From a virus, in IMG/VR virus record IMGVR_UViG_3300034072_002243, positions 1-50,070 of that record: a stretch of 50,070 nucleotides of DNA; one strand, given 5' to 3'. The notes below the pieces were generated by a model. That model was not told the DNA's origin, did no database searches, and saw only the letters and a list, made by a program, of their open reading frames with translations. The translations under genes and the position numbers were made by a program. This document shows positions 1 through 50,070 of this stretch, in pieces; the stretch's first letter is position 1, and each line of letters starts with the position of its first letter.

Positions 1-531
1 CTATGGCTCCAATTCGGTCCACCGCTCGGGATAGCCGAGCATCCTTTCGGATATCCGGGCAATCGCCTCGGGCGAATAGTTCAGCAAGGCCAGGCGTGTC
101 CAGAACCTCTGCTGGTAGCCTTTCAACTCCATGGACGCTTGTGTGGCCACTGAAAATTGACCGATCGTGAAACCATCGGTCTTGAGCGGCGTAGGCCACA
201 ATCCAGACTCTTTCCCGGTAGTGTTGGGCACCAACCGCCGCAGCCGGTATGCAATGCCATTCCGCATCATACCCGACCTCGGCCAGGTCGCCGAGAACAC
301 GTCCGAACCATCGGCCTGGTTGGTCGTCCGGGCCAGCAAGGAGGTTCCAGACGTTTTCCATGACTGCGTATAGGGGTCGTAACTCGCCAATAAGGCTGCA
401 AATTTCAGACCATAATCCCGAACGCTGACCTTCAATTCCAGCGCGGCGACCGGCTGTTGAAAGGTCTTGGCACGGGAAGCCGCCGGTGATGACGTCGACA
501 GCTGGAATTCCATCTGCTCGCAATCGCTCAT
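1..531 (-). CDS. Protein in an alternative frame of the methyltransferase gene (overprinted)
   Basis: A complete 176-residue frame lying wholly within the methyltransferase gene, same strand, +1 frame. Its ATG has a good ribosome binding site (GGGAG seven bases upstream). I recognise its features from memory as those of an uncharacterised phage/metagenome family often seen beside cytosine methyltransferases: SRAKTF near the N terminus, ASYDPYTQSWKTS, TWPRSGMMRNGIAYRL, GLWPTP, and a C-terminal GYPERWTELEP. Function unknown. Each of these family motifs lies directly over a methyltransferase motif (for example SRAKTF over FPCQD, SGMMRNGIAYRL over GYDAEWHCIPA). It may be a genuine double-coding gene or only a conserved shadow of the enzyme frame; the sequence alone cannot settle this. 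Confidence 0.5.
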   Translation of the reverse strand: MSDCEQMEFQLSTSSPAASRAKTFQQPVAALELKVSVRDYGLKFAALLASYDPYTQSWKTSGTSLLARTTNQADGSDVFSATWPRSGMMRNGIAYRLRRLVPNTTGKESGLWPTPLKTDGFTIGQFSVATQASMELKGYQQRFWTRLALLNYSPEAIARISERMLGYPERWTELEP

Positions 532-742
532 GTGTCAGCTCCCGCACATCGCGATAAAGAGGGACATCTGGCCATTGCTTGCGCAGCACATGACCGCAGA
601 ACGGCTCAATCTCGCAAAAGGCGACTGTCCGGAACCCTCCTGTCCGCTCGAAACCCAGAGAAAAGCCGCCGATGCCAGAGAACAGATCCAGCACCGAAAG
701 CTTGTGACGAGGCACTGCCTCGCAAACAAAGATTGACTCCAC
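1..742 (-). CDS. DNA C5-cytosine methyltransferase (partial, 3' end outside window)
   Basis: Transfers a methyl group from SAM to carbon 5 of cytosine in DNA. About 247 residues are visible before the frame runs off the window start. From a GTG at 742 (AGGA seven bases upstream) the motifs come in the family order: motif I DLFSGIGGF at residues 19-27, motif II FCEIEPF around 42-48, motif IV GGFPCQD with the catalytic Cys at about 91, RSGLW near 107-111, motif VI ENV at 129-131, motif VIII RERVWIVA. The last visible residues, DRIGAI, fit the start of the conserved GNAVVPQ block. A shorter frame (1-531) is fully nested inside it on the same strand, shifted by +1. Such enzymes are common in phages, as protection from host restriction or as regulators. 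The start codon is less sure than the identity. Confidence 0.85.
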   Translation of the reverse strand, partial: MESIFVCEAVPRHKLSVLDLFSGIGGFSLGFERTGGFRTVAFCEIEPFCGHVLRKQWPDVPLYRDVRELTHERLRADGIPAVDVITGGFPCQDLSTAGRRAGIEGQRSGLWSEICSLIGELRPLYAVMENVWNLLAGPDDQPGRWFGRVLGDLAEVGYDAEWHCIPAAAVGAQHYRERVWIVAYAAQDRWFHDRSIFSGHTSVHGVERLPAEVLDTPGLAELFARGDCPDIRKDARLSRAVDRIGAI

Positions 743-784
743 ACGCGCGCATCCTGATAACGCCCGCCATCTGCGAGAGGCAGA

Positions 785-804
785 ATCAGACCTTCGGGTC
801 TGAT
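785..804. other. Stem-loop with TTCG tetraloop
   Basis: An 8-bp perfect inverted repeat (ATCAGACC / GGTCTGAT) closed by TTCG lies in the 236-base gap between the leftward methyltransferase gene and the rightward gene at 979. No T-run follows on either strand, so it is not a classical terminator; it may stabilise or end a transcript. Elsewhere in the gap only a weak TTGACG-like -35 near 918 is visible. Confidence 0.4.
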
Positions 805-978
805 CGCGGGGCGGTGAATGCGCTTGCCATCGAGGCCGGGACGATCTTGGCGGATAGGTCCGGCCTGCCGGGGAGCACGCCCCCGGCACCCGCGTCAGCG
901 GGATCTCAGAAATTCGGATTGACGTTCTTTGCGTTTCTGGCGATGTGAGAACATTACTGGAACAAAGAGCTGCGCCAG

Positions 979-1188
979 ATGCCACACCCCACGCTTGACG
1001 AACACCTGCCCATCACGGTCGAAGCCCTCGACGAAACGGGACGCATCGTCGAGGTGATCGCGCGCTGCGCGAATGTGACCGTCGCGCGCGGCGCATTCGA
1101 CGCTGCGAAGACCTGCCGCCAGGGCGTCGAGATCATGATCCGCGACCGCGCGCGTGTGATCGCATCAGAATTTCTACCCTTGGCTTGA
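979..1188 (+). CDS. Small conserved phage protein, unknown function
   Basis: A 69-residue acidic/basic mixed protein (MPHPTLDEHLPITVEALDE...) with no membrane segment. The pattern EVIARCANVTVARGAFDAA followed by a basic RDRARVI tail looks like small proteins of the accessory operons of alphaproteobacterial phages, but I assign no function. A GAG-type ribosome binding site sits about ten bases before the ATG. It is the first of the rightward block, and its end abuts the first copy of the 88-bp promoter-leader cassette, so the genes after it are separately transcribed. Confidence 0.55.
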   Translation: MPHPTLDEHLPITVEALDETGRIVEVIARCANVTVARGAFDAAKTCRQGVEIMIRDRARVIASEFLPLA

Positions 1189-1195
1189 CAACCCC

Positions 1196-1283
1196 CCTTT
1201 ACAACGCGGAATTTCCGCACTATATTCAAATCATCGCCAAGGTGCGATGCGGGCGCCTCGCCGATACGGAGGCAGGAGACAAG
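1196..1283 (+). promoter_or_regulatory. Promoter-leader cassette, copy 1
   Basis: A -35 box TTTACA (1198-1203), a 17-bp spacer and a -10 box TATATT (1221-1226) make a good sigma70-type promoter. The spacer contains the palindrome GCGGAATTTCCGC, a likely operator. The transcribed leader to 1283 holds a short GCCTC/GAGGC stem just before the ribosome binding site AGGAGA of the gene at 1287. The whole 88 bp recurs at 3109-3196 with seven mismatches. Confidence 0.75.
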
Positions 1284-1286
1284 ACC

Positions 1287-1730
1287 ATGGCCCTCTACGA
1301 CATCGAATATTCCTGCGGCCACAGCGAAACCAAGCAGCTCTACGGCAAGCACGACACCCGCCACAGCTATCTCGCATGGGCCAAGGCCTCCGGCCACTGC
1401 CCGGCCTGCCGCGCGCAGAACGACGAGCTGTACTGCGCCGGCGTCGAGGCCGAGCACAGCCTGCCGCCGCTGACCGGCTCCGAGAAGCAGGTCAAGTGGG
1501 CGCGCGATATCAGGGCCGAGAAGGTGGCCAAGCTCGCCGCCTCGATGGCCGAGCGCGCCGAGAAGTGGTCGCCGGAGAATGTCGCCGAGCTGACCGCCCG
1601 CACCGAGGTGATGTTTGCCGCCCTCGCCGCAAAGACCGAGGCGCGCTACTGGATCGACGCGCGGAACCTGACCCCCGATGTGATCGGCGCGAATGCCTGG
1701 CGCGAAGCCACAAAGGAGGCCGGCAAGTGA
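1287..1730 (+). CDS. Putative zinc-binding phage protein
   Basis: A 147-residue protein. The ATG at 1287 is chosen because AGGAGA lies seven bases upstream and because the longer in-frame start would read through the promoter. The N-terminal third carries a CGH motif (YSCGHSE) followed about 30 residues later by HCPAC, a Cys/His arrangement that suggests one zinc site; the rest is helical and Ala/Glu rich (ERAEKWSPENVAELTAR). Probably a soluble early protein; function unknown. It is first in a coupled set with the genes at 1727 and 2635. Confidence 0.75.
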   Translation: MALYDIEYSCGHSETKQLYGKHDTRHSYLAWAKASGHCPACRAQNDELYCAGVEAEHSLPPLTGSEKQVKWARDIRAEKVAKLAASMAERAEKWSPENVAELTARTEVMFAALAAKTEARYWIDARNLTPDVIGANAWREATKEAGK

Positions 1731-2638
1731 CGGCAAACCCCATCACCAGGACCCTCGCGCGGCTCATCGCCGCGCAGGGCAGCCCGGTCAAGTCCGTGAC
1801 CCTCGCCGCCCCCGCCATCCATGGCGACACCATCATTGCCGTCGACTGGGCCGAGTTTGCCGACGAGCCGGTCGAGGTGGCAGAGCGCGGCGTGACCATG
1901 ACGGTCAGGAGCCGCCTGCCGACCGCAGCCGCGACGCTGCCCCCCTCGCCGCGCATCGAGCAACTGGCGCTGGAGACCGCCTGGGGCTATGGCGCATGGG
2001 ACGTGCTGCGCACCTATATCGCCCCCGGCTACAGCGGCCCGCTGCCGCCCTACATGGCCGGGTTTGAGGCGGCCGCGCGCGAACAGGGCTACATCACCTG
2101 GAGCTGGCGCCCGATGATGGCCGGCCCCGAGTTGCGCGCGAAGGCCTGGGCAGACAAGGACCGGACGCTCTGCCGCTACACCCTCGGCCGATCCGGCGCG
2201 CTGCCAGATCTGGCCCTGCGCGTGGCGCAGCCAGCTTCGCAGCTGGTCATCACGCTCGGCGCGCAGGCAACCCCTGCCAGCACCGCGCCGGATCGGGCCG
2301 GTCACAGCCCCCGCGCCGCGCGGGGCCGTCGCTGGTCCAACTGGACCTACACGGCGACGCAGGCCCAAAGGCAAAAGCTGCTGTATCTCATGGACCAGGC
2401 CGGCCAGCGCGAGGAGATCCCCGACAACCTGACCCGGGCCGATGCCGCGCGCTGGATCAACCGGCTCATGTCGGGAGGCACGCTCTCCAGCCTGAGTGGC
2501 CCCGCACCCGCCACACCCGAGCAGCGCGGCTATCTCGGCCGCCTCCTGCGCAAGGCCGGGCTCTCGGACGCACTGCCGGACGACCTGACCAAGAGCCAGG
2601 CAAGCCGCTGGATCGACCAGCTGAAAGGCAATCGATGA
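1727..2638 (+). CDS. Phage protein with two C-terminal DUF3072-like repeats
   Basis: 303 residues from a GTG at 1727 that overlaps the previous stop (GTGA); AAGGAGG lies seven bases upstream, so this start is well supported. The first ~200 residues are unrecognised. The C-terminal part has two ~40-residue repeats: one begins TQAQRQKLLYLMDQAG and ends RWINRLMSGG, the other begins TPEQRGYLGRLLRKAG and ends RWIDQLKGNR. This 'T..QR.YL..L....G....LT...A..WI..L' pattern resembles the small DUF3072-type helical motif (family recalled, not searched). Such motifs occur in phage and plasmid proteins of unknown role. It is translationally coupled to both neighbours. Confidence 0.75.
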   Translation: MTANPITRTLARLIAAQGSPVKSVTLAAPAIHGDTIIAVDWAEFADEPVEVAERGVTMTVRSRLPTAAATLPPSPRIEQLALETAWGYGAWDVLRTYIAPGYSGPLPPYMAGFEAAAREQGYITWSWRPMMAGPELRAKAWADKDRTLCRYTLGRSGALPDLALRVAQPASQLVITLGAQATPASTAPDRAGHSPRAARGRRWSNWTYTATQAQRQKLLYLMDQAGQREEIPDNLTRADAARWINRLMSGGTLSSLSGPAPATPEQRGYLGRLLRKAGLSDALPDDLTKSQASRWIDQLKGNR

Positions 2639-3102
2639 CCTACATGCACCACATCACCCTCAACACCGGGCACATGCACAAGCAGGCGCGCGTCAGCGAG
2701 GGCAGCATTGCCGTCATGCTGGAGTTGCTGGATCCGATCCTGCTCGGCGGCGACGTGCCGGTGCCGGCAGAGCCGGGCGTCATCGCGCGCGGCCATCATG
2801 TCGGCCGGTCGCTGCTGGTCACGCTGATCTCGGCCGAGCATAACGCGCCGCTGCTGACGACCGGCATTGCACTGCGCTCGACCGCCGCCAAAGGGCTCTG
2901 GAGCCTGCTGCACCGGTCCAGCTCGACGCCGCTGCGCACCAGCATCGACGACATGCCCGCCGCCCCGTGGATCGCAGACCGCATCGAGGACAGCATCGCA
3001 GCCTATCCGGAGGCTCTCGCCTGGACCGGGGCCTGGGCGGCGTCCCTCGGCTGGGCGTGGATGGACTATGCCGGGGCGGACAAAAAAGAGCCGCAGCGCT
3101 GA
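2635..3102 (+). CDS. Hypothetical phage protein
   Basis: 155 residues; ATG overlaps the preceding TGA (ATGA), with AAGG eight bases upstream, so translation is likely coupled. No domain recognised. The sequence has a hydrophobic-leaning middle (IAVMLELLDPILLGG, SLLVTLISAEHN) and a tryptophan-rich C terminus (WTGAWAASLGWAWMDYAG) but no clear transmembrane segment. The gene ends seven bases before the second copy of the promoter-leader cassette. Real by context and ribosome binding site; function unknown. Confidence 0.65.
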   Translation: MTYMHHITLNTGHMHKQARVSEGSIAVMLELLDPILLGGDVPVPAEPGVIARGHHVGRSLLVTLISAEHNAPLLTTGIALRSTAAKGLWSLLHRSSSTPLRTSIDDMPAAPWIADRIEDSIAAYPEALAWTGAWAASLGWAWMDYAGADKKEPQR

Positions 3103-3108
3103 TTTACT

Positions 3109-3196
3109 CCTTTACAGTGCGGGATTTCCGCACTATATTCAAATCATCGCCAAGGGGCGGTGCGGGCGCCTCGCCGGTACGGAGGCAGGAGACAAA
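3109..3196 (+). promoter_or_regulatory. Promoter-leader cassette, copy 2
   Basis: Second copy of the cassette at 1196-1283 (81 of 88 bases identical by eye). -35 TTTACA (3111-3116), 17-bp spacer, -10 TATATT (3134-3139). Here the spacer palindrome is longer, GTGCGGGATTTCCGCAC. Drives the gene at 3200 and probably no more, because a hairpin follows that gene. Confidence 0.75.
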
Positions 3197-3199
3197 GAG

Positions 3200-3571
3200 A
3201 TGACCGATTACAGCACCTGGACGGACGCCGACCTCGACGCCGCCCTGAAGCGCATCGCGGCAGAGCGGAGGCACTACATCAACGCGGTTGGCCGCGAGCA
3301 CGAAAGCAACCACACCATTTACGACAACGAGCTGCACGCCCTGTCCTCGGAGATCGTTCGTCGCCGCCAGGCCGCTGAAGCCGCACAATTCGCCGCCGAA
3401 TGGACACTGGATGTATTCAACGCCCGTCGCGCCGCATGGAATGCAGAGGCCGTCAAACTGCCGCGTAAAGGCAACAGCATCGACATGAAACACATTCGCG
3501 CCCTTGAAACCAAGCTCGGCATCAAGATGGACGACCTCAGAAGGGCCAAGGCTCTGCTTGGCGTAAACTGA
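3200..3571 (+). CDS. Hypothetical helical phage protein
   Basis: 123 residues; ATG at 3200 preceded by AGGAGA in the repeated leader. The protein is strongly helical and charged: the first part (DLDAALKRIAAERRHYINAV) and the middle (SSEIVRRRQAAEAAQFAAEW) could form coiled coils, and the basic C terminus (LETKLGIKMDDLRRAKALLG) could bind nucleic acid. No family recognised. It has its own promoter and is followed by a terminator-like hairpin, so it is probably a single-gene transcript sharing control with the operon that begins at 1287. Confidence 0.65.
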   Translation: MTDYSTWTDADLDAALKRIAAERRHYINAVGREHESNHTIYDNELHALSSEIVRRRQAAEAAQFAAEWTLDVFNARRAAWNAEAVKLPRKGNSIDMKHIRALETKLGIKMDDLRRAKALLGVN

Positions 3572-3599
3572 CCGGCTCCGCCGGCTGAAACACCAAAAC

Positions 3600-3628
3600 A
3601 GCCCGCTCGTTTCCGGGCGGGCTGTTCC
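3600..3628 (+). terminator. Terminator-like hairpin
   Basis: A 9-bp perfect stem ACAGCCCGC/GCGGGCTGT with a 10-base loop starts 28 bases after the stop of the gene at 3200. Only a short T stretch (TGTTCC) follows, so termination strength is uncertain. Confidence 0.55.
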
Positions 3629-3776
3629 CACGACCCTGCAAATGCAGCGCCACAGCTCAAAGAATATTTCGATCCACTGCAACAGGCAGGACTGCCGCAG
3701 AATTGCCAGCCCCTTGCGCTGACTGGATCAGGCTATGTCCAGATCAGCCAGGCTGTCAACCTCCAAGGAAAAGACC

Positions 3777-4160
3777 ATGCAGGACCATCTCGCTCAGGCT
3801 CTCATCATCCGCGCGATCGCCCGCGACGACGCCGAGCGCCCCCTGATCGGAGCGCCCCTCGCCGCCCTGCGCCGGCAGGTCGCAGCCGGCGAACACGCCG
3901 ACCATCCGGCAGCCCTGACCGCAGAGGCGGTCCGGCAGGAGATCATGGGCCTCGGCGTTTGCGACATGCCCCCGGCGACCGACCTTGTCGCCACCCTGCT
4001 CGAGACGCTGTCACAGCGCCTCGGCGGCTACGGGCACAACGCCGCATGGGGGGCCATCGGCATCAAGGGCACGCGCGGCCGGGACCTGCTCGCCCGCTCG
4101 GCCGCAGCCGTCGACTGGCCGATCTGGAAAACCTTGAGGGATGCCGCGCTGGGAGATTGA
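3777..4160 (+). CDS. Hypothetical phage protein
   Basis: 127 residues. The ATG at 3777 is preferred over an in-frame ATG at 3735 because AAGGAA lies seven bases before it. The protein looks all-helical (LAQALIIRAIARDDAERPL, LVATLLETLSQRLGGYGHNAAWGAIG) with no membrane segment. No domain recognised. The gap 3629-3776 shows no convincing promoter. Its stop codon overlaps the -35 box of the next promoter. Confidence 0.55.
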   Translation: MQDHLAQALIIRAIARDDAERPLIGAPLAALRRQVAAGEHADHPAALTAEAVRQEIMGLGVCDMPPATDLVATLLETLSQRLGGYGHNAAWGAIGIKGTRGRDLLARSAAAVDWPIWKTLRDAALGD

Positions 4161-4184
4161 CAACATACACCATTGGTGTATGTT
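4157..4184 (+). promoter_or_regulatory. Promoter with 21-bp palindromic operator
   Basis: -35 TTGACA (4157-4162), 16-bp spacer, -10 TATGTT (4179-4184). A perfect palindrome with 10-bp arms, ACATACACCA and TGGTGTATGT around a single T, spans 4163-4183, filling the spacer and overlapping the -10. A bound repressor would block RNA polymerase. The HTH protein encoded at 4641 is the obvious candidate ligand (inference). Confidence 0.75.
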
Positions 4185-4235
4185 TGGAACTGCGCAGAGG
4201 GACAGCCCTCCGCATGAGGTAATGGAGACCTGATC

Positions 4236-4637
4236 ATGATCACCAAGTTTCAATCCGAACTTCCCGCCGGTCGCGCGCGGTTCTTGGCCAGAGGGCGGCA
4301 TTATGCCGACGCCGTGAACCAGATCGCAGAACGCGGCCTCGAAGCCGCGCTTGAAGCCACCGCCATTTTGGGAGGCGTCCGGCAGCCGAAAGGCATTGCA
4401 CGGAGTTTGGTCAAGGCCGTTGCCAAATCCGGCCCCGTGCCCGCGCACCGGATATCCAGGCGCGCTCGTCGCCGCTATGAGGATGGCGCGCCGGTTATCG
4501 ATATCGTGGTCGAGACGCCGCAGTTGACATGGAAATATCGCGGAGACCGGCAGATAGGGATGATCGAATGGCTTCCTGCATTTGTTGTCACCGACCGCTG
4601 CAGCGCACCAGTTCTTCGCTCCCCGTTGCCAGGATGA
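4236..4637 (+). CDS. Hypothetical protein, first gene of a two-gene HTH cassette
   Basis: 133 residues; ATG at 4236 with GGAGA eight bases upstream, about 50 bases after the palindromic promoter. N-terminal half helical (VNQIAERGLEAALEATAILGG), a basic linker (RRARRRYEDGAP), then a beta-like C-terminal half (VIDIVVETPQLTWKYRGD). No family recognised. Only three bases separate it from the HTH gene at 4641. The gene order, small size and operator-controlled promoter resemble toxin-antitoxin or addiction cassettes, but no toxin signature is visible, so that remains a guess. Confidence 0.6.
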   Translation: MITKFQSELPAGRARFLARGRHYADAVNQIAERGLEAALEATAILGGVRQPKGIARSLVKAVAKSGPVPAHRISRRARRRYEDGAPVIDIVVETPQLTWKYRGDRQIGMIEWLPAFVVTDRCSAPVLRSPLPG

Positions 4638-4640
4638 ACC

Positions 4641-5069
4641 ATGGCCACCACATTCTCTTTACTGTCACAGATCTGCGGCCTCTCTCATCGAGAGGCCGCC
4701 CAGCTCCTGAACGTGCGCCTTGACACTGTGAAGTCATGGTCCACTGGACGCAACCGCGTGCCCAACGCCGTCCTTGCAGAGCTCGCGGAATTGGCGGCGC
4801 GGATCGAGACGGCGGCGACAGAAACGCTGAAACAGATCGCGGACGCGTCTGAAAAGCACGGACCACCGTCCGAGATCGAGCTGGGCATTGCAAGCGACGA
4901 CGCGGAAGCGGTTTCCATCGGTTGGCCATGCGTCGGCGCCCAATCCGCCTGTCTCGGCCTTGTCCTCGCTCGCGGCATTCGAAAAGGCTACCAGTTCAAA
5001 GTCATCCCGCGCGGGTCGACTGTCGCCACAGCAGCCGCCGCCGATGCGCATGACTCCGGCACAAGATGA
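4641..5069 (+). CDS. Helix-turn-helix transcriptional regulator
   Basis: 142 residues. Residues ~8-45 form a Cro/Xre-like helix-turn-helix: LSHREAAQLLNVRLDTVKSW followed by STGRNRVPNAVLAEL. The remaining part is helical, then Gly/Ala rich, with no recognised ligand domain. Located directly downstream of the gene at 4236 and converging on the leftward lysis genes. The natural target would be the 21-bp palindrome at 4163-4183 (autoregulation, inferred from context). Confidence 0.75.
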   Translation: MATTFSLLSQICGLSHREAAQLLNVRLDTVKSWSTGRNRVPNAVLAELAELAARIETAATETLKQIADASEKHGPPSEIELGIASDDAEAVSIGWPCVGAQSACLGLVLARGIRKGYQFKVIPRGSTVATAAAADAHDSGTR

Positions 5070-5110
5070 GACTTGGTCGGGCCACCGGCACGCCAGGCGC
5101 CGAAGCCCCC

Positions 5111-5293
5111 TCAATTCACCCGCCCCGGCCGGTCCACCTCCCCTGACCTGAAATCCTCCGCTATGCCGGCGAGCCAGTGACCGAAGGTCTCGGCCGGCAG
5201 GCCGAGAAGGGCATAGGCGGAGAGGATGTGCTCGACAGCGGCGCGTGCCGCCGTCTGCCGGTCCTCGTCGGCGGGCGCCTCATGTGCTGCCAT
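5111..5293 (-). CDS. Small hypothetical protein at end of lysis/tail operon
   Basis: 60 residues, start at 5293 with AGGGG nine bases upstream, overlapping the end of the holin-like gene by 14 bases. Predicted helical (ARAAVEHILSAYALLGLPAET) and soluble. This is the last gene of the long minus-strand late operon. No function can be given. Confidence 0.6.
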   Translation of the reverse strand: MAAHEAPADEDRQTAARAAVEHILSAYALLGLPAETFGHWLAGIAEDFRSGEVDRPGRVN

Positions 5294-5630
5294 GACCGCC
5301 CCCCTTGCCGCCGCGCCAGATGGCCAGCACGTCGCGCGCCGTGGCGAGCGGGTCCCGGCTGGCCCGGAGCATGAACACCGCCCAGTTGCGACCCGTCAGC
5401 GCGAGGCCGGCCGCGACTGCGTCGGACCAGGACGGGTCCAGATTGAGAAACTGGCGGATCGGATCCGCGAAGATGACCGCCGCGCCGATGCCGGCGGCCA
5501 GCGCCAGCAGGCGGCCGGAGAGGGTGAGGTCACGCTGCAGCATCGCGCCGAGCACCGCGAAGCCGATGATCACGGCCCATTTGGTCAATGATGCATGGGC
5601 CAGCCAGCCCAGCCATTCCTGCTGCCGCAT
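5280..5630 (-). CDS. Holin-like membrane protein
   Basis: 116 residues; start at 5630 with GGAG ten bases upstream. Two hydrophobic segments, WAVIIGFAVLGAML (about 18-31) and LLALAAGIGAAVIFA (about 41-55), then a weaker one (AVAAGLALTGRNWAVFML) and a basic tail, the arrangement of small phage holins. Holins perforate the inner membrane to release endolysin. A second, LLH-type holin-like gene lies at 8861, so one of the two may be an antiholin or a different membrane protein. Family not firmly identified. Confidence 0.55.
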   Translation of the reverse strand: MRQQEWLGWLAHASLTKWAVIIGFAVLGAMLQRDLTLSGRLLALAAGIGAAVIFADPIRQFLNLDPSWSDAVAAGLALTGRNWAVFMLRASRDPLATARDVLAIWRGGKGGGHGST

Positions 5631-5665
5631 TGATGTCTCCGGAGATTTGCGCCGCAGCGCGGAAG

Positions 5666-5695
5666 GAAAGGTCCGCCGCCCTGCGCGGGCGGCGG
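5666..5695 (-). terminator. Terminator-like hairpin after the tail protein gene
   Basis: 9-bp perfect stem CCGCCGCCC/GGGCGGCGG with a 5-base loop, between the genes at 5702 and 5630; on the minus strand it is followed by ACCTTTCCTTCC, a weak T tract. Probably partial termination. Confidence 0.5.
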
Positions 5696-5701
5696 CAAAG
5701 G

Positions 5702-6172
5702 TCAGACGGTGACGATGTCCGCCTCGGTCAGATTGCGCAGCCGCTCGGCATAGATCTCAGACCCGCTCCAGAGCGGCCAGACCCGCTTTGCCAGCGCCTC
5801 AACCGGATAGGCCGGATTGCGCCACAGCACGAAGGGCTGTTGCGGCGCGGCACTTGCCAGCTCGATGTCAGCCACGGCCACCAGAGCCGGCAGCGCCAGC
5901 GGCACAGCAGCGCGGATCGTGAGCCAGATGCCGGCCTCTCGCACGGCAGGCGAGATCTCGTTGCCGTCACCGTCAAAAACCGCCTCGGCGGCGATCACTT
6001 CGCAGCGCAGGCCGGCATAGCGCCGGCCTTCGAACACGCCCGAGAATTGCTGCGCGATGGCGGGCAGTGCCAGAGCCCCACCCTCCTCGGCTGGTTGGAT
6101 ACCGAGTACCTGCAGGTTGACGTCTTCCGGGCGCAAGAAATGCAGGATGTGGTCAATGGTCATCTTTGTCAT
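5702..6172 (-). CDS. Hypothetical phage tail-region protein
   Basis: 156 residues, ATG overlapping the stop of the upstream gene at 6169 (ATGA). Contains LRPEDVNLQVLGI and a C-terminal VLWRNPAYPVEALAKRVWPL. No domain recognised. Its place directly after a putative receptor-binding protein suggests a tail-fibre accessory or chaperone protein, but this is only positional inference. Confidence 0.55.
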   Translation of the reverse strand: MTKMTIDHILHFLRPEDVNLQVLGIQPAEEGGALALPAIAQQFSGVFEGRRYAGLRCEVIAAEAVFDGDGNEISPAVREAGIWLTIRAAVPLALPALVAVADIELASAAPQQPFVLWRNPAYPVEALAKRVWPLWSGSEIYAERLRNLTEADIVTV

Positions 6173-7509
6173 GCTGCAGCCACCGCGTTGAACAGGTTGA
6201 GCGCGTCGGCGTCGGACAAGGCGAAACCGCCGATACCGGCTATACGGGTTTGGGAGTTGAGCCTGTCTTGGCCGTTTGCCCCGTTGCAGGCAATTCCGAT
6301 GCCGGCTGGGGTGCCCACCATCATCGGCCGAGTAATCGTACCAGGACTAACCGAACCCGCCTTGACCCACACCGCCCCGTCCGGCCGCCACGTTGCGACC
6401 ATTGTAAACTCAGTACCCCTCGGCAGCTGTGCGAGGGTCCCTAGACCCGGACCGGACGTCGGGCCGTTCGAACCCACGGTACTACCCACGCCACCGTCCG
6501 AAAGGCGGCGGAACAGAGTAAACCGGTTATTTCCATCCGCACGGATATCCACGAAATGTACGAACGGGGGAGCAGACTGGTAGTCGATGCCGCGCCATAC
6601 CATCGTTAAACCGGTCACGCTCGGGTTTACCGCCAATCCCGCAGCAGATGCGGGAATAAAGAGCGCATCCGGGGCGACTGTGTTTGACCCAAACGGCATA
6701 AGGTAAGGCGTCGCGGTGACCTGAGGTGCTGCCAGAACGCAGGTGAAATCGATGAAGTTTCCTGCGACCCAGCCGGATGAGCCGCCGGAGATCAGTCTCA
6801 GGCGCACTCGGCTTGCGCCGGCGGGGCAAACCAGTGACGCTGATTGGAGATCGGGCGTTGCCGGGCTGATGAACTGCGAAGGCGTCGAGACCAGGATGCC
6901 AGAGACATAGGCGCTGGACGGAGCGGATCGCCACGAAACCTCAAGTTGCGGCGCGCCCGGACCAGGACACTGCCGCTCTGCGATGACCATCGAAGACGTG
7001 TACGTCACGCCCTCCGTGAGGCCCTGCTGCTCGCCCGGACGCAGCTCCCAGAACGTCCCATTCCAGACGCCATAGACGCGGACGCGCGCCGCTGGCAGGC
7101 CCCGGTAGGTCAGCAGCTCGACAACCTCCGTCGTCAGACCGGCTGTTGCAACGCCCGTCGCGGACCAACCCGGCAATGACCCGCCAGCACCAATAACGCC
7201 GAGTGTGGCCGTCGCAAAATCGGCAGCGCCGACCAGATTGATCCAGCCCTCACGCGAGTCATACCCCAAGTCCGTCCGGGCCATGGCACCATTCGCAAAC
7301 GGCAAAGATATGCCAGCGCTGTTCACGGCACGCCGCTCAGAGGCGCGGGTGTGATAGCCGTCAATCGTCTCCATCGACACGCGCCGGCCGCCGAGCCGGA
7401 CGAAGCCGGACCGGAAATCCGCCGCGAACTGGAACGGACGCATCCAGGCCGGGCCGGTGGCGCCCGAGACCATGGGGCCGATGCCCCAGGCCCCAAGTTT
7501 CTTGATCAT
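6169..7509 (-). CDS. Putative tail-tip / receptor-binding protein
   Basis: 446 residues. Starts with a short conserved-looking virion anchor (MIKKLGAWGIGPMVSGATGP), followed by a beta-rich body with many Gly, Ser, Thr and aromatic residues and no membrane segment. The C-terminal ~180 residues (GLTMVWRGID..., FTLFRRLSDGG, FTMVATWRPDGAVWVKAG, ALSDADALNLFNA) read like a concanavalin/LamG-type jelly-roll that would bind host glycans. Base composition is locally less GC-rich than neighbouring structural genes, typical for exchanged host-range modules. It lies between the collagen-like fibre and a small accessory protein. Confidence 0.6.
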   Translation of the reverse strand: MIKKLGAWGIGPMVSGATGPAWMRPFQFAADFRSGFVRLGGRRVSMETIDGYHTRASERRAVNSAGISLPFANGAMARTDLGYDSREGWINLVGAADFATATLGVIGAGGSLPGWSATGVATAGLTTEVVELLTYRGLPAARVRVYGVWNGTFWELRPGEQQGLTEGVTYTSSMVIAERQCPGPGAPQLEVSWRSAPSSAYVSGILVSTPSQFISPATPDLQSASLVCPAGASRVRLRLISGGSSGWVAGNFIDFTCVLAAPQVTATPYLMPFGSNTVAPDALFIPASAAGLAVNPSVTGLTMVWRGIDYQSAPPFVHFVDIRADGNNRFTLFRRLSDGGVGSTVGSNGPTSGPGLGTLAQLPRGTEFTMVATWRPDGAVWVKAGSVSPGTITRPMMVGTPAGIGIACNGANGQDRLNSQTRIAGIGGFALSDADALNLFNAVAAA

Positions 7510-7521
7510 GGTGATGGTCCT

Positions 7522-8250
7522 TCAGATCGCGAGATCGCCGGAGACGAGCCACTGCGCCGCCGTGCCGCCCGCATTGGCGATGACGACCGCCGCTGCCGCA
7601 GCCCAGCGGGCCCGGGTGCGGGTCACGCCGTCGACATTGACGACGGTTGCCCCTGCCCCGGCGGTCAGGTTGACCCGGCCTGTGCCGGCCTGGACGAGAA
7701 CGAAGTTGAAGCCGATCGGGAGGTCCGCCGGCAGCGTGACTGTGCCGTCAGCCGATCGGCCGATGACGACAGTGCGGCCGATGGTGCCGGCGTCCGGCGT
7801 GTAGGTGGCCGCCGTGCTGGTGATGATCCCGGCGCTGTAGTCGACAATGCCTTGCGGGCCGATCGGGCCGACGGGGCCTTGCGGACCAACCGGGCCTTGC
7901 GGGCCGAGCTCCCCGGGGATGCCGCGCGCGCCTTGCGGCCCTGCAGGACCAACCGGTCCACGAAGGTCGACAGCTGTGCCAAGCGTCCCGTCGGGGTTGC
8001 GCAGCGCCAGGCTGGAGCCTGTCCACGCGTGGCCGGGAACATGCGCTGCAACCGCCGCCGCCACTTCCGCCGCGACTTGCCGCTGCTGGTGCAGGGCATC
8101 CTGTGCATTGGCGGCGGTGGCGGCCGCTGCGCTGGCGGCGCTTGCGGAGGCTGCAGCACTGTCGAGCGTTTCACGGTGCAGCCGCACCACGTCACCCTGA
8201 AGATCTTTCGCGATCTGCAGGGCCACGCGCTCTGCCGTCGCGGCGCTCAT
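7522..8250 (-). CDS. Collagen-like tail fibre protein
   Basis: 242 residues. N-terminal helical, Ala-rich part (residues ~1-70, likely coiled coil), then about 12 uninterrupted Gly-X-Y triplets at residues 98-133 ([19 protein letters not shown] and so on), then a beta-rich C-terminal head. Collagen repeats are common in phage fibres, where they form a trimeric rod. The protein is therefore probably a homotrimeric fibre or spike. The Gly-X-Y coding repeat also makes the DNA internally repetitive at about 7850-7960. Confidence 0.75.
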
Positions 8251-8507
8251 GCCCGCACCACGACAACGGTCGCCGGTCCCGAAGCCCCGGCGACAAACAC
8301 ACGATCCCCGGCGGCCAGAAACGCGAAATGCACCGCGGTCCGGGACGCCCCGCCAAGCAGCAGCGCCGGGGCGTCTGCTGCCGGCACACTTGCGCCGACA
8401 TGGACGCGCACGTCTTCGACACTCAGCCGCTGGATGAGCACGTCAGGCGAGTTGTTCGCCACTTCGGTCCAGGCGGTGGTGATTTCAAATCGCAGGGTCT
8501 CAGTCAT
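8247..8507 (-). CDS. Small tail-region protein
   Basis: 86 residues, coupled by overlapping start/stop codons to the genes on both sides. Beta-rich (LRFEITTAWTEVANNSPDVL, VLIQRLSVEDVRVHVG, VFVAGASGPATVVVV) without membrane segment or known domain. Similar short beta proteins accompany fibres in many prophages. Function unknown. Confidence 0.6.
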   Translation of the reverse strand: MTETLRFEITTAWTEVANNSPDVLIQRLSVEDVRVHVGASVPAADAPALLLGGASRTAVHFAFLAAGDRVFVAGASGPATVVVVRA

Positions 8508-8728
8508 CGGGTCCCCTCACATCTCGATTGCAGGTCGCGGACGACGCTCAGGCTGTCGGCGAGCTCGTCGCTCACCGTGTCGGCATCGGCCTCGGTCCAG
8601 TGGATCTCGGAGAGCAAGGGAGCCAGCTGGTCACAGCTTGCGGGAGCCGTGCTGGCGGGCAGCGGCATGCTCCCGCAGCCGGCGGCGGCGCTCGTCAGGA
8701 GGCTGACGGCGAACAGTTTCGCGCGCAT
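8504..8728 (-). CDS. Rz1-like outer-membrane spanin lipoprotein
   Basis: 74 residues from the ATG at 8728 (AGGA eight bases upstream). Begins with a lipoprotein signal peptide, MRAKLFAVSLLTSAAAGC, with the lipobox Cys at position 18, then a short periplasmic part. Its 5' half lies inside the gene at 8631-8864 in another frame, which is the classical nested Rz/Rz1 arrangement. Rz1-type o-spanins join with the i-spanin to fuse inner and outer membranes at lysis. Longer in-frame starts would bury the signal peptide and are rejected. Confidence 0.7.
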   Translation of the reverse strand: MRAKLFAVSLLTSAAAGCGSMPLPASTAPASCDQLAPLLSEIHWTEADADTVSDELADSLSVVRDLQSRCEGTR

Positions 8729-8864
8729 TGGCAATGTCCTGTCTGATCTTCTTGGCGGATCGGGCGAGCTCGTCGGCCCGGGCGAGACGCTCGCGGCGCC
8801 AGTCGGCAACCAGCGCGGCGAGCACCCTGGCGACCACCGCCGCCAGGATGTCGATGAGCATCAC
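8631..8864 (-). CDS. Rz-like inner-membrane spanin candidate
   Basis: 77 residues with one N-terminal hydrophobic helix (MLIDILAAVVARVLAALVADW) followed by a highly charged helical periplasmic part (RRERLARADELARSAKKIRQ). This is the topology of an i-spanin, though shorter than lambda Rz. The lipoprotein gene at 8504-8728 starts inside it in another frame. It overlaps the stop of the LLH-holin-like gene by a few bases. Confidence 0.55.
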   Translation of the reverse strand: MMLIDILAAVVARVLAALVADWRRERLARADELARSAKKIRQDIANARETVRRQPPDERRRRLREHAAARQHGSRKL

Positions 8865-9349
8865 CGGTCGGTGAAGCCGACGCGGCCATCGCCGTCGAGG
8901 TCGAGGCCGAGCCGTGCCTCGAGGCGGCGGGTGACGCCCGCCTTGTCGATGCCGAAATACTCAAGCGCAGTTGGCACGGCCTCGATCACATAAGTCGTGG
9001 CCTCGGCCAGCGCCGTCGACCGGACATCGACCCGCACCCCGCCCTTGGCCGCGTGCATCGCCTTGGCGGTGCCATAGTCGATGGCCCGGCGCATGGCGTC
9101 GTCGACGCGGGCTTTCATCTGCTCGTCGAGCCGGATGTTGGTCCGATCCTCCATCTCGGCTAGGAACCGGCGCACGGCCCAGACGGCGACACCGCTGACG
9201 ACGAGCGCCAGCGTCTCGATCAGCGACGGCAGGAGCGCGCCGAGGTCGACAGTGGTCTCGGACGCGAGCGCGGGATGCGGCACCAGCGCGAGGAGGAGGA
9301 GAGCGATCAGCGCCGGGGCGGCCAGCGCGAACAGGTCAAACGTCTTCAT
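8861..9349 (-). CDS. LLH-type holin-like protein
   Basis: 162 residues from 9349. Signal-anchor-like N terminus (LFALAAPALIALLLLALV), then a second hydrophobic segment (IETLALVVSGVAVWAVRRF), and a C-terminal part with KARVDDAMRRAIDYGTAKA and a DLDGDGRVGF loop that resembles a calcium-binding DxDxDG motif. Length and layout fit the Holin_LLH / phage_holin_6 group (recalled, not searched). Lies between endolysin and spanins, as expected in a lysis cassette. Confidence 0.6.
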   Translation of the reverse strand: MKTFDLFALAAPALIALLLLALVPHPALASETTVDLGALLPSLIETLALVVSGVAVWAVRRFLAEMEDRTNIRLDEQMKARVDDAMRRAIDYGTAKAMHAAKGGVRVDVRSTALAEATTYVIEAVPTALEYFGIDKAGVTRRLEARLGLDLDGDGRVGFTDR

Positions 9350-9374
9350 GGGTCTGCTCCGAATGAAGAGGCGC

Positions 9375-10067
9375 TCAGGCCTCGTTGGTGGTGACTGTGC
9401 CCGATGCCGGGCGCAGGACGGGGCGGATGGGCGGGCGCGGACGGGTGGCCGGCCAGCGAAGCCCAAGCAGCCGGTCGCGGTGGATGCGCGCGATCGTCAC
9501 CGCGTTGGACTGGTTCCCGCCCAGCACATGGATGTGCGTCGCGTCCTCGCCGGCGTAGAACCCCACATGCCCGGAGGTGCCGGACTTGGTGCCGCGCCAG
9601 AACACGGCGATGGCGCCGAGCGCCGGACCTTCGATGCCGACACCGGCCTTCAGCCAGTTCCGGGCAAGGTAGGGATTGCCCGGCAGGATCTCGTCGGGCA
9701 GCGACAGGGCAAGGCAGGTCTCGACGAAATCGCCGCACCAGGGCAATCGGGACGGGTCGCCGAGCGTGCGCCCGTCTGATCGGAGCCAGGCCAACAGCGA
9801 CGTGTTGTTGCGGCTCTCATGCAGGCCTAGCTTGGCCTTTGCGATTTCGTACCAGGCGGGCGGCGGCTCGATGGCCGGGCCCTTCGACGGGGTGACCGCC
9901 CCCAGCGCCCGTAGCGTCTTCGGCCCGACGATGCCGTCCGGCTCGAGCCCGCGCGAGCGCTGGAACCGGACCACCGCCGCGCGGGTGGCCCGGCCCGGGA
10001 TGCCGTCGACGGGGCCAGGGTGGAACCCCGCTGCCGCCAGCGCTGTCTGAACCTCTTTCCAGGTCAT
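9375..10067 (-). CDS. Endolysin: peptidoglycan-binding plus CHAP/NlpC-like (TIGR02594) domain
   Basis: 230 residues from the ATG at 10067 (GGAGA seven bases upstream). Residues ~1-60 form a PG_binding_1 domain (TALAAAGFHPGPVDGIPG, TRAAVVRFQRSRGLEPDGIV). The catalytic domain follows: WCGDFVETCLAL gives the nucleophilic Cys, and GHVGFYAGEDATHIHVLGGN gives the His and partner residues of a papain-like amidase/peptidase of the TIGR02594 type. It cuts peptidoglycan after the holin opens the inner membrane. A terminator separates it from the tail gene upstream. Confidence 0.85.
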   Translation of the reverse strand: MTWKEVQTALAAAGFHPGPVDGIPGRATRAAVVRFQRSRGLEPDGIVGPKTLRALGAVTPSKGPAIEPPPAWYEIAKAKLGLHESRNNTSLLAWLRSDGRTLGDPSRLPWCGDFVETCLALSLPDEILPGNPYLARNWLKAGVGIEGPALGAIAVFWRGTKSGTSGHVGFYAGEDATHIHVLGGNQSNAVTIARIHRDRLLGLRWPATRPRPPIRPVLRPASGTVTTNEA

Positions 10068-10080
10068 GGGTCTCTCCAAC

Positions 10081-10112
10081 AAAAAACCCGCTGGGCAGGG
10101 CCGCAGCGGTTG
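10081..10112 (-). terminator. Rho-independent terminator between tail and lysis genes
   Basis: On the minus strand a CCGCTG/CAGCGG stem (10109-10104 and 10093-10088) is followed by GTTTTTT. It ends the tail operon after the D-like gene, just before the endolysin ribosome binding site. Confidence 0.7.
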
Positions 10113-10135
10113 GGGTAACGGGGATGTCTGGTGTG

Positions 10136-11185
10136 CTATTCCTCGCGGGTATCCTCTCCGGCGCCCTCGCCTGGCTCGCCCAGCTCGAGCGACGTCGTCG
10201 TGCCGCTGCCGCGCGAGCCCTGGTGCGTGACCGAGCGGATGCGATAGACGCCGTCGACGCCGGGCCTTGCCCCTCGCAGGGTGAACAACCCCTCGGCCTG
10301 GGCTTCCGGGGTCGCATCGAGCACAACCGTGCCCTCGCCGCCGCTGCGGGCCATGTCGGTCGCCTGTGCCTCGGCCATTGCCTTCGCCTGGTCCTTGTCG
10401 GCGGCCGGGCTGCGGATCAAAAGGCGCGAGGGGCTGTTGGTCTTGTTGGCGGCCTTGTCGCCGAGATCGACCTCGACGTCCTGCTCCTTGAAGCTGGCGC
10501 TCTCGCGGTCGAAATAGGTGACGGTGGCCTTGGTGAAGCCGGGCCGCGTCGTGAAGGGCGCAATGCTCCAGCTGATGACATTGCCACCGGACTCGCTCAC
10601 GGTGCCGGTGACGCCGGGCAAACCCAGATCGAGCCCCCGGCGCACCAGCACGGCCTCATTGCCGCGCAGTTTGAACGTGCCGCCGAGCTCGCGGGCGAGG
10701 CGCTGGCCGGTGTGCAGCAGGCTCTCGCCATCGGCGGCGAGATAGGGCCGCACCATCTTCGCGATCTCCGGGACGACCTTGACGTCGAACCCGGCCTTCT
10801 CCCCGAGCTTCTTGAGAAAATCGCCGATCGTGCCTTCGTCCTGGTGCAGCTGTTGCGGCTCCTTGGCCTTGCCCGCCGGGTCGAAGCCCTTGGCGGACAC
10901 GCTCAACGTCCGTCCGCCGCCGCGCGCGCCGCTCGAGCGGCAGCTGTCGACAAAGCCGGAAAAGACCTGCGCACCCTGCAGGGCGACGGTCAGTGGCGCG
11001 CCCTTGCGCGGCAGCCGGATCTGGCCGCCCGCGTCGTCAATGCTGATCTGGCAGCTGTCGCTTTCCTGCCCTTCCTTGTCGCTGACCGAAATGCTGAGGA
11101 GGTGGGGGCGCAGCCGGTCGGTGATGTCCTGGCCGTCAACCGTGACGGACCATTGTACTGTCCAATGCGATGTCATGGGCTCCAC
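10136..11185 (-). CDS. P2 gpD-like baseplate hub / late-control protein
   Basis: 349 residues. The N-terminal VTVDGQDITDRLRPHLLSIS and SDKEGQESDSCQISIDD, then VFSGFVDSCRSSG and LARELGGTFKLRGNEAVLV, follow the layout of the phage late-control GPD family, the hub on which the gpV spike sits. The C-terminal half (VTYFDRESASFKEQDVEVD, VYRIRSVTHQGSRGSGTTT) matches the usual ending of these proteins. Sits in the standard P2 order next to X and U. The start could be at the second Met (MTSHWTVQW), three codons in. Confidence 0.85.
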   Translation of the reverse strand: MEPMTSHWTVQWSVTVDGQDITDRLRPHLLSISVSDKEGQESDSCQISIDDAGGQIRLPRKGAPLTVALQGAQVFSGFVDSCRSSGARGGGRTLSVSAKGFDPAGKAKEPQQLHQDEGTIGDFLKKLGEKAGFDVKVVPEIAKMVRPYLAADGESLLHTGQRLARELGGTFKLRGNEAVLVRRGLDLGLPGVTGTVSESGGNVISWSIAPFTTRPGFTKATVTYFDRESASFKEQDVEVDLGDKAANKTNSPSRLLIRSPAADKDQAKAMAEAQATDMARSGGEGTVVLDATPEAQAEGLFTLRGARPGVDGVYRIRSVTHQGSRGSGTTTSLELGEPGEGAGEDTREE

Positions 11186-11187
11186 CT

Positions 11188-11409
11188 TCAGCCGAACAGG
11201 GTGACGAGCTTGCGCTTGACCGGCTCCGCCGGCGGCAGGTCAGGCACCAGCACGATCTCGCCTTGCGGCAGAACCGGGCCACGTCCGCCGAGCCCGGGGT
11301 TGAGGATGAGCATTGTCTCGACGAGTTCCTGACCGCGCACGCCATAGAGCCGCCAAAGCAGCTGGTCGGCTGTGACATTGTCGCCGTTCACGCGGATTTC
11401 ACGGGGCAT
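11188..11409 (-). CDS. P2 gpX-like tail protein (LysM-like)
   Basis: 73 residues: MPREIRVNGDNVTADQLLWR, then ETMLILNPGLGGRGPVLPQG and IVLVPDLPP. The 'T.D.L.WR.YG......V..ML..NPGL...GP.LP.G..I..P' pattern is that of tail protein X, a LysM-like fold joining tail tube and hub. Three bases separate it from the D-like gene. Confidence 0.85.
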   Translation of the reverse strand: MPREIRVNGDNVTADQLLWRLYGVRGQELVETMLILNPGLGGRGPVLPQGEIVLVPDLPPAEPVKRKLVTLFG

Positions 11410-11434
11410 TCACGCCTCCCCTTTTGAGGGCTTG

Positions 11435-11878
11435 TCAGAGCCCGTCGAACATGGACAGGAGGCCGGAGATGAGCTGGCTGCCGCCTGCCCCGTCCGAGTC
11501 CTCGTCCTGCACCCGCTTCAGGGTCAGGGACCAGGCGACGATGTAGCCGACGCCATCGCGCCCCAGTTCCTTGTGGGTTTCACTTGCCCGGGTGATGGCA
11601 TGGGTGCCGAGCCGCTCGCCGTCGCCGCGCATCACCGGCACGCGCGCCCCTTCACGCCGCATCTGGTGGATGGTCTCCACCTCATCGAGCCCGCCGAAGC
11701 GGAAGGGCACCAGCTGACCGGAGAGTGTCAGTTCCTCGCCGCCATCGCCCATGAACTCGCTGGGCGCCAGCCCGCCAATCACCGGCTTTTCGGCGAGGTC
11801 CGCCGAGCCCGAGCGGCTGAAGTCGCCCGGGCCCATCGGCCTTGTGTCGATCTGTAATGTTCCGATCATGTAGAGCAT
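11435..11878 (-). CDS. P2 gpU-like tail protein
   Basis: 147 residues, beginning MLYMIGTLQIDTRPMGPGDF (start at the first Met or at MIGTL three codons later). The pattern 'G.....ADLAEKPVIGGLAPSEFMG...E.L.L.G...P...GG...' and the following RREGARVPVMRGDGERLG, VAWSLTLKRV is typical of the gpU tail terminator/completion family. Lies between tape measure and X, as in P2. Confidence 0.85.
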   Translation of the reverse strand: MLYMIGTLQIDTRPMGPGDFSRSGSADLAEKPVIGGLAPSEFMGDGGEELTLSGQLVPFRFGGLDEVETIHQMRREGARVPVMRGDGERLGTHAITRASETHKELGRDGVGYIVAWSLTLKRVQDEDSDGAGGSQLISGLLSMFDGL

Positions 11879-11896
11879 CGGCGCCCCTCACGTTGA

Positions 11897-14395
11897 TCAG
11901 CCAATCGAATAGGCCGTGTCCGCCTGCAGCCCGGCCAGTTCCTCGCGCAGGCGCTGGCCGATGTGACGGGCGATAGCCTCCGGATCCTGAACGCCCTGGA
12001 TGACGATGCTGCCGAAGCTGACCGAGACCGGGCGAGGCCCGCCAAGCATCGACCGGGTTGCATCCGCGTCATGCACATGGCCGGAGCGGCTCGGCGTCAC
12101 CAGCTCGGGTCCATACTCGCCGACGAGATAGGTGCGCCCGCCGACAATCGGCCCACCGGCCGCACGGGCGCCGGAGATGGCGCTTTCGGCGGCTTCTGTC
12201 GCCGCAGCGCCGTCTCCGCCACCGCCCCAGAGGGACGGCAACTTGATCACTCCACTCAGGTCAATGCTGCCGATGGCATCAACAACCCGTCTGGGCAGAC
12301 CGGCGAGCCAGGCCCACAGCTCGTCAAAGGCCTTGATAATTCCGTCGATGAGAGCCTTGCCGGCCTTGGTGCCCGCTTCCGCGAACTGGCTGACCAGACC
12401 CGAGACGTCGACAGGGCCGATCGCATCGGCGATCCAGCGAGGGAAGGCTGCAAGCCATTCCCGAACGCCGCTGAAGCCGCTCAGCACCTCATCGGCCAGC
12501 GCCTTGCCGATGCGCTTGCCTGCCGAGCGGAACTCGGCTTCGGCCGCGTCCGAGTAATCCTTCATCGCGAAGAGGTCGGCGATCCAGTTCCCGACCCTTG
12601 ACGGCATATCCGTGATCATCTTTGCCATTTGCGCGAGGCTCTGCGACAGGCTCGATACGGCGAAGTCCAGGGCAAACTGCATCGTCGCCTCATCGACGCC
12701 AAGCCACACCCCGAAGTCGATCAGCTTCTGGCCGGCCCAGCTGCCAACTTCAGCGGCCATCCGCGCGCCGAAGTCGGCAGCCGCCGTCACTGCAGCGGCG
12801 AGAGCATCGGTTACGCCTTCCGCAAAACCGCTGAGGAAGTTGCTGATCGGTTCCCAATAAGTATAAACAAGGATACCGAGCGCCGCGACAGCGGCCGCCA
12901 GCGCCACCACCGGCAAGGTGACGGTGCCGAGAGCCGCGCCGATCGCGCCGGCAGCTCCCGTCAGCGTGGTGACGAGCGTTGCCATGGCGCCCGTGCCGCC
13001 GGTCGCAGACAGCAGCGTCATGGCAAGGCCGACGCGGCCGATCATGGCCGCCAGATGGCCGAGAAAGGCCGCCCCGCGCCCGAGCGCACCGATGGCGCGG
13101 GCGATGCCGAGCGCGCCGGACAGCATGCCGCTCTTCAGGAACAGCCAGGCAAAGCGCGCCGCGATCAGCGCCACGTTGAGCCCGATGACAGCGCTGGTGA
13201 CCGAGACAATCCCCGCCGTTACGTTCGGGTACGTCCCAGCTAGCTCCGCCAAAGCATGGATCACCGGCAGGATGCTCCCCATCAAACTTCGGATACCGGG
13301 CAAGAGAGCGTTTCCGATCTGAGCTTCTAGCTCACGGAGACCGTTCATGAATATCGTCCAAGCGGCATCGAAGGTCTTGAGCTTGTTCAGATATTCTTTA
13401 CCTGCCGAAGTGGCGTATTTACTCTCGTCCGACACTTGGCCGAGCGCATTGGCCAGAAGATCGGCATTCTCGATGAGCGGCATGATCGCGCGGGCCTCAG
13501 CACCAAAGAGGTCCGTAATCGCGCTCGCCTGCATCTCTTTTGGCAGCTTGCGGATGCGGGCGATCACATCGGTCAGCGTGCCGACGGCGTCCTTCTGCAG
13601 CCGCTTGGCCACATCCGTGGCACTCAGCCCGAGCTGCTTGAACACCCGCCGCTGTGCCGGCGATGCCGAGGCGCCCCGCGCCAAGGCCATGCCGACATTT
13701 CGAAACGAGGTTGCCGCTACATCCGACTGGGCCCCGGCGGCGACCATCGCCGAGCCAATGGCCGCTGTCTGCACGGCGGTGAAGCCGTATTGCTTGCCCG
13801 TCGAGCCGACGCGGCGCATGAAGTCGAGGAGGTCGGGCGCTGCTGACGCGCTGGTGTTGGAGAGATGGTTCATCGCATCGGCGAGCAGGCGCGTGTCGTC
13901 GATCGACAGCCCCAGCGCGGTCTTGATCTTGGCGAGCGATTCACCTGTCTGACCCGCCGACATGTCGAAGGCAACGCCAACCTTGGCCGCCAGTTCAGCA
14001 AAGCTCAGCAATTCATCGCCGGCCATGCCGGCCTGACCGGCATCCGCAACGATTCGCGCGAGGTCTGTTGCAGCCATCGGGATCTCGCGGGTCATATCAA
14101 GAATGTCGCGCTGCATCTGCGCCAGGCCGTCAGGCTGCGGAAAGTCGACGACCTTTGCGATATCCGCCATGGCCGACTGCAACTCACTTGCTGCGCGAAC
14201 CGGTGCACTGATGGCATGACCGAGTGCAAAGGCCGCTGCACCAGCGCCAAACAAGTTTCCTCGGGCCGCAGCCAGCGCCTGATTGTTGGCCGCGATGCTG
14301 CGCTGCAGGCCGCTGATCTGCGCCGAGACTGCCCGCGCCGGAGCGGAAACCCGGTCCAGCAGGGACACGACCAGTTGCGAGGTAAGTGTTGTCAT
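11897..14395 (-). CDS. Tail tape measure protein (TP901 core family)
   Basis: 832 residues from the ATG at 14395. Long helical N terminus (ARAVSAQISGLQRSIAANNQ), then the TP901 core: SAMADIAKVVDFPQ, DLARIVADAGQAGMAGDELL, LAAKVGVAFDMSAGQTGESL. Several hydrophobic segments in the middle (about 400-560) and a C-terminal GRTYLVGEYGPELVTPSRSG, a common tape-measure ending. It sets tail length and is ejected with the DNA. The two genes at 14459-15075 are on the opposite strand between it and the chaperone gene. Confidence 0.9.
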   Translation of the reverse strand: MTTLTSQLVVSLLDRVSAPARAVSAQISGLQRSIAANNQALAAARGNLFGAGAAAFALGHAISAPVRAASELQSAMADIAKVVDFPQPDGLAQMQRDILDMTREIPMAATDLARIVADAGQAGMAGDELLSFAELAAKVGVAFDMSAGQTGESLAKIKTALGLSIDDTRLLADAMNHLSNTSASAAPDLLDFMRRVGSTGKQYGFTAVQTAAIGSAMVAAGAQSDVAATSFRNVGMALARGASASPAQRRVFKQLGLSATDVAKRLQKDAVGTLTDVIARIRKLPKEMQASAITDLFGAEARAIMPLIENADLLANALGQVSDESKYATSAGKEYLNKLKTFDAAWTIFMNGLRELEAQIGNALLPGIRSLMGSILPVIHALAELAGTYPNVTAGIVSVTSAVIGLNVALIAARFAWLFLKSGMLSGALGIARAIGALGRGAAFLGHLAAMIGRVGLAMTLLSATGGTGAMATLVTTLTGAAGAIGAALGTVTLPVVALAAAVAALGILVYTYWEPISNFLSGFAEGVTDALAAAVTAAADFGARMAAEVGSWAGQKLIDFGVWLGVDEATMQFALDFAVSSLSQSLAQMAKMITDMPSRVGNWIADLFAMKDYSDAAEAEFRSAGKRIGKALADEVLSGFSGVREWLAAFPRWIADAIGPVDVSGLVSQFAEAGTKAGKALIDGIIKAFDELWAWLAGLPRRVVDAIGSIDLSGVIKLPSLWGGGGDGAAATEAAESAISGARAAGGPIVGGRTYLVGEYGPELVTPSRSGHVHDADATRSMLGGPRPVSVSFGSIVIQGVQDPEAIARHIGQRLREELAGLQADTAYSIG

Positions 14396-14458
14396 GCCAG
14401 TTTCACCAAGGGTTGCAAATTTCCCGAAAAAGGCGGCCCAGAAGTGGAGGCACACGCA

Positions 14459-14755
14459 ATGGCGCAGGTCATTCGCACGGAGACGCGACAGCGCGGTTTC
14501 TTCGGCAAACTGTTCAAATGGACATTCATCATCTTCAACATCGCCATGGTCCTGTGGCTGGTCTCCTATTGGGGAAACATCGCCAGACTGTCCGAAGGGC
14601 TGACATCGAATGCAGAAAAGGCCGGGACGGTCATTGGCGCTACGGCCGGAACCGGGGTTCTGGTCTTTGTCTGGGCTGCCGGGGATATCATCCTCGGCCT
14701 GTTCGTGCTCCTGACCCGGGGCAAGACCGTCATTGTCGAGGAGACAGTCGCTTGA
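14459..14755 (+). CDS. Two-TM membrane protein (candidate moron)
   Basis: 98 residues, ATG at 14459 with GTGGAGG eight bases upstream. Two hydrophobic helices: FIIFNIAMVLWLVSYWG (about 23-39) and VIGATAGTGVLVFVWAAGDI with following ILGLFVLL (about 58-85), with basic N-terminal residues (RTETRQRGFFGKLFKW). It is on the plus strand in the middle of the minus-strand tail operon and is coupled to the secreted-protein gene at 14752. Genes inserted this way are often lysogenic-conversion genes expressed from the prophage. No promoter is obvious in the 63 bases upstream. Function unknown. Confidence 0.7.
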   Translation: MAQVIRTETRQRGFFGKLFKWTFIIFNIAMVLWLVSYWGNIARLSEGLTSNAEKAGTVIGATAGTGVLVFVWAAGDIILGLFVLLTRGKTVIVEETVA

Positions 14756-15075
14756 GGTTCCTTGCCCTTCTTGTGTGCCTCTGCGCGTTTTCCGCGCCGG
14801 CCCATGCCTGGTCCGCCCTGGAGCGGATGAACGCGGCGACCAAGCTCGGCTCCGTCCTCGGGTCGGAAGACCTGTGCGGGCTGACCTTCAACCAGGACGC
14901 CATTTCCGCCTATATCGACAAGACCGTGCCAGCCGATGACATGGAGTTCGCCTCTATGCTTTCCATGATGTCGGACGGAACCAGCTTCCAGCTCAAGGAC
15001 ATGACACCGTCCCAGAAAACGGCGCATTGCCGCCAGACCGAGCGGGTGGCGAAATCCTTCGGGTTCATTCCGTAA
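14752..15075 (+). CDS. Secreted periplasmic protein (candidate moron)
   Basis: 107 residues from a TTG at 14752 whose last two bases overlap the previous stop (TTGA); GAGGAG lies about eight bases upstream. Clear signal peptide, MRFLALLVCLCAFSAPAHA, cleaved before WSALERMNAA. Mature part ~88 residues with two Cys (ED-LC-GLTF and AHCRQTE), possibly a disulphide. Together with the membrane protein before it, it could alter the host envelope, for example to exclude superinfecting phage (inference from location and topology only). Confidence 0.7.
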   Translation: MRFLALLVCLCAFSAPAHAWSALERMNAATKLGSVLGSEDLCGLTFNQDAISAYIDKTVPADDMEFASMLSMMSDGTSFQLKDMTPSQKTAHCRQTERVAKSFGFIP

Positions 15076-15102
15076 CGACTGCAATCGCCACGCGCGGGCT
15101 CA

Positions 15103-15303
15103 CTTCGGCCCGCGCGACCGCGCCTCTGCCCGCAGCACCCGGGCGAGACCCGTGGCGTAGTCGAGGAACTTGTCGATATCCCAGTCCTCGACGCGGTCGA
15201 TGTCGGTGTTGAGCTCCCGCGCCAGACGGATGATCAGGTCGCGCCAGCGGACGCTGTCTGCGGATCCGTCAGCGCTGCCTGCAGCGCGGCGGCCCGCTTT
15301 CCC
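15103..15303 (-). CDS. E'-type extension of the tail assembly chaperone (made by -1 frameshift)
   Basis: Frame downstream of the slippery heptamer at 15297-15303, stop at 15100-15102. It adds about 65 residues (GKAGRRAAGSADG..., then WRDLIIRLARELNTDIDRVE, DIDKFLDYATGLARVLRAEA) to the first 87 residues of the gene at 15234-15557, giving a fusion of roughly 152 residues. There is no independent start with a ribosome binding site. Downstream frame location and helical content match the E+E' of P2 and gpGT of lambda, which bind the tape measure protein during tail assembly. Confidence 0.7.
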
Positions 15304-15557
15304 ATCAGCGGCACCGAACGCTCCACCAGTGTCTGGAGATCGTCCATGTCCAGTTCGGCAATGACCGCGCGGTCGACGCCGGCAAGTGCTGCATAGAGCC
15401 GGAACCCGGCCTCGGCGGAATTCTCGAGCCCCTCGGCCAGCAACGCGTCCTTGGCGCGCATGCGGCGCAGGGTCAGGGTCGAATAGGTGACGCCCGCAAC
15501 CTCGACCGGGAAGGCAAGCTCTATGGTTACAGCGCGCTGCGAAATGTCCTGCGTCAT
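15234..15557 (-). CDS. Tail assembly chaperone (P2 gpE / Mu gp41-like)
   Basis: 107 residues. VTIELAFPVEVAGVTYSTLT, LRRMRAKDALLAEGLENSAE and DMDDLQTLVERSVPLMGK match the phage tail assembly chaperone E family (TAC_7 type): a short beta N terminus describing the imported tail substrate, then helices. It lies between tube and tape measure, as in P2. Near its end it carries G GGA AAG in the zero frame, which allows a -1 shift into the longer frame. Confidence 0.85.
   Translation of the reverse strand: MTQDISQRAVTIELAFPVEVAGVTYSTLTLRRMRAKDALLAEGLENSAEAGFRLYAALAGVDRAVIAELDMDDLQTLVERSVPLMGKRAAALQAALTDPQTASAGAT
15297..15303 (-). other. Programmed -1 ribosomal frameshift site GGGAAAG
   Basis: On the minus strand the zero-frame codons are ATG GGA AAG, so the heptamer reads G GGA AAG, the same slippery sequence used by lambda gene G/T. 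A slip gives GGG AAA and continues in the -1 frame to a stop at 15100. GC-rich sequence follows, which could form a stimulating structure. Confidence 0.75.
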
Positions 15558-15567
15558 GATGCACCTT

Positions 15568-15600
15568 GAAAAAAAGCGGCCGCCCCGCGTCAGGGCGGCC
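15568..15600 (-). terminator. Rho-independent terminator after the tail tube gene
   Basis: On the minus strand: GGCCGCC (15600-15594), nine-base loop, GGCGGCC (15584-15578), then GC and a run of seven T. Strong intrinsic terminator between tube and chaperone genes, perhaps giving high tube and sheath expression relative to later genes. Confidence 0.8.
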
Positions 15601-15632
15601 AGTTGGAGGACGGCGAGAAGTGCGTTGGCGGG

Positions 15633-16148
15633 TCAGCGCCCGAGGGCCTCGCGGATCGGGGCCCAGAGATCCTTGCCCTTGAAGCGCAGGATGCGCTCGG
15701 CTTCGTCGGCGTAGATCAGCTCGGTGCCGTCGAGATGCAACTCGAAATGCGAGACCTCGGTGATCGCGTGCGAACAGCCCTGGAAATCCTCCGGGTCGGT
15801 CTCGTCCGGCTCCCAGCTCGTCACCGCGCCCTCGATGACGCAGCGACCGGGAACCGAGACGCCTGTGCGCTTGTTGCGATAGGCGCCGGCGAAGGTCCAG
15901 CGGTCGATCTCGCCGAACCCGGTGAAGACATCCGTGTCGATGCCCTTCACCGCAAAGGCCGGTTCGATCTTCTCCAGCCGCGGCAAGGTCACATCGCTCG
16001 ACAGGACGGACCCACCAGGACCATGACTGGCTTTCGCCAGCTTGATCGCCGGGATCGTCAGCTTGCTGAGGATGATCGAGCGATCGGCCGAGGTGTCGCT
16101 GTCGCGGCGCACATCGACCGCCTGCAGGACGTAGAGGGGAAGCTGCAT
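15633..16148 (-). CDS. Major tail tube protein (P2 FII-like)
   Basis: 171 residues from the ATG at 16148, with AAGGAG six bases upstream. QLPLYVLQAVDVRRDSDTSA, FAVKGIDTDVFTGFGEIDRW, FAGAYRNKRTG, and a C-terminal HFELHLDGTELIYADEAERI, LRFKGKDLWAPIREALGR match the P2 FII tube family. Polymerises into the inner tube through which DNA passes. Sits directly after the sheath, with a strong terminator behind it. Confidence 0.9.
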   Translation of the reverse strand: MQLPLYVLQAVDVRRDSDTSADRSIILSKLTIPAIKLAKASHGPGGSVLSSDVTLPRLEKIEPAFAVKGIDTDVFTGFGEIDRWTFAGAYRNKRTGVSVPGRCVIEGAVTSWEPDETDPEDFQGCSHAITEVSHFELHLDGTELIYADEAERILRFKGKDLWAPIREALGR

Positions 16149-16168
16149 GGTTGGCTCCTTGGGCTGCA

Positions 16169-17401
16169 TCAGGCCGTGGCGTTGAGGCGCGCGATGATCT
16201 CGCTGACGAGGCCATCGACGGCGGGGCGGTAGCGGCGGATTTCGTGGCTGGCCAGCTTGAAGGCCGGGGCCGGCTCGACGCCGATGTCCAGCTTCAGGTG
16301 ACCCATGCGGATCTGTTCCGGGCTGTTCTGGCTGCGCCGGAACATCGTCTCCTTGGGCGAATAACCAAGGATCCGGTTGGCCGCCTTGTGATCGCGCAGG
16401 GCGAAGGCGATGGAGTTGATCCAGGCCTCGACCAGCCCCGCGCTGACCTTCCGGCCCAGGAACTCGCGGGTGATGGCGATGATCTGGGTGACGATGTAGT
16501 CGGTGGCGCGAACCTGGTGGATCTGCTCCCAGAGCTCGCCGGTCTGCGCGTTGTCCGTGCCGATGAACCGGTAACCGCCATCGGCGGCGGCGGCGTCAAC
16601 GCCTGCCTCGCCCTCGACGACGATGGAAACATTGGCCGCCAGAAGCTGCTGGCCTTCGGTCGAGCCGTCGAGCAGGGAGAACGGGATCTTGCGCGCGACC
16701 CCGGCCAGCCCGAACACCGGGCGATTGGCGAAGGGATCGAAGGGGAAGCCGCCGTTTTCGTTGTCCACGCGGGCGATCAGTCCGGCAATGCGCGGGGCCA
16801 TCGACCGGGTGACGACGGTGGAGCCCTCCCAGACGCGGGCCTCGCTGCCGATCGGCATCAGGCGCTCGCTGGTCATGGTCTCGCGCGCGTCGATGGAATT
16901 TGCCTTGCTGGTCGCGTCCACATCGACCGGCGCGATGGCCAGAATCTTCGGCAGGTTCGCCTCGAGCGCGGCAATGACCGGGTTGGTCGTGTTGAGATCC
17001 GGCCGCCAGGCGGTGCGCCCGGCAACCACGACGCGCGGGGTGGCGTTGACCGCCGAGGGGATCGAGGCGAGCCCGTTGACGATGGCCGCGATGGCCGCGC
17101 AGGTGGCCGCCGCATTGGCGCCCTCGGCCACGCGCACGACCGTGACATCCGCGCCCGCGTTGATCGAGGTCAGCTGGTCATTGATGCCCCGCACCGCATC
17201 GCGCAGGAGGCCGGTCCCGAGGGCGGCGACCGCATCCGTGTCGGACGAGGCGATGCGCTTCGGAGTATCGAGCGGATACTCAGTGGCTGACGCATCAGCC
17301 GAGGTCTCGATGACGAGGATCTTGGAAAAATCCGCGCCGAGCGCAGGCACCGGCTCGTCCTGCGGCCGGGTGAACTGCATGCCGAAAACCGGTGCACTCA
17401 T
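16169..17401 (-). CDS. Tail sheath protein (P2 FI-like)
   Basis: 410 residues, the usual size for P2-type sheaths. Starts FGMQFTRPQDEPVPALGADF, has the conserved core WRPDLNTTNPVIAALEANLP, and ends with RRSQNSPEQIRMGHLKLDIG and FKLASHEIRRYRPAVDGLV, the typical C-terminal sheath domain that handshakes between subunits. Contracts on host contact to drive the tube through the envelope. Followed by the tube gene, preceded by a terminator. Confidence 0.92.
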   Translation of the reverse strand: MSAPVFGMQFTRPQDEPVPALGADFSKILVIETSADASATEYPLDTPKRIASSDTDAVAALGTGLLRDAVRGINDQLTSINAGADVTVVRVAEGANAAATCAAIAAIVNGLASIPSAVNATPRVVVAGRTAWRPDLNTTNPVIAALEANLPKILAIAPVDVDATSKANSIDARETMTSERLMPIGSEARVWEGSTVVTRSMAPRIAGLIARVDNENGGFPFDPFANRPVFGLAGVARKIPFSLLDGSTEGQQLLAANVSIVVEGEAGVDAAAADGGYRFIGTDNAQTGELWEQIHQVRATDYIVTQIIAITREFLGRKVSAGLVEAWINSIAFALRDHKAANRILGYSPKETMFRRSQNSPEQIRMGHLKLDIGVEPAPAFKLASHEIRRYRPAVDGLVSEIIARLNATA

Positions 17402-17436
17402 TATTCGCTCCTGTGGTGATAGGGGCCCGAACGGGC

Positions 17437-17461
17437 AAAGAAAAAGCCCGCCGAAGCGGGC
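17437..17461 (-). terminator. Rho-independent terminator upstream of the sheath gene
   Basis: On the minus strand GCCCGC-TTCG-GCGGGC followed by five T (17445-17441). Very strong tetraloop terminator between the fibre-accessory gene and the sheath gene, so sheath and tube probably have their own promoter. Confidence 0.85.
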
Positions 17462-17487
17462 CTTGATCAGGGTGTGTGGTCAGACCG

Positions 17488-17919
17488 TCAGGCGGGCCAG
17501 CCTGCCATGATGTCGATGGTGTCGAGCTCCGCGTCGTCCTCGGCCGCCGCCACCAACAGTTTGAGGTCGTTCGCATGGACGACGAGCAAGCCCTCTCGAG
17601 CTGCGAGGCGGGAGCCGAACATGAAGACCGTCTGCGCGTCCATCGAGACGCGGCTGTCATCCGCCGCGATCCAGGCGAAATCGACGGGCTCGCCGTGCCA
17701 GCGGAGATTGCCCGGCTGGGCCCCTCCTGTGATCGCCCCAAGTGCAGATATCCGGGCCCGGTCGATGCGCTCGCGGCTAACAGGGTCCGCCTGAAATGCG
17801 ACGCCGCTGAATGTGAACGGTGCGTCGATGCGGCGGTCCCGTTCGGCGTTGATCTTCTGGACCATTTGATCGCGGCGACTGAGAACCAGCGCCGGGCGAA
17901 AACGTCTGGCTGCCATCAT
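17488..17919 (-). CDS. DUF4376-type fibre accessory protein
   Basis: About 143 residues; the start is either of two adjacent ATGs (17919 or 17916) overlapping the stop of the fibre gene. The pattern INAERDRRIDAPFTFSGVAF, RERIDRARISALGAI, DFAWIAADDSRVSMDAQT matches DUF4376, found in phage tail-fibre accessory proteins and C-terminal to fibres. It probably helps assemble or tops the fibre encoded just upstream. Confidence 0.75.
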   Translation of the reverse strand: MMAARRFRPALVLSRRDQMVQKINAERDRRIDAPFTFSGVAFQADPVSRERIDRARISALGAITGGAQPGNLRWHGEPVDFAWIAADDSRVSMDAQTVFMFGSRLAAREGLLVVHANDLKLLVAAAEDDAELDTIDIMAGWPA

Positions 17920-19322
17920 GCACCCCACTGGAAGACGGTGCCGGCGATGCGGGCATCCTTGCCGCTGGCCGCAACGTGACGATAGACCATGCTCGATCCT
18001 GCTGGCTGGCCGGAGATGCTGGCGCTGCCATCATAGACAACGCTGCCGTCCATGAGCGTTTCAACCGGCTCCAGCGTTACTGCTGTCCAACTGACCCCGC
18101 CATCGCGACTGACGGAACTGACCAGATCGCTGTTGACTGCCACCGCCCCGCCGGTCTCTGGCGGCAGCAGGTGGAGGGCCAACCGGGCGAGCGACGGGTT
18201 GACGACATCCGAGGCAAAGGACACTGACCGTGCTGTGTAGCCCTGAAGCAGGCCTTCGAAGAACCGGGCCTCTATGACCTGCCAGAAATTGTTTGGCGCG
18301 TTGGACGTCGCCAGGACGCGCCACCACCGATGCGGACCAGCGGTTTCCGGAATGGTGATGGTGCTCACCCCGCTCGCTGACTGGTTGAGCGGCGCACCCG
18401 CGACAGCAGGCGTCCAGCTCGACCCGTTGTCGGAATACTGGACAGCGACCTGTGTCGGCCGGTCTCCGGACGATGATGCGCTGTTGACAATCTCGACCCG
18501 TGCCAGCAACCGCGCAGACGCGAAGATCTGGCCGATCCAGGCCGAACCGCTGATGGCCCCATTCGGCGAGTTCCAACTCGTTGAGGTCGACCCATCGAAT
18601 GCAGCTGTCGCCGGGTTTGTACCGCTGGCCTCGCCCGATGCGATGGCTTGAGCAGGCGTTGCAATGCTCGCCCCCGCCACGACCAAAGACCGGATAAATC
18701 CACCTGCAACCGACGGCACGGATGCCAGATCACTGGCGTCCGTGTAGGGGTCGACGATGCCGTCGGCCATTCCCATCCTGTCGCCGCGCAGCTCGGCGAT
18801 CGTCAGGGCGAGCATGCGGATTTGTCGAGACAAAGCGCTGACCGCCGCTTGCCGTTGTACCGCCTCAGCTTCGACGGCGCTTGAGCGGGCAGCCGTTTCG
18901 GCCGAGATAGCAGCTGACAGCGTGGTGTTGAGTGTGCTGATGGTGGTCACCAGCCCGGCGAGCGCGGCCTGGACGTTCGTTCCCGTCAGCCCGGGGATAG
19001 GGCTGACGGGGACACTCTCGGCAAGAATTCCGCGCTGCTCGAGATCCTCAAGCAGCGCGACTGCTTCAGCTGTCGCAGCCTGGATTGCAACGAGCTGGGT
19101 TTGCGCCTCGGTGATGAGCGGCAGCAAAAGCGCATTCAGGCGAGCCAGACCCAGTTGCCCGATCTCGGCTGCCAACGCCTGAAAGTTGAATGCGAGCTGT
19201 TCGACTGCGTTCAGGCGCTGGTGAATTGACAGAAACCTGCTGTTCAGCTGATCGGCATCCAGCCGCGTGATCCCGTCGCGAAACCGGTACTCCCTGTCGA
19301 AGTCGACAGACGGGGCGCTCAT
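17916..19322 (-). CDS. Tail fibre protein with discoidin (F5/8 type C)-like domain
   Basis: 468 residues. N-terminal virion-attachment part (FDREYRFRDGITRLDADQLN), a long helical/coiled-coil stretch to about 190 (FNFQALAAEIGQLGLARLNA, AAISAETAARSSAVEAEAVQ), then at about 225-360 a galactose-binding-like fold: ATAAFDGSTSTSWNSPNG, ARVEIVNSAS, TQVAVQYSDNGSSW, RWWRVLATSN, the hallmark of F5/8 type C domains. It probably binds surface glycans. Overlaps the next gene by 7 bases on each side as part of a coupled string. Confidence 0.8.
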   Translation of the reverse strand: MSAPSVDFDREYRFRDGITRLDADQLNSRFLSIHQRLNAVEQLAFNFQALAAEIGQLGLARLNALLLPLITEAQTQLVAIQAATAEAVALLEDLEQRGILAESVPVSPIPGLTGTNVQAALAGLVTTISTLNTTLSAAISAETAARSSAVEAEAVQRQAAVSALSRQIRMLALTIAELRGDRMGMADGIVDPYTDASDLASVPSVAGGFIRSLVVAGASIATPAQAIASGEASGTNPATAAFDGSTSTSWNSPNGAISGSAWIGQIFASARLLARVEIVNSASSSGDRPTQVAVQYSDNGSSWTPAVAGAPLNQSASGVSTITIPETAGPHRWWRVLATSNAPNNFWQVIEARFFEGLLQGYTARSVSFASDVVNPSLARLALHLLPPETGGAVAVNSDLVSSVSRDGGVSWTAVTLEPVETLMDGSVVYDGSASISGQPAGSSMVYRHVAASGKDARIAGTVFQWGA

Positions 19323-19561
19323 GCCCCGCCTCCGGTCGCGTCCTGCCGCTCCCGCCCTTCCGGCGGGATGACGCAGGCGCCAGGCTCGCGCGGTGTGTAG
19401 AGCACCGCCTCGAGGACATCCTCGCGGATCTCCTCGAGCGCCGCGCCCAGCAGCCGGGCGGGCACGTTCGGGCGCAGGATGACGCCCGGACCGCGCGGGA
19501 TGACCCGGCGCACGCGCACCATATAGACGGCGGCCGGGTCAATCGTTTCAGGGATGGTCAT
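19319..19561 (-). CDS. Small phage protein between fibre and baseplate genes
   Basis: 80 residues, coupled through ATGA to the fibre gene downstream. MVRVRRVIPRGPGVILRPNV then LLGAALEEIREDVLEAVLYT: one beta hairpin and one helix. Similar short proteins occur near fibre genes of alphaproteobacterial prophages, function unknown. Confidence 0.65.
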   Translation of the reverse strand: MTIPETIDPAAVYMVRVRRVIPRGPGVILRPNVPARLLGAALEEIREDVLEAVLYTPREPGACVIPPEGRERQDATGGGA

Positions 19562-19575
19562 GGCGTGTTGTCTCC

Positions 19576-21864
19576 TCAGAGAGCCTGCTGAAACAGCGCG
19601 GCGCCGTGATAGGTCGCGACCGCGCTGTTGGTGACGCCGTCAACCCGGATCCGGTAGGTCCGCGTCGGCGCCGCCAGGTTGAAGACGCATTTGAAGGTGA
19701 AGGCCTTCGGATCGAAGGGATCCGGCTCGACGACGACACTGTCTGCCGTCTCGACCGTTTCACCGGCCCCGGCGAGCAGGCTGATCGTGCAATCGTGGAT
19801 CGCTTCGTTGTAGGCCTCCACGCGCAGGTCAACCTGCACCTGCGTCGTGGTGATGCCCGCGCCGAGATCGAACAGCTGCGAGATCCAGCGGAAATCCGTG
19901 CGTGGCCGCCAGGTGTTGTACTGGCTGAGCCCCACATCAAGCCCCGGCATGTCATCGGTAGACCCGAGGAACACCGCCCGAAGCTGCAGCAAGGCCGGCA
20001 GACCGAGCAGCGGCGTGGCACTGTTCTCCCCGCCGATGGTGTCCACCGGGTACCAGATGCCGTCCTTCTTGTACTCCCAGACCAGCTTGGTCGACTGCGG
20101 CGTTGCGCCAACGGTCAAAAACTTGACGTTGGCGATGCCGTTCTCAAGTTCCAGTGCCTCAAAGTCGACTTCGATCCGGGTACGGTCAAACTTGGCAAAG
20201 CCGACCTCGAAGGCCATGTCCCGGTTGAGATCACCCTGGAACCAGGCCTGATCCGTCGAGTGGAACAGCGTACCTTCGGCAAACTTGTTGCCGGAGATCG
20301 TCGCGATGTGGTGATTGCCGCCGGTGATCAGAACAATGCCATAGCGCCGTCCGGGCGCCAGATGCGTCGGCAGGAAATCGACACGGGTCGCCTGAGGCCA
20401 GGCGCGCAGGTTTGCGGCTGGAACAGTGACCTTTGCCAGCGTCTTCTCAGGCGCCGGGCTGCCGCTCGGTGTGATCTCCGTGATCAGCACATGCACGTCA
20501 CCGGACGTGTCGACCCGGTTGAAGAACAGGTTGACATAGATCATCCAGCCGGCATTGGCATTCAGGAAGGTCTGACCGATGACCGAGCCGTTGAGGCCCT
20601 CGGTGATGGTCTGTGCTTCCCAGTAGGTCTCGGTCCAGCTGTCGGTCCAGACCTGCTGCAGCCGTACCTCGAGGTGATCGCCTGCCTCGTTGTTGTTCGG
20701 ATCGAAGTCGCGGCCCGTGAACTCGACATTGAAGGTCTCGCCGTCGCGCCGCAACGTCTGGCTGATCGCATCATAGGTGCCGTTATAGAACTCCGCCCTG
20801 TTGGTGCAGGTGGTGTAGCTCGGGCCATAACGGGTGGCCGAGCGGCTGATCGACTTTTTGACCTGGATGGTGGTCTGGTGCTGAAACTGGCTGATCGACA
20901 GCTCGCCGTCATTGCCGACGACCGATATCCGGGTGTTGTCGGTATGGGCCGGCAGCACGAAGCTTCCCGACCGGCGCAGCTTGGGGTCAGCCGGGTTGAG
21001 CGGCCGCAGCAACGCAATCCGCTCCTGGGCGGCCGGGAACCGGATTCCCTCCTCGACGCGAGCCAACCACAGCGGATGCGTAGGCGCAGACCCGGAATTG
21101 TTCAGGAAATAGTCGAAGCTGTAGCTTTGCGCGAGATCGGACAGGCCTTCTCGCCGCTTCAGCCGCGAAATGTCACGGATCATCCGGCGATGGATGTGCG
21201 GGCTGATGATGCCCTGCGTCCGCTGCGTCAGGTCGGCGATGTCGGTGGCCAAGCTGTCGATCCGGGCGCCGGCGTTCTCGCGGAAGCCTTCCAGCGCAAT
21301 GATGTCGCTGCGCAGCTCTTCCATCGACCGCAGCTTGTTGGCCGTCAGCATGGTGATCGTCACCACACCGGACGGGCTCAGCAGCACATCGGCGCAGGCA
21401 ACCGCACCCGGAGCAATGACGGCACGGACCGGATTGACGGCCTCAGCCCCATAGATGACCTCGACCGTCATGGTCCGGCGGCGCTCGCGCGGCGCCGTGC
21501 GGGCTTCCGCCGCGCCGGTCGTCTCGTCGATGATGTAGTCGCGCGGCTGCAGATCCGTGTCGATCTCCTGGCCGGCGAGCACGACGGTCGCGATCCGCGT
21601 GAGCGTCAGCGGCAGGTTGGACGTCAGGGTGAATTCGGTGTCGGTGGTCCGCTCGAAGGTCTTGCCAGCCACCCGGACACGGCCCGGGGCAACGTTGATG
21701 ACCGCCGCACCGTTCTGCGTCACGTTGGCGCCGGAAAAGAAATTGCCCGAACCGACAGCGTCCTGGACAACAGCGTCAACGGCAGCTTGCGCGAACTTGC
21801 CGATCTTCGTGAGGTCACCGCCGGTAACCTCCTGATACTCTTCCACAAGCACGAGGCTGGACAT
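19576..21864 (-). CDS. Large baseplate-associated tail protein (DUF4815-like)
   Basis: 762 residues from the ATG at 21864, whose first base overlaps the stop of the I-like gene (TAATG). N terminus: SSLVLVEEYQEVTGGDLTKI then NVTQNGAAVINVAPGRVRVA and TTDTEFTLTSNLPLTLTRIA, a pattern seen in baseplate-adjacent proteins such as DUF4815 (tentative). The large C-terminal part is beta-rich with repeats of carbohydrate-binding style (GSVIGQTFLNANAGWMIYVN, RIEVDFEALELENGIANVKF). Probably the wedge/fibre connector or adsorption apparatus. Confidence 0.65.
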   Translation of the reverse strand: MSSLVLVEEYQEVTGGDLTKIGKFAQAAVDAVVQDAVGSGNFFSGANVTQNGAAVINVAPGRVRVAGKTFERTTDTEFTLTSNLPLTLTRIATVVLAGQEIDTDLQPRDYIIDETTGAAEARTAPRERRRTMTVEVIYGAEAVNPVRAVIAPGAVACADVLLSPSGVVTITMLTANKLRSMEELRSDIIALEGFRENAGARIDSLATDIADLTQRTQGIISPHIHRRMIRDISRLKRREGLSDLAQSYSFDYFLNNSGSAPTHPLWLARVEEGIRFPAAQERIALLRPLNPADPKLRRSGSFVLPAHTDNTRISVVGNDGELSISQFQHQTTIQVKKSISRSATRYGPSYTTCTNRAEFYNGTYDAISQTLRRDGETFNVEFTGRDFDPNNNEAGDHLEVRLQQVWTDSWTETYWEAQTITEGLNGSVIGQTFLNANAGWMIYVNLFFNRVDTSGDVHVLITEITPSGSPAPEKTLAKVTVPAANLRAWPQATRVDFLPTHLAPGRRYGIVLITGGNHHIATISGNKFAEGTLFHSTDQAWFQGDLNRDMAFEVGFAKFDRTRIEVDFEALELENGIANVKFLTVGATPQSTKLVWEYKKDGIWYPVDTIGGENSATPLLGLPALLQLRAVFLGSTDDMPGLDVGLSQYNTWRPRTDFRWISQLFDLGAGITTTQVQVDLRVEAYNEAIHDCTISLLAGAGETVETADSVVVEPDPFDPKAFTFKCVFNLAAPTRTYRIRVDGVTNSAVATYHGAALFQQAL

Positions 21865-23123
21865 TATCGGGTCTCCACTTGCGCGCCGCAAATCACGTCA
21901 CCGCAGAGCTGGGAGAACCCCGCGCGGACGACCTGCGTGCAATTGATGTTGAGATAGATCTGATCGCGCAGCGACTTGGCCGCTGCGGTCGCCTCAAGGA
22001 TCTCTGCGAGTGCTGCCTGCTCGCCGGGATAGGCGTGCCCGGCACCGGCAAAGCCGCCGGCGTAGAGCTTGCGGGCCCGTGCCGGCTTGCTGATGCGGAC
22101 CTTGACGTCCGCCGTGTAGGCCGGCTGGCCGAGGCGGGTGACGCTCGAGAAGAACCGGCCGCGCCGTGGCGGCACATGCCGGCCCGGCACATAGAGCCAG
22201 ACCGTGTCATAGATCCGCAGGAACGCCGACGACGGCATGATGTGGCGGCCTGCCCCGGCATGCGACGCACCGGCGAAGAACTTGAACCGCGACACTGTCC
22301 CGGTGCCCGCCCCTTCGACGGGCGTGGGGTCAATCGGCGTGAGACCCGGCGAAACTGTCAGACGCCGCCTGTCACCACGGATTGCGCCATACGCCACAGA
22401 CTGCTGCAGGGTGATGGTCGATGCACGAACACCGCCGCCAGCGAACCGACGCCGCCGGGCAACTCCAGCCGCCAGGGCGAAGGGCTTGAAGACCTGTAGC
22501 TGGATCACCTCCTCACGGACGGCGATCCTGTCGTCCTCGACCGCCGTGACCACAGTCACGGACAATTCGGTCTCGATTCCTCTGTCGTTGAGGAATGCCC
22601 GTCGCCCTGCCCTGTTCTCGGCGGTCGAGGGGACGAGCGCGGCCGCATGCGGGCCTCGCGTCACCCCGGCATGCGACGCACCGGCGAAGAATGTGCGCGG
22701 GCGCGAGGCCTTGCCGCGAAACGGATAGATGCGCAGCTCCGGATAATGCTTGAGCCATGCCGCCCGGTCCGATGCGGTAAAGTCTGCGCCGACATAAGCC
22801 GTCGAGGGCGGACGCTCAAACCGCAGCACCTCGCCACCGGCGCAGTTGATCATCTCGCTGAGGGCCGCTGGCGAGCCTTTTAGCTTGTGCAGCTGTAGGG
22901 ACCGAGCCACCGCCCGCCGTTGTTCGCTCTCTCCCCAGCTGCGCAGCCAGACGTCAACCGACAGGCCTTGCGCGAGGAATGGCAGGAAGGTGGCCGGAAC
23001 CGTCTGCGGATCGACCAGGCTCTCGATAGGGGCCTGGATGGAGACGCTGCGGGCGGCGACCTGCTCGATCGCCCGCTCGAGCGGCGTGCTCTGCGGCGGC
23101 AGGATCGATGCCACGTCGCTCAT
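21864..23123 (-). CDS. Tail protein I (P2 gpI-like) with long C-terminal extension
   Basis: 419 residues, more than twice P2 gpI (176). The first ~135 residues carry the I signature: TPLERAIEQVAARSVSIQAP, FLPFLAQGLSVDVWLRSWGE, RRAVARSLQLHKLKGSPAAL. The extension contains a repeated motif, FFAGASHAGVTRG, FFAGASHAGAGRH and YAGGFAGAGHAYPG, spaced 115-130 residues apart, suggesting duplicated small domains. gpI and gpJ build the baseplate wedge. Coupled to J upstream. Confidence 0.85.
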   Translation of the reverse strand: MSDVASILPPQSTPLERAIEQVAARSVSIQAPIESLVDPQTVPATFLPFLAQGLSVDVWLRSWGESEQRRAVARSLQLHKLKGSPAALSEMINCAGGEVLRFERPPSTAYVGADFTASDRAAWLKHYPELRIYPFRGKASRPRTFFAGASHAGVTRGPHAAALVPSTAENRAGRRAFLNDRGIETELSVTVVTAVEDDRIAVREEVIQLQVFKPFALAAGVARRRRFAGGGVRASTITLQQSVAYGAIRGDRRRLTVSPGLTPIDPTPVEGAGTGTVSRFKFFAGASHAGAGRHIMPSSAFLRIYDTVWLYVPGRHVPPRRGRFFSSVTRLGQPAYTADVKVRISKPARARKLYAGGFAGAGHAYPGEQAALAEILEATAAAKSLRDQIYLNINCTQVVRAGFSQLCGDVICGAQVETR

Positions 23124-24001
23124 TACCGGACCTCAATGTCGAGAGTAGCGGACTGCAGCCGGGCGATCTGGCTACCCGACGTCACAACGTCGCCGGCGGG
23201 CGCGCTCCGGATCACGGTCTCGACGCCCGGCACCTTCAGGGCCGCGTCGATGCCGACGCTGTAGACTGTCTGTGCAATGCGATCCCGGCTCGCGGCATAG
23301 TCGAGCAACGCCGACATCGCCTCCTGCCGGATCGTTTCCGGGTCAGGACCGCGCGGAATGACCAGCCGTGCGGCAACGCTGTAGGGGATGACGTCAGCGC
23401 GCCGGACCGACACGCTGTCTGTCAGCGGCGTCTTGTCTTCGAAGGCAAAGAGGTCGATCAGACGGGCAATGACCGCATCCGGAACCTCTTGCCCCGGCAG
23501 CGCGGCAAGAACCACCTCGACCCGGCCCGGCGCTTTCTGCCAGGCCCAGCAATCGTGCACGGACGGGTCGATTGTCAGCCCGTGAAAGATGTAGGCGCCG
23601 CGCGGGCCGCCCATCGAAAACGCCTCGGGAGCGTACTGAAGCCGACGACGAAAACGCTCGTCAGGCTCCATCTCCTGCGTGCCGTCGGGCAGGGTCCGCA
23701 CGACCAGGCGCACAATCCCGAACAGGGCGCCGAGATGGTCGAGGTCCGGGCCGCGAGCGAAAGCCAGCATCGTTGCCCGGGCCGCATCGTTAATGCGCGC
23801 CCTGAGCAGGGTCTCGCGGTAGGAGAACACCTCAAGCAGCATCGTGACCGGACTGCCCTCGAGGGCAGTCAGGTCATAGTCCGGCCAGCGTGCGACCAGG
23901 TCGGCCTTCAGCTCGGACAGGATCTGCTGATAGGACAGAACCTCGACAAGCGCCGGCGGCGGCAGCCGCGACAAGTCAACCGCTGTCGGCGCATAGGTCA
24001 T
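23123..24001 (-). CDS. Baseplate assembly protein J (P2 gpJ-like)
   Basis: 292 residues from the ATG at 24001, overlapping the stop of W (ATGA). VDLSRLPPPALVEVLSYQQI, DYDLTALEGSPVTMLLEVFS, YRETLLRARINDAARATMLA, DLDHLGALFGIVRL match the J family start. The VVIPRGPDPETIRQEA-type region and YSVGIDAALKVPGVETV close it. Forms the wedge rim of the baseplate. Good match in size to P2 gpJ (302). Confidence 0.92.
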   Translation of the reverse strand: MTYAPTAVDLSRLPPPALVEVLSYQQILSELKADLVARWPDYDLTALEGSPVTMLLEVFSYRETLLRARINDAARATMLAFARGPDLDHLGALFGIVRLVVRTLPDGTQEMEPDERFRRRLQYAPEAFSMGGPRGAYIFHGLTIDPSVHDCWAWQKAPGRVEVVLAALPGQEVPDAVIARLIDLFAFEDKTPLTDSVSVRRADVIPYSVAARLVIPRGPDPETIRQEAMSALLDYAASRDRIAQTVYSVGIDAALKVPGVETVIRSAPAGDVVTSGSQIARLQSATLDIEVR

Positions 24002-24390
24002 GACGTTATCCTGAATTGTCCGGATTGCAGTCCGGCCACGAGCCGGAGCGAGCGGTCGACACGCATGTCGCCCTGATAGGCGCGCGGCCTGTAATCCGCC
24101 TCGATGACGAGACCGGCATGGCCGCGTCGCAGCGCTTCGGCGCTGCCGGTGACAGATACCCGCCGCACCTTGAGCCGCTTTTCCCAGAGATCGATTGCCG
24201 TGCCGATGAGCTGCCGCCAGGCCAAGAACAGCGGCGGTGTCAGCGCCCGGCCGAGCAGCTCGGCAACGCCCCCGCCATACTGGCGCACCATCACGCGGCT
24301 GCCGATCGGGGTGGACAGGAGGATCTCGACGGACTGGTAAACAGACTCCAGATTGTCGATCGGGCGCCCGGTCCAGCGGTCCATGTCCAT
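23998..24390 (-). CDS. Baseplate protein W (P2 gpW / T4 gp25-like)
   Basis: 130 residues. DRWTGRPIDNLESVYQSVEI and LLSTPIGSRVMVRQYGGGVA are the gp25 family hallmark; the rest (FLAWRQLIGTAIDLWEKRLK) is its helical core. gp25 helps couple the baseplate to the first sheath ring. A clear paralogue sits at 43820 in the control region. Starts on ATG 24390 (or the second Met at 24384). Confidence 0.92.
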   Translation of the reverse strand: MDMDRWTGRPIDNLESVYQSVEILLSTPIGSRVMVRQYGGGVAELLGRALTPPLFLAWRQLIGTAIDLWEKRLKVRRVSVTGSAEALRRGHAGLVIEADYRPRAYQGDMRVDRSLRLVAGLQSGQFRITS

Positions 24391-24572
24391 CAGCCGCTAG
24401 CCTCCGAGGCAGCCTTCGCGTCCCGCTTCGGCATGGCGACAGGCTCGATCCGCCCGAGCGCGAGGTCATATGCAGCCTCGCCATCGGAGAGGCGCACCTG
24501 CCGGTTCGCAGGCACAGGGGCACCGTTCACGTGGCCGATCCCCTCGGCCACGCGGTAAATTTTCTGCTGCAT
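24390..24572 (-). CDS. Small tail-operon protein
   Basis: 60 residues from the ATG at 24572 (TAGGAGA nine bases upstream). KIYRVAEGIGHVNGAPVPAN and SDGEAAYDLALGRIEPVAMP recall short head/tail accessory proteins with a 'G..V.G.......V.L...EA.YDL..G.I' layout, seen between V and W in several prophages. Function unknown. Confidence 0.65.
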   Translation of the reverse strand: MQQKIYRVAEGIGHVNGAPVPANRQVRLSDGEAAYDLALGRIEPVAMPKRDAKAASEASG

Positions 24573-24582
24573 GATTGGTCTC

Positions 24583-25095
24583 CTAACCGACCGGGACGTC
24601 GGTAATCGCGCCACCCGGCGTGATGCCGCCGTGCTTGTGCGTGTCGCCGGTGTCTGTCCCGTTGTGGCGGACGTGACCGCCCTCGAAGTCGACGTTGCCC
24701 TGGACGAGCAAATCGCCCTTCAGTGTCACCTTGCCGTCCTTGATCGAGATCTCGACACCGAAGGCCTTCAGGACATTCGCTGCCATATCCGTGCTTGGTG
24801 GACCGTTACCGCCGAAGCCGCCCCGCAGCAGCACGCCCTGACGCGGATCGCCGCCGGGGTTGATGACCCCGACGATCTGGCCAACTGACAAAGGCATCCA
24901 GCTCTCTGTCTGACCGCCGCTTTCCGGGTGCGGGTACCAGGGTGAAAGGAACGGCCCATCGGCCCCTTCACCCAGCTTGAGGCGATAGCCCTTCTGGGCA
25001 TCAACCTCGTGCACTGCCCCGACACGCAAGCTGCGCCCGAATGCCGACTTCAGCATCTCGATGTCGGTCCGCATGCCGAGGAAAAGCTCATACAT
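24583..25095 (-). CDS. Baseplate spike protein V (P2 gpV-like)
   Basis: 170 residues from the ATG at 25095. RVGAVHEVDAQKGYRLKLGE, WYPHPESGGQTESWMPLSVG, QIVGVINPGGDPRQGVLLRG form the OB-fold; the C terminus becomes beta-helical (KDGKVTLKGDLLVQGNVDFE) and carries GDTHKHGGI. The H-x-H pair is the iron-binding apex found in P2 gpV and phi92 spikes. It is the membrane-piercing tip. Eight-base overlap with the preceding gene. Confidence 0.9.
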   Translation of the reverse strand: MYELFLGMRTDIEMLKSAFGRSLRVGAVHEVDAQKGYRLKLGEGADGPFLSPWYPHPESGGQTESWMPLSVGQIVGVINPGGDPRQGVLLRGGFGGNGPPSTDMAANVLKAFGVEISIKDGKVTLKGDLLVQGNVDFEGGHVRHNGTDTGDTHKHGGITPGGAITDVPVG

Positions 25096-25894
25096 CGCCG
25101 ACCTCCGCCGCCGGACGTCCGCCGACCGCGATCTCGATGCCCGCCAGCTCATCACCGATCATGTCGACCCCGAACGCACTGACCGCCTCATCGCCCGTCA
25201 GGCCGAGCTTGCGGCTCACAACTGACGCTGCCGATGCAGGACCAACGATAAGATCTTGCAGAACTCCAACCAGCTCCGCTTCCTCCGACCCCAGAGCTGC
25301 ATATCGCTCAAAGAAGCGGGCCAATGGAACCTTCGGGTCAAGATCGTCTTCGTCGACCGGATCAGGCAGGAGGCTGCACGAGATCGCAATCTGATGCGCT
25401 GCAAAGCGCTGCCCGGTCTCAGCTGAAGCCAAGCATCTCCGCTCAATTTTTCTGACACTGGCGACGAGCCCGCGCCAGATCTCGGCAAACTCCCCGCTTC
25501 CATGCGAAAGAGTTGAGAGGATCTGCCGGGACAGGATGTCGAGTACCACTTCAAAGCCGCCGGATGCGTCGGGAACACTCGGCACAACTACGTTTCGCAC
25601 GGCACCTGGGTTCTCGGGGTCTGGCTCAGTAACGACCATGGTGTCCGCAACACCCATTTGAAGGATGAGGACAGTATCTCCATTTTCGTTGAGGTCCCGG
25701 ACATGCTGAACGGTCGCCGTCGCCTGATCCGTGTAGATCGCAACAAACGGCTTGTTGCCGGACACAACGGTCCGACCGTACTCATCGACCGAAATTGCTC
25801 CGATCTCACTGTCAAGAACCGCGTCGCCAGCCAGTGTCTTGCCGCGCAATGCTTCGACGCAAGCCTTGCGCAGAGCGATCCGAACGATGCTCAT
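25088..25894 (-). CDS. Hypothetical head-tail region protein
   Basis: 268 residues, coupled at both ends to neighbours. Begins MSIVRIALRKACVEALRGKT, with VDEYGRTVVSGNKPFVAIYT and TATVQHVRDLNENGDTVLIL, which resembles minor tail/terminator-type proteins that sit between capsid and V in mosaic phages; the rest is helical. Base composition is less GC-biased than in surrounding genes. No reliable family. Confidence 0.65.
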   Translation of the reverse strand: MSIVRIALRKACVEALRGKTLAGDAVLDSEIGAISVDEYGRTVVSGNKPFVAIYTDQATATVQHVRDLNENGDTVLILQMGVADTMVVTEPDPENPGAVRNVVVPSVPDASGGFEVVLDILSRQILSTLSHGSGEFAEIWRGLVASVRKIERRCLASAETGQRFAAHQIAISCSLLPDPVDEDDLDPKVPLARFFERYAALGSEEAELVGVLQDLIVGPASAASVVSRKLGLTGDEAVSAFGVDMIGDELAGIEIAVGGRPAAEVGDV

Positions 25895-26265
25895 GCGTCA
25901 CCCAGTCTGATGATCAGTCGAAGATGAGAACGCACATCAATCGACAGGACGCGCCAACGTGGTTGCCCTGGACGATCCAGAGCAACCACGAAGTCACCAA
26001 CACGTAGATTGGCCGCTGCAGGCTCGTTCGGGGTCAACCGGAGCACTGCGCCCGATGCCAGCTGTGGCACAGTGAGCTGCTGGCCTCGTCCGCTAGAGGA
26101 CCGCGGCTCAAGCTTTTCCGACCGCAAAACACCGATGATCTCGACAGCCGGGCGCGTTGCGTCGGCGCGCGCGTTATCGATGTAGTCGAGACGAATGCGT
26201 TCCCCCCAGACAGCGTCGACACCTGCCCTAAGCTGCGACCGAAGACCCAGGAACGTGCTCATCAC
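25891..26265 (-). CDS. Putative head-tail joining protein
   Basis: 124 residues (start at either of two adjacent ATGs). LGLRSQLRAGVDAVWGERIR, PAVEIIGVLRSEKLEPRSSS, LRVGDFVVALDRPGQPRWRV, LSIDVRSHLRLIIRLGDA: a small beta-barrel-like protein typical in size and position of head-tail joining (lambda FII/HK97 gp9-type) proteins. Family not certain; the call is mostly positional. Confidence 0.55.
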   Translation of the reverse strand: MMSTFLGLRSQLRAGVDAVWGERIRLDYIDNARADATRPAVEIIGVLRSEKLEPRSSSGRGQQLTVPQLASGAVLRLTPNEPAAANLRVGDFVVALDRPGQPRWRVLSIDVRSHLRLIIRLGDA

Positions 26266-26534
26266 GTCTCAGCCGGCGGGGGGCTTTCAGGCCCTGGCGT
26301 CTGGTCCGCTTCCTTGCCATCGGCTTCCTTGCCATCGGTTTCCTTGCCATCGACAGCATAGGCAAACCGGTCATGGATCAGATGCTCGGCGTATTCGCGC
26401 CGCAGCTCGACCGGTTTATGCGGCTCCACGCGGAATGCTTCATCCGTGTCGCTTTCGCCTGCGGGAATGATCCCGCCATAGGTAAAGGCCACCGTGAGCG
26501 TCGAGGACGCCGGTGTTGTCTTCTTCTTGGACAT
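26262..26534 (-). CDS. Small acidic protein with tandem DGKEA repeat
   Basis: 90 residues from the ATG at 26534. AFTYGGIIPAGESDTDEAFR and EPHKPVELRREYAEHLIHDR form a compact N-terminal part; the C-terminal tail has DGKETDGKEADGKEADQ, encoded by three 15-base tandem repeats (about 26310-26354), then a Pro/Glu tail. Unknown role, sits just after the capsid gene. The repeat probably arose by slippage. Confidence 0.65.
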   Translation of the reverse strand: MSKKKTTPASSTLTVAFTYGGIIPAGESDTDEAFRVEPHKPVELRREYAEHLIHDRFAYAVDGKETDGKEADGKEADQTPGPESPPPAET

Positions 26535-26550
26535 GCTGGTCTCCAGAAAC

Positions 26551-26581
26551 GAGAAAGGCCCGGACATCCGGGCCATTTCTC
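26551..26581 (-). terminator. Terminator after the major capsid gene
   Basis: On the minus strand GGCCCGG-ATGT-CCGGGCC followed by TTTCTCGTTT, starting about 25 bases after the capsid stop. It would partly insulate the highly expressed capsid gene from tail genes. Confidence 0.75.
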
Positions 26582-26602
26582 AGGGAGTTGCGGCTATCTG
26601 GA

Positions 26603-27616
26603 TCAGGTCAGCGTCAGGCGACGCAGGGCCTGCGGCATCGTGCAGAGCGAGATCGGATTGGACTGCACCTCGAAATGACGACCCTTGCCGTTCGACATCG
26701 CCCACTGCTTCATGTAGCGGGGCAGACCATTGGTGTTGACGGTCTCCTCATAGTCGGCCGGGGCGAACCGCGTGATGAACAGACCGGATACACCGCGCGG
26801 CGCAACCCGCGCCTCGTTGTCGGCGATGTAGGCCGCACCGGCATCTGTGGTGGCGCGGCGCCCGGTCTTGTAGCGCTCGAAGGTGAATTTTCCGACCTGG
26901 AACCGGTCCGGGACAGGACCGCGCAGCGCGGCCGCGCCTTCGGTCGCCAGGAACGTTTCGCGCAGGCGCGGATGGTTCCAGAGCTTCAGGTGAAAATCGC
27001 GCCCGGTCAGAACGTACAAGCCGTCGTAAAAGCTGTCGAGGCTGTCCTCGATCGACCAGCAGACGTCCTTCTCGAGGACCTCGTCAACCTTCGTCGAGTC
27101 CACGTCCAGCTCAAGGCTGATCGCAGCCGGCACCGCGATGCCGAATTTCGAGTAGAGGTCATGGAGGACCGTGCCGCTCTTGGCAGTAACGATCCCCTTC
27201 ATGGCGCCGACGCGGGTGAACTCCAGCGTCATGTCGAGGTCGGCCAGGTGCCGATCCATTTTCTTCATGACCCGGTCGGTCACCGTTTCCAGCTCCGAAT
27301 CTGTGCCGAAGGCACGGACGTTCTGGACCTCGTCCGCCATGACAGCGTCATCGCGCTGGTAGTGGTCAACCCGAAACGGGATCATGTCACGCGGGGTGCT
27401 GCCGGTCGTTTCGCCCGGGCCTCCGCGCGGGCTCGGCTCGACGAGACCGAGCATCGCGCCATCGCGTTCGATGGAAACGGTCGTCGTGTTGACACTGTCT
27501 TCCTCGAACAGGCCCATGGCACTGACCTGGCCAGGACGATACGGGCGCTCATTGACTGTTGCGGTCAGGGACTGCACCGAAAAGGCGTCGTCCTCGAAAA
27601 TGTTCAAAGTGGGCAT
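26603..27616 (-). CDS. Major capsid protein (lambda GpE family)
   Basis: 337 residues (lambda gpE is 341). Start at ATG 27616 behind AAGGAGG. MPTLNIFEDDAFSVQSLTAT, GQVSAMGLFEEDSVNTTTVS, VRAFGTDSELETVTDRVMKK, and the C-terminal APADYEETVNTNGLPRYMKQ, MSNGKGRHFEVQSNPISLC match the Phage_cap_E family. Folds as an HK97-type capsid subunit. Strong ribosome binding site fits high expression. Confidence 0.92.
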   Translation of the reverse strand: MPTLNIFEDDAFSVQSLTATVNERPYRPGQVSAMGLFEEDSVNTTTVSIERDGAMLGLVEPSPRGGPGETTGSTPRDMIPFRVDHYQRDDAVMADEVQNVRAFGTDSELETVTDRVMKKMDRHLADLDMTLEFTRVGAMKGIVTAKSGTVLHDLYSKFGIAVPAAISLELDVDSTKVDEVLEKDVCWSIEDSLDSFYDGLYVLTGRDFHLKLWNHPRLRETFLATEGAAALRGPVPDRFQVGKFTFERYKTGRRATTDAGAAYIADNEARVAPRGVSGLFITRFAPADYEETVNTNGLPRYMKQWAMSNGKGRHFEVQSNPISLCTMPQALRRLTLT

Positions 27617-27626
27617 TCGGACCTCC

Positions 27627-28007
27627 TTAACGGACCTTGATGCCAACGCCGGCCAGCTGTTCGGCCTTCGCCGTGCGCTTGGCCGCGTCGTTGACAGTTG
27701 CGTGGTAGGCGAGCTCCGGTGCCTTCACCTCGGCATCGGCATCGATGACCACGGCCTTGGCATCGGCACTGGTCGCATCGACGCGGTAGGCGAGGATCGC
27801 CCGCGCCACTTCGGCCCCCTCCTTGCCGGCGGTGCTCGCATTCGGCGAAGCGACCATCTTCTTGCTGGCCGTCACGCGGCCAAGCACCGTGCCCGGCTCA
27901 AGGATACCCTCGCCGCTGGCGACGGTGACCGTCTGGCGCGAGCGCGAGCCCGTTGCCTCGGTCAGGAGGAACGAAAGGTTGCGCCCACGTTCAGTCAGCG
28001 TTGTCAT
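27627..28007 (-). CDS. Head decoration protein (lambda gpD-like)
   Basis: 126 residues. VTVASGEGILEPGTVLGRVT, EVARAILAYRVDATSADAKA, VVIDADAEVKAPELAYH match the HDPD decoration family: a beta-tulip protein that trims and stabilises the expanded capsid at threefold sites. It sits between the protease/scaffold gene and capsid gene exactly as in lambda. Confidence 0.9.
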   Translation of the reverse strand: MTTLTERGRNLSFLLTEATGSRSRQTVTVASGEGILEPGTVLGRVTASKKMVASPNASTAGKEGAEVARAILAYRVDATSADAKAVVIDADAEVKAPELAYHATVNDAAKRTAKAEQLAGVGIKVR

Positions 28008-28008
28008 G

Positions 28009-28380
28009 TCAGGCTCCCTTCATCGCCTTGGCGCGCGCATCGAAGATCGCACTCGCCGAAATGGTCTTGGCCGTCGGACGCTCGCCGCCGTCCGGCAGCG
28101 CCTGGCCGCGCGCCGAACTGCGCTGACGGTCGTAGGACTGCGGATCGGTTTCCGCCTGCTTGGCCGTCGCCGGTGTCACGGCAAGCAGCGCCTTGACCTC
28201 GTCAACCGACATCGCGGTATTGAAGGCCAGGTGCCGAGCAACATCGGCGCGATCCTTGGCCTCCTCGCAATCGAGGATCGCCTTGATGCGCGCCTGCGCG
28301 TCATTGGCCGCCTGCGCCTGCAGGGCAGCGACGTCGGGCTTGTCGGCGGGTTTGCCGTCCGCCGTGGTCTTGTCAGTCAT
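28009..28380 (-). CDS. Nested scaffold protein (lambda Nu3-like, internal start of protease gene)
   Basis: In-frame internal ATG at 28380 inside the protease gene, preceded by AAGGAACGGAAA (AAGGAA about seven bases upstream), a good ribosome binding site in mid-gene. It would give the C-terminal 123 residues alone: TDKTTADGKPADKPDVAALQ, AANDAQARIKAILDCEEAKD, which is acidic/helical as expected for a scaffold. Lambda C/Nu3 and many relatives work in this way. Inferred from layout. Confidence 0.6.
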   Translation of the reverse strand: MTDKTTADGKPADKPDVAALQAQAANDAQARIKAILDCEEAKDRADVARHLAFNTAMSVDEVKALLAVTPATAKQAETDPQSYDRQRSSARGQALPDGGERPTAKTISASAIFDARAKAMKGA

Positions 28381-29037
28381 TTTCCGTTCCTTCTGACGTT
28401 TTGCGGCGGACGCCGCAGTGAGTTTCTCGCGGCACCAGCCATGCTCGGCCGCAAGGGCTGCAAGCCGCTCGGGCGCGGCTGCATAGGTCCGATAGTCAAA
28501 CGCGCTCACCCGGCCCGACACCGCTGTGCCGGTCGAGGTGGCATAGCCGGTGGCCACGGCTTCTGGCCCGGTCATCCAGGTCGTTGACGCCATCGCAGCC
28601 AGAACGGCATCCAGCGTCTGGCCTGACCGCTCTGCGTAGATCTCCGCCATCAGCTGGCCCTGCTTGCGCAAAACCCCTGCGGTGGATTCCATGTCGCTGG
28701 CCGTCCCCCAGCTTGCGGTCGAGGGCTCATGGATCATCATCAACGCGCCCTCGCGCATGATGATGTCCTCGCCAGCCATGGCGATGACCGATGCAGAGGA
28801 CGCGGCCATTGCGTCAATCTCGACCGTCACGCGACCCTTGTGAGCAACGAGCGCGTTGTAGATGGCAATCCCGTCGTCGAGATAGCCGCCACCAGAGTTG
28901 ATCCGCACAGTCAGGTCGTTCGAGCGTCCGTGCTCGGCCAGAGCCTCAAGGACTTCTCGGGCGGTAAAGCCCTCGTCCCAATAGTTTTCACCGACGAACC
29001 CGTAGAGCACGAGCTCGCCGTTCACATAGACGGGCAT
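28009..29037 (-). CDS. Head maturation protease (ClpP/S49-type, lambda GpC-like)
   Basis: 342 residues. N-terminal ClpP-like serine protease: LTVRINSGGGYLDDGIAIYN (oxyanion part), AMAASSASVIAMAGEDIIM (catalytic Ser in ASSAS), GALMMIHEPS (catalytic His), then EIYAERSGQTLDAVLAAM with the acidic partner region and MTGPEAVATGYAT. The last ~120 residues form a scaffold-like domain with its own start. It processes the prohead during maturation. Confidence 0.9.
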   Translation of the reverse strand: MPVYVNGELVLYGFVGENYWDEGFTAREVLEALAEHGRSNDLTVRINSGGGYLDDGIAIYNALVAHKGRVTVEIDAMAASSASVIAMAGEDIIMREGALMMIHEPSTASWGTASDMESTAGVLRKQGQLMAEIYAERSGQTLDAVLAAMASTTWMTGPEAVATGYATSTGTAVSGRVSAFDYRTYAAAPERLAALAAEHGWCREKLTAASAAKRQKERKMTDKTTADGKPADKPDVAALQAQAANDAQARIKAILDCEEAKDRADVARHLAFNTAMSVDEVKALLAVTPATAKQAETDPQSYDRQRSSARGQALPDGGERPTAKTISASAIFDARAKAMKGA

Positions 29038-29046
29038 GATGTAACC

Positions 29047-29307
29047 TCAGCTCCAGCGCACGGACTTGGCAAAGCGCGTGCGCGTTCCACCGGTTTTTGC
29101 CGCGCATTGCGCGTCGTACTGATTAATCAGCTGGCGCAGGGCCGGCAGGCTGGCCCGCGAGTAGGTGATCCGCTCGCCGTCGATCTCGACGCTTTCCACC
29201 GAGCCCCCGGTTGCAATGCGCAGCTCTGTCTTTTTGAGAGCCCGCACCATCGCGCAGGGATCGTCGATGTCGACGGGTTCGCCCCCGATGACAACCGTGT
29301 CAGTCAT
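29047..29307 (-). CDS. Head-tail connector candidate (gpW-like)
   Basis: 86 residues, coupled by ATGA to the portal gene upstream. DDPCAMVRALKKTELRIATG, GSVESVEIDGERITYSRASL, PALRQLINQYDAQCA: helix, beta hairpin, helix, the layout of lambda gpW ('..L......G.....V..DG..V.......L...I..L'). In lambda W comes between terminase and portal, here after the portal. Not to be confused with the P2 gpW baseplate gene. Confidence 0.65.
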   Translation of the reverse strand: MTDTVVIGGEPVDIDDPCAMVRALKKTELRIATGGSVESVEIDGERITYSRASLPALRQLINQYDAQCAAKTGGTRTRFAKSVRWS

Positions 29308-30932
29308 CGCGCCCGCCTCCTGTCCTGCTCGTCATCATCTTCGGCATCCATCTGGCTTCCGCCTCCGGCTCCGGGATGCGGATCGTAAGGGGATCGCATG
29401 CCCGCCGCCCGGTACTGTTCATGCTCCGCCCGGCGCTGTTCAAAGATCTCGTCTGCATCGAGCCCGAGCTCGGCGCATTCGATGGCAATGGACGAGGTGC
29501 CGTTCGACAGACGTTCAGTCGAGGCCTTGGCGCTCTTGCCGTCATCTGCCGTCGGTTTCGCCGGCCCCTGCCACTGTGCCCAGGAGACAGCCGCTGGATC
29601 CCGGAGAAAGGCGCGATAGCCGCCCTTGAAAGGGATGCGGCCGGTGCCGATCATCTCGTCCAGCCATTGCTCGTACACGGCCTGACAGATCGGGGCGGCA
29701 ATGCGCTCGCGGCGTCGCATGACGACAGGCCAGAGCGTCGAGACCTCCATCCGGACCGACGAATAGGTCGCATTGCTGTGATCCATCGTCAGGCTGCCAT
29801 AGGTCACCCCGATCGCGCGCGCCATGTCCCGCGACAGGGCCGCAGAGAATGGCAGGTACTGTCCGCCGGGTGTGCCGGCGGTCTTGAGGTCGAAGCTTTC
29901 CCCGGGCGCGAGATGCGAGATTCTCGGATCCGAAGAGAACGAAACACCACTGTCGGCCGCGCGCTCGATGCTCCCTACGAGATACTCGGTGAAAGCGTTT
30001 GCGAACTCATCTGCACCATCAACGCGGTTGTTTTTCAGCGTCTCGATGGCTTCAAACGCATCCATTGATGGGCGTTCACTTGTCAGAACTGCCGCAAAGA
30101 TCGTCTGTAAAGTCGCGGTCTGCAGCGTCACATCATCAAGCCGCTCGTGCTGCAGATGTTTCCGAATTGCTGCCGCAAGAACTGATATCCCGCGTACGTC
30201 AGTCGCTTCGACCGGGTCGAAGACATGCAAGAACACCTGACGCCCGCTCGCATCCCGGCTGGGATAGCGTTGGCGCTTGGCAATGCCACGAACGCGATCC
30301 TCGAGCAGATAGCCGGTCGGACGACCGTTCCCGTCATGCCAGACGCCCTGGTAGAGCTGCTCGACCTCATTGGTCTCGCTGAGCAGCCGCGAGGCCGGGA
30401 ACAGGTTCAGCTTGGTGCCTGTCCGGATCCCATAACGCGAGCGCTCGCCCTGCTCCATGTACTCGAGCAGGCCAGTCACCTCGCCATACACGATGTACGC
30501 TCGCAGGGCTAAGTCCACGAGCTGCGGGAGCGAAAACTTGCCACGCAAGTCCACTTCAGCGGGTGACCAGGCAAAGCGTTTCCATTCAGCCTTGACCAGA
30601 CGACGCCACTCGGCGGCCTGCTCCGGCGAGTAGCCGAACCTGGCCAGATCGGGCTGCGGGTTAAGCTGAAGCTCAACGCCGACCGTATCGGCAATGACCT
30701 GGTCGACAGCTCCTTTGAGACGCCCCGAATTGTGGATGAGATCAGCGGCAATTGCCGCCGCCCGCCGCCAGGACCGCCGGATCTCGTCACGGCTCTCGCT
30801 GAGCGAAACGCCACGGGCATCAATGATCCCGCTGTCCGTGTCCCGAAGGTAACGGGCCTGCGCCCGAGGCGCTGAAACCGGCGCGACGCGGCCGGCAGCG
30901 ACTGCGGCCTTTCCGCGTCTGCGTTTTGTCAT
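29304..30932 (-). CDS. Portal protein (lambda GpB family)
   Basis: 542 residues (lambda gpB 533). SWRRAAAIAADLIHNSGRLK, AVDQVIADTVGVELQLNPQP, HVFDPVEATDVRGISVLAAA, FSAALSRDMARAIGVTYGSL, DHSNATYSSVRMEVSTLWP are the conserved blocks of the lambda-type portal. Dodecameric ring through which DNA is pumped. C-terminal tail is acidic (DAEDDDEQDRRRAR). Part of the middle of the gene is a bit less GC-rich. Confidence 0.93.
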   Translation of the reverse strand: MTKRRRGKAAVAAGRVAPVSAPRAQARYLRDTDSGIIDARGVSLSESRDEIRRSWRRAAAIAADLIHNSGRLKGAVDQVIADTVGVELQLNPQPDLARFGYSPEQAAEWRRLVKAEWKRFAWSPAEVDLRGKFSLPQLVDLALRAYIVYGEVTGLLEYMEQGERSRYGIRTGTKLNLFPASRLLSETNEVEQLYQGVWHDGNGRPTGYLLEDRVRGIAKRQRYPSRDASGRQVFLHVFDPVEATDVRGISVLAAAIRKHLQHERLDDVTLQTATLQTIFAAVLTSERPSMDAFEAIETLKNNRVDGADEFANAFTEYLVGSIERAADSGVSFSSDPRISHLAPGESFDLKTAGTPGGQYLPFSAALSRDMARAIGVTYGSLTMDHSNATYSSVRMEVSTLWPVVMRRRERIAAPICQAVYEQWLDEMIGTGRIPFKGGYRAFLRDPAAVSWAQWQGPAKPTADDGKSAKASTERLSNGTSSIAIECAELGLDADEIFEQRRAEHEQYRAAGMRSPYDPHPGAGGGSQMDAEDDDEQDRRRAR

Positions 30933-32890
30933 CGGTTTGCGAACCTTTCCCGAATACTCGGCTTGTTCTGGCGATCATCAGTCTTGGCAGGAGGCGTGAC
31001 TGCTGGCTTGGGAGCCGTAGTCGGCAACCTTCCGAGCAGGTCTTCAATATCCCCTTGCTCAGGCTCTTGCGGGGTTTCGCGTTCCTGCTCGTACTGGTCC
31101 CAAAGACGATCAAGCATGTCGCGAACACCGAATCGGATCGCTGCCGCCTCGGCCTGGTTCATCGTGTCCAGTCCTTCGTTGGCCTGCGACGGATCTTTCT
31201 TCCAGCGATAGACTTCAAATCCGTCACGGTTCCGCTCTCCGACCCGACGCTCGGAAGTCACCTGCCGGTAGTACTCGTCTTCAAGACCACGCGGGAATGC
31301 GATGTATCCTGTCTCGAGCGGATCCTGCTTCCGCGCATTGCGGTAGAGAGCCATCTTCAGAACCGAGCTGTTGAAAGTGTAGAAGCGCTTGGAATAACGC
31401 AGCTTCTTGCCCGTTCGATGGTTGGTCTCCTTGCTGACCTTCTGCAGCAATGGTGCTGTGTCCTGATTGCCGCCACGCACCATGATGACCCGGCTTGCCG
31501 GATGGCGTCTGACCCAATCCCAAACTTCTTCGGTGTAGGCATTGCCATCGATGGCGAGCATGTCCAGCTTCAGCCGGTTGCCCGCGCTATTCACCCAGGT
31601 TTGGTGCAACAGCTGGTCGAGACGATCCCGAGTGGTCTGTTCGGAAATGTGCCCTGGGATCACGCCGTAATCGATCACGAACCTGTTGCGCGACCGGCCC
31701 CAGCCGATCAATTGCCACTCAACCCGATCCTGCTGGCAGTCGACGCCGGCAGTCAGGATCAGCGCGCCGGGAGGCACCTTGCCACGGTCGTAAACGGATT
31801 CCGCTCCACGATTGCGCAGCTCCTCCCAAGGCGGAGCCTCGCCGAGCGCCTGATATGCCTGCCCGACCACATCGTTCAGAAACGTCTGCTCGCTGGCCGG
31901 ATCGCCCTTGGCCTTGAGCCAGGATCGCGCGATGCGCTCCCAGCTCTGCAGGATCGAAAATGCTGACCAAAGCTCAAAGCTGCGATGGTGCCGCTTTGCC
32001 TTCGGATTGTGCGCTCGCCATTCATGCTGCCGCATCATCTGAGCGCGGTGATGCTCCTCGATGACAGCACCGCAATCGGGGCCTTCGCAGACAAAATGCG
32101 CACGCTCCGGCGCATCCTCGTCGAGGTTGGCCAGCATGTTCTCCCAGCGCAATACCTGCATGTATCCGCAGTGCGGGCACGGGAGATAAAGATACTCCTG
32201 ACTGCCGTCTTCAAAGTTCTTTGTGATGCGGCACCCTGGAATGACCAGAGGTGTCGAGATTTTCAGGATCTTGGCGAATTCGTGCGCCTGTGAGCGGCTG
32301 TCAGCCTGCGCTTCGGGATCACCCGCGCTGTTGTTTTCCCACTTCGACAGATCGTCCTGGACCTGTCTTTTCATCGCGACCTGCGACAAGGACGCCGGCG
32401 AGTTCGCGCCGGTGATCAGGATCGCACCTTGACCATCGACCCGCTCCTTGTACAGGACCGAGTCATGGCCATCACGCGCCTTCATCGGGAATAGCGCGCT
32501 CAGAGACACCGTGCCTTTTAGCATCGGTGCCAGCTTCATTTTTGACCAGCGCTGCGCGTTGTTCTCGGTCGGATGGACATAAAGAATGTCACCCGGGTCC
32601 ATCGCAATCGAGCCACCGGTGAAGACGTTCGCGAGAACCGTCCCCCCGAGCTGCGCCGACTTCTTGAGCGTCACGATCCGGCAAGGATCTTCCGGCGAAA
32701 GAGCCCGCAATGGCTCGTCGAAGTAGGGAAACAGGTCTCGGTTGTATGGTCCTGGATAGGGGCTCTCACGCTTCGAGAAGACGATGTTCTGCTCGGCCCA
32801 CGTCAAATAGTCCACCGGCGGCGGCGGCTGCCAGACGGCTGCCATTGCCTCGAGAGCAAGCCGCTCGGCGTTCGCCGTATGCACGATCAT
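30929..32890 (-). CDS. Terminase large subunit (lambda GpA family)
   Basis: 653 residues from the ATG at 32890; a longer start at 32989 overlaps the small subunit and looks unlikely, though no strong ribosome binding site precedes 32890. YLTWAEQNIVFSKRESPYPG, RIVTLKKSAQLGGTVLANVF (adenine/Walker-like), DILYVHPTENNAQRWSK, PCPHCGYMQVLRWENM (zinc-type CxxC), and the nuclease part LILTAGVDCQQDRVEWQLIG, DMLAIDGNAYTEEVWDWVRR are conserved in GpA. Packages DNA and cuts it at cos. Confidence 0.93.
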   Translation of the reverse strand: MIVHTANAERLALEAMAAVWQPPPPVDYLTWAEQNIVFSKRESPYPGPYNRDLFPYFDEPLRALSPEDPCRIVTLKKSAQLGGTVLANVFTGGSIAMDPGDILYVHPTENNAQRWSKMKLAPMLKGTVSLSALFPMKARDGHDSVLYKERVDGQGAILITGANSPASLSQVAMKRQVQDDLSKWENNSAGDPEAQADSRSQAHEFAKILKISTPLVIPGCRITKNFEDGSQEYLYLPCPHCGYMQVLRWENMLANLDEDAPERAHFVCEGPDCGAVIEEHHRAQMMRQHEWRAHNPKAKRHHRSFELWSAFSILQSWERIARSWLKAKGDPASEQTFLNDVVGQAYQALGEAPPWEELRNRGAESVYDRGKVPPGALILTAGVDCQQDRVEWQLIGWGRSRNRFVIDYGVIPGHISEQTTRDRLDQLLHQTWVNSAGNRLKLDMLAIDGNAYTEEVWDWVRRHPASRVIMVRGGNQDTAPLLQKVSKETNHRTGKKLRYSKRFYTFNSSVLKMALYRNARKQDPLETGYIAFPRGLEDEYYRQVTSERRVGERNRDGFEVYRWKKDPSQANEGLDTMNQAEAAAIRFGVRDMLDRLWDQYEQERETPQEPEQGDIEDLLGRLPTTAPKPAVTPPAKTDDRQNKPSIRERFANR

Positions 32891-32900
32891 ATGCGACACG

Positions 32901-33563
32901 TCAGGCCTCGGCTTCGACTGGACTCTCAACCGCGTCCGGCGTCTCGCTCGCCCGCCTTGCTGCCTCAACGGCAGCCTTGGCGCGGACATGGCGGAACTCG
33001 GCGGTCAGCAAAAACAGCACATCCCTTTGCGGCACTTTGAACTTACCCGAGATCGCCGAAGCAAAGTCCGCCAGTGCACCTTCGAACGTCTGAACCATCG
33101 TGGATGCCAATGTGGTCATCTGGTTTCGAGCCGCAGTTGTCTCGATAAACCGGCCACGACGCGCCTGTTCTTCCTCGGCAAACCGCCGGTTCTGGAACTG
33201 TGCAGCCTTCAGCTTTTCGCGCTTGATCTGGCCTTCAATGCTGAAGTCCTCGGTCAGCGCCTGCGGCGCGGGCGCAGCGGCTTCGGCCTGCTGCGCTGGT
33301 ATCGGCAATGCCGTCTGAATAGCCACGGCATCCAGCCGTGTCTCGATGCCATTGCCGAGACGTTGCGAGATGTCGAGCGATTGGCGCAGCTGCGCCTTCG
33401 CCACTTCCGCGCGGATCTTCGCCATCCGGCCTTCGCCGGCCAGCGCAGGGCCGTGGATTTTCCCCTCGGCGATCAGCTGCGACACCCGGCCAGGGCTCAC
33501 ATTTATGAGTTTCGCGAACTCGCCCTTCGAGACGGGCGTCTCGCCGGCAAGCACGGCACTCAA
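32901..33563 (-). CDS. Terminase small subunit (Nu1-like)
   Basis: 220 residues from TTG 33563, with GGGAG about seven bases upstream. N-terminal winged-helix: TPVSKGEFAKLINVSPGRVS, QLIAEGKIHGPALAGEGRMA. Then a helical domain with DFSIEGQIKREKLKAAQFQN and RARRGRFIETTAARNQ-type region for contact with the large subunit. Binds DNA near cos to start packaging. TTG start with long C-terminal acidic tail. Confidence 0.82.
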   Translation of the reverse strand: MSAVLAGETPVSKGEFAKLINVSPGRVSQLIAEGKIHGPALAGEGRMAKIRAEVAKAQLRQSLDISQRLGNGIETRLDAVAIQTALPIPAQQAEAAAPAPQALTEDFSIEGQIKREKLKAAQFQNRRFAEEEQARRGRFIETTAARNQMTTLASTMVQTFEGALADFASAISGKFKVPQRDVLFLLTAEFRHVRAKAAVEAARRASETPDAVESPVEAEA

Positions 33564-33575
33564 TTTGCGCTCCCA

Positions 33576-33635
33576 GTTTAGCGGGTTTCTTTAGCGGGGT
33601 TGTTTAGTTCTTGAATTCTTTAGGCTTTTCTTTAG
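33576..33635. repeat. Five YTTTAG repeats upstream of the small terminase gene
   Basis: YTTTAG hexamers start at 33576, 33589, 33602, 33618 and 33630 (spacing 12-16 bases), within the 171-base gap 33564-33734. The rest of the gap holds a GTCCCC/GGGGA inverted repeat (33661-33680) and a run of eight G near 33707-33714. No gene is visible. Because lambda keeps cos and the terminase binding sites just before nu1, this is a candidate packaging site. Confidence 0.5.
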
Positions 33636-33734
33636 TCGTCAGACTGGCCAAATTCGGCAGGTCCCCATGCCCGCTGGGGAGCAAAAAGGGGGTACGGTCC
33701 CTAGCAGGGGGGGGTAGGCCAGCCCGGCGAGGGG

Positions 33735-34301
33735 TCAGGCGAGGAGCCGGGCGATGAGGCGGTCGACGCGCGCTGGCAGGACCTGCTCTGCCTCGACGCG
33801 GAAGCTCTCGGCGGATGCAGCCCGCACCATCTCGTCGGGGATGCGCACCTGCGAGCGGACCTGATGGATGTGCATCCGATCACCATGCCGTGCCCAGACG
33901 TGGCCACCGAAGTATTCCACGTCCTTGCGGTTCGGGAACTTGCCGCCGCGCATGAACGATCCCGGATACAGCCGTGACTTACCGAAAGGCTTGGCCACCA
34001 CACCGCGCCGGGTCTCGCGGGGCTTGAGATACTTCAGGCGGATGAACCCGCCCCGTGTCCGCAATGCATAGAGCAGCTGCCCGGGCTTGGCGGTCGACGC
34101 CTCAAGGACAGCCTCATGGATCACCTTGCGATCAAGGCCCGTCTGCTTGACGAGCGCCCGGATCACGCGGGTCTTTGCGCGGCGCCCGACCTGGTTCACC
34201 GTGCGGGCGAGAGCGAGAGGAAAGCGGGTTTCCAGCTCCACCATCTGCCGCTCGAGCTTTTCCAGCCCGCTAACATCGCGCCAGTGCAGCGTGTAGGTCA
34301 C
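33735..34301 (-). CDS. Minor tail Z / HK97 gp10-like protein
   Basis: 188 residues. VELETRFPLALARTVNQVGR, RAKTRVIRALVKQTGLDRKV, RTRGGFIRLKYLKPRETRRG, GSFMRGGKFPNRKDVEYFGG, HVWARHGDRMHIHQVRSQVR fit the lambda Z-type minor tail family, which completes the tail end that joins the head. In most phages this gene lies among tail genes; here it sits upstream of terminase, away from them. Confidence 0.8.
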   Translation of the reverse strand: MTYTLHWRDVSGLEKLERQMVELETRFPLALARTVNQVGRRAKTRVIRALVKQTGLDRKVIHEAVLEASTAKPGQLLYALRTRGGFIRLKYLKPRETRRGVVAKPFGKSRLYPGSFMRGGKFPNRKDVEYFGGHVWARHGDRMHIHQVRSQVRIPDEMVRAASAESFRVEAEQVLPARVDRLIARLLA

Positions 34302-34337
34302 ATCTCAGCCCCCTTTGACCGATGGACACCAGCCCAA

Positions 34338-34374
34338 AGAAAAACCCCGGCTCGCGAAGGCGACCGGGGTTTTG
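34338..34374. terminator. Bidirectional terminator
   Basis: CCCCGG (34345-34350) and CCGGGG (34364-34369) stem with inner CGC/GCG pairing, A-run on the left and T-run on the right, so it works on both strands. Lies between the gene at 34420 and the Z-like gene. Confidence 0.8.
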
Positions 34375-34419
34375 ATCTGATTTACCGTGGATGAACATGC
34401 TCCAAATTCCAGACGGACG

Positions 34420-35313
34420 TCAATCCCCTTTTTTGCGCTTTGCGGGCCGGCCAGTGGCGCGCACGGTCACCAGACCGGCCACAGGGCGGCGATTGGGCAA
34501 TGTGGCCAAGGGGTTGGTGGCGGTGCGGTCGCGCAGGACGCGGCCCGAATTTGTCTCCCAAGGCCGCTCGCAGAGTGTGGACGGCAGCAGCTCGACGGCC
34601 TCAAGGCTCCCGGCAAGGTCTTCGACCAGCACATCGAGCGCCGCACGCCAGACTTCGGCTTCCATGCGCGCGACAAGAACATCGACCGGGCATGGATCGA
34701 GATAGGTCTTGCCATAGGCATCCGGATACGGCGCCTTTGCCTTCGGGTCATAGCCATCAACCTCGACCTCATGCACCTCGCCAAAGGCCCCGACGCTCTG
34801 GATCTTGCGGAACCAACGGGGCTTGCCGTTCGCTGCCACGGCCACCCGCTGCTCCGGCTCATCGAGCGTCAGGTCCGGGAGACCGAGAATGGCAAAGTTG
34901 CGGATCAGCACCGACAAGGGCCGTCGCAACCGGAGCCCCTCGCCGCCCGACATGAACACGCCGGCCAGCACATCCCGAGCGACCTCAGCCGCGCAGGGGC
35001 CAAGCTCCAGGTCGGCAAACCCGCCCCAGTCCGCCGGCAGGTCCGGTGCCAGGCTGTCCAGCGCCAGAACCGCCGCATGGATCGCCAGCGCATCGGCATG
35101 CGGTGCGCCGTCGCCGCCACGGTCCGGCACCACGCCATAGCGATTGTCCGGCACGGCCCAGAGGTCCGCCGCTTCCGCAGCCGCCTCATGACCCCCGCGC
35201 AGCCGCGCCGGGCCGCCCCAGGCCGCCGGGCCACGGGCCTCGACCTGCGCCTTGGGCAGCTCGTCGCGATAGGTCCAGCGCAGCGCATCCTCAATCGTCA
35301 TCGTCTTCCGCAT
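34420..35313 (-). CDS. Hypothetical phage protein upstream of packaging genes
   Basis: 297 residues; AAGGGG before the ATG at 35313. Sequence: MTIEDALRWTYRDELPKAQV, then ALAIHAAVLALDSLAPDLPA, VFMSGGEGLRLRRPLSVLIR, and a basic end RRPVAGLVTVRATGRPAKRK. I have seen similar proteins in this position in Rhodobacterales/Caulobacterales prophages but with no known role. The gene is alone between a terminator and the repeat-rich region, so may be separately regulated, perhaps a late regulator. Confidence 0.7.
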   Translation of the reverse strand: MRKTMTIEDALRWTYRDELPKAQVEARGPAAWGGPARLRGGHEAAAEAADLWAVPDNRYGVVPDRGGDGAPHADALAIHAAVLALDSLAPDLPADWGGFADLELGPCAAEVARDVLAGVFMSGGEGLRLRRPLSVLIRNFAILGLPDLTLDEPEQRVAVAANGKPRWFRKIQSVGAFGEVHEVEVDGYDPKAKAPYPDAYGKTYLDPCPVDVLVARMEAEVWRAALDVLVEDLAGSLEAVELLPSTLCERPWETNSGRVLRDRTATNPLATLPNRRPVAGLVTVRATGRPAKRKKGD

Positions 35314-35346
35314 GGTGAGACCCCTTTTCCGGTGGTTTGACGCCTC

Positions 35347-35655
35347 AGGGAGGCAAGGGAAGCTGGAAACACCCGTTCCGGCTTGCTTCCCTGCTTGCTT
35401 CCCTGTTTCAACCCATTGGCTTCATTTGATTATTTCCCCTAAAACCCTTCTCAGGGACGATAGGGAGGATGTTTTCAATAAAACGCGTGAGAGAGGTTTC
35501 AGAAAAAAGAGGGAGTATCCCCTTGCCCCCTTCTCACACGCGTACCTGCGACAATCCTCCCTAGCGTCCCTACCGTCCGAACCTGTTGAAATCCTTCGCA
35601 CTTCCTCAGGGACGCAGCGACGGCAGGGACGGTGCTTGCTTCCCTAGCCTCCCTG
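35347..35655. repeat. GGGA/TCCC repeat-rich region with nested dyad (possible origin)
   Basis: Gene-free stretch of about 410 bases (35314-35726). It carries about thirteen copies of AGGGA in both orientations. AGGGACGATAGGGAGGA (35453-35469) is matched, reversed, by TCCTCCCTAGCGTCCCT (35555-35571), 16 of 17 paired. Nested inside, ACGCGTGAGA (35483-35492) faces TCTCACACGCGT (35532-35543). A/T-rich segments lie between. Iterated sites plus dyad next to a helicase gene are what a replication origin or complex operator looks like. Confidence 0.6.
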
Positions 35656-35726
35656 AAATCCGGCTGTTTCGGGCAGCATTGCCGGATCCCGGGCGCCGAC
35701 GGGGGTGCGAGAGGGGGCGAGCGGGC

Positions 35727-37655
35727 TCATGCGCCGGGCCACGGCTCCCAGTCGCCGGTCTTCTCGATCGGCTTCAGGCGGATGCCGCGATAGACGGTGC
35801 GCCCGTCGGTCTTGGCCTTGCGGAATCCCTTCTTCACCGCCTTCATCGGCAGCTGCCGGGTGAAGGTGCTGGCGTTCCAGATGTTGACCCCCTGCCCCTC
35901 GCAGAACACCTTGAACCGGGTGTAGAGATCGCCCGGCGAGGCCGTGTCGCTGTCATCCCCCGTCACCTGGCATTCCGCGTCGATGAAGGCCCCGATCGGG
36001 TCACTCTCCTCGCGGTAGGTGTCGGTTGCGGCGCGCACCGCGTCCGGGATCATCAGCCCGTGGGTGAGGTATTCGAGCGCGCCTTCCAGCAGCCAGTTGA
36101 GCACCCCTGCCCGCTCGCCCCACAGCCGGTCGGGCAATTGCCGGTCTACCTCGGCAACGGGGATCTGCACCTCCCATGGCACCAGCAGCACGCGCCGCCA
36201 GATGCCGTCGTCCGCGCCGCGCACGTCCGGCTTGTGGTTGCCCGAGATGACCAGCTTGAAGGTCGGGTAGACCTCGTTGAACTCGGCATGCAGGCGGCGG
36301 ATCAGGATCGGCTCGCCGGAGGTGAGCGACTTGATCATGCTCTCGCGGAACTTCATGCCCTGCTCGGGCTCGGCCGCACGCACCAGGCGCGCGCCGGGCA
36401 CACGGGCGAGATCCGGCGTTGCCTCACCGCCCTTGCGCCGGTCGTCGCCGGCCAGCGTCTCGAAGGGCACGGTGGTCGAATACTCACCCATGATGCGGGC
36501 GATCAGGTCGACCAGCGTCGACTTGCCGTTGCGCCCCTCGCCATAGAAAAACACGAACACCTGTTCGGTGGTCAGGGCCGTGAGGGCATAGCCGAAATAG
36601 CGCTTGAGGAACCCCCGTATGTCGGCCTGCGGCTGCACGCGCTCGAGGAAGGCGAGGAACGCCGGACAGGTGGCGAGCGGGTCATAGTCCACCGGCACCA
36701 GCTTGGTGATCATGTCCTCGCGCACATGCGGGCCATGCTGCAGCGTCCACAGCCGGCGCACATAGGCCGGGTCCGGGCTGTCCGGATCCTCTTCCGAGGT
36801 AAAGCGCATGGTGCCGGACAAGAGGTTGATCGCCAGCGGCTCCCGGTCCATGTCGCGCAGCAGCTGCGAGACATAGGGCTCAGCCTCACGCAACATGTTG
36901 TCCACCTTGCCGCTGGATCCGGATGTCTTGCCATAGCGCCGCCGCGCGGCCTTGCGCGAGGCAACGGCCTTTTCCGCTTCCGCCCCCTGGCGCAGGGACT
37001 CCTCGAGACCCATGCGTTCGGATTTCTGCTCCGGTGTCTCGTCCTTGGGCTTTGGCCAGGTGCGAAGCAGCCGCAGGGCGTCCTTGCCGGCGTCGATGGC
37101 CAGCTGTTCGCGCTCGCTCGGGCGGATGAAAAACGTCTCGGCGGCGATCAGCTCGGAGGCCTGATGTGCCAGCTTGCGCGTCTGGGTGTTGTTGCCGACA
37201 TCCTCGGCCCAGCGGGTGCCGTCATAGATATACCAACCGACGTTCGCCACATGCACCACGTCGGCGCGGAACCGGTGCAGGAAGCGCCGGCCGTTGCCGA
37301 TGTCGGTCTCCGGCTCTCCGGCGCAGACCTCGAGGTGCGGATCAGCGCCCGCGCCATCGTCAATCCCGTCGCCCGCGTCGAAGACCGGCTCCCAGTCGCC
37401 ATCGGGCATGCCGTCGAACCCGCCCGCATCTTCGCCCATATCCCCGCCCATATCGCCGCCCGGCCGGGGGTGGCGCGAGGGGGCAACGCCGGACGCGGCA
37501 ACAGGCGTGGAGGCGTCCCAGGTGTGGCTGTCGGCGCCGTCCACCAGCTCGAGGATCTGGCGATCAGCGTCCGACAGGGCCGGACTTCCGGCAGCCGTCG
37601 TCATCGCCGGCGCGTCTTGCTGACGGCCCGGGCCTTGCGTCTTGCCCTCATCCAT
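35727..37655 (-). CDS. Phage SF3 helicase (D5/P4-type primase-helicase C-terminal)
   Basis: 642 residues. Unstructured N terminus (1-110), then D5_N-like helical region (RRFLHRFRADVVHVANVGWY, IYDGTRWAEDVGNNTQTRKL), then the SF3 AAA+ helicase: Walker A FFYGEGRNGKSTLVDLIARI, Walker B/C region ARLVRAAEPEQGMKFRESMI, sensor TFKLVISGNHKPDVRG, and DDGIWRRVLLVPWEVQIP. A winged-helix C-terminal part follows. Unwinds phage DNA at the origin. Coupled to the primase gene by overlap. Confidence 0.9.
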   Translation of the reverse strand: MDEGKTQGPGRQQDAPAMTTAAGSPALSDADRQILELVDGADSHTWDASTPVAASGVAPSRHPRPGGDMGGDMGEDAGGFDGMPDGDWEPVFDAGDGIDDGAGADPHLEVCAGEPETDIGNGRRFLHRFRADVVHVANVGWYIYDGTRWAEDVGNNTQTRKLAHQASELIAAETFFIRPSEREQLAIDAGKDALRLLRTWPKPKDETPEQKSERMGLEESLRQGAEAEKAVASRKAARRRYGKTSGSSGKVDNMLREAEPYVSQLLRDMDREPLAINLLSGTMRFTSEEDPDSPDPAYVRRLWTLQHGPHVREDMITKLVPVDYDPLATCPAFLAFLERVQPQADIRGFLKRYFGYALTALTTEQVFVFFYGEGRNGKSTLVDLIARIMGEYSTTVPFETLAGDDRRKGGEATPDLARVPGARLVRAAEPEQGMKFRESMIKSLTSGEPILIRRLHAEFNEVYPTFKLVISGNHKPDVRGADDGIWRRVLLVPWEVQIPVAEVDRQLPDRLWGERAGVLNWLLEGALEYLTHGLMIPDAVRAATDTYREESDPIGAFIDAECQVTGDDSDTASPGDLYTRFKVFCEGQGVNIWNASTFTRQLPMKAVKKGFRKAKTDGRTVYRGIRLKPIEKTGDWEPWPGA

Positions 37656-38850
37656 GGGCAGCCTCCTTGACGTGATCTTTCAGAATGTCGTTGAAATCCT
37701 TGCCCTCCGGCGCCCAGGCCGAGCGGTCGGTGAGGCCGGGGCGGGCCCATCTGGCCCGGGCGCGCTGGTGGACCTGCTCGGCGGTAAACCGGTCGCTGTC
37801 GCTGTCGCCGAGGCGCAGAACCTCGGTCACATGCGGCGGCAACAGCACCGCGGTGTCGTCGTCCATGTCCGGCACCGGGCCGGGGACCATCAACGCGCGG
37901 CCCGTCTTCGTCTTCAGGGTCGGATGCGGCACGGTCGCCGCCGCCTTGCCGCCCATGTGCTGCAGCGAGATCGACACCCAGTAAGCGGTGCGGGCATAGC
38001 GCTCCGGCGCACCGCGCATCTCGGACAGCATCACCGACAGGGTCGTCTCCCAGCCCTCGCCGATCACGATCCGGTCAAAGATGCGCGGCTGGTGCAGCAC
38101 TATGACACTGCGGCGCTTCGAGCCCCTGATCTTGCGCGAGGGCAGCGCCTCGCCGCTTTCGGGGCAGGTCACGCGCATCTTGTTGCCCGGCTTGAACGGG
38201 TCGATCCAGGTGATGTGCACGCCCTGGACGGCATCGGGCCCGAGGATCGGCAGGATCAGCGCCGGGCCGGAGAACAGCACATAAGGCGCGTCCTTTCCGG
38301 CCTCGTCCTTGCGGGCATGCCAGTATTTCATATGGGCGACGAAGCGCAGCGGCAGGGCCACCGGGCACGGCAGCAACCCGCGCCCGCGCATGTAGTCCGC
38401 GCCTTCCGTGCCGCGCACAGGGCCACCGAGGCTGAGGATCTCGCGCGCCTTGCGGATCTCCTTGGCCCGTTCCTGCTCCGCATAGCGCTGCTGCTCGGCG
38501 CGCCTGGCCTCGCGCTTGCGTTCCTCTGCCGCCAGCTCCTCCGGCGAGGGCGGTGGCGCATCGAGCCGCCCGCCCAGCTTCTCGACGGCCTCGTGAAACG
38601 ACAGCCCGTCGAGATCCATGACAAAGCGGATATGGTCGCCGGAGGCGCCGCAACCGAAGCACTTGTAAACGCCCTTGGCGTCGTCGACATGGAAGCTCGG
38701 GCTTGTTTCCGGGTGGAACGGGCAGCAGGCCCAGAAGTCCCGCCGGCCAACGTTGGTCTTGGCCCGGTCCCAGGTGACGCGCCGGCCAACGAGATCGGAC
38801 AGGGGCTGGTCCTTGATGCGGTCGATCTCGCGCGGGGAGACGGACTTCAT
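37648..38850 (-). CDS. DNA primase (CHC2 zinc finger and Toprim)
   Basis: 400 residues from the ATG at 38850, preceded by AGG seven bases upstream; a longer start at 38943 would lie in the divergent operator region. Zinc finger: DFWACCPFHPETSPSFHVDD, then KGVYKCFGCGASGDHIRFVM. Toprim part: RIFDRIVIGEGWETTLSVML (acidic GEGWE) and a later PDMDDDTAVLLPPHV (DxD). Makes RNA primers; functions with the SF3 helicase gene that overlaps its end. Confidence 0.9.
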   Translation of the reverse strand: MKSVSPREIDRIKDQPLSDLVGRRVTWDRAKTNVGRRDFWACCPFHPETSPSFHVDDAKGVYKCFGCGASGDHIRFVMDLDGLSFHEAVEKLGGRLDAPPPSPEELAAEERKREARRAEQQRYAEQERAKEIRKAREILSLGGPVRGTEGADYMRGRGLLPCPVALPLRFVAHMKYWHARKDEAGKDAPYVLFSGPALILPILGPDAVQGVHITWIDPFKPGNKMRVTCPESGEALPSRKIRGSKRRSVIVLHQPRIFDRIVIGEGWETTLSVMLSEMRGAPERYARTAYWVSISLQHMGGKAAATVPHPTLKTKTGRALMVPGPVPDMDDDTAVLLPPHVTEVLRLGDSDSDRFTAEQVHQRARARWARPGLTDRSAWAPEGKDFNDILKDHVKEAAHG

Positions 38851-38883
38851 GCCGCCACCTCGCATATTTCCGTGCCCGATTTT

Positions 38884-38944
38884 TGTGTATCGAATACACA
38901 TTTCACACTTGCGCGCGCGGGAAATCGTGTGTATAAAATACACA
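38884..38944 (+). promoter_or_regulatory. hicAB promoter with two TGTGTAT-N3-ATACACA operators
   Basis: Operator 1 at 38884-38900 and operator 2 at 38928-38944 have the same 7-bp perfect arms and centres 44 bp apart, about four DNA turns. Operator 2 covers the -10 TATAAA (38932-38937), 17 bp after a weak TTGCGC. Fits HicB/HicAB autorepression with cooperative binding; operator 1 sits close to the divergent primase gene start. Confidence 0.8.
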
Positions 38945-38963
38945 TCGAAACGGAGAGAGCGAG

Positions 38964-39152
38964 GTGCGAAGCAGCGAAGTCATCCGGAAGATCGAGGCGG
39001 CAGGTTGGAGAGAGGTTCGCGTCAAAGGCTCCCATCACCACTTTCGCCACGACACCCGGCCCGGGACGGTCACCGTCCCCCACCCCAAGGCGGACATCCC
39101 GAAAGGAACGCTCGCCAACATCGAAAAGCAAAGCGGTGTCCGCCTCCGGTAG
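38964..39152 (+). CDS. hicA: HicA toxin (mRNA interferase)
   Basis: 62 residues from GTG 38964 with GGAGAG upstream. RSSEVIRKIEAAGWREVRVK then GSHHHFRHDTRPGTVTVPHP, KADIPKGTLANIEKQSGVRL: the dsRBD-like HicA fold with the conserved His in the GSHHHF motif. Cleaves mRNA when free, and is neutralised by HicB. Gene order toxin-antitoxin, as usual for HicAB. Confidence 0.93.
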   Translation: MRSSEVIRKIEAAGWREVRVKGSHHHFRHDTRPGTVTVPHPKADIPKGTLANIEKQSGVRLR

Positions 39153-39209
39153 GCGGGCACCCAGCCCCGGATGACCCGCTTGCCGCACCTTGAGACAGGA
39201 CAAGAGACC

Positions 39210-39608
39210 ATGAAGACCCAGTACATCGCCGTCGTGCACCAGGACGCCCCGGAAGGCGTCTTCGGCGTCAGCTTCCCGCATGTTCCGGGCTGCGTTGCCG
39301 TTGGCGACAGCCTCGACGAGGCCCTCGCCAATGCGGCGGAAGCCCTCACCAGCCATCTGCAGGTCTGCCTTGATTTCGGCGACCCAGTGCCCGCACCGCA
39401 GGGCAGCGTCACCCGCGCGGATATCGATCCGGAGGGCTTCGTCCTGCTGACCCATGTCGAGGTCGAGCGTCCGGCCGTGGTCAAGCGCATCAACATCAGC
39501 ATGGCTGAAGATCTGCTCGCCAGCATCGACGCCGCCGCCAGCGCGCGCGGCCTCACCCGCAGCGCCTATCTGGCCGAAGGCGCAAGGCGGCTGATGCAGG
39601 AGGGCTAA
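39210..39608 (+). CDS. hicB: HicB antitoxin
   Basis: 132 residues from the ATG at 39210 (AGGA nine bases upstream; an in-frame ATG at 39171 lacks one). QYIAVVHQDAPEGVFGVSFP, HVPGCVAVGDSLDEALANAA, EALTSHLQVCLDFGDPVPAP form the partially degraded RNase H-like HicB fold; the C terminus, VVKRINISMAEDLLASIDAA, ARGLTRSAYLAEGARRLMQ, is a ribbon-helix-helix DNA-binding domain, which would bind the two operators upstream of hicA. Confidence 0.93.
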   Translation: MKTQYIAVVHQDAPEGVFGVSFPHVPGCVAVGDSLDEALANAAEALTSHLQVCLDFGDPVPAPQGSVTRADIDPEGFVLLTHVEVERPAVVKRINISMAEDLLASIDAAASARGLTRSAYLAEGARRLMQEG

Positions 39609-39683
39609 GCCCCTCCCCTCGCCGGGTGCAGCGGAATCATGCACAGTGACACGCAGAACCGCAGTCTTGCCACCGGAGGCAGC

Positions 39684-40394
39684 ATGACGAAACTGAGCGA
39701 CCATAAAGTCGCCGCCGCTGCCCTGTGCGCGGGCTCCGTGCTCATCGGCCTGTGCATCGGCGGCATGGTAACGAACTGGGACAAGGCTGCCGAGTGGATG
39801 AGCGCAACGGGCGCATGGTTTACAACGCTCGTTGCTGTCGTGTCCGTCGTATTCATTTATCGGGAATTCAGGGCAACACAGGACGACGGAGTAAAACGCG
39901 ACATCGTTACGATAACCAACGCCCGCCATTTTCCGCGCCGAATCCGGACAGAGATGCGAGCCTATCTCACCGCCTTGGATCGACCGTTTACCGAGATCAA
40001 GCAACTGATTGAAGGCGCACAAATCGGATATCGAGACCTTTGCAATCTCGCTCCGTTGCACTTGCCACCCAATCCGCTGGCGGATGATCTCAGGCTGGCC
40101 ACAGCAGGTCAGGCACTTGCCGAGCGGTTGGTCGGTCCTCATAAGGGCTGTCAAACACTTGCCGAACGACTGAGCGCGGTTACAAAAATCGAAGCATCTG
40201 ACCCACAAGGGAAGAAGCGCGCGATCATCGCATGTCAGAGGTCCTTCAAACGGAAAGAAGCCCTGCTCGAAGATGCTCGCATAGAGGTGCGCGCTCTGAT
40301 CGAAACCGCAACATGCTACATTGCCGCTCTTGACGAGGCAGAACAGCGGCTCACGGCCCAACTCGCCGGGTACAAACTGAAACGCGCTGAATAG
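39684..40394 (+). CDS. Two-TM membrane protein with long cytoplasmic helical domain
   Basis: 236 residues from the ATG at 39684 (GGAGG five bases upstream; an earlier ATG at 39639 is less good). Two hydrophobic helices: VAAAALCAGSVLIGLCIGGM (about 8-28) and WFTTLVAVVSVVFIYREF (about 41-58), followed by ~175 residues of helix-rich sequence (ETATCYIAALDEAEQRLTAQ). Lower GC than neighbours. Located after HicAB at a boundary with leftward genes: a likely cargo gene, perhaps for exclusion or defence (inference). Confidence 0.65.
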   Translation: MTKLSDHKVAAAALCAGSVLIGLCIGGMVTNWDKAAEWMSATGAWFTTLVAVVSVVFIYREFRATQDDGVKRDIVTITNARHFPRRIRTEMRAYLTALDRPFTEIKQLIEGAQIGYRDLCNLAPLHLPPNPLADDLRLATAGQALAERLVGPHKGCQTLAERLSAVTKIEASDPQGKKRAIIACQRSFKRKEALLEDARIEVRALIETATCYIAALDEAEQRLTAQLAGYKLKRAE

Positions 40395-40437
40395 CGCACT
40401 GATCGCCACATCAATTGGCGCGAAGTCGCTCAAAAGA

Positions 40438-41178
40438 TCACGCATCCCCAGCCTCCCCAAACAAGGGCCCGGCGTCTGCGGCAGGGCTCACGCTGCGGGC
40501 AAGGGCAAGGTCGCTGAGGCGGCTGTGCCGCTGCGGGGCGCCGGGCGGGATCCACACCGGCGGACGCGGGGCCGCGCCATCAAGGCGCCAGACCACCCAG
40601 CAATAGGCTGTTGCCGTGCTCGCGTCCGGGTCCCAGCCGCCGCGCACCAGCGGCACGCGGTCACAGAAGATGCCGATGACATGCGGCGGCCGGGGCAGGA
40701 ACAGCTCGCGCCCGCGCTGGATCGTCTCCAGCCAGCGCAGCTGGACGAAGACGGCGATGCCCACGCGCGGGGCCAGCTCAAAGGCGCGCTCGACAAACTT
40801 CTGTGGCAACTCGCCATAAGGCGGATTGGTGATGATCCAGTCATGACCGCAAGGCGCGGCCTCGGCCTCCGGCAGCGGGCGCAGGAAGTCCCATTCCGGC
40901 CCGGTCAGGCCGAAGCCCCGGTCATAGAGATCGCTCGCCAGCACCTGCCCGAAATACTCGGCCAGCGGCACGGCCATGTGCCCGGCGCCGCAAGCCGGCT
41001 CCCACACGCTCCACGCCTGACGCTCGCCAATGCCCAGCACATCGACGCAGAGCGCCCGGGTGGCCCAGGGCGGCGTGGCGTAATAGTCGCCCAGCCCCTT
41101 CGGCTCGACGCGCGAGGCCATGACGGCGCGGGCATTGGCAACGCGCGGACCAGTGGCGGGCGCACCTGCCTCACGCAT
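40438..41178 (-). CDS. DNA adenine N6-methyltransferase-like protein
   Basis: 246 residues from the ATG at 41178, which overlaps the preceding stop by eight bases and has GAGGG eight bases upstream. SAM-binding motif SVWEPACGAGHMAVPLAEYF, motif IV DWIITNPPYGELPQKFVERA (NPPY typical of N6-adenine enzymes), and FVQLRWLETIQRGRELFLPR. C-terminal part has a Trp-rich AYCWVVWRLDG. Last gene of the coupled leftward early operon with a GcrA-like protein. The recognition site is unknown; modification may protect phage DNA. Confidence 0.8.
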   Translation of the reverse strand: MREAGAPATGPRVANARAVMASRVEPKGLGDYYATPPWATRALCVDVLGIGERQAWSVWEPACGAGHMAVPLAEYFGQVLASDLYDRGFGLTGPEWDFLRPLPEAEAAPCGHDWIITNPPYGELPQKFVERAFELAPRVGIAVFVQLRWLETIQRGRELFLPRPPHVIGIFCDRVPLVRGGWDPDASTATAYCWVVWRLDGAAPRPPVWIPPGAPQRHSRLSDLALARSVSPAADAGPLFGEAGDA

Positions 41179-41560
41179 GACCGGCCCTCGCGCGCTTGCC
41201 CGCCCGGCTGGCCGATTGCAATTGTCTTGCTCTTTCAACAGGTTTCACACCCTGTAGTCTGTGAAACACCCTGTATTCGCCCTCATCGCCGCAACTGGGC
41301 GCGGTCAGGTGGGCTGGCTCCTGCTCCCGCAGAAGCTCGAACGGGTTAAGGTCCGCCCAGATGCACAGGAGCAGCAGCGGGCCGGTGGTGATCTCGATGC
41401 CGACACAGGCCCGGCTGACGGACGCGCGCGAGATCCGCGTCTGGTCCTGCACCTGTTGCAAGGTCACGCCGCGCGCCGCGATGACGGCCTTCAGCGCCAG
41501 CCCGAGCCGCCGGTAATCGAGGACAGCGCCTTTGAGGAGATGGGCATAGTCAGTGTTCAT
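41171..41560 (-). CDS. XRE-family HTH regulator
   Basis: 129 residues, ATG overlapping the upstream stop. Residues ~17-65: LGLALKAVIAARGVTLQQVQ, DQTRISRASVSRACVGIEIT, TGPLLLLCIWADLNPFELLR is a typical helix-turn-helix of the Xre type with the usual helix 5. The basic tail (RAGKRARAGH) could contact DNA as well. Internal inverted and direct repeats at 41242-41275 lie in its 3' end. Early regulator of unknown target. Confidence 0.75.
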   Translation of the reverse strand: MNTDYAHLLKGAVLDYRRLGLALKAVIAARGVTLQQVQDQTRISRASVSRACVGIEITTGPLLLLCIWADLNPFELLREQEPAHLTAPSCGDEGEYRVFHRLQGVKPVERARQLQSASRAGKRARAGHA

Positions 41561-41844
41561 GCCGCCGCCCTCCCCGCGTCCTGCCCGGCGGCAGCCCTGA
41601 CAGCCTCCGCCTCGCCGCCGAGGGCCACGAGCGAGACGTCGTTCCAGCGGGCCAGCGCCACCTGCGATGAGGCAGAGACCAACGCCGACCCGCCGCGCAG
41701 GACGGCGTTGACCTCCGCCACGGTGACGCCGGCTTCCGCCGCCACCTGGCGCGGGGTCATCCGGCGGTGGATCTTCAGGGCCATGGTGAACAGCCGCAGC
41801 AGATGCGGCACGCGATATCCGGGACGAGTGTCAGACGTGCTCAT
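41557..41844 (-). CDS. Small HTH DNA-binding protein
   Basis: 95 residues. Central helix-turn-helix MTPRQVAAEAGVTVAEVNAV, LRGGSALVSASSQVALARWN. Coupled by ATGA to the genes on both sides in the early leftward operon. No ligand domain. Probably a transcriptional regulator or accessory partner of the XRE protein. Confidence 0.65.
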   Translation of the reverse strand: MSTSDTRPGYRVPHLLRLFTMALKIHRRMTPRQVAAEAGVTVAEVNAVLRGGSALVSASSQVALARWNDVSLVALGGEAEAVRAAAGQDAGRAAA

Positions 41845-42647
41845 GCGGTCCTCCGGATGTTGATCTCGCCCCGGCGCAGGGGCATTGCGCGGGGCTGCAT
41901 TTCGGCCTTCAGTGCGGCGGCGGTGGTGTAGACGCGCAGGGCGTGGCAGGCGCAGTAGGAGCCGCGCGACACCGGCGCGCCGCAGAACAGGCTGGCAATG
42001 CCGCGTGGGTCATGGCTGACCGGATAGCGGCAGGACCGGGGTGCCAGATCGAGCAGCGGCACGGGCCGGGCCTCCTCGGGCAGCAGCTCCGGTGCAGGCC
42101 GCGCCGGAGCCTCCGGGGCGGTGACCGGTGCGGCAACGGCCTCGGTCTCGGCGGACGCGTCAGCCACGGGCGCAACCAGCGTCAGCCCGGGCTTTGCGGC
42201 GCGCGCGCGGGCGCTGATCTTCTCGGGCGCGCGGCGCGGATCGGACGCGTGAAGCCGGATCTTGGCGCGGGAGACGACGCCGATCACCGCGCCGCGCGAC
42301 ACGCGGCCATGCTTTAGGCTCAGCTGCCCGGCGATCTGGCCGGCGCTGAGGCCTTGCGCGGCCAGCTTGCGGACGGCAGCGGTCTTTGCCTCCGGCGGCA
42401 GCAACCGCCAGGTGAGCTCGTCGACGGCCACCTCAGGCAGCGCATCTTCCGGCACTGTCCAGCCGTTCTTGCCACGCGCCACGGCGATGCCGCCGCGCTG
42501 GCAGAGGCCGATGACCGAGCGCCGGTTGATCTCGCCATAGGTTTTCGACAGAACGGCCACCATGCCGGAATAGCTGAGGCCTTGGCTGGCAAGCGGGCGC
42601 AGCAGGGCCTGCCGCTCGGCGGTGCTGAGATCGAGCCAGGCGGTCAT
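41841..42647 (-). CDS. GcrA-type cell-cycle regulator with duplicated DNA-binding module
   Basis: 268 residues. Two GcrA-like N-terminal modules in tandem: LSYSGMVAVLSKTYGEINRR SVIGLCQRG (about 24-52) and LSAGQIAGQLSLKHGRVSRG AVIGVVSRAKIRL (about 100-132); Caulobacter GcrA has a single one. After a Pro/Ala-rich linker the C-terminal GcrA signature follows: SCRYPVSHDPRG, SLFCGAPVSRGSYCACHALR, with its Cys/His pattern. GcrA binds sigma70 and DNA with methylated GANTC sites to turn on genes in S phase. A phage copy could redirect host RNA polymerase to phage or host genes (inference). Confidence 0.8.
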   Translation of the reverse strand: MTAWLDLSTAERQALLRPLASQGLSYSGMVAVLSKTYGEINRRSVIGLCQRGGIAVARGKNGWTVPEDALPEVAVDELTWRLLPPEAKTAAVRKLAAQGLSAGQIAGQLSLKHGRVSRGAVIGVVSRAKIRLHASDPRRAPEKISARARAAKPGLTLVAPVADASAETEAVAAPVTAPEAPARPAPELLPEEARPVPLLDLAPRSCRYPVSHDPRGIASLFCGAPVSRGSYCACHALRVYTTAAALKAEMQPRAMPLRRGEINIRRTA

Positions 42648-43186
42648 CAGCGGCCCCCATCCACGAGATGCAGCGGGCGCTTGATCTTTGCGACCTCCTG
42701 TCGAAGCTCAGTCAGCGTTTGGTCGAGGGTGCCAAGCGCCCGGTCGGCCAGCTCCGCCTCGGTCGGCGTGATCACCATGTCTTCGGTGCCCCGGGCCACG
42801 GTGGTCATCACCTCGCCAAAGGCGCGCATCAGCTTGGCATGGGCGGCGTAGAACCCGGCTGTCGTCGCCTCCCCGTCCGTCTCGGGCTCGGCGATGCGCC
42901 GGCCATTGACCTCGGCCATCACCGCCGTCACCAGCGCCAGCCCGCATTCGGATTCCAGCACCAGCGCCGCCGGGATCGAGATCGTGTCGGCATGGGCAGG
43001 CGAGGTCAGGCGCTGCATCTGCGAGGTGGACAGGCCGCATTTCTTGCCGGCGCGCTCAAGCCCGCCGCACAGCTTCACCAGGTCGCGCGTTGCGCCCTTC
43101 ACCCGATGGAACCACTCGTCGGCAATGCCGCAGGGGGTTTCGCGCGGGGTGTCACCGATGTGTTTGCCGATAAATTTGGAAGACAT
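42647..43186 (-). CDS. CII-like phage regulatory protein (CP76/P2-type)
   Basis: 179 residues from the ATG at 43186 (GGGAG nine bases upstream). WFHRVKGATRDLVKLCGGLE, RAGKKCGLSTSQMQRLTSPA, then SIPAALVLESECGLALVTAV fit the Phage_CII_2-like family (P2-type regulatory CII): a helix-turn-helix read-out followed by an oligomer helix. C terminus has a long helix (LGTLDQTLTELRQEVAKIKR). First gene after the strong hairpin, and coupled (TGATG) to the GcrA-like gene. Confidence 0.75.
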   Translation of the reverse strand: MSSKFIGKHIGDTPRETPCGIADEWFHRVKGATRDLVKLCGGLERAGKKCGLSTSQMQRLTSPAHADTISIPAALVLESECGLALVTAVMAEVNGRRIAEPETDGEATTAGFYAAHAKLMRAFGEVMTTVARGTEDMVITPTEAELADRALGTLDQTLTELRQEVAKIKRPLHLVDGGR

Positions 43187-43189
43187 CAC

Positions 43190-43485
43190 GTTGCTCCCTT
43201 GAAAGGGCTTGGTGGACCGGACCCGGCCGCGCCGGGCAAAAGGCAAAAGGGTCCCATAAGGGGAAAAGCTTGGTGCTTTTCCCCTTATGGGAAAACAGGC
43301 GGACTGCGAGGATCAGCTCATCGGAACAACCCGGCCGGGCGGCCACAGGCGATGATGCACCGGCCCCCACCGCGAAACGACGAGGACGAGACGATGAGCA
43401 ACGCGAGGAACAACACCCCGGCCCGGCAACGCCTGCGCGCCGCCATGGGCCGCCTGGCGCTGGCCGAGGCGGTGCAGGATACGGT
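43190..43485. other. Region without a sure gene between CII-like gene and repeat copy 1
   Basis: About 300 bases. It holds an 18-bp hairpin (43252-43292). One minus-strand frame, 43313-43489, starts with ATGA overlap to the upstream gene and GAGG seven bases before it (MNRILHRLGQRQAAHGGAQA, 58 residues), and a plus-strand frame starts at 43394 (MSNARNNTPARQRLRAAMGR). Both run through the direct repeat; I cannot decide whether either is translated. Confidence 0.35.
43252..43292 (-). terminator. 18-bp perfect hairpin in the early leftward operon
   Basis: TCCCATAAGGGGAAAAGC (43252-43269), loop TTGGT, and its exact complement to 43292. On the minus strand it is followed by CCCTTTTGCCTTTTG, so it probably terminates or attenuates early transcription before the CII-like gene; on the plus strand only AAAACAGG follows. 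It could also be a processing or antitermination signal. Confidence 0.6.
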
Positions 43486-43500
43486 TCATGGGACGACCTC
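43428..43500. repeat. 73-bp direct repeat, copy 1
   Basis: Matches 44166-44238 in 71 of 73 bases, same orientation. On the minus strand it encodes the C-terminal EVVP and stop of the gene at 43486-43788 and the ATGAACC start of a following frame. Together with copy 2 it brackets a 665-bp segment (43501-44165). Confidence 0.85.
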
Positions 43501-43788
43501 GCTTGTCGCGCCCTCCGGCGACAGCGGGCCCGCGCCAAAGCGGGCCGCTGCCGCGCGGGCTTCCGCCGCGCCGGAAAGGCCTGCCTGCGCGGCCAGCGCA
43601 CCCGCCGCCAGCCCCATGGCCAGCCCGGTTTCGAAGCCGGTTGCCGAAGGCGGCATCAGCTCCCGGACCATGAACGGATCTCCGCTCTGGATCGCTGCCT
43701 GCGCGGCTTCCGCCGCCATGCGGCGCGGGTCGGACCAGGGCAGCCGGTCACAACCCGACAGTTGTAAAAGCGACTGGATTTCACGCAT
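43486..43788 (-). CDS. Hypothetical early protein ending in repeat copy 1
   Basis: 100 residues from the ATG at 43788 with GGGAG eight bases upstream. MREIQSLLQLSGCDRLPWSD, PRRMAAEAAQAAIQSGDPFM, then a Gly/Ala helical part (LAMGLAAGALAAQAGLSG). No domain recognised. Ends EVVP, like the gene at 44224, because both share the repeat. It starts back-to-back with the gp25-like gene, so the two may share a regulatory gap of about 30 bases. Confidence 0.55.
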   Translation of the reverse strand: MREIQSLLQLSGCDRLPWSDPRRMAAEAAQAAIQSGDPFMVRELMPPSATGFETGLAMGLAAGALAAQAGLSGAAEARAAAARFGAGPLSPEGATSEVVP

Positions 43789-43819
43789 GCTGCACGCTCC
43801 CGAACATGGAGGTCCCGAA

Positions 43820-44167
43820 ATGGCTGGAATTGACAGACACACAGGCAAGGTGATCGGCCGGGCTGAATCGATCCGGCAGAGCATCGACATCATCCTGCGC
43901 ACCCCACAGGGCACCCGCGTCATGCGGCGGGAGTTTGGCCTTGCCTGCCTCCACGAGGACGGAACGCCGCGGTCCGGGCTGGTCGGCAGCGTGGTTGCCG
44001 AGGAAGCCAGACAGGCCCTTGAGACCTGGGAACCGCGATGCAGCTTCCTCGCAGTTTCGGCCCTGCTCGACGCCACAGATGAGCTGATCGCCATCAACGT
44101 CACGTACCGCGACACAGAAGCCGCCGACGCGGAGCCACAGACCACCCAGGTCCTGTTCCGCAAGTAA
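43820..44167 (+). CDS. Second gpW/gp25-like baseplate protein, in the control region
   Basis: 115 residues from the ATG at 43820, with GGAGG seven bases upstream. DRHTGKVIGRAESIRQSIDI, ILRTPQGTRVMRREFGLACL match the tail-operon W protein (DRWTGRPIDNLESVYQSVEI, LLSTPIGSRVMVRQYG). The rest diverges (VVAEEARQALETWEPRCSFL, ALLDATDELIAINVTYRD) but keeps gp25-like features. It is on the plus strand among leftward early genes and bracketed by 73-bp direct repeats, so it was probably inserted by recombination. A relic from another phage or a regulator; no other baseplate genes are near. Confidence 0.8.
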   Translation: MAGIDRHTGKVIGRAESIRQSIDIILRTPQGTRVMRREFGLACLHEDGTPRSGLVGSVVAEEARQALETWEPRCSFLAVSALLDATDELIAINVTYRDTEAADAEPQTTQVLFRK

Positions 44168-44238
44168 CGCCTGCGCGCCGCCATGGGCCGCCTGGCGCTG
44201 GCCGAGGCGGTGCAGGACAAGGTTCATGGGACGACCTC
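44166..44238. repeat. 73-bp direct repeat, copy 2
   Basis: Second copy of the repeat at 43428-43500, differing at two positions. Begins directly at the stop codon of the gp25-like gene and ends inside the gene at 44224-44514, encoding its C-terminal EVVP. Confidence 0.85.
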
Positions 44239-44514
44239 CGCGATGGAAGGTTCCGGCGCGGAGCCCGCTGCCACGGATGAACCTTGCATTCGAGGCCGGG
44301 AGACGCCTTCAGGCCAATGAGTGGCCTCGGGCCAATGATCGGCAAACCAGCGAACGGCGTTGTCAAAGCGGATGTCGGTGATCGCGCCGCCCGCCCGCAG
44401 ACGATGGGCAGTGTTCGTCGTTCCGGTTGCCCGCTTTGAAGCGGTCGTGACCGGAACCCCGACCGCATCGGCATAGCTCTGCATCAGCAGGAGCAACTGT
44501 TCTCCTAAGCGCAT
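44224..44514 (-). CDS. Cro-position early protein
   Basis: 96 residues from the ATG at 44514, right next to the repressor and divergent from it. MRLGEQLLLLMQSYADAVGV, PVTTASKRATGTTNTAHRLR, AGGAITDIRFDNAVRWFADH: a small helical protein with a possible helix-turn-helix (VGVPVTTASKRATG). Its position, first gene of the leftward early operon, is that of Cro, but the family is not certain. Its 3' end is in repeat copy 2. Confidence 0.65.
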   Translation of the reverse strand: MRLGEQLLLLMQSYADAVGVPVTTASKRATGTTNTAHRLRAGGAITDIRFDNAVRWFADHWPEATHWPEGVSRPRMQGSSVAAGSAPEPSIAEVVP

Positions 44515-44538
44515 AGGACCCTCACAGGTGTTTGCGCC

Positions 44539-44582
44539 ATTAAGGGAACATATGGACCCATATGTCAAATCATTTGTTCCCC
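44539..44582 (-). promoter_or_regulatory. Early leftward promoter with repressor operator
   Basis: On the minus strand: -35 TTGACA (44568-44563), then the operator GGGTCCATATGTTCCC (44559-44544) inside the spacer, and a weak -10 CTTAAT near 44544-44539. On the plus strand the operator reads GGGAACATATGGACCC, same plan as the operator at 46324. A further half site GTTCCCC sits at 44576-44582. Confidence 0.7.
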
Positions 44583-44618
44583 TCGCCTGTACCCGTAAAC
44601 ATTTGTCAGGCTGCGACC

Positions 44619-45359
44619 ATGAGCGAAGATTGGATTTCCATTGTCGAACGCGAGGCGGAAGCACGCGGCATGACCCTGCAGGCGTTGGCCCGCAAAGCCG
44701 GCCTCAATCGGGCTTATTTCCGCATTGTGCGCCAGCGGCCAACCCCGTTTCCGCGCGGCGACACGCTGCTGCGGATATCGGAGGCGCTCGGAGTGAACAT
44801 CACGACCCTCTTGAAGAGCGCTCTTGAGGAAAAAACGTCAGCGCCTAGGCCCGAGACACAAAGGCCAGAGCGAGCACAGCCAACAATGACCCTCGTTCCA
44901 GAACTCAATGTGAAGGTTGGCGCGGGCGGTGGCGGCGTACCATCCCTGCTCATGGAAAACGGCTATGAGTCACAGGATGAGACCGAGGCCTTTCGCGAGC
45001 GGTGGGGCTTGCCGGACAGCTACCTCAGAAACGAAGCCAGGGTCGCATCGGAAGCCGCCTTCATCATGGAGGTCATGGGTGATTCCATGATCGACCCGAC
45101 ACAGCCGATGTCACCGGGTAGCTTCCTGCCAGGGGATCGGGTGATCATCGACACAAACGACCGCATCCCGTCGCCTCCCGGCCCCTTCGTCGTTTGGGAT
45201 GGCTACAGCATGGTGCTGAAGATGGTTGAGATCATCCATGGAACGGACCCTGTCCGGATCCGGCTTTCGTCGAAAAACCCAGCCTATCTGCCCTATGAGG
45301 TGCTGATCGAGGAAGCCAACATAGCCGGGCGCGTAAGAGGGCGAATCACGATTTTCTAA
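44619..45359 (+). CDS. LexA/S24-type phage repressor
   Basis: 246 residues from the ATG at 44619. N-terminal HTH (EREAEARGMTLQALARKAGL, NRAYFRIVRQRPTPFPRGDT) and C-terminal S24 peptidase: MEVMGDSMIDPTQPMSPGSF has the catalytic Ser in GDSM, LPGDRVIIDTNDRIPSPPGP follows, and YSMVLKMVEI gives the catalytic Lys. A linker of about 60 residues contains the likely self-cleavage site (VGAGGGGVPS). DNA damage would lead to RecA-aided self-cleavage and induction. Binds, by inference, GGGAAC-N4-GGWCCC. Confidence 0.9.
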   Translation: MSEDWISIVEREAEARGMTLQALARKAGLNRAYFRIVRQRPTPFPRGDTLLRISEALGVNITTLLKSALEEKTSAPRPETQRPERAQPTMTLVPELNVKVGAGGGGVPSLLMENGYESQDETEAFRERWGLPDSYLRNEARVASEAAFIMEVMGDSMIDPTQPMSPGSFLPGDRVIIDTNDRIPSPPGPFVVWDGYSMVLKMVEIIHGTDPVRIRLSSKNPAYLPYEVLIEEANIAGRVRGRITIF

Positions 45360-45370
45360 GCGGCATTATT

Positions 45371-46222
45371 TCAAGCAAGACTTACGACAACGAGCAACGC
45401 CAGCGCCGCCCAGAACATCCACCATCGCCAACGCCGGGGCCGGCGTTCGCCATCCGGCAAGCCTGCGTACTGGTCTGAATCCGCTTCGCTCCGGCCAGAG
45501 GCATCGGCTCTGGTGCCCTTGAAACTCTGGAACAGACCCGGCTTGTGGCCAATCGTCTTTTCTGCGCCAGCGGCCTTCAGGCCATCCCGGACATAGCTGT
45601 AGACCGCTGTTCGCCGGCTCTCTCCGTTATGCAGTTCTCCATCAGGTGACTTGTACTCGCCGAACCAACGCCACGCGTTGCTCGAAGAACTGGCGGCGCG
45701 CTTCAAAGAGGAGACAAGCTGGGGATTGGCGCAAATTGCATCGGCTATGGAATCGAACATGGGGTCAAATGGATCATCCAGACCGCCGATGCGCCCCTTG
45801 TTGAACTCTGCACGATACAGCCGATAGACATACCAACGGGCCAGATCCTTGACTGGCCCCTGCCGGACCTTGTCGAGGACCAAGTAGTAGATCTTCGATT
45901 TTGAGGCGAAGTCCGTGACCTCGACACGCATCTTGCGGGCGACTTCCCGCGTCTGCGCGTCCGCAGGCTCCCTCCCCTTCTTCGCGTTGCTGATCAGGTC
46001 GCTCGCCTCATCAAGCGTCAGGGGGCGTGTCACGCGCACTTTCAGGTCCGCCAGATACGCTAGCTGCGGGTCCGTCGCCGGGCGAGGAACCAGCTGCTTG
46101 ATACTCTCCGCAGCGATGCCTTCGCAGGCCAGCCACTCCAGCAGCTCCGCCTCGTCAAATACAGCGCGCTTGCGGCGCTTCAGGCGGCCTTTTTCACGAA
46201 AGGCAACTTCGAACTCCGGCAT
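45371..46222 (-). CDS. Tail-anchored membrane protein of the immunity region
   Basis: 283 residues from the ATG at 46222. Most of the protein is soluble, with a motif near the N terminus (TDPQLAYLADLKVRVTRPLT, LDEASDLISNAKKGREPADA) like the repeats of the protein at 1727-2638. Middle part: KIYYLVLDKVRQGPVKDLAR, WYVYRLYRAEFNKGR. C-terminal hydrophobic helix WRWWMFWAALALLVVVSLA would anchor it in the membrane. It is beside the repressor on the opposite strand, and may be expressed by the prophage, e.g. for superinfection exclusion (inference). GC is lower than in structural genes. Confidence 0.65.
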   Translation of the reverse strand: MPEFEVAFREKGRLKRRKRAVFDEAELLEWLACEGIAAESIKQLVPRPATDPQLAYLADLKVRVTRPLTLDEASDLISNAKKGREPADAQTREVARKMRVEVTDFASKSKIYYLVLDKVRQGPVKDLARWYVYRLYRAEFNKGRIGGLDDPFDPMFDSIADAICANPQLVSSLKRAASSSSNAWRWFGEYKSPDGELHNGESRRTAVYSYVRDGLKAAGAEKTIGHKPGLFQSFKGTRADASGRSEADSDQYAGLPDGERRPRRWRWWMFWAALALLVVVSLA

Positions 46223-46315
46223 CACGGGACCCCAATAGCTTACGCAACCCAAGGTTCAGACCATGCCGGACAGCCCGCAAAACTGTAAACGGGAACAATT
46301 GAGCTCATTCTCTTC

Positions 46316-46346
46316 TTGACTTGGGGAACTTTTGGTCCCCTATATG
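46316..46346 (+). promoter_or_regulatory. Early rightward promoter with repressor operator
   Basis: -35 TTGACT (46316-46321), 19-bp spacer made of the operator GGGGAACTTTTGGTCCCC (46323-46340), -10 TATATG (46341-46346). Starts the rightward operon at 46374. The operator shares the GGGAAC-N4-GGWCCC plan with 44544-44559. Confidence 0.75.
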
Positions 46347-46373
46347 TCCCCATTCAGCCGAAGGGGGACAGTC

Positions 46374-47093
46374 ATGAAAGGCACGCCAGGCACAGGTCCT
46401 AACAAGCAGGATCCGGTCACAGACCAATCGCGCTTGAGCTCCCCCTGGACGCTCACCCAGACCGGCCGCGCGGTCGACTTGCTCGCCCCGAGGCCGGGCA
46501 TGATCGACATCCGCGGCGACATCGCCCCGGCGCTGGGGCGCATTGCCCGGTTCAACGGCCAGGTGCCCGGCGGGGCCTATTCCGTGGCCCAGCACTGCGT
46601 CATCGGCGCCCGCGCGCTGCTCGACGAGACCAGCCGCCCGGATCTCGCCGCGGCATTCCTGCTGCATGATGCCCATGAGGCCTATATCGGCGACCTGACG
46701 ACGCCGGCCGCTGACGCGCTGGCGTTCAGCATCTCCCGCCTGCTGTTGCAGGCGGGATGTGAAGCGCGGATCGCGCAGCACATCCTGCAATCGGCCCGCC
46801 GCGACATCGCCGACCGGCTCGACCGCGCCATCTGGCGCGCCGCCGGGCTCCGCTGGCCCCTGTCCGATCCGGACCGCTACGCCATCAAGCGCATGGACGC
46901 CAGGTGCTTGGGCCAAGAGGCGCGGCAGCTGATGCCGGCCAGTGACCGTCCCTTTCCGGCCACCGGCCTGCCGCCCATCCGCATGCGCGGCAAGCTGACG
47001 ATCCTGACCGCCGCCAAGGCGACCGAGGCGTGGCTCGAGCTGTTTGACCAGCTGTGCCCGGCCGCCCGGTCCGTCACCGCAGGTGCGGCATGA
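46374..47093 (+). CDS. HD-domain nucleotide phosphohydrolase (YfbR-like)
   Basis: 239 residues from the ATG at 46374 (AGGGGG eight bases upstream). VPGGAYSVAQHCVIGARALL has the first metal His, AAAFLLHDAHEAYIGDLTTP has the HD pair and a following acidic ring, and KRMDARCLGQEARQLMP the distal part. This resembles YfbR-like 5'-nucleotidases that dephosphorylate dNMPs; phage versions may adjust nucleotide pools. First gene of the rightward early operon, repressed in the lysogen. Confidence 0.85.
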   Translation: MKGTPGTGPNKQDPVTDQSRLSSPWTLTQTGRAVDLLAPRPGMIDIRGDIAPALGRIARFNGQVPGGAYSVAQHCVIGARALLDETSRPDLAAAFLLHDAHEAYIGDLTTPAADALAFSISRLLLQAGCEARIAQHILQSARRDIADRLDRAIWRAAGLRWPLSDPDRYAIKRMDARCLGQEARQLMPASDRPFPATGLPPIRMRGKLTILTAAKATEAWLELFDQLCPAARSVTAGAA

Positions 47094-47344
47094 CCGCGCC
47101 CGCCCTCACCCCGGCCCTCACCCCGGCGCAGCGCGACCTGCTGACGACGCTGGCCCGGCGCGGCGTGGCCTTTGCCCGCGCCAACGGCTGGCGCGTCAAG
47201 GGCGAGCACGGCTCCCGCTCCAGGCAGACCGCCGAGGCGCTGATCGCGCAGCGGCTGGCCACCACCCTCACCGGCGCCGGCACGCTGCGCCTGGTGCTCA
47301 CCGACGCGGGCCGCGCGCTCGCCACCGGCCTCAAGCGCCGGTAA
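47090..47344 (+). CDS. Small early protein
   Basis: 84 residues; ATGA overlap with the phosphohydrolase gene. LTPAQRDLLTTLARRGVAFA, RANGWRVKGEHGSRSRQTAE, ALIAQRLATTLTGAGTLRLV, LTDAGRALATG: the plan of a winged helix (helix, helix, wing), so perhaps DNA-binding. No family identified. Confidence 0.6.
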   Translation: MTAPALTPALTPAQRDLLTTLARRGVAFARANGWRVKGEHGSRSRQTAEALIAQRLATTLTGAGTLRLVLTDAGRALATGLKRR

Positions 47345-47359
47345 CTGACGGAGGACGAC

Positions 47360-47485
47360 ATGAACCCCTTCAACCTGCGCAAGATCGCCGACGACCTGAC
47401 CGCCGTCACCGTCAATCTCGCTGTCGGCCTTGCCACCGGCGCCGTGCTGGCGGAGTCCGTCTGGCGCGTGATCAAGGCGCTGTGA
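47360..47485 (+). CDS. Very small membrane-associated protein
   Basis: 41 residues (MNPFNLRKIADDLTAVTVNL, AVGLATGAVLAESVWRVIKA), ATG at 47360 with GGAGGA six bases upstream. One possible hydrophobic helix. Fits tightly between its neighbours with two bases before the next start. Unknown function. Confidence 0.55.
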   Translation: MNPFNLRKIADDLTAVTVNLAVGLATGAVLAESVWRVIKAL

Positions 47486-47487
47486 CG

Positions 47488-47922
47488 ATGATCATCGCCC
47501 ATCGCTACAACTGGGCCCGGCGCCAGCACGTTCCCTTGCTCCTCATCACCCTCATTCCGCGCAATGCGGTCTGGCGGGTCGGCAAGGGCGACAGCTTCAT
47601 GACCTACTGGTACGCGCTGCAACCCGGCCGCGAGGAGGGCAGACAGGATGGCGAGCCCTTCCTTGATGTGCGCCGTCTGCCGGGGTTTGACGAGGCCAAG
47701 GACAAACACATCCTGTCAAAGATCGTGTCCGCCGGCTTTGATGCCGCGCCCGCACGGGAGAGCCGCCTGATCAATGACCACCGGCATTATCACGCGCAAT
47801 GCTTTGCCGCTGCGCTCAATGCGGGCCTCGATCTGGCACAGCACGCAATCGCCATGCGGGCGGCTGTTGAGCAGGAGGCGCGGCGGATGCGTCACCCGCA
47901 GAGCCGGAGCAGCCTGACATGA
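47488..47922 (+). CDS. Hypothetical early protein
   Basis: 144 residues from the ATG at 47488. MIIAHRYNWARRQHVPLLLI, TLIPRNAVWRVGKGDSFMTY, WYALQPGREEGRQDGEPFLD, ESRLINDHRHYHAQCFAAAL. No domain recognised; His-rich segment (HRHYH) could bind a metal. Coupled (ATGA) to the next gene. Confidence 0.6.
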   Translation: MIIAHRYNWARRQHVPLLLITLIPRNAVWRVGKGDSFMTYWYALQPGREEGRQDGEPFLDVRRLPGFDEAKDKHILSKIVSAGFDAAPARESRLINDHRHYHAQCFAAALNAGLDLAQHAIAMRAAVEQEARRMRHPQSRSSLT

Positions 47923-48137
47923 CCCTCACCACCCTCGCCGCCCTGCCCCTGCTGATCAGCCTCACGTTGTGCTGCGCCGTGCTGGCACTCGGCATCCTCC
48001 GCGCCCGGCGGGTGCGTGAGGACGATCCTTACGAAACACCGGTTGATGACGCTCACCTCCCAGGCGTCGTCAACAGCCCCCGGCCGCGCGTGTCCTCCCC
48101 GCGCGGCCGGGGCACCCAATACAAAGGAGAGCTGTGA
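47919..48137 (+). CDS. Small single-TM membrane protein
   Basis: 72 residues. Hydrophobic N terminus MTLTTLAALPLLISLTLCCA followed by VLALGILRARRVREDDPYET, i.e. one TM helix with a basic stop-transfer, then a Pro/Arg-rich tail. Unknown function. Confidence 0.6.
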   Translation: MTLTTLAALPLLISLTLCCAVLALGILRARRVREDDPYETPVDDAHLPGVVNSPRPRVSSPRGRGTQYKGEL

Positions 48138-48799
48138 TGGCCGGACCGTTCACCACCCAGATCACCGAGCAGCTGGCACAGCGCGGCATCACCGCCCGCG
48201 ACGTGCGCCTGCAGATCGCCATTGCCGAATTTCAGAACAACGGCGGCACGTTTGAGCAGGCCGAGGCCCTGCTCCGCGCCGCCTACACAGATGCAGCGAA
48301 GGGCCATCTTTCCGTCGCCGACAAGGCCATTGAGAATACGCCCGACGCTGCACCCCTTCGGGGCGCGGGCCACCCCCGAAACGCCAGCAAGGCCAGGTTT
48401 CAAGCGCCCGCCGCCCCGATCCCGTCCACCCGGAGCGGAGGCCATGGACGGCTTGCCGATGAGGCCAAATTCGCCATGCCGCCCGCTCCGCAGACCCGGC
48501 GGGAGGTGGCCGCTGGCCATGCCCGCCGGGGCCTTGCCGCCATCGCCGCCGCGCAGGCCCCTGTCGCCCGGTCGCTGTTCGACGGCACCCGCCTGCCGGA
48601 CGGGCGCACCCTGCGCGAGGTGCATTGGGCCGAATGCCCGCGCCTGGCGCGCCAGTACCGCCACCTTGCCCGCGTCCTGCACGCAATCCACAGCCACGCC
48701 ACGCCATCCGATCCGGCCGCCACGCTGGACGAGATCGTCAGCGAGGCGCAGCTGAAAGCCATCATCGCCACAGCGGAGCGGGCCAATGATCTTGACTGA
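48137..48799 (+). CDS. Hypothetical early protein
   Basis: 220 residues from the ATG at 48137 (AGGAGA eight bases upstream). N-terminal ~60 residues helical (TQITEQLAQRGITARDVRLQ, IAIAEFQNNGGTFEQAEALL), then a Pro/Arg-rich linker, then a helical C terminus (WAECPRLARQYRHLARVLHA). No domain recognised. Overlaps the alternative upstream start of the next gene. Confidence 0.6.
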   Translation: MAGPFTTQITEQLAQRGITARDVRLQIAIAEFQNNGGTFEQAEALLRAAYTDAAKGHLSVADKAIENTPDAAPLRGAGHPRNASKARFQAPAAPIPSTRSGGHGRLADEAKFAMPPAPQTRREVAAGHARRGLAAIAAAQAPVARSLFDGTRLPDGRTLREVHWAECPRLARQYRHLARVLHAIHSHATPSDPAATLDEIVSEAQLKAIIATAERANDLD

Positions 48800-48812
48800 C
48801 ACACACGAGCTT

Positions 48813-48879
48813 CCGGGGAACGGAGGGGCCATGCTGCAATCGCCGAAAGGCCAAATGGTCGACGCCCCCCGTTCCCTGG
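48813..48879 (+). other. RNA hairpin over the ribosome binding site of the IS110-like gene
   Basis: Left arm 48813-48830 (CCGGGGAACGGAGGGGCC) pairs with 48863-48879 (CGCCCCCCGTTCCCTGG) with a few mismatches and a ~32-base loop holding the ATG at 48831. The left arm contains the GGAGG ribosome binding site, so folding would block translation. Confidence 0.55.
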
Positions 48880-49778
48880 AGGGCGAAGCGGGCCTAACGA
48901 GTATCGTCGACGAGACCATTAAATCGGCGCCAGCTTCGCCCGCCCTTCAGTGCCTGCTGGACCAGCTGGCCGAGCTGCAGCTGCGCCGGAAATTCTACAT
49001 CTCGCTCACCAACAAGCAGGTCAACGCCATCCGCGCGCTGACCCGCCGCGCGCTCGGCTGGCGCGCCGACGACGACGGACGCGAGAAGATCAACGCCCGC
49101 GCCGCCCGCATTGTCGCCAGCGCGCTCGCCGGCAAGGCCCAGAAGCCCGAGGACGAGGCCGCCTTTGCCGCACTGGCCGCAGACCTTGCCGTCTGCGCCG
49201 CCGTGCTGCAGCCGCTGGCCGAGGCCCGGGCCGAAGTGGAAAAGGACATGCGCCGCGCCGCCCGCAAGCTGCCGGCCTATGCCTTCGCCAAGTCGGTGAA
49301 CGGCCTTGGCGACCTCGGCCTTGCCGTGCTCGTCGGCGAGGCGGGCGATCTCGCCAGCTATCCGAAGAAAGGCCACCTCTGGAAGCGCCTTGGTCTTGCG
49401 CCCGTGCACGGCCAGGCGCTGAGCACCTGGCGCCGGACCGGCGGGCTCACGGCAGACGACTGGACGGCCGCAGGCTATTCGCCGCGCCGCAGGGCCGAGG
49501 TCTATGCGGTGATTTCCGAGCCGCTGTTCCGCGCGCAGAGCGTGGCCGATGGCCCTTACCGCGCCATCTATGACCGCCGCCGCGCCGCCACCGAGGCCGC
49601 GCATCCGGACTGGTCGAAACTGCACAGCCACATGGACGCCCTGCGCGTCATGACCAAATCACTCCTGCGCGACCTGCGCAACGAGTGGCGGAGGGCCAAT
49701 ATAGTCGTGCCTCACGGCCAGACTGCAGGCGCCCTCCGCACAATTCCCGCTGAAGCCGAGGAGACCTGTGATGGCTGA
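48831..49778 (+). CDS. Lone IS110-type transposase C-terminal-like (Tnp_20) protein
   Basis: 315 residues from the ATG at 48831 (GGAGG five to six bases upstream; a 48786 ATG lacks one). After ~150 helical residues (ALQCLLDQLAELQLRRKFYI, ARAEVEKDMRRAARKLPAYA) the helix-hairpin-helix and core typical of IS110/IS116 transposases follow: VNGLGDLGLAVLVGEAGDLA, YPKKGHLWKRLGLAPVHGQA, GYSPRRRAEVYAVISEPLF. The DEDD/RuvC catalytic domain of true IS110 transposases is not seen. No terminal repeats are apparent, so this is a phage gene of the early operon and not an inserted IS. Role unknown, perhaps DNA structure binding. Confidence 0.65.
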   Translation: MLQSPKGQMVDAPRSLEGEAGLTSIVDETIKSAPASPALQCLLDQLAELQLRRKFYISLTNKQVNAIRALTRRALGWRADDDGREKINARAARIVASALAGKAQKPEDEAAFAALAADLAVCAAVLQPLAEARAEVEKDMRRAARKLPAYAFAKSVNGLGDLGLAVLVGEAGDLASYPKKGHLWKRLGLAPVHGQALSTWRRTGGLTADDWTAAGYSPRRRAEVYAVISEPLFRAQSVADGPYRAIYDRRRAATEAAHPDWSKLHSHMDALRVMTKSLLRDLRNEWRRANIVVPHGQTAGALRTIPAEAEETCDG

Positions 49779-50070
49779 GACATCCAGCATCGAATGGACC
49801 GACGCGACGTGGAATCCGGTCACCGGCTGCACGTTGGTGAGCGAGGGCTGCCGGCATTGCTATGCCGCGCAGCTGGCCGCCACGCGCCTGAAGAACCACC
49901 CGAGCCGCCAGGGCCTTGCCCGGCTGAACGCCCAGGGCGAGGCGAAGTTCACCGGCGAGGTGCGCCTCAACGAACAGTGGCTGGACGAGCCCCTGCGCTG
50001 GAAACGCCCGCGCCGCATTTTTGTGTGCGCCCATGGCGACCTGTTCCACGAGGCCGTGCCGGATGAGTGG
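49771..50070 (+). CDS. Phage Gp37/Gp68 (DUF5131)-like protein (partial)
   Basis: First 100 residues, the rest beyond the window end. ATG 49771 with GAGGAGA eight bases upstream, eight bases before the previous stop. SSIEWTDATWNPVTGCTLVS, EGCRHCYAAQLAATRL and RIFVCAHGDLFHEAVPDEW are characteristic. The C-x7-C-x2-C arrangement resembles a radical-SAM-like cluster. The family is common in phages and bacteria; function unknown to me. Confidence 0.85.
   Translation, partial: MAETSSIEWTDATWNPVTGCTLVSEGCRHCYAAQLAATRLKNHPSRQGLARLNAQGEAKFTGEVRLNEQWLDEPLRWKRPRRIFVCAHGDLFHEAVPDEW

Follow-up and report, generated by a model that had tools for sequence, protein, structure and literature searches.

M.EcoHK31I is a C5 cytosine methyltransferase which recognises YGGCCR. 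Lee, Kam and Shaw are said to have found in 1995 that its small subunit is nested in the gene of the large subunit in another reading frame, and that both are needed for activity in vitro. M.EaeI is another naturally two-polypeptide C5 methyltransferase. In M.EcoHK31I the large subunit contains motifs I–VIII and X, and the small subunit only motif IX (PMC3404938). Complementation between fragments has been reported for M.SssI, M.HhaI and others (PMC3404938). A different split is found in M.AquI, where alpha contains motifs I–VIII and beta motifs IX–X.

The window examined here, the whole 50,070-nucleotide stretch of IMG/VR record IMGVR_UViG_3300034072_002243, is an incomplete contig of a tailed phage, on which genes for terminase, portal, tape measure and baseplate are found. 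A C5 cytosine methyltransferase, referred to as alpha, is encoded on the minus strand at 2..742, in a frame that is open from upstream of 742 down to the contig edge at 2 and has a possible GTG start at 742. It carries motifs I–VIII, among them motif IV with the catalytic cysteine (PCQD, 464..475), motif VI (ENV, 350..358) and motif VIII (RERVWIVA, 194..217), followed by the start of the motif X region (LSRAVDRIGAI). The contig ends inside this region, and the final ~25 codons lie past its edge. In L003, a complete locus and the closest relative of the window, alpha goes on as GAVGNTVQVQIPQLIGEAI. Continuation of alpha at the opposite end of the window, as in a circular contig, was considered and rejected since no GN-V motif X reads there. 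Alpha matches TIGR00675 and PF00145, the latter with an E value of 1.9e-41 over profile positions 2–167 of 324 only. It is similar to the monomeric enzymes HhaI, HaeIII and Dcm (PF00145) in motifs I, IV (PCQ), VI (ENV), VIII and X and in the fold of the catalytic domain, but differs from them in matching only the first half of PF00145 and in having motif IX out of frame. Elsewhere in the window, two 87-base direct repeats (1196..1282 and 3109..3195, 93% identical) each stand just upstream of a small plus-strand ORF, and are possibly a duplicated promoter or leader.

Within the methyltransferase gene lies a second minus-strand ORF of 176 residues, referred to as beta, shifted by +1 relative to alpha and running from an ATG at 531 to a TAG at 3..1. 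A first-pass annotation, made from the sequence alone, had described methyltransferase motifs and a second set of motifs superposed one base apart over about 530 bases, and every motif it quoted was recovered in its place. Conserved blocks of the beta alignment are ASYDPYTQSWKTS (349..387), WPRSGMMRNGIAYRL (241..285), which is partly a shadow forced by the invariant alpha motif GYDAEWHCIPA, and GLWPTP (187..204), at the start of a variable, probable target-recognition part. The C-terminal stretch SERMLGYPERWTELEP (4..51) lies directly over RKDARLSRAVDRIGAI of alpha. Between the conserved block and this C-terminal stretch, the betas of L241, L242, L087, L127 and L011 show WPTPxASD-like repeats, often several, perhaps representing modular target recognition. 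The start of beta has a GGAG Shine-Dalgarno sequence (539..542) 7 nt upstream of the ATG, and a TGA in the beta frame (535..537) 6 nt upstream. Because of this in-frame stop, beta must start at or after the ATG at 531, which argues for internal initiation over a frameshift further upstream.

Judged on the window alone, the openness of the +1 frame is no more than moderately unusual: the frame stays open in 0.5% of synonymous shuffles of the methyltransferase (P = 0.005; mean 3.8 stops). Relatives were collected by scanning IMG/VR with the methyltransferase protein only, and were reduced to 63 genes of less than 85% identity, the window included. Across these 63 non-redundant genes the overlap holds 2 stops in the +1 frame, compared with 315 expected from within-gene synonymous shuffles; when a fixed end replaces the ORF end, the figures are 8 and 272. 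No such depletion was seen over methyltransferase codons 1–50 of the same genes. The +2 frame has 621 stops versus 547 expected, and the antisense frames are likewise free of any comparable depletion. None of 31 ordinary C5 methyltransferases has an open +1 frame, and together they hold 348 stops in it versus 333 expected. At methyltransferase codons 50–72, 40 of the 63 genes have a +1-frame ATG that is equipped with a Shine-Dalgarno sequence, where 9.1 would be expected; this bears out across relatives the start and ribosome binding site that the first-pass annotation had assigned to the second frame.

Synonymous sites behave in the same way. Among sequences sharing the amino acid, third-base identity at 4-fold sites is 0.32–0.34 before the overlap (residues 10–50; 0.28 in shuffles), rising to 0.57–0.70 at residues 111–190 and 0.82 at residues 225–247. 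The silent sites of the methyltransferase are frozen within the overlap only. Over residues 121–190 the identity of the +1 protein is 0.52 versus 0.28 in shuffles; that of the +2 reading is also raised (0.46 versus 0.28), as expected because all bases there are constrained. Mean identity at alpha codon positions 1/2/3 is 0.80/0.86/0.39 before the overlap, 0.73/0.83/0.57 in its first part, 0.43/0.56/0.52 in the motif IX segment and 0.77/0.88/0.37 from the GN of motif X onwards, a part that most betas no longer reach or in which they come to an end. This shift in the profile is the one expected of two coding frames. Within the window's own subgroup, identity over the last segment is 0.40 for beta and 0.30 for alpha, and the third positions of beta are the least conserved. 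From the profile and these identities it follows that alpha leads over motifs V–VIII, and that in the variable part and over motif IX the lead passes to beta.

These figures bear on the suggestion that the beta frame merely reflects, as a passive shadow, codon bias and the conserved residues of the methyltransferase. Several beta motifs do coincide with invariant motifs of alpha, which partly dictate them, and tblastn matches often stop where the conservation of alpha stops. A shadow would nevertheless have to produce the loss of +1 stops, the silent-site identity and the better conservation of beta in the last segment, while canonical enzymes are without an open +1 frame, and we consider it scarcely credible. 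Both the alpha and the beta frame are under selection. The tests of stop-codon depletion and synonymous constraint that had been proposed for this locus thus both came out in favour of a second coding frame.

The C-terminus of beta follows the consensus LNPxWVEWLMGFPxGWTxL and can be recognised as motif IX of C5 methyltransferases; the link is short and its lines of evidence are individually weak, and several of them agree. A sequence of the RRLTPRECARLMGFPD type is the textbook form of motif IX. A profile built solely from beta C-termini matches sequences of this type in 10 of the 31 ordinary methyltransferases, which come from random genomes, and does so in the frame of the enzyme itself. 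An 11th same-frame match (L329, FPDGHSEL) is marginal, as are four matches in other frames, and 16 enzymes go undetected. In nested methyltransferases the motif IX profile falls in the +1 frame in 19 of 19. On a Megaera plasmid the same LNPDWVEWLMGYPISWTD belongs to the frame of the enzyme itself and immediately precedes motif X; it can be aligned with HhaI 268–314. Against the PDB the beta profile has a single, weak match (E 1.4), to the motif IX stretch of DNMT3C. Coverage of PF00145 extends over positions 1–323 in ordinary enzymes versus about 2–168 in nested alphas. By motif content, alpha lacks motif IX and keeps motifs I–VIII and X, with motif IX in beta, which makes beta a part of the enzyme. 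The first-pass annotation was right that two conserved frames share this DNA; its assignment of the second frame to a separate phage family does not stand beside a C-terminus that reads as methyltransferase motif IX. No match to beta was found in Pfam or NCBIfam. It matches phrog_1008, ‘DNA methyltransferase’ (E 1.2e-11 for the window), as do 46 of 46 beta sequences; the label is silent on the overlap with another methyltransferase gene and on the motif IX half.

Structure models divide the two products along similar lines. The AF2 model of L003 alpha can be superposed on the catalytic domain of HhaI (175 columns, 2.2 A); its residues 198–238 are unstructured (pLDDT <50) and the motif X helix is ordered. 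The AF2 model of beta is confident over residues ~111–170 (pLDDT block means 81–93), encoded by the same DNA as the disordered alpha segment 198–238; residues ~112–165 attain 86–93. The first 110 residues of beta are poorly modelled, and the mean pLDDT is 65.6 overall. Foldseek of beta alone gave no match in the PDB; among viral models it retrieved mostly unnamed phage proteins and two methyltransferase-named ones.

All loci were translated in six frames and searched with profiles for the alpha core, the beta N-terminal part, motif IX and motif X. Wherever the beta N-terminal part was detected in viral contigs, phages, plasmids and bacterial and archaeal genomes, an alpha core overlaps it in the same +1 register (267 of 267 loci, a partly redundant set in which some contigs are counted more than once). 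Motif IX lies in beta and motif X in alpha in 242 of them, the others being cut contigs or frame-swapped variants. The arrangement was found in 22 of 398 sampled Pseudomonadota genomes (about 5%). Of the loci fetched for these 22 matches, those that are neither cut nor broken in frame have this geometry, and every classifiable match overlaps a methyltransferase in the +1 register. Sulfitobacter phage phiGT1 is a further carrier of the pair. More distant nested methyltransferases with beta-frame ORFs of up to 475 codons were observed in Pseudomonadota genomes (L281–L303), and are candidates for a cellular source or for EcoHK31I-like restriction-modification systems. No stand-alone beta was found in viral contigs, phages, plasmids, 84,980 species genomes or 398 whole genomes, so that the free-standing members which the first-pass annotation had raised as a possibility did not appear.

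It has to be considered whether beta is an independent overprinted accessory protein, such as an inhibitor or an anti-restriction factor, that merely shares its DNA with the enzyme. The first ~110 residues are consistent with this, as no homologue of them is known outside the overlap, neither Pfam nor NCBIfam matches them, and AF2 gives them no confident fold. The reading is put at a disadvantage by the C-terminal motif IX, which alpha is without, by the constant company of alpha, and by gp84 of Mycobacterium phage LoneWolf, the same protein with motif X as well; we hold it to be improbable.

In LoneWolf (L239, 1516–2533) the alpha protein gp85 stops after motif VIII, and gp84 consists of beta plus motif X, with an overlap of ~100 bases between the two genes. 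This resembles the split of M.AquI. Motifs IX and X are both in beta only in L239, L049 and L059. The opposite condition, motif IX in the alpha frame with beta-like blocks kept in +1, is found in Mycobacterium phage prophi104-2, Megaera, Gordonia phage Gudmit and L061–L063. In L240, L241, L061, L062, L063 and L075 the alpha frame contains motif IX as well as motif X, and the MMRNG and LPTP blocks are still readable in +1. In L004, L083 and L166 the tail of the methyltransferase (motif X) is shifted to the beta frame relative to the close relative L006, a difference that is either a natural frame swap or an assembly error. Such variants suggest that indels may trade tails between the alpha and beta frames. 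The HNH insertion of ShiLan, in mycobacteriophage methylases (PMC11855218), was considered as the same phenomenon and set aside, being a different out-of-frame element.

The LoneWolf-type genes also lend something to the proposal that ribosomes enter the +1 frame from alpha by a programmed frameshift, producing a fused chain, and not by internal initiation, in that a +1 shift after motif VIII would there yield a full-length enzyme; both frames are, moreover, open across hundreds of bases. In the common layout, by contrast, the shifted chain would gain motif IX and lose motif X. The conserved internal ATG with its Shine-Dalgarno sequence and the TGA just before the start of beta in the window also speak against frameshifting, which we rate as slightly more improbable than the accessory protein.

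The reading we favour, and think very likely to be correct, is that one C5 methyltransferase is made as two polypeptides, alpha and beta, from overlapping frames. Alpha (frame 0) would provide the SAM-binding and catalytic motifs I–VIII together with motif X. Beta (frame +1) would be translated from the internal ATG, by way of a ribosome binding site of its own, and would provide motif IX and probably target recognition. The two chains would then associate into the active enzyme, and the complementation of M.SssI and M.HhaI fragments makes such an assembly plausible. The enzyme presumably methylates the phage genome, for example as protection against host restriction. The loci in which motif IX is back in the alpha frame (L240, L241, L061–L063 and L075) count against this reading, since they go beyond simple subunit complementation.

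By published motif distribution, the pair in the window is like M.EcoHK31I, with motifs I–VIII and X in the large chain and IX in the small one. Nesting in a different frame is also common to the two, seen here as the +1 overlap of every locus and reported for M.EcoHK31I. The target-recognition part of M.EcoHK31I is predicted to be in the large subunit, whereas in the window family it is beta that is better conserved between motifs VIII and X. Similar to M.AquI, the window pair has two polypeptides with motif IX in the second. Unlike M.AquI, the family keeps motif X in alpha (L003 and 242 loci), and beta is nested almost fully in alpha.

As to origin, motif positions support overprinting that was reciprocal along the gene: the N-terminal part of beta would have arisen over the old catalytic core, and the stretch of alpha before motif X over the old motif IX. 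The first-pass annotation had imagined a family born by overprinting on the enzyme gene which then spread. Overprinting is retained here; the spread of a free second gene is unsupported, because beta is never found without an overlapping alpha. A wider reading, for and against which we lean equally, is of a large class of C5 methyltransferases, phage and bacterial and for the most part unannotated, formed by reciprocal overprinting, with beta as the whole target-recognition half and single indels swapping tails to give nested, AquI-like and single-chain forms.

Parts of this were already known, namely the layout (from M.EcoHK31I), the family itself (in PHROGs) and one annotated nested pair, gp56/gp57 of Paenibacillus phage Jacopo, for which RefSeq names each frame a DNA methyltransferase. 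Most phage records inspected annotate the alpha frame only, and none was seen to relate alpha to beta. A literature search on overlapping or split phage C5 methyltransferases, with subscription papers mostly outside its reach, found no description of this family. To judge by these searches, three points are new: that selection on both frames is demonstrated, that the second frame is identified as the half with motif IX, and how widely the arrangement occurs.

The arrangement proves common among phages and bacteria, and half of the enzyme often goes unannotated because gene callers penalise overlaps. Many phage ‘methyltransferases’ annotated alone would then be without motif IX, and could look inactive when cloned as annotated; co-expression of both frames is predicted to restore activity. 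With several hundred natural examples, the family is a good test bed for the evolution of two proteins on one stretch of DNA, because the known motifs of the enzyme tell the older frame from the newer.
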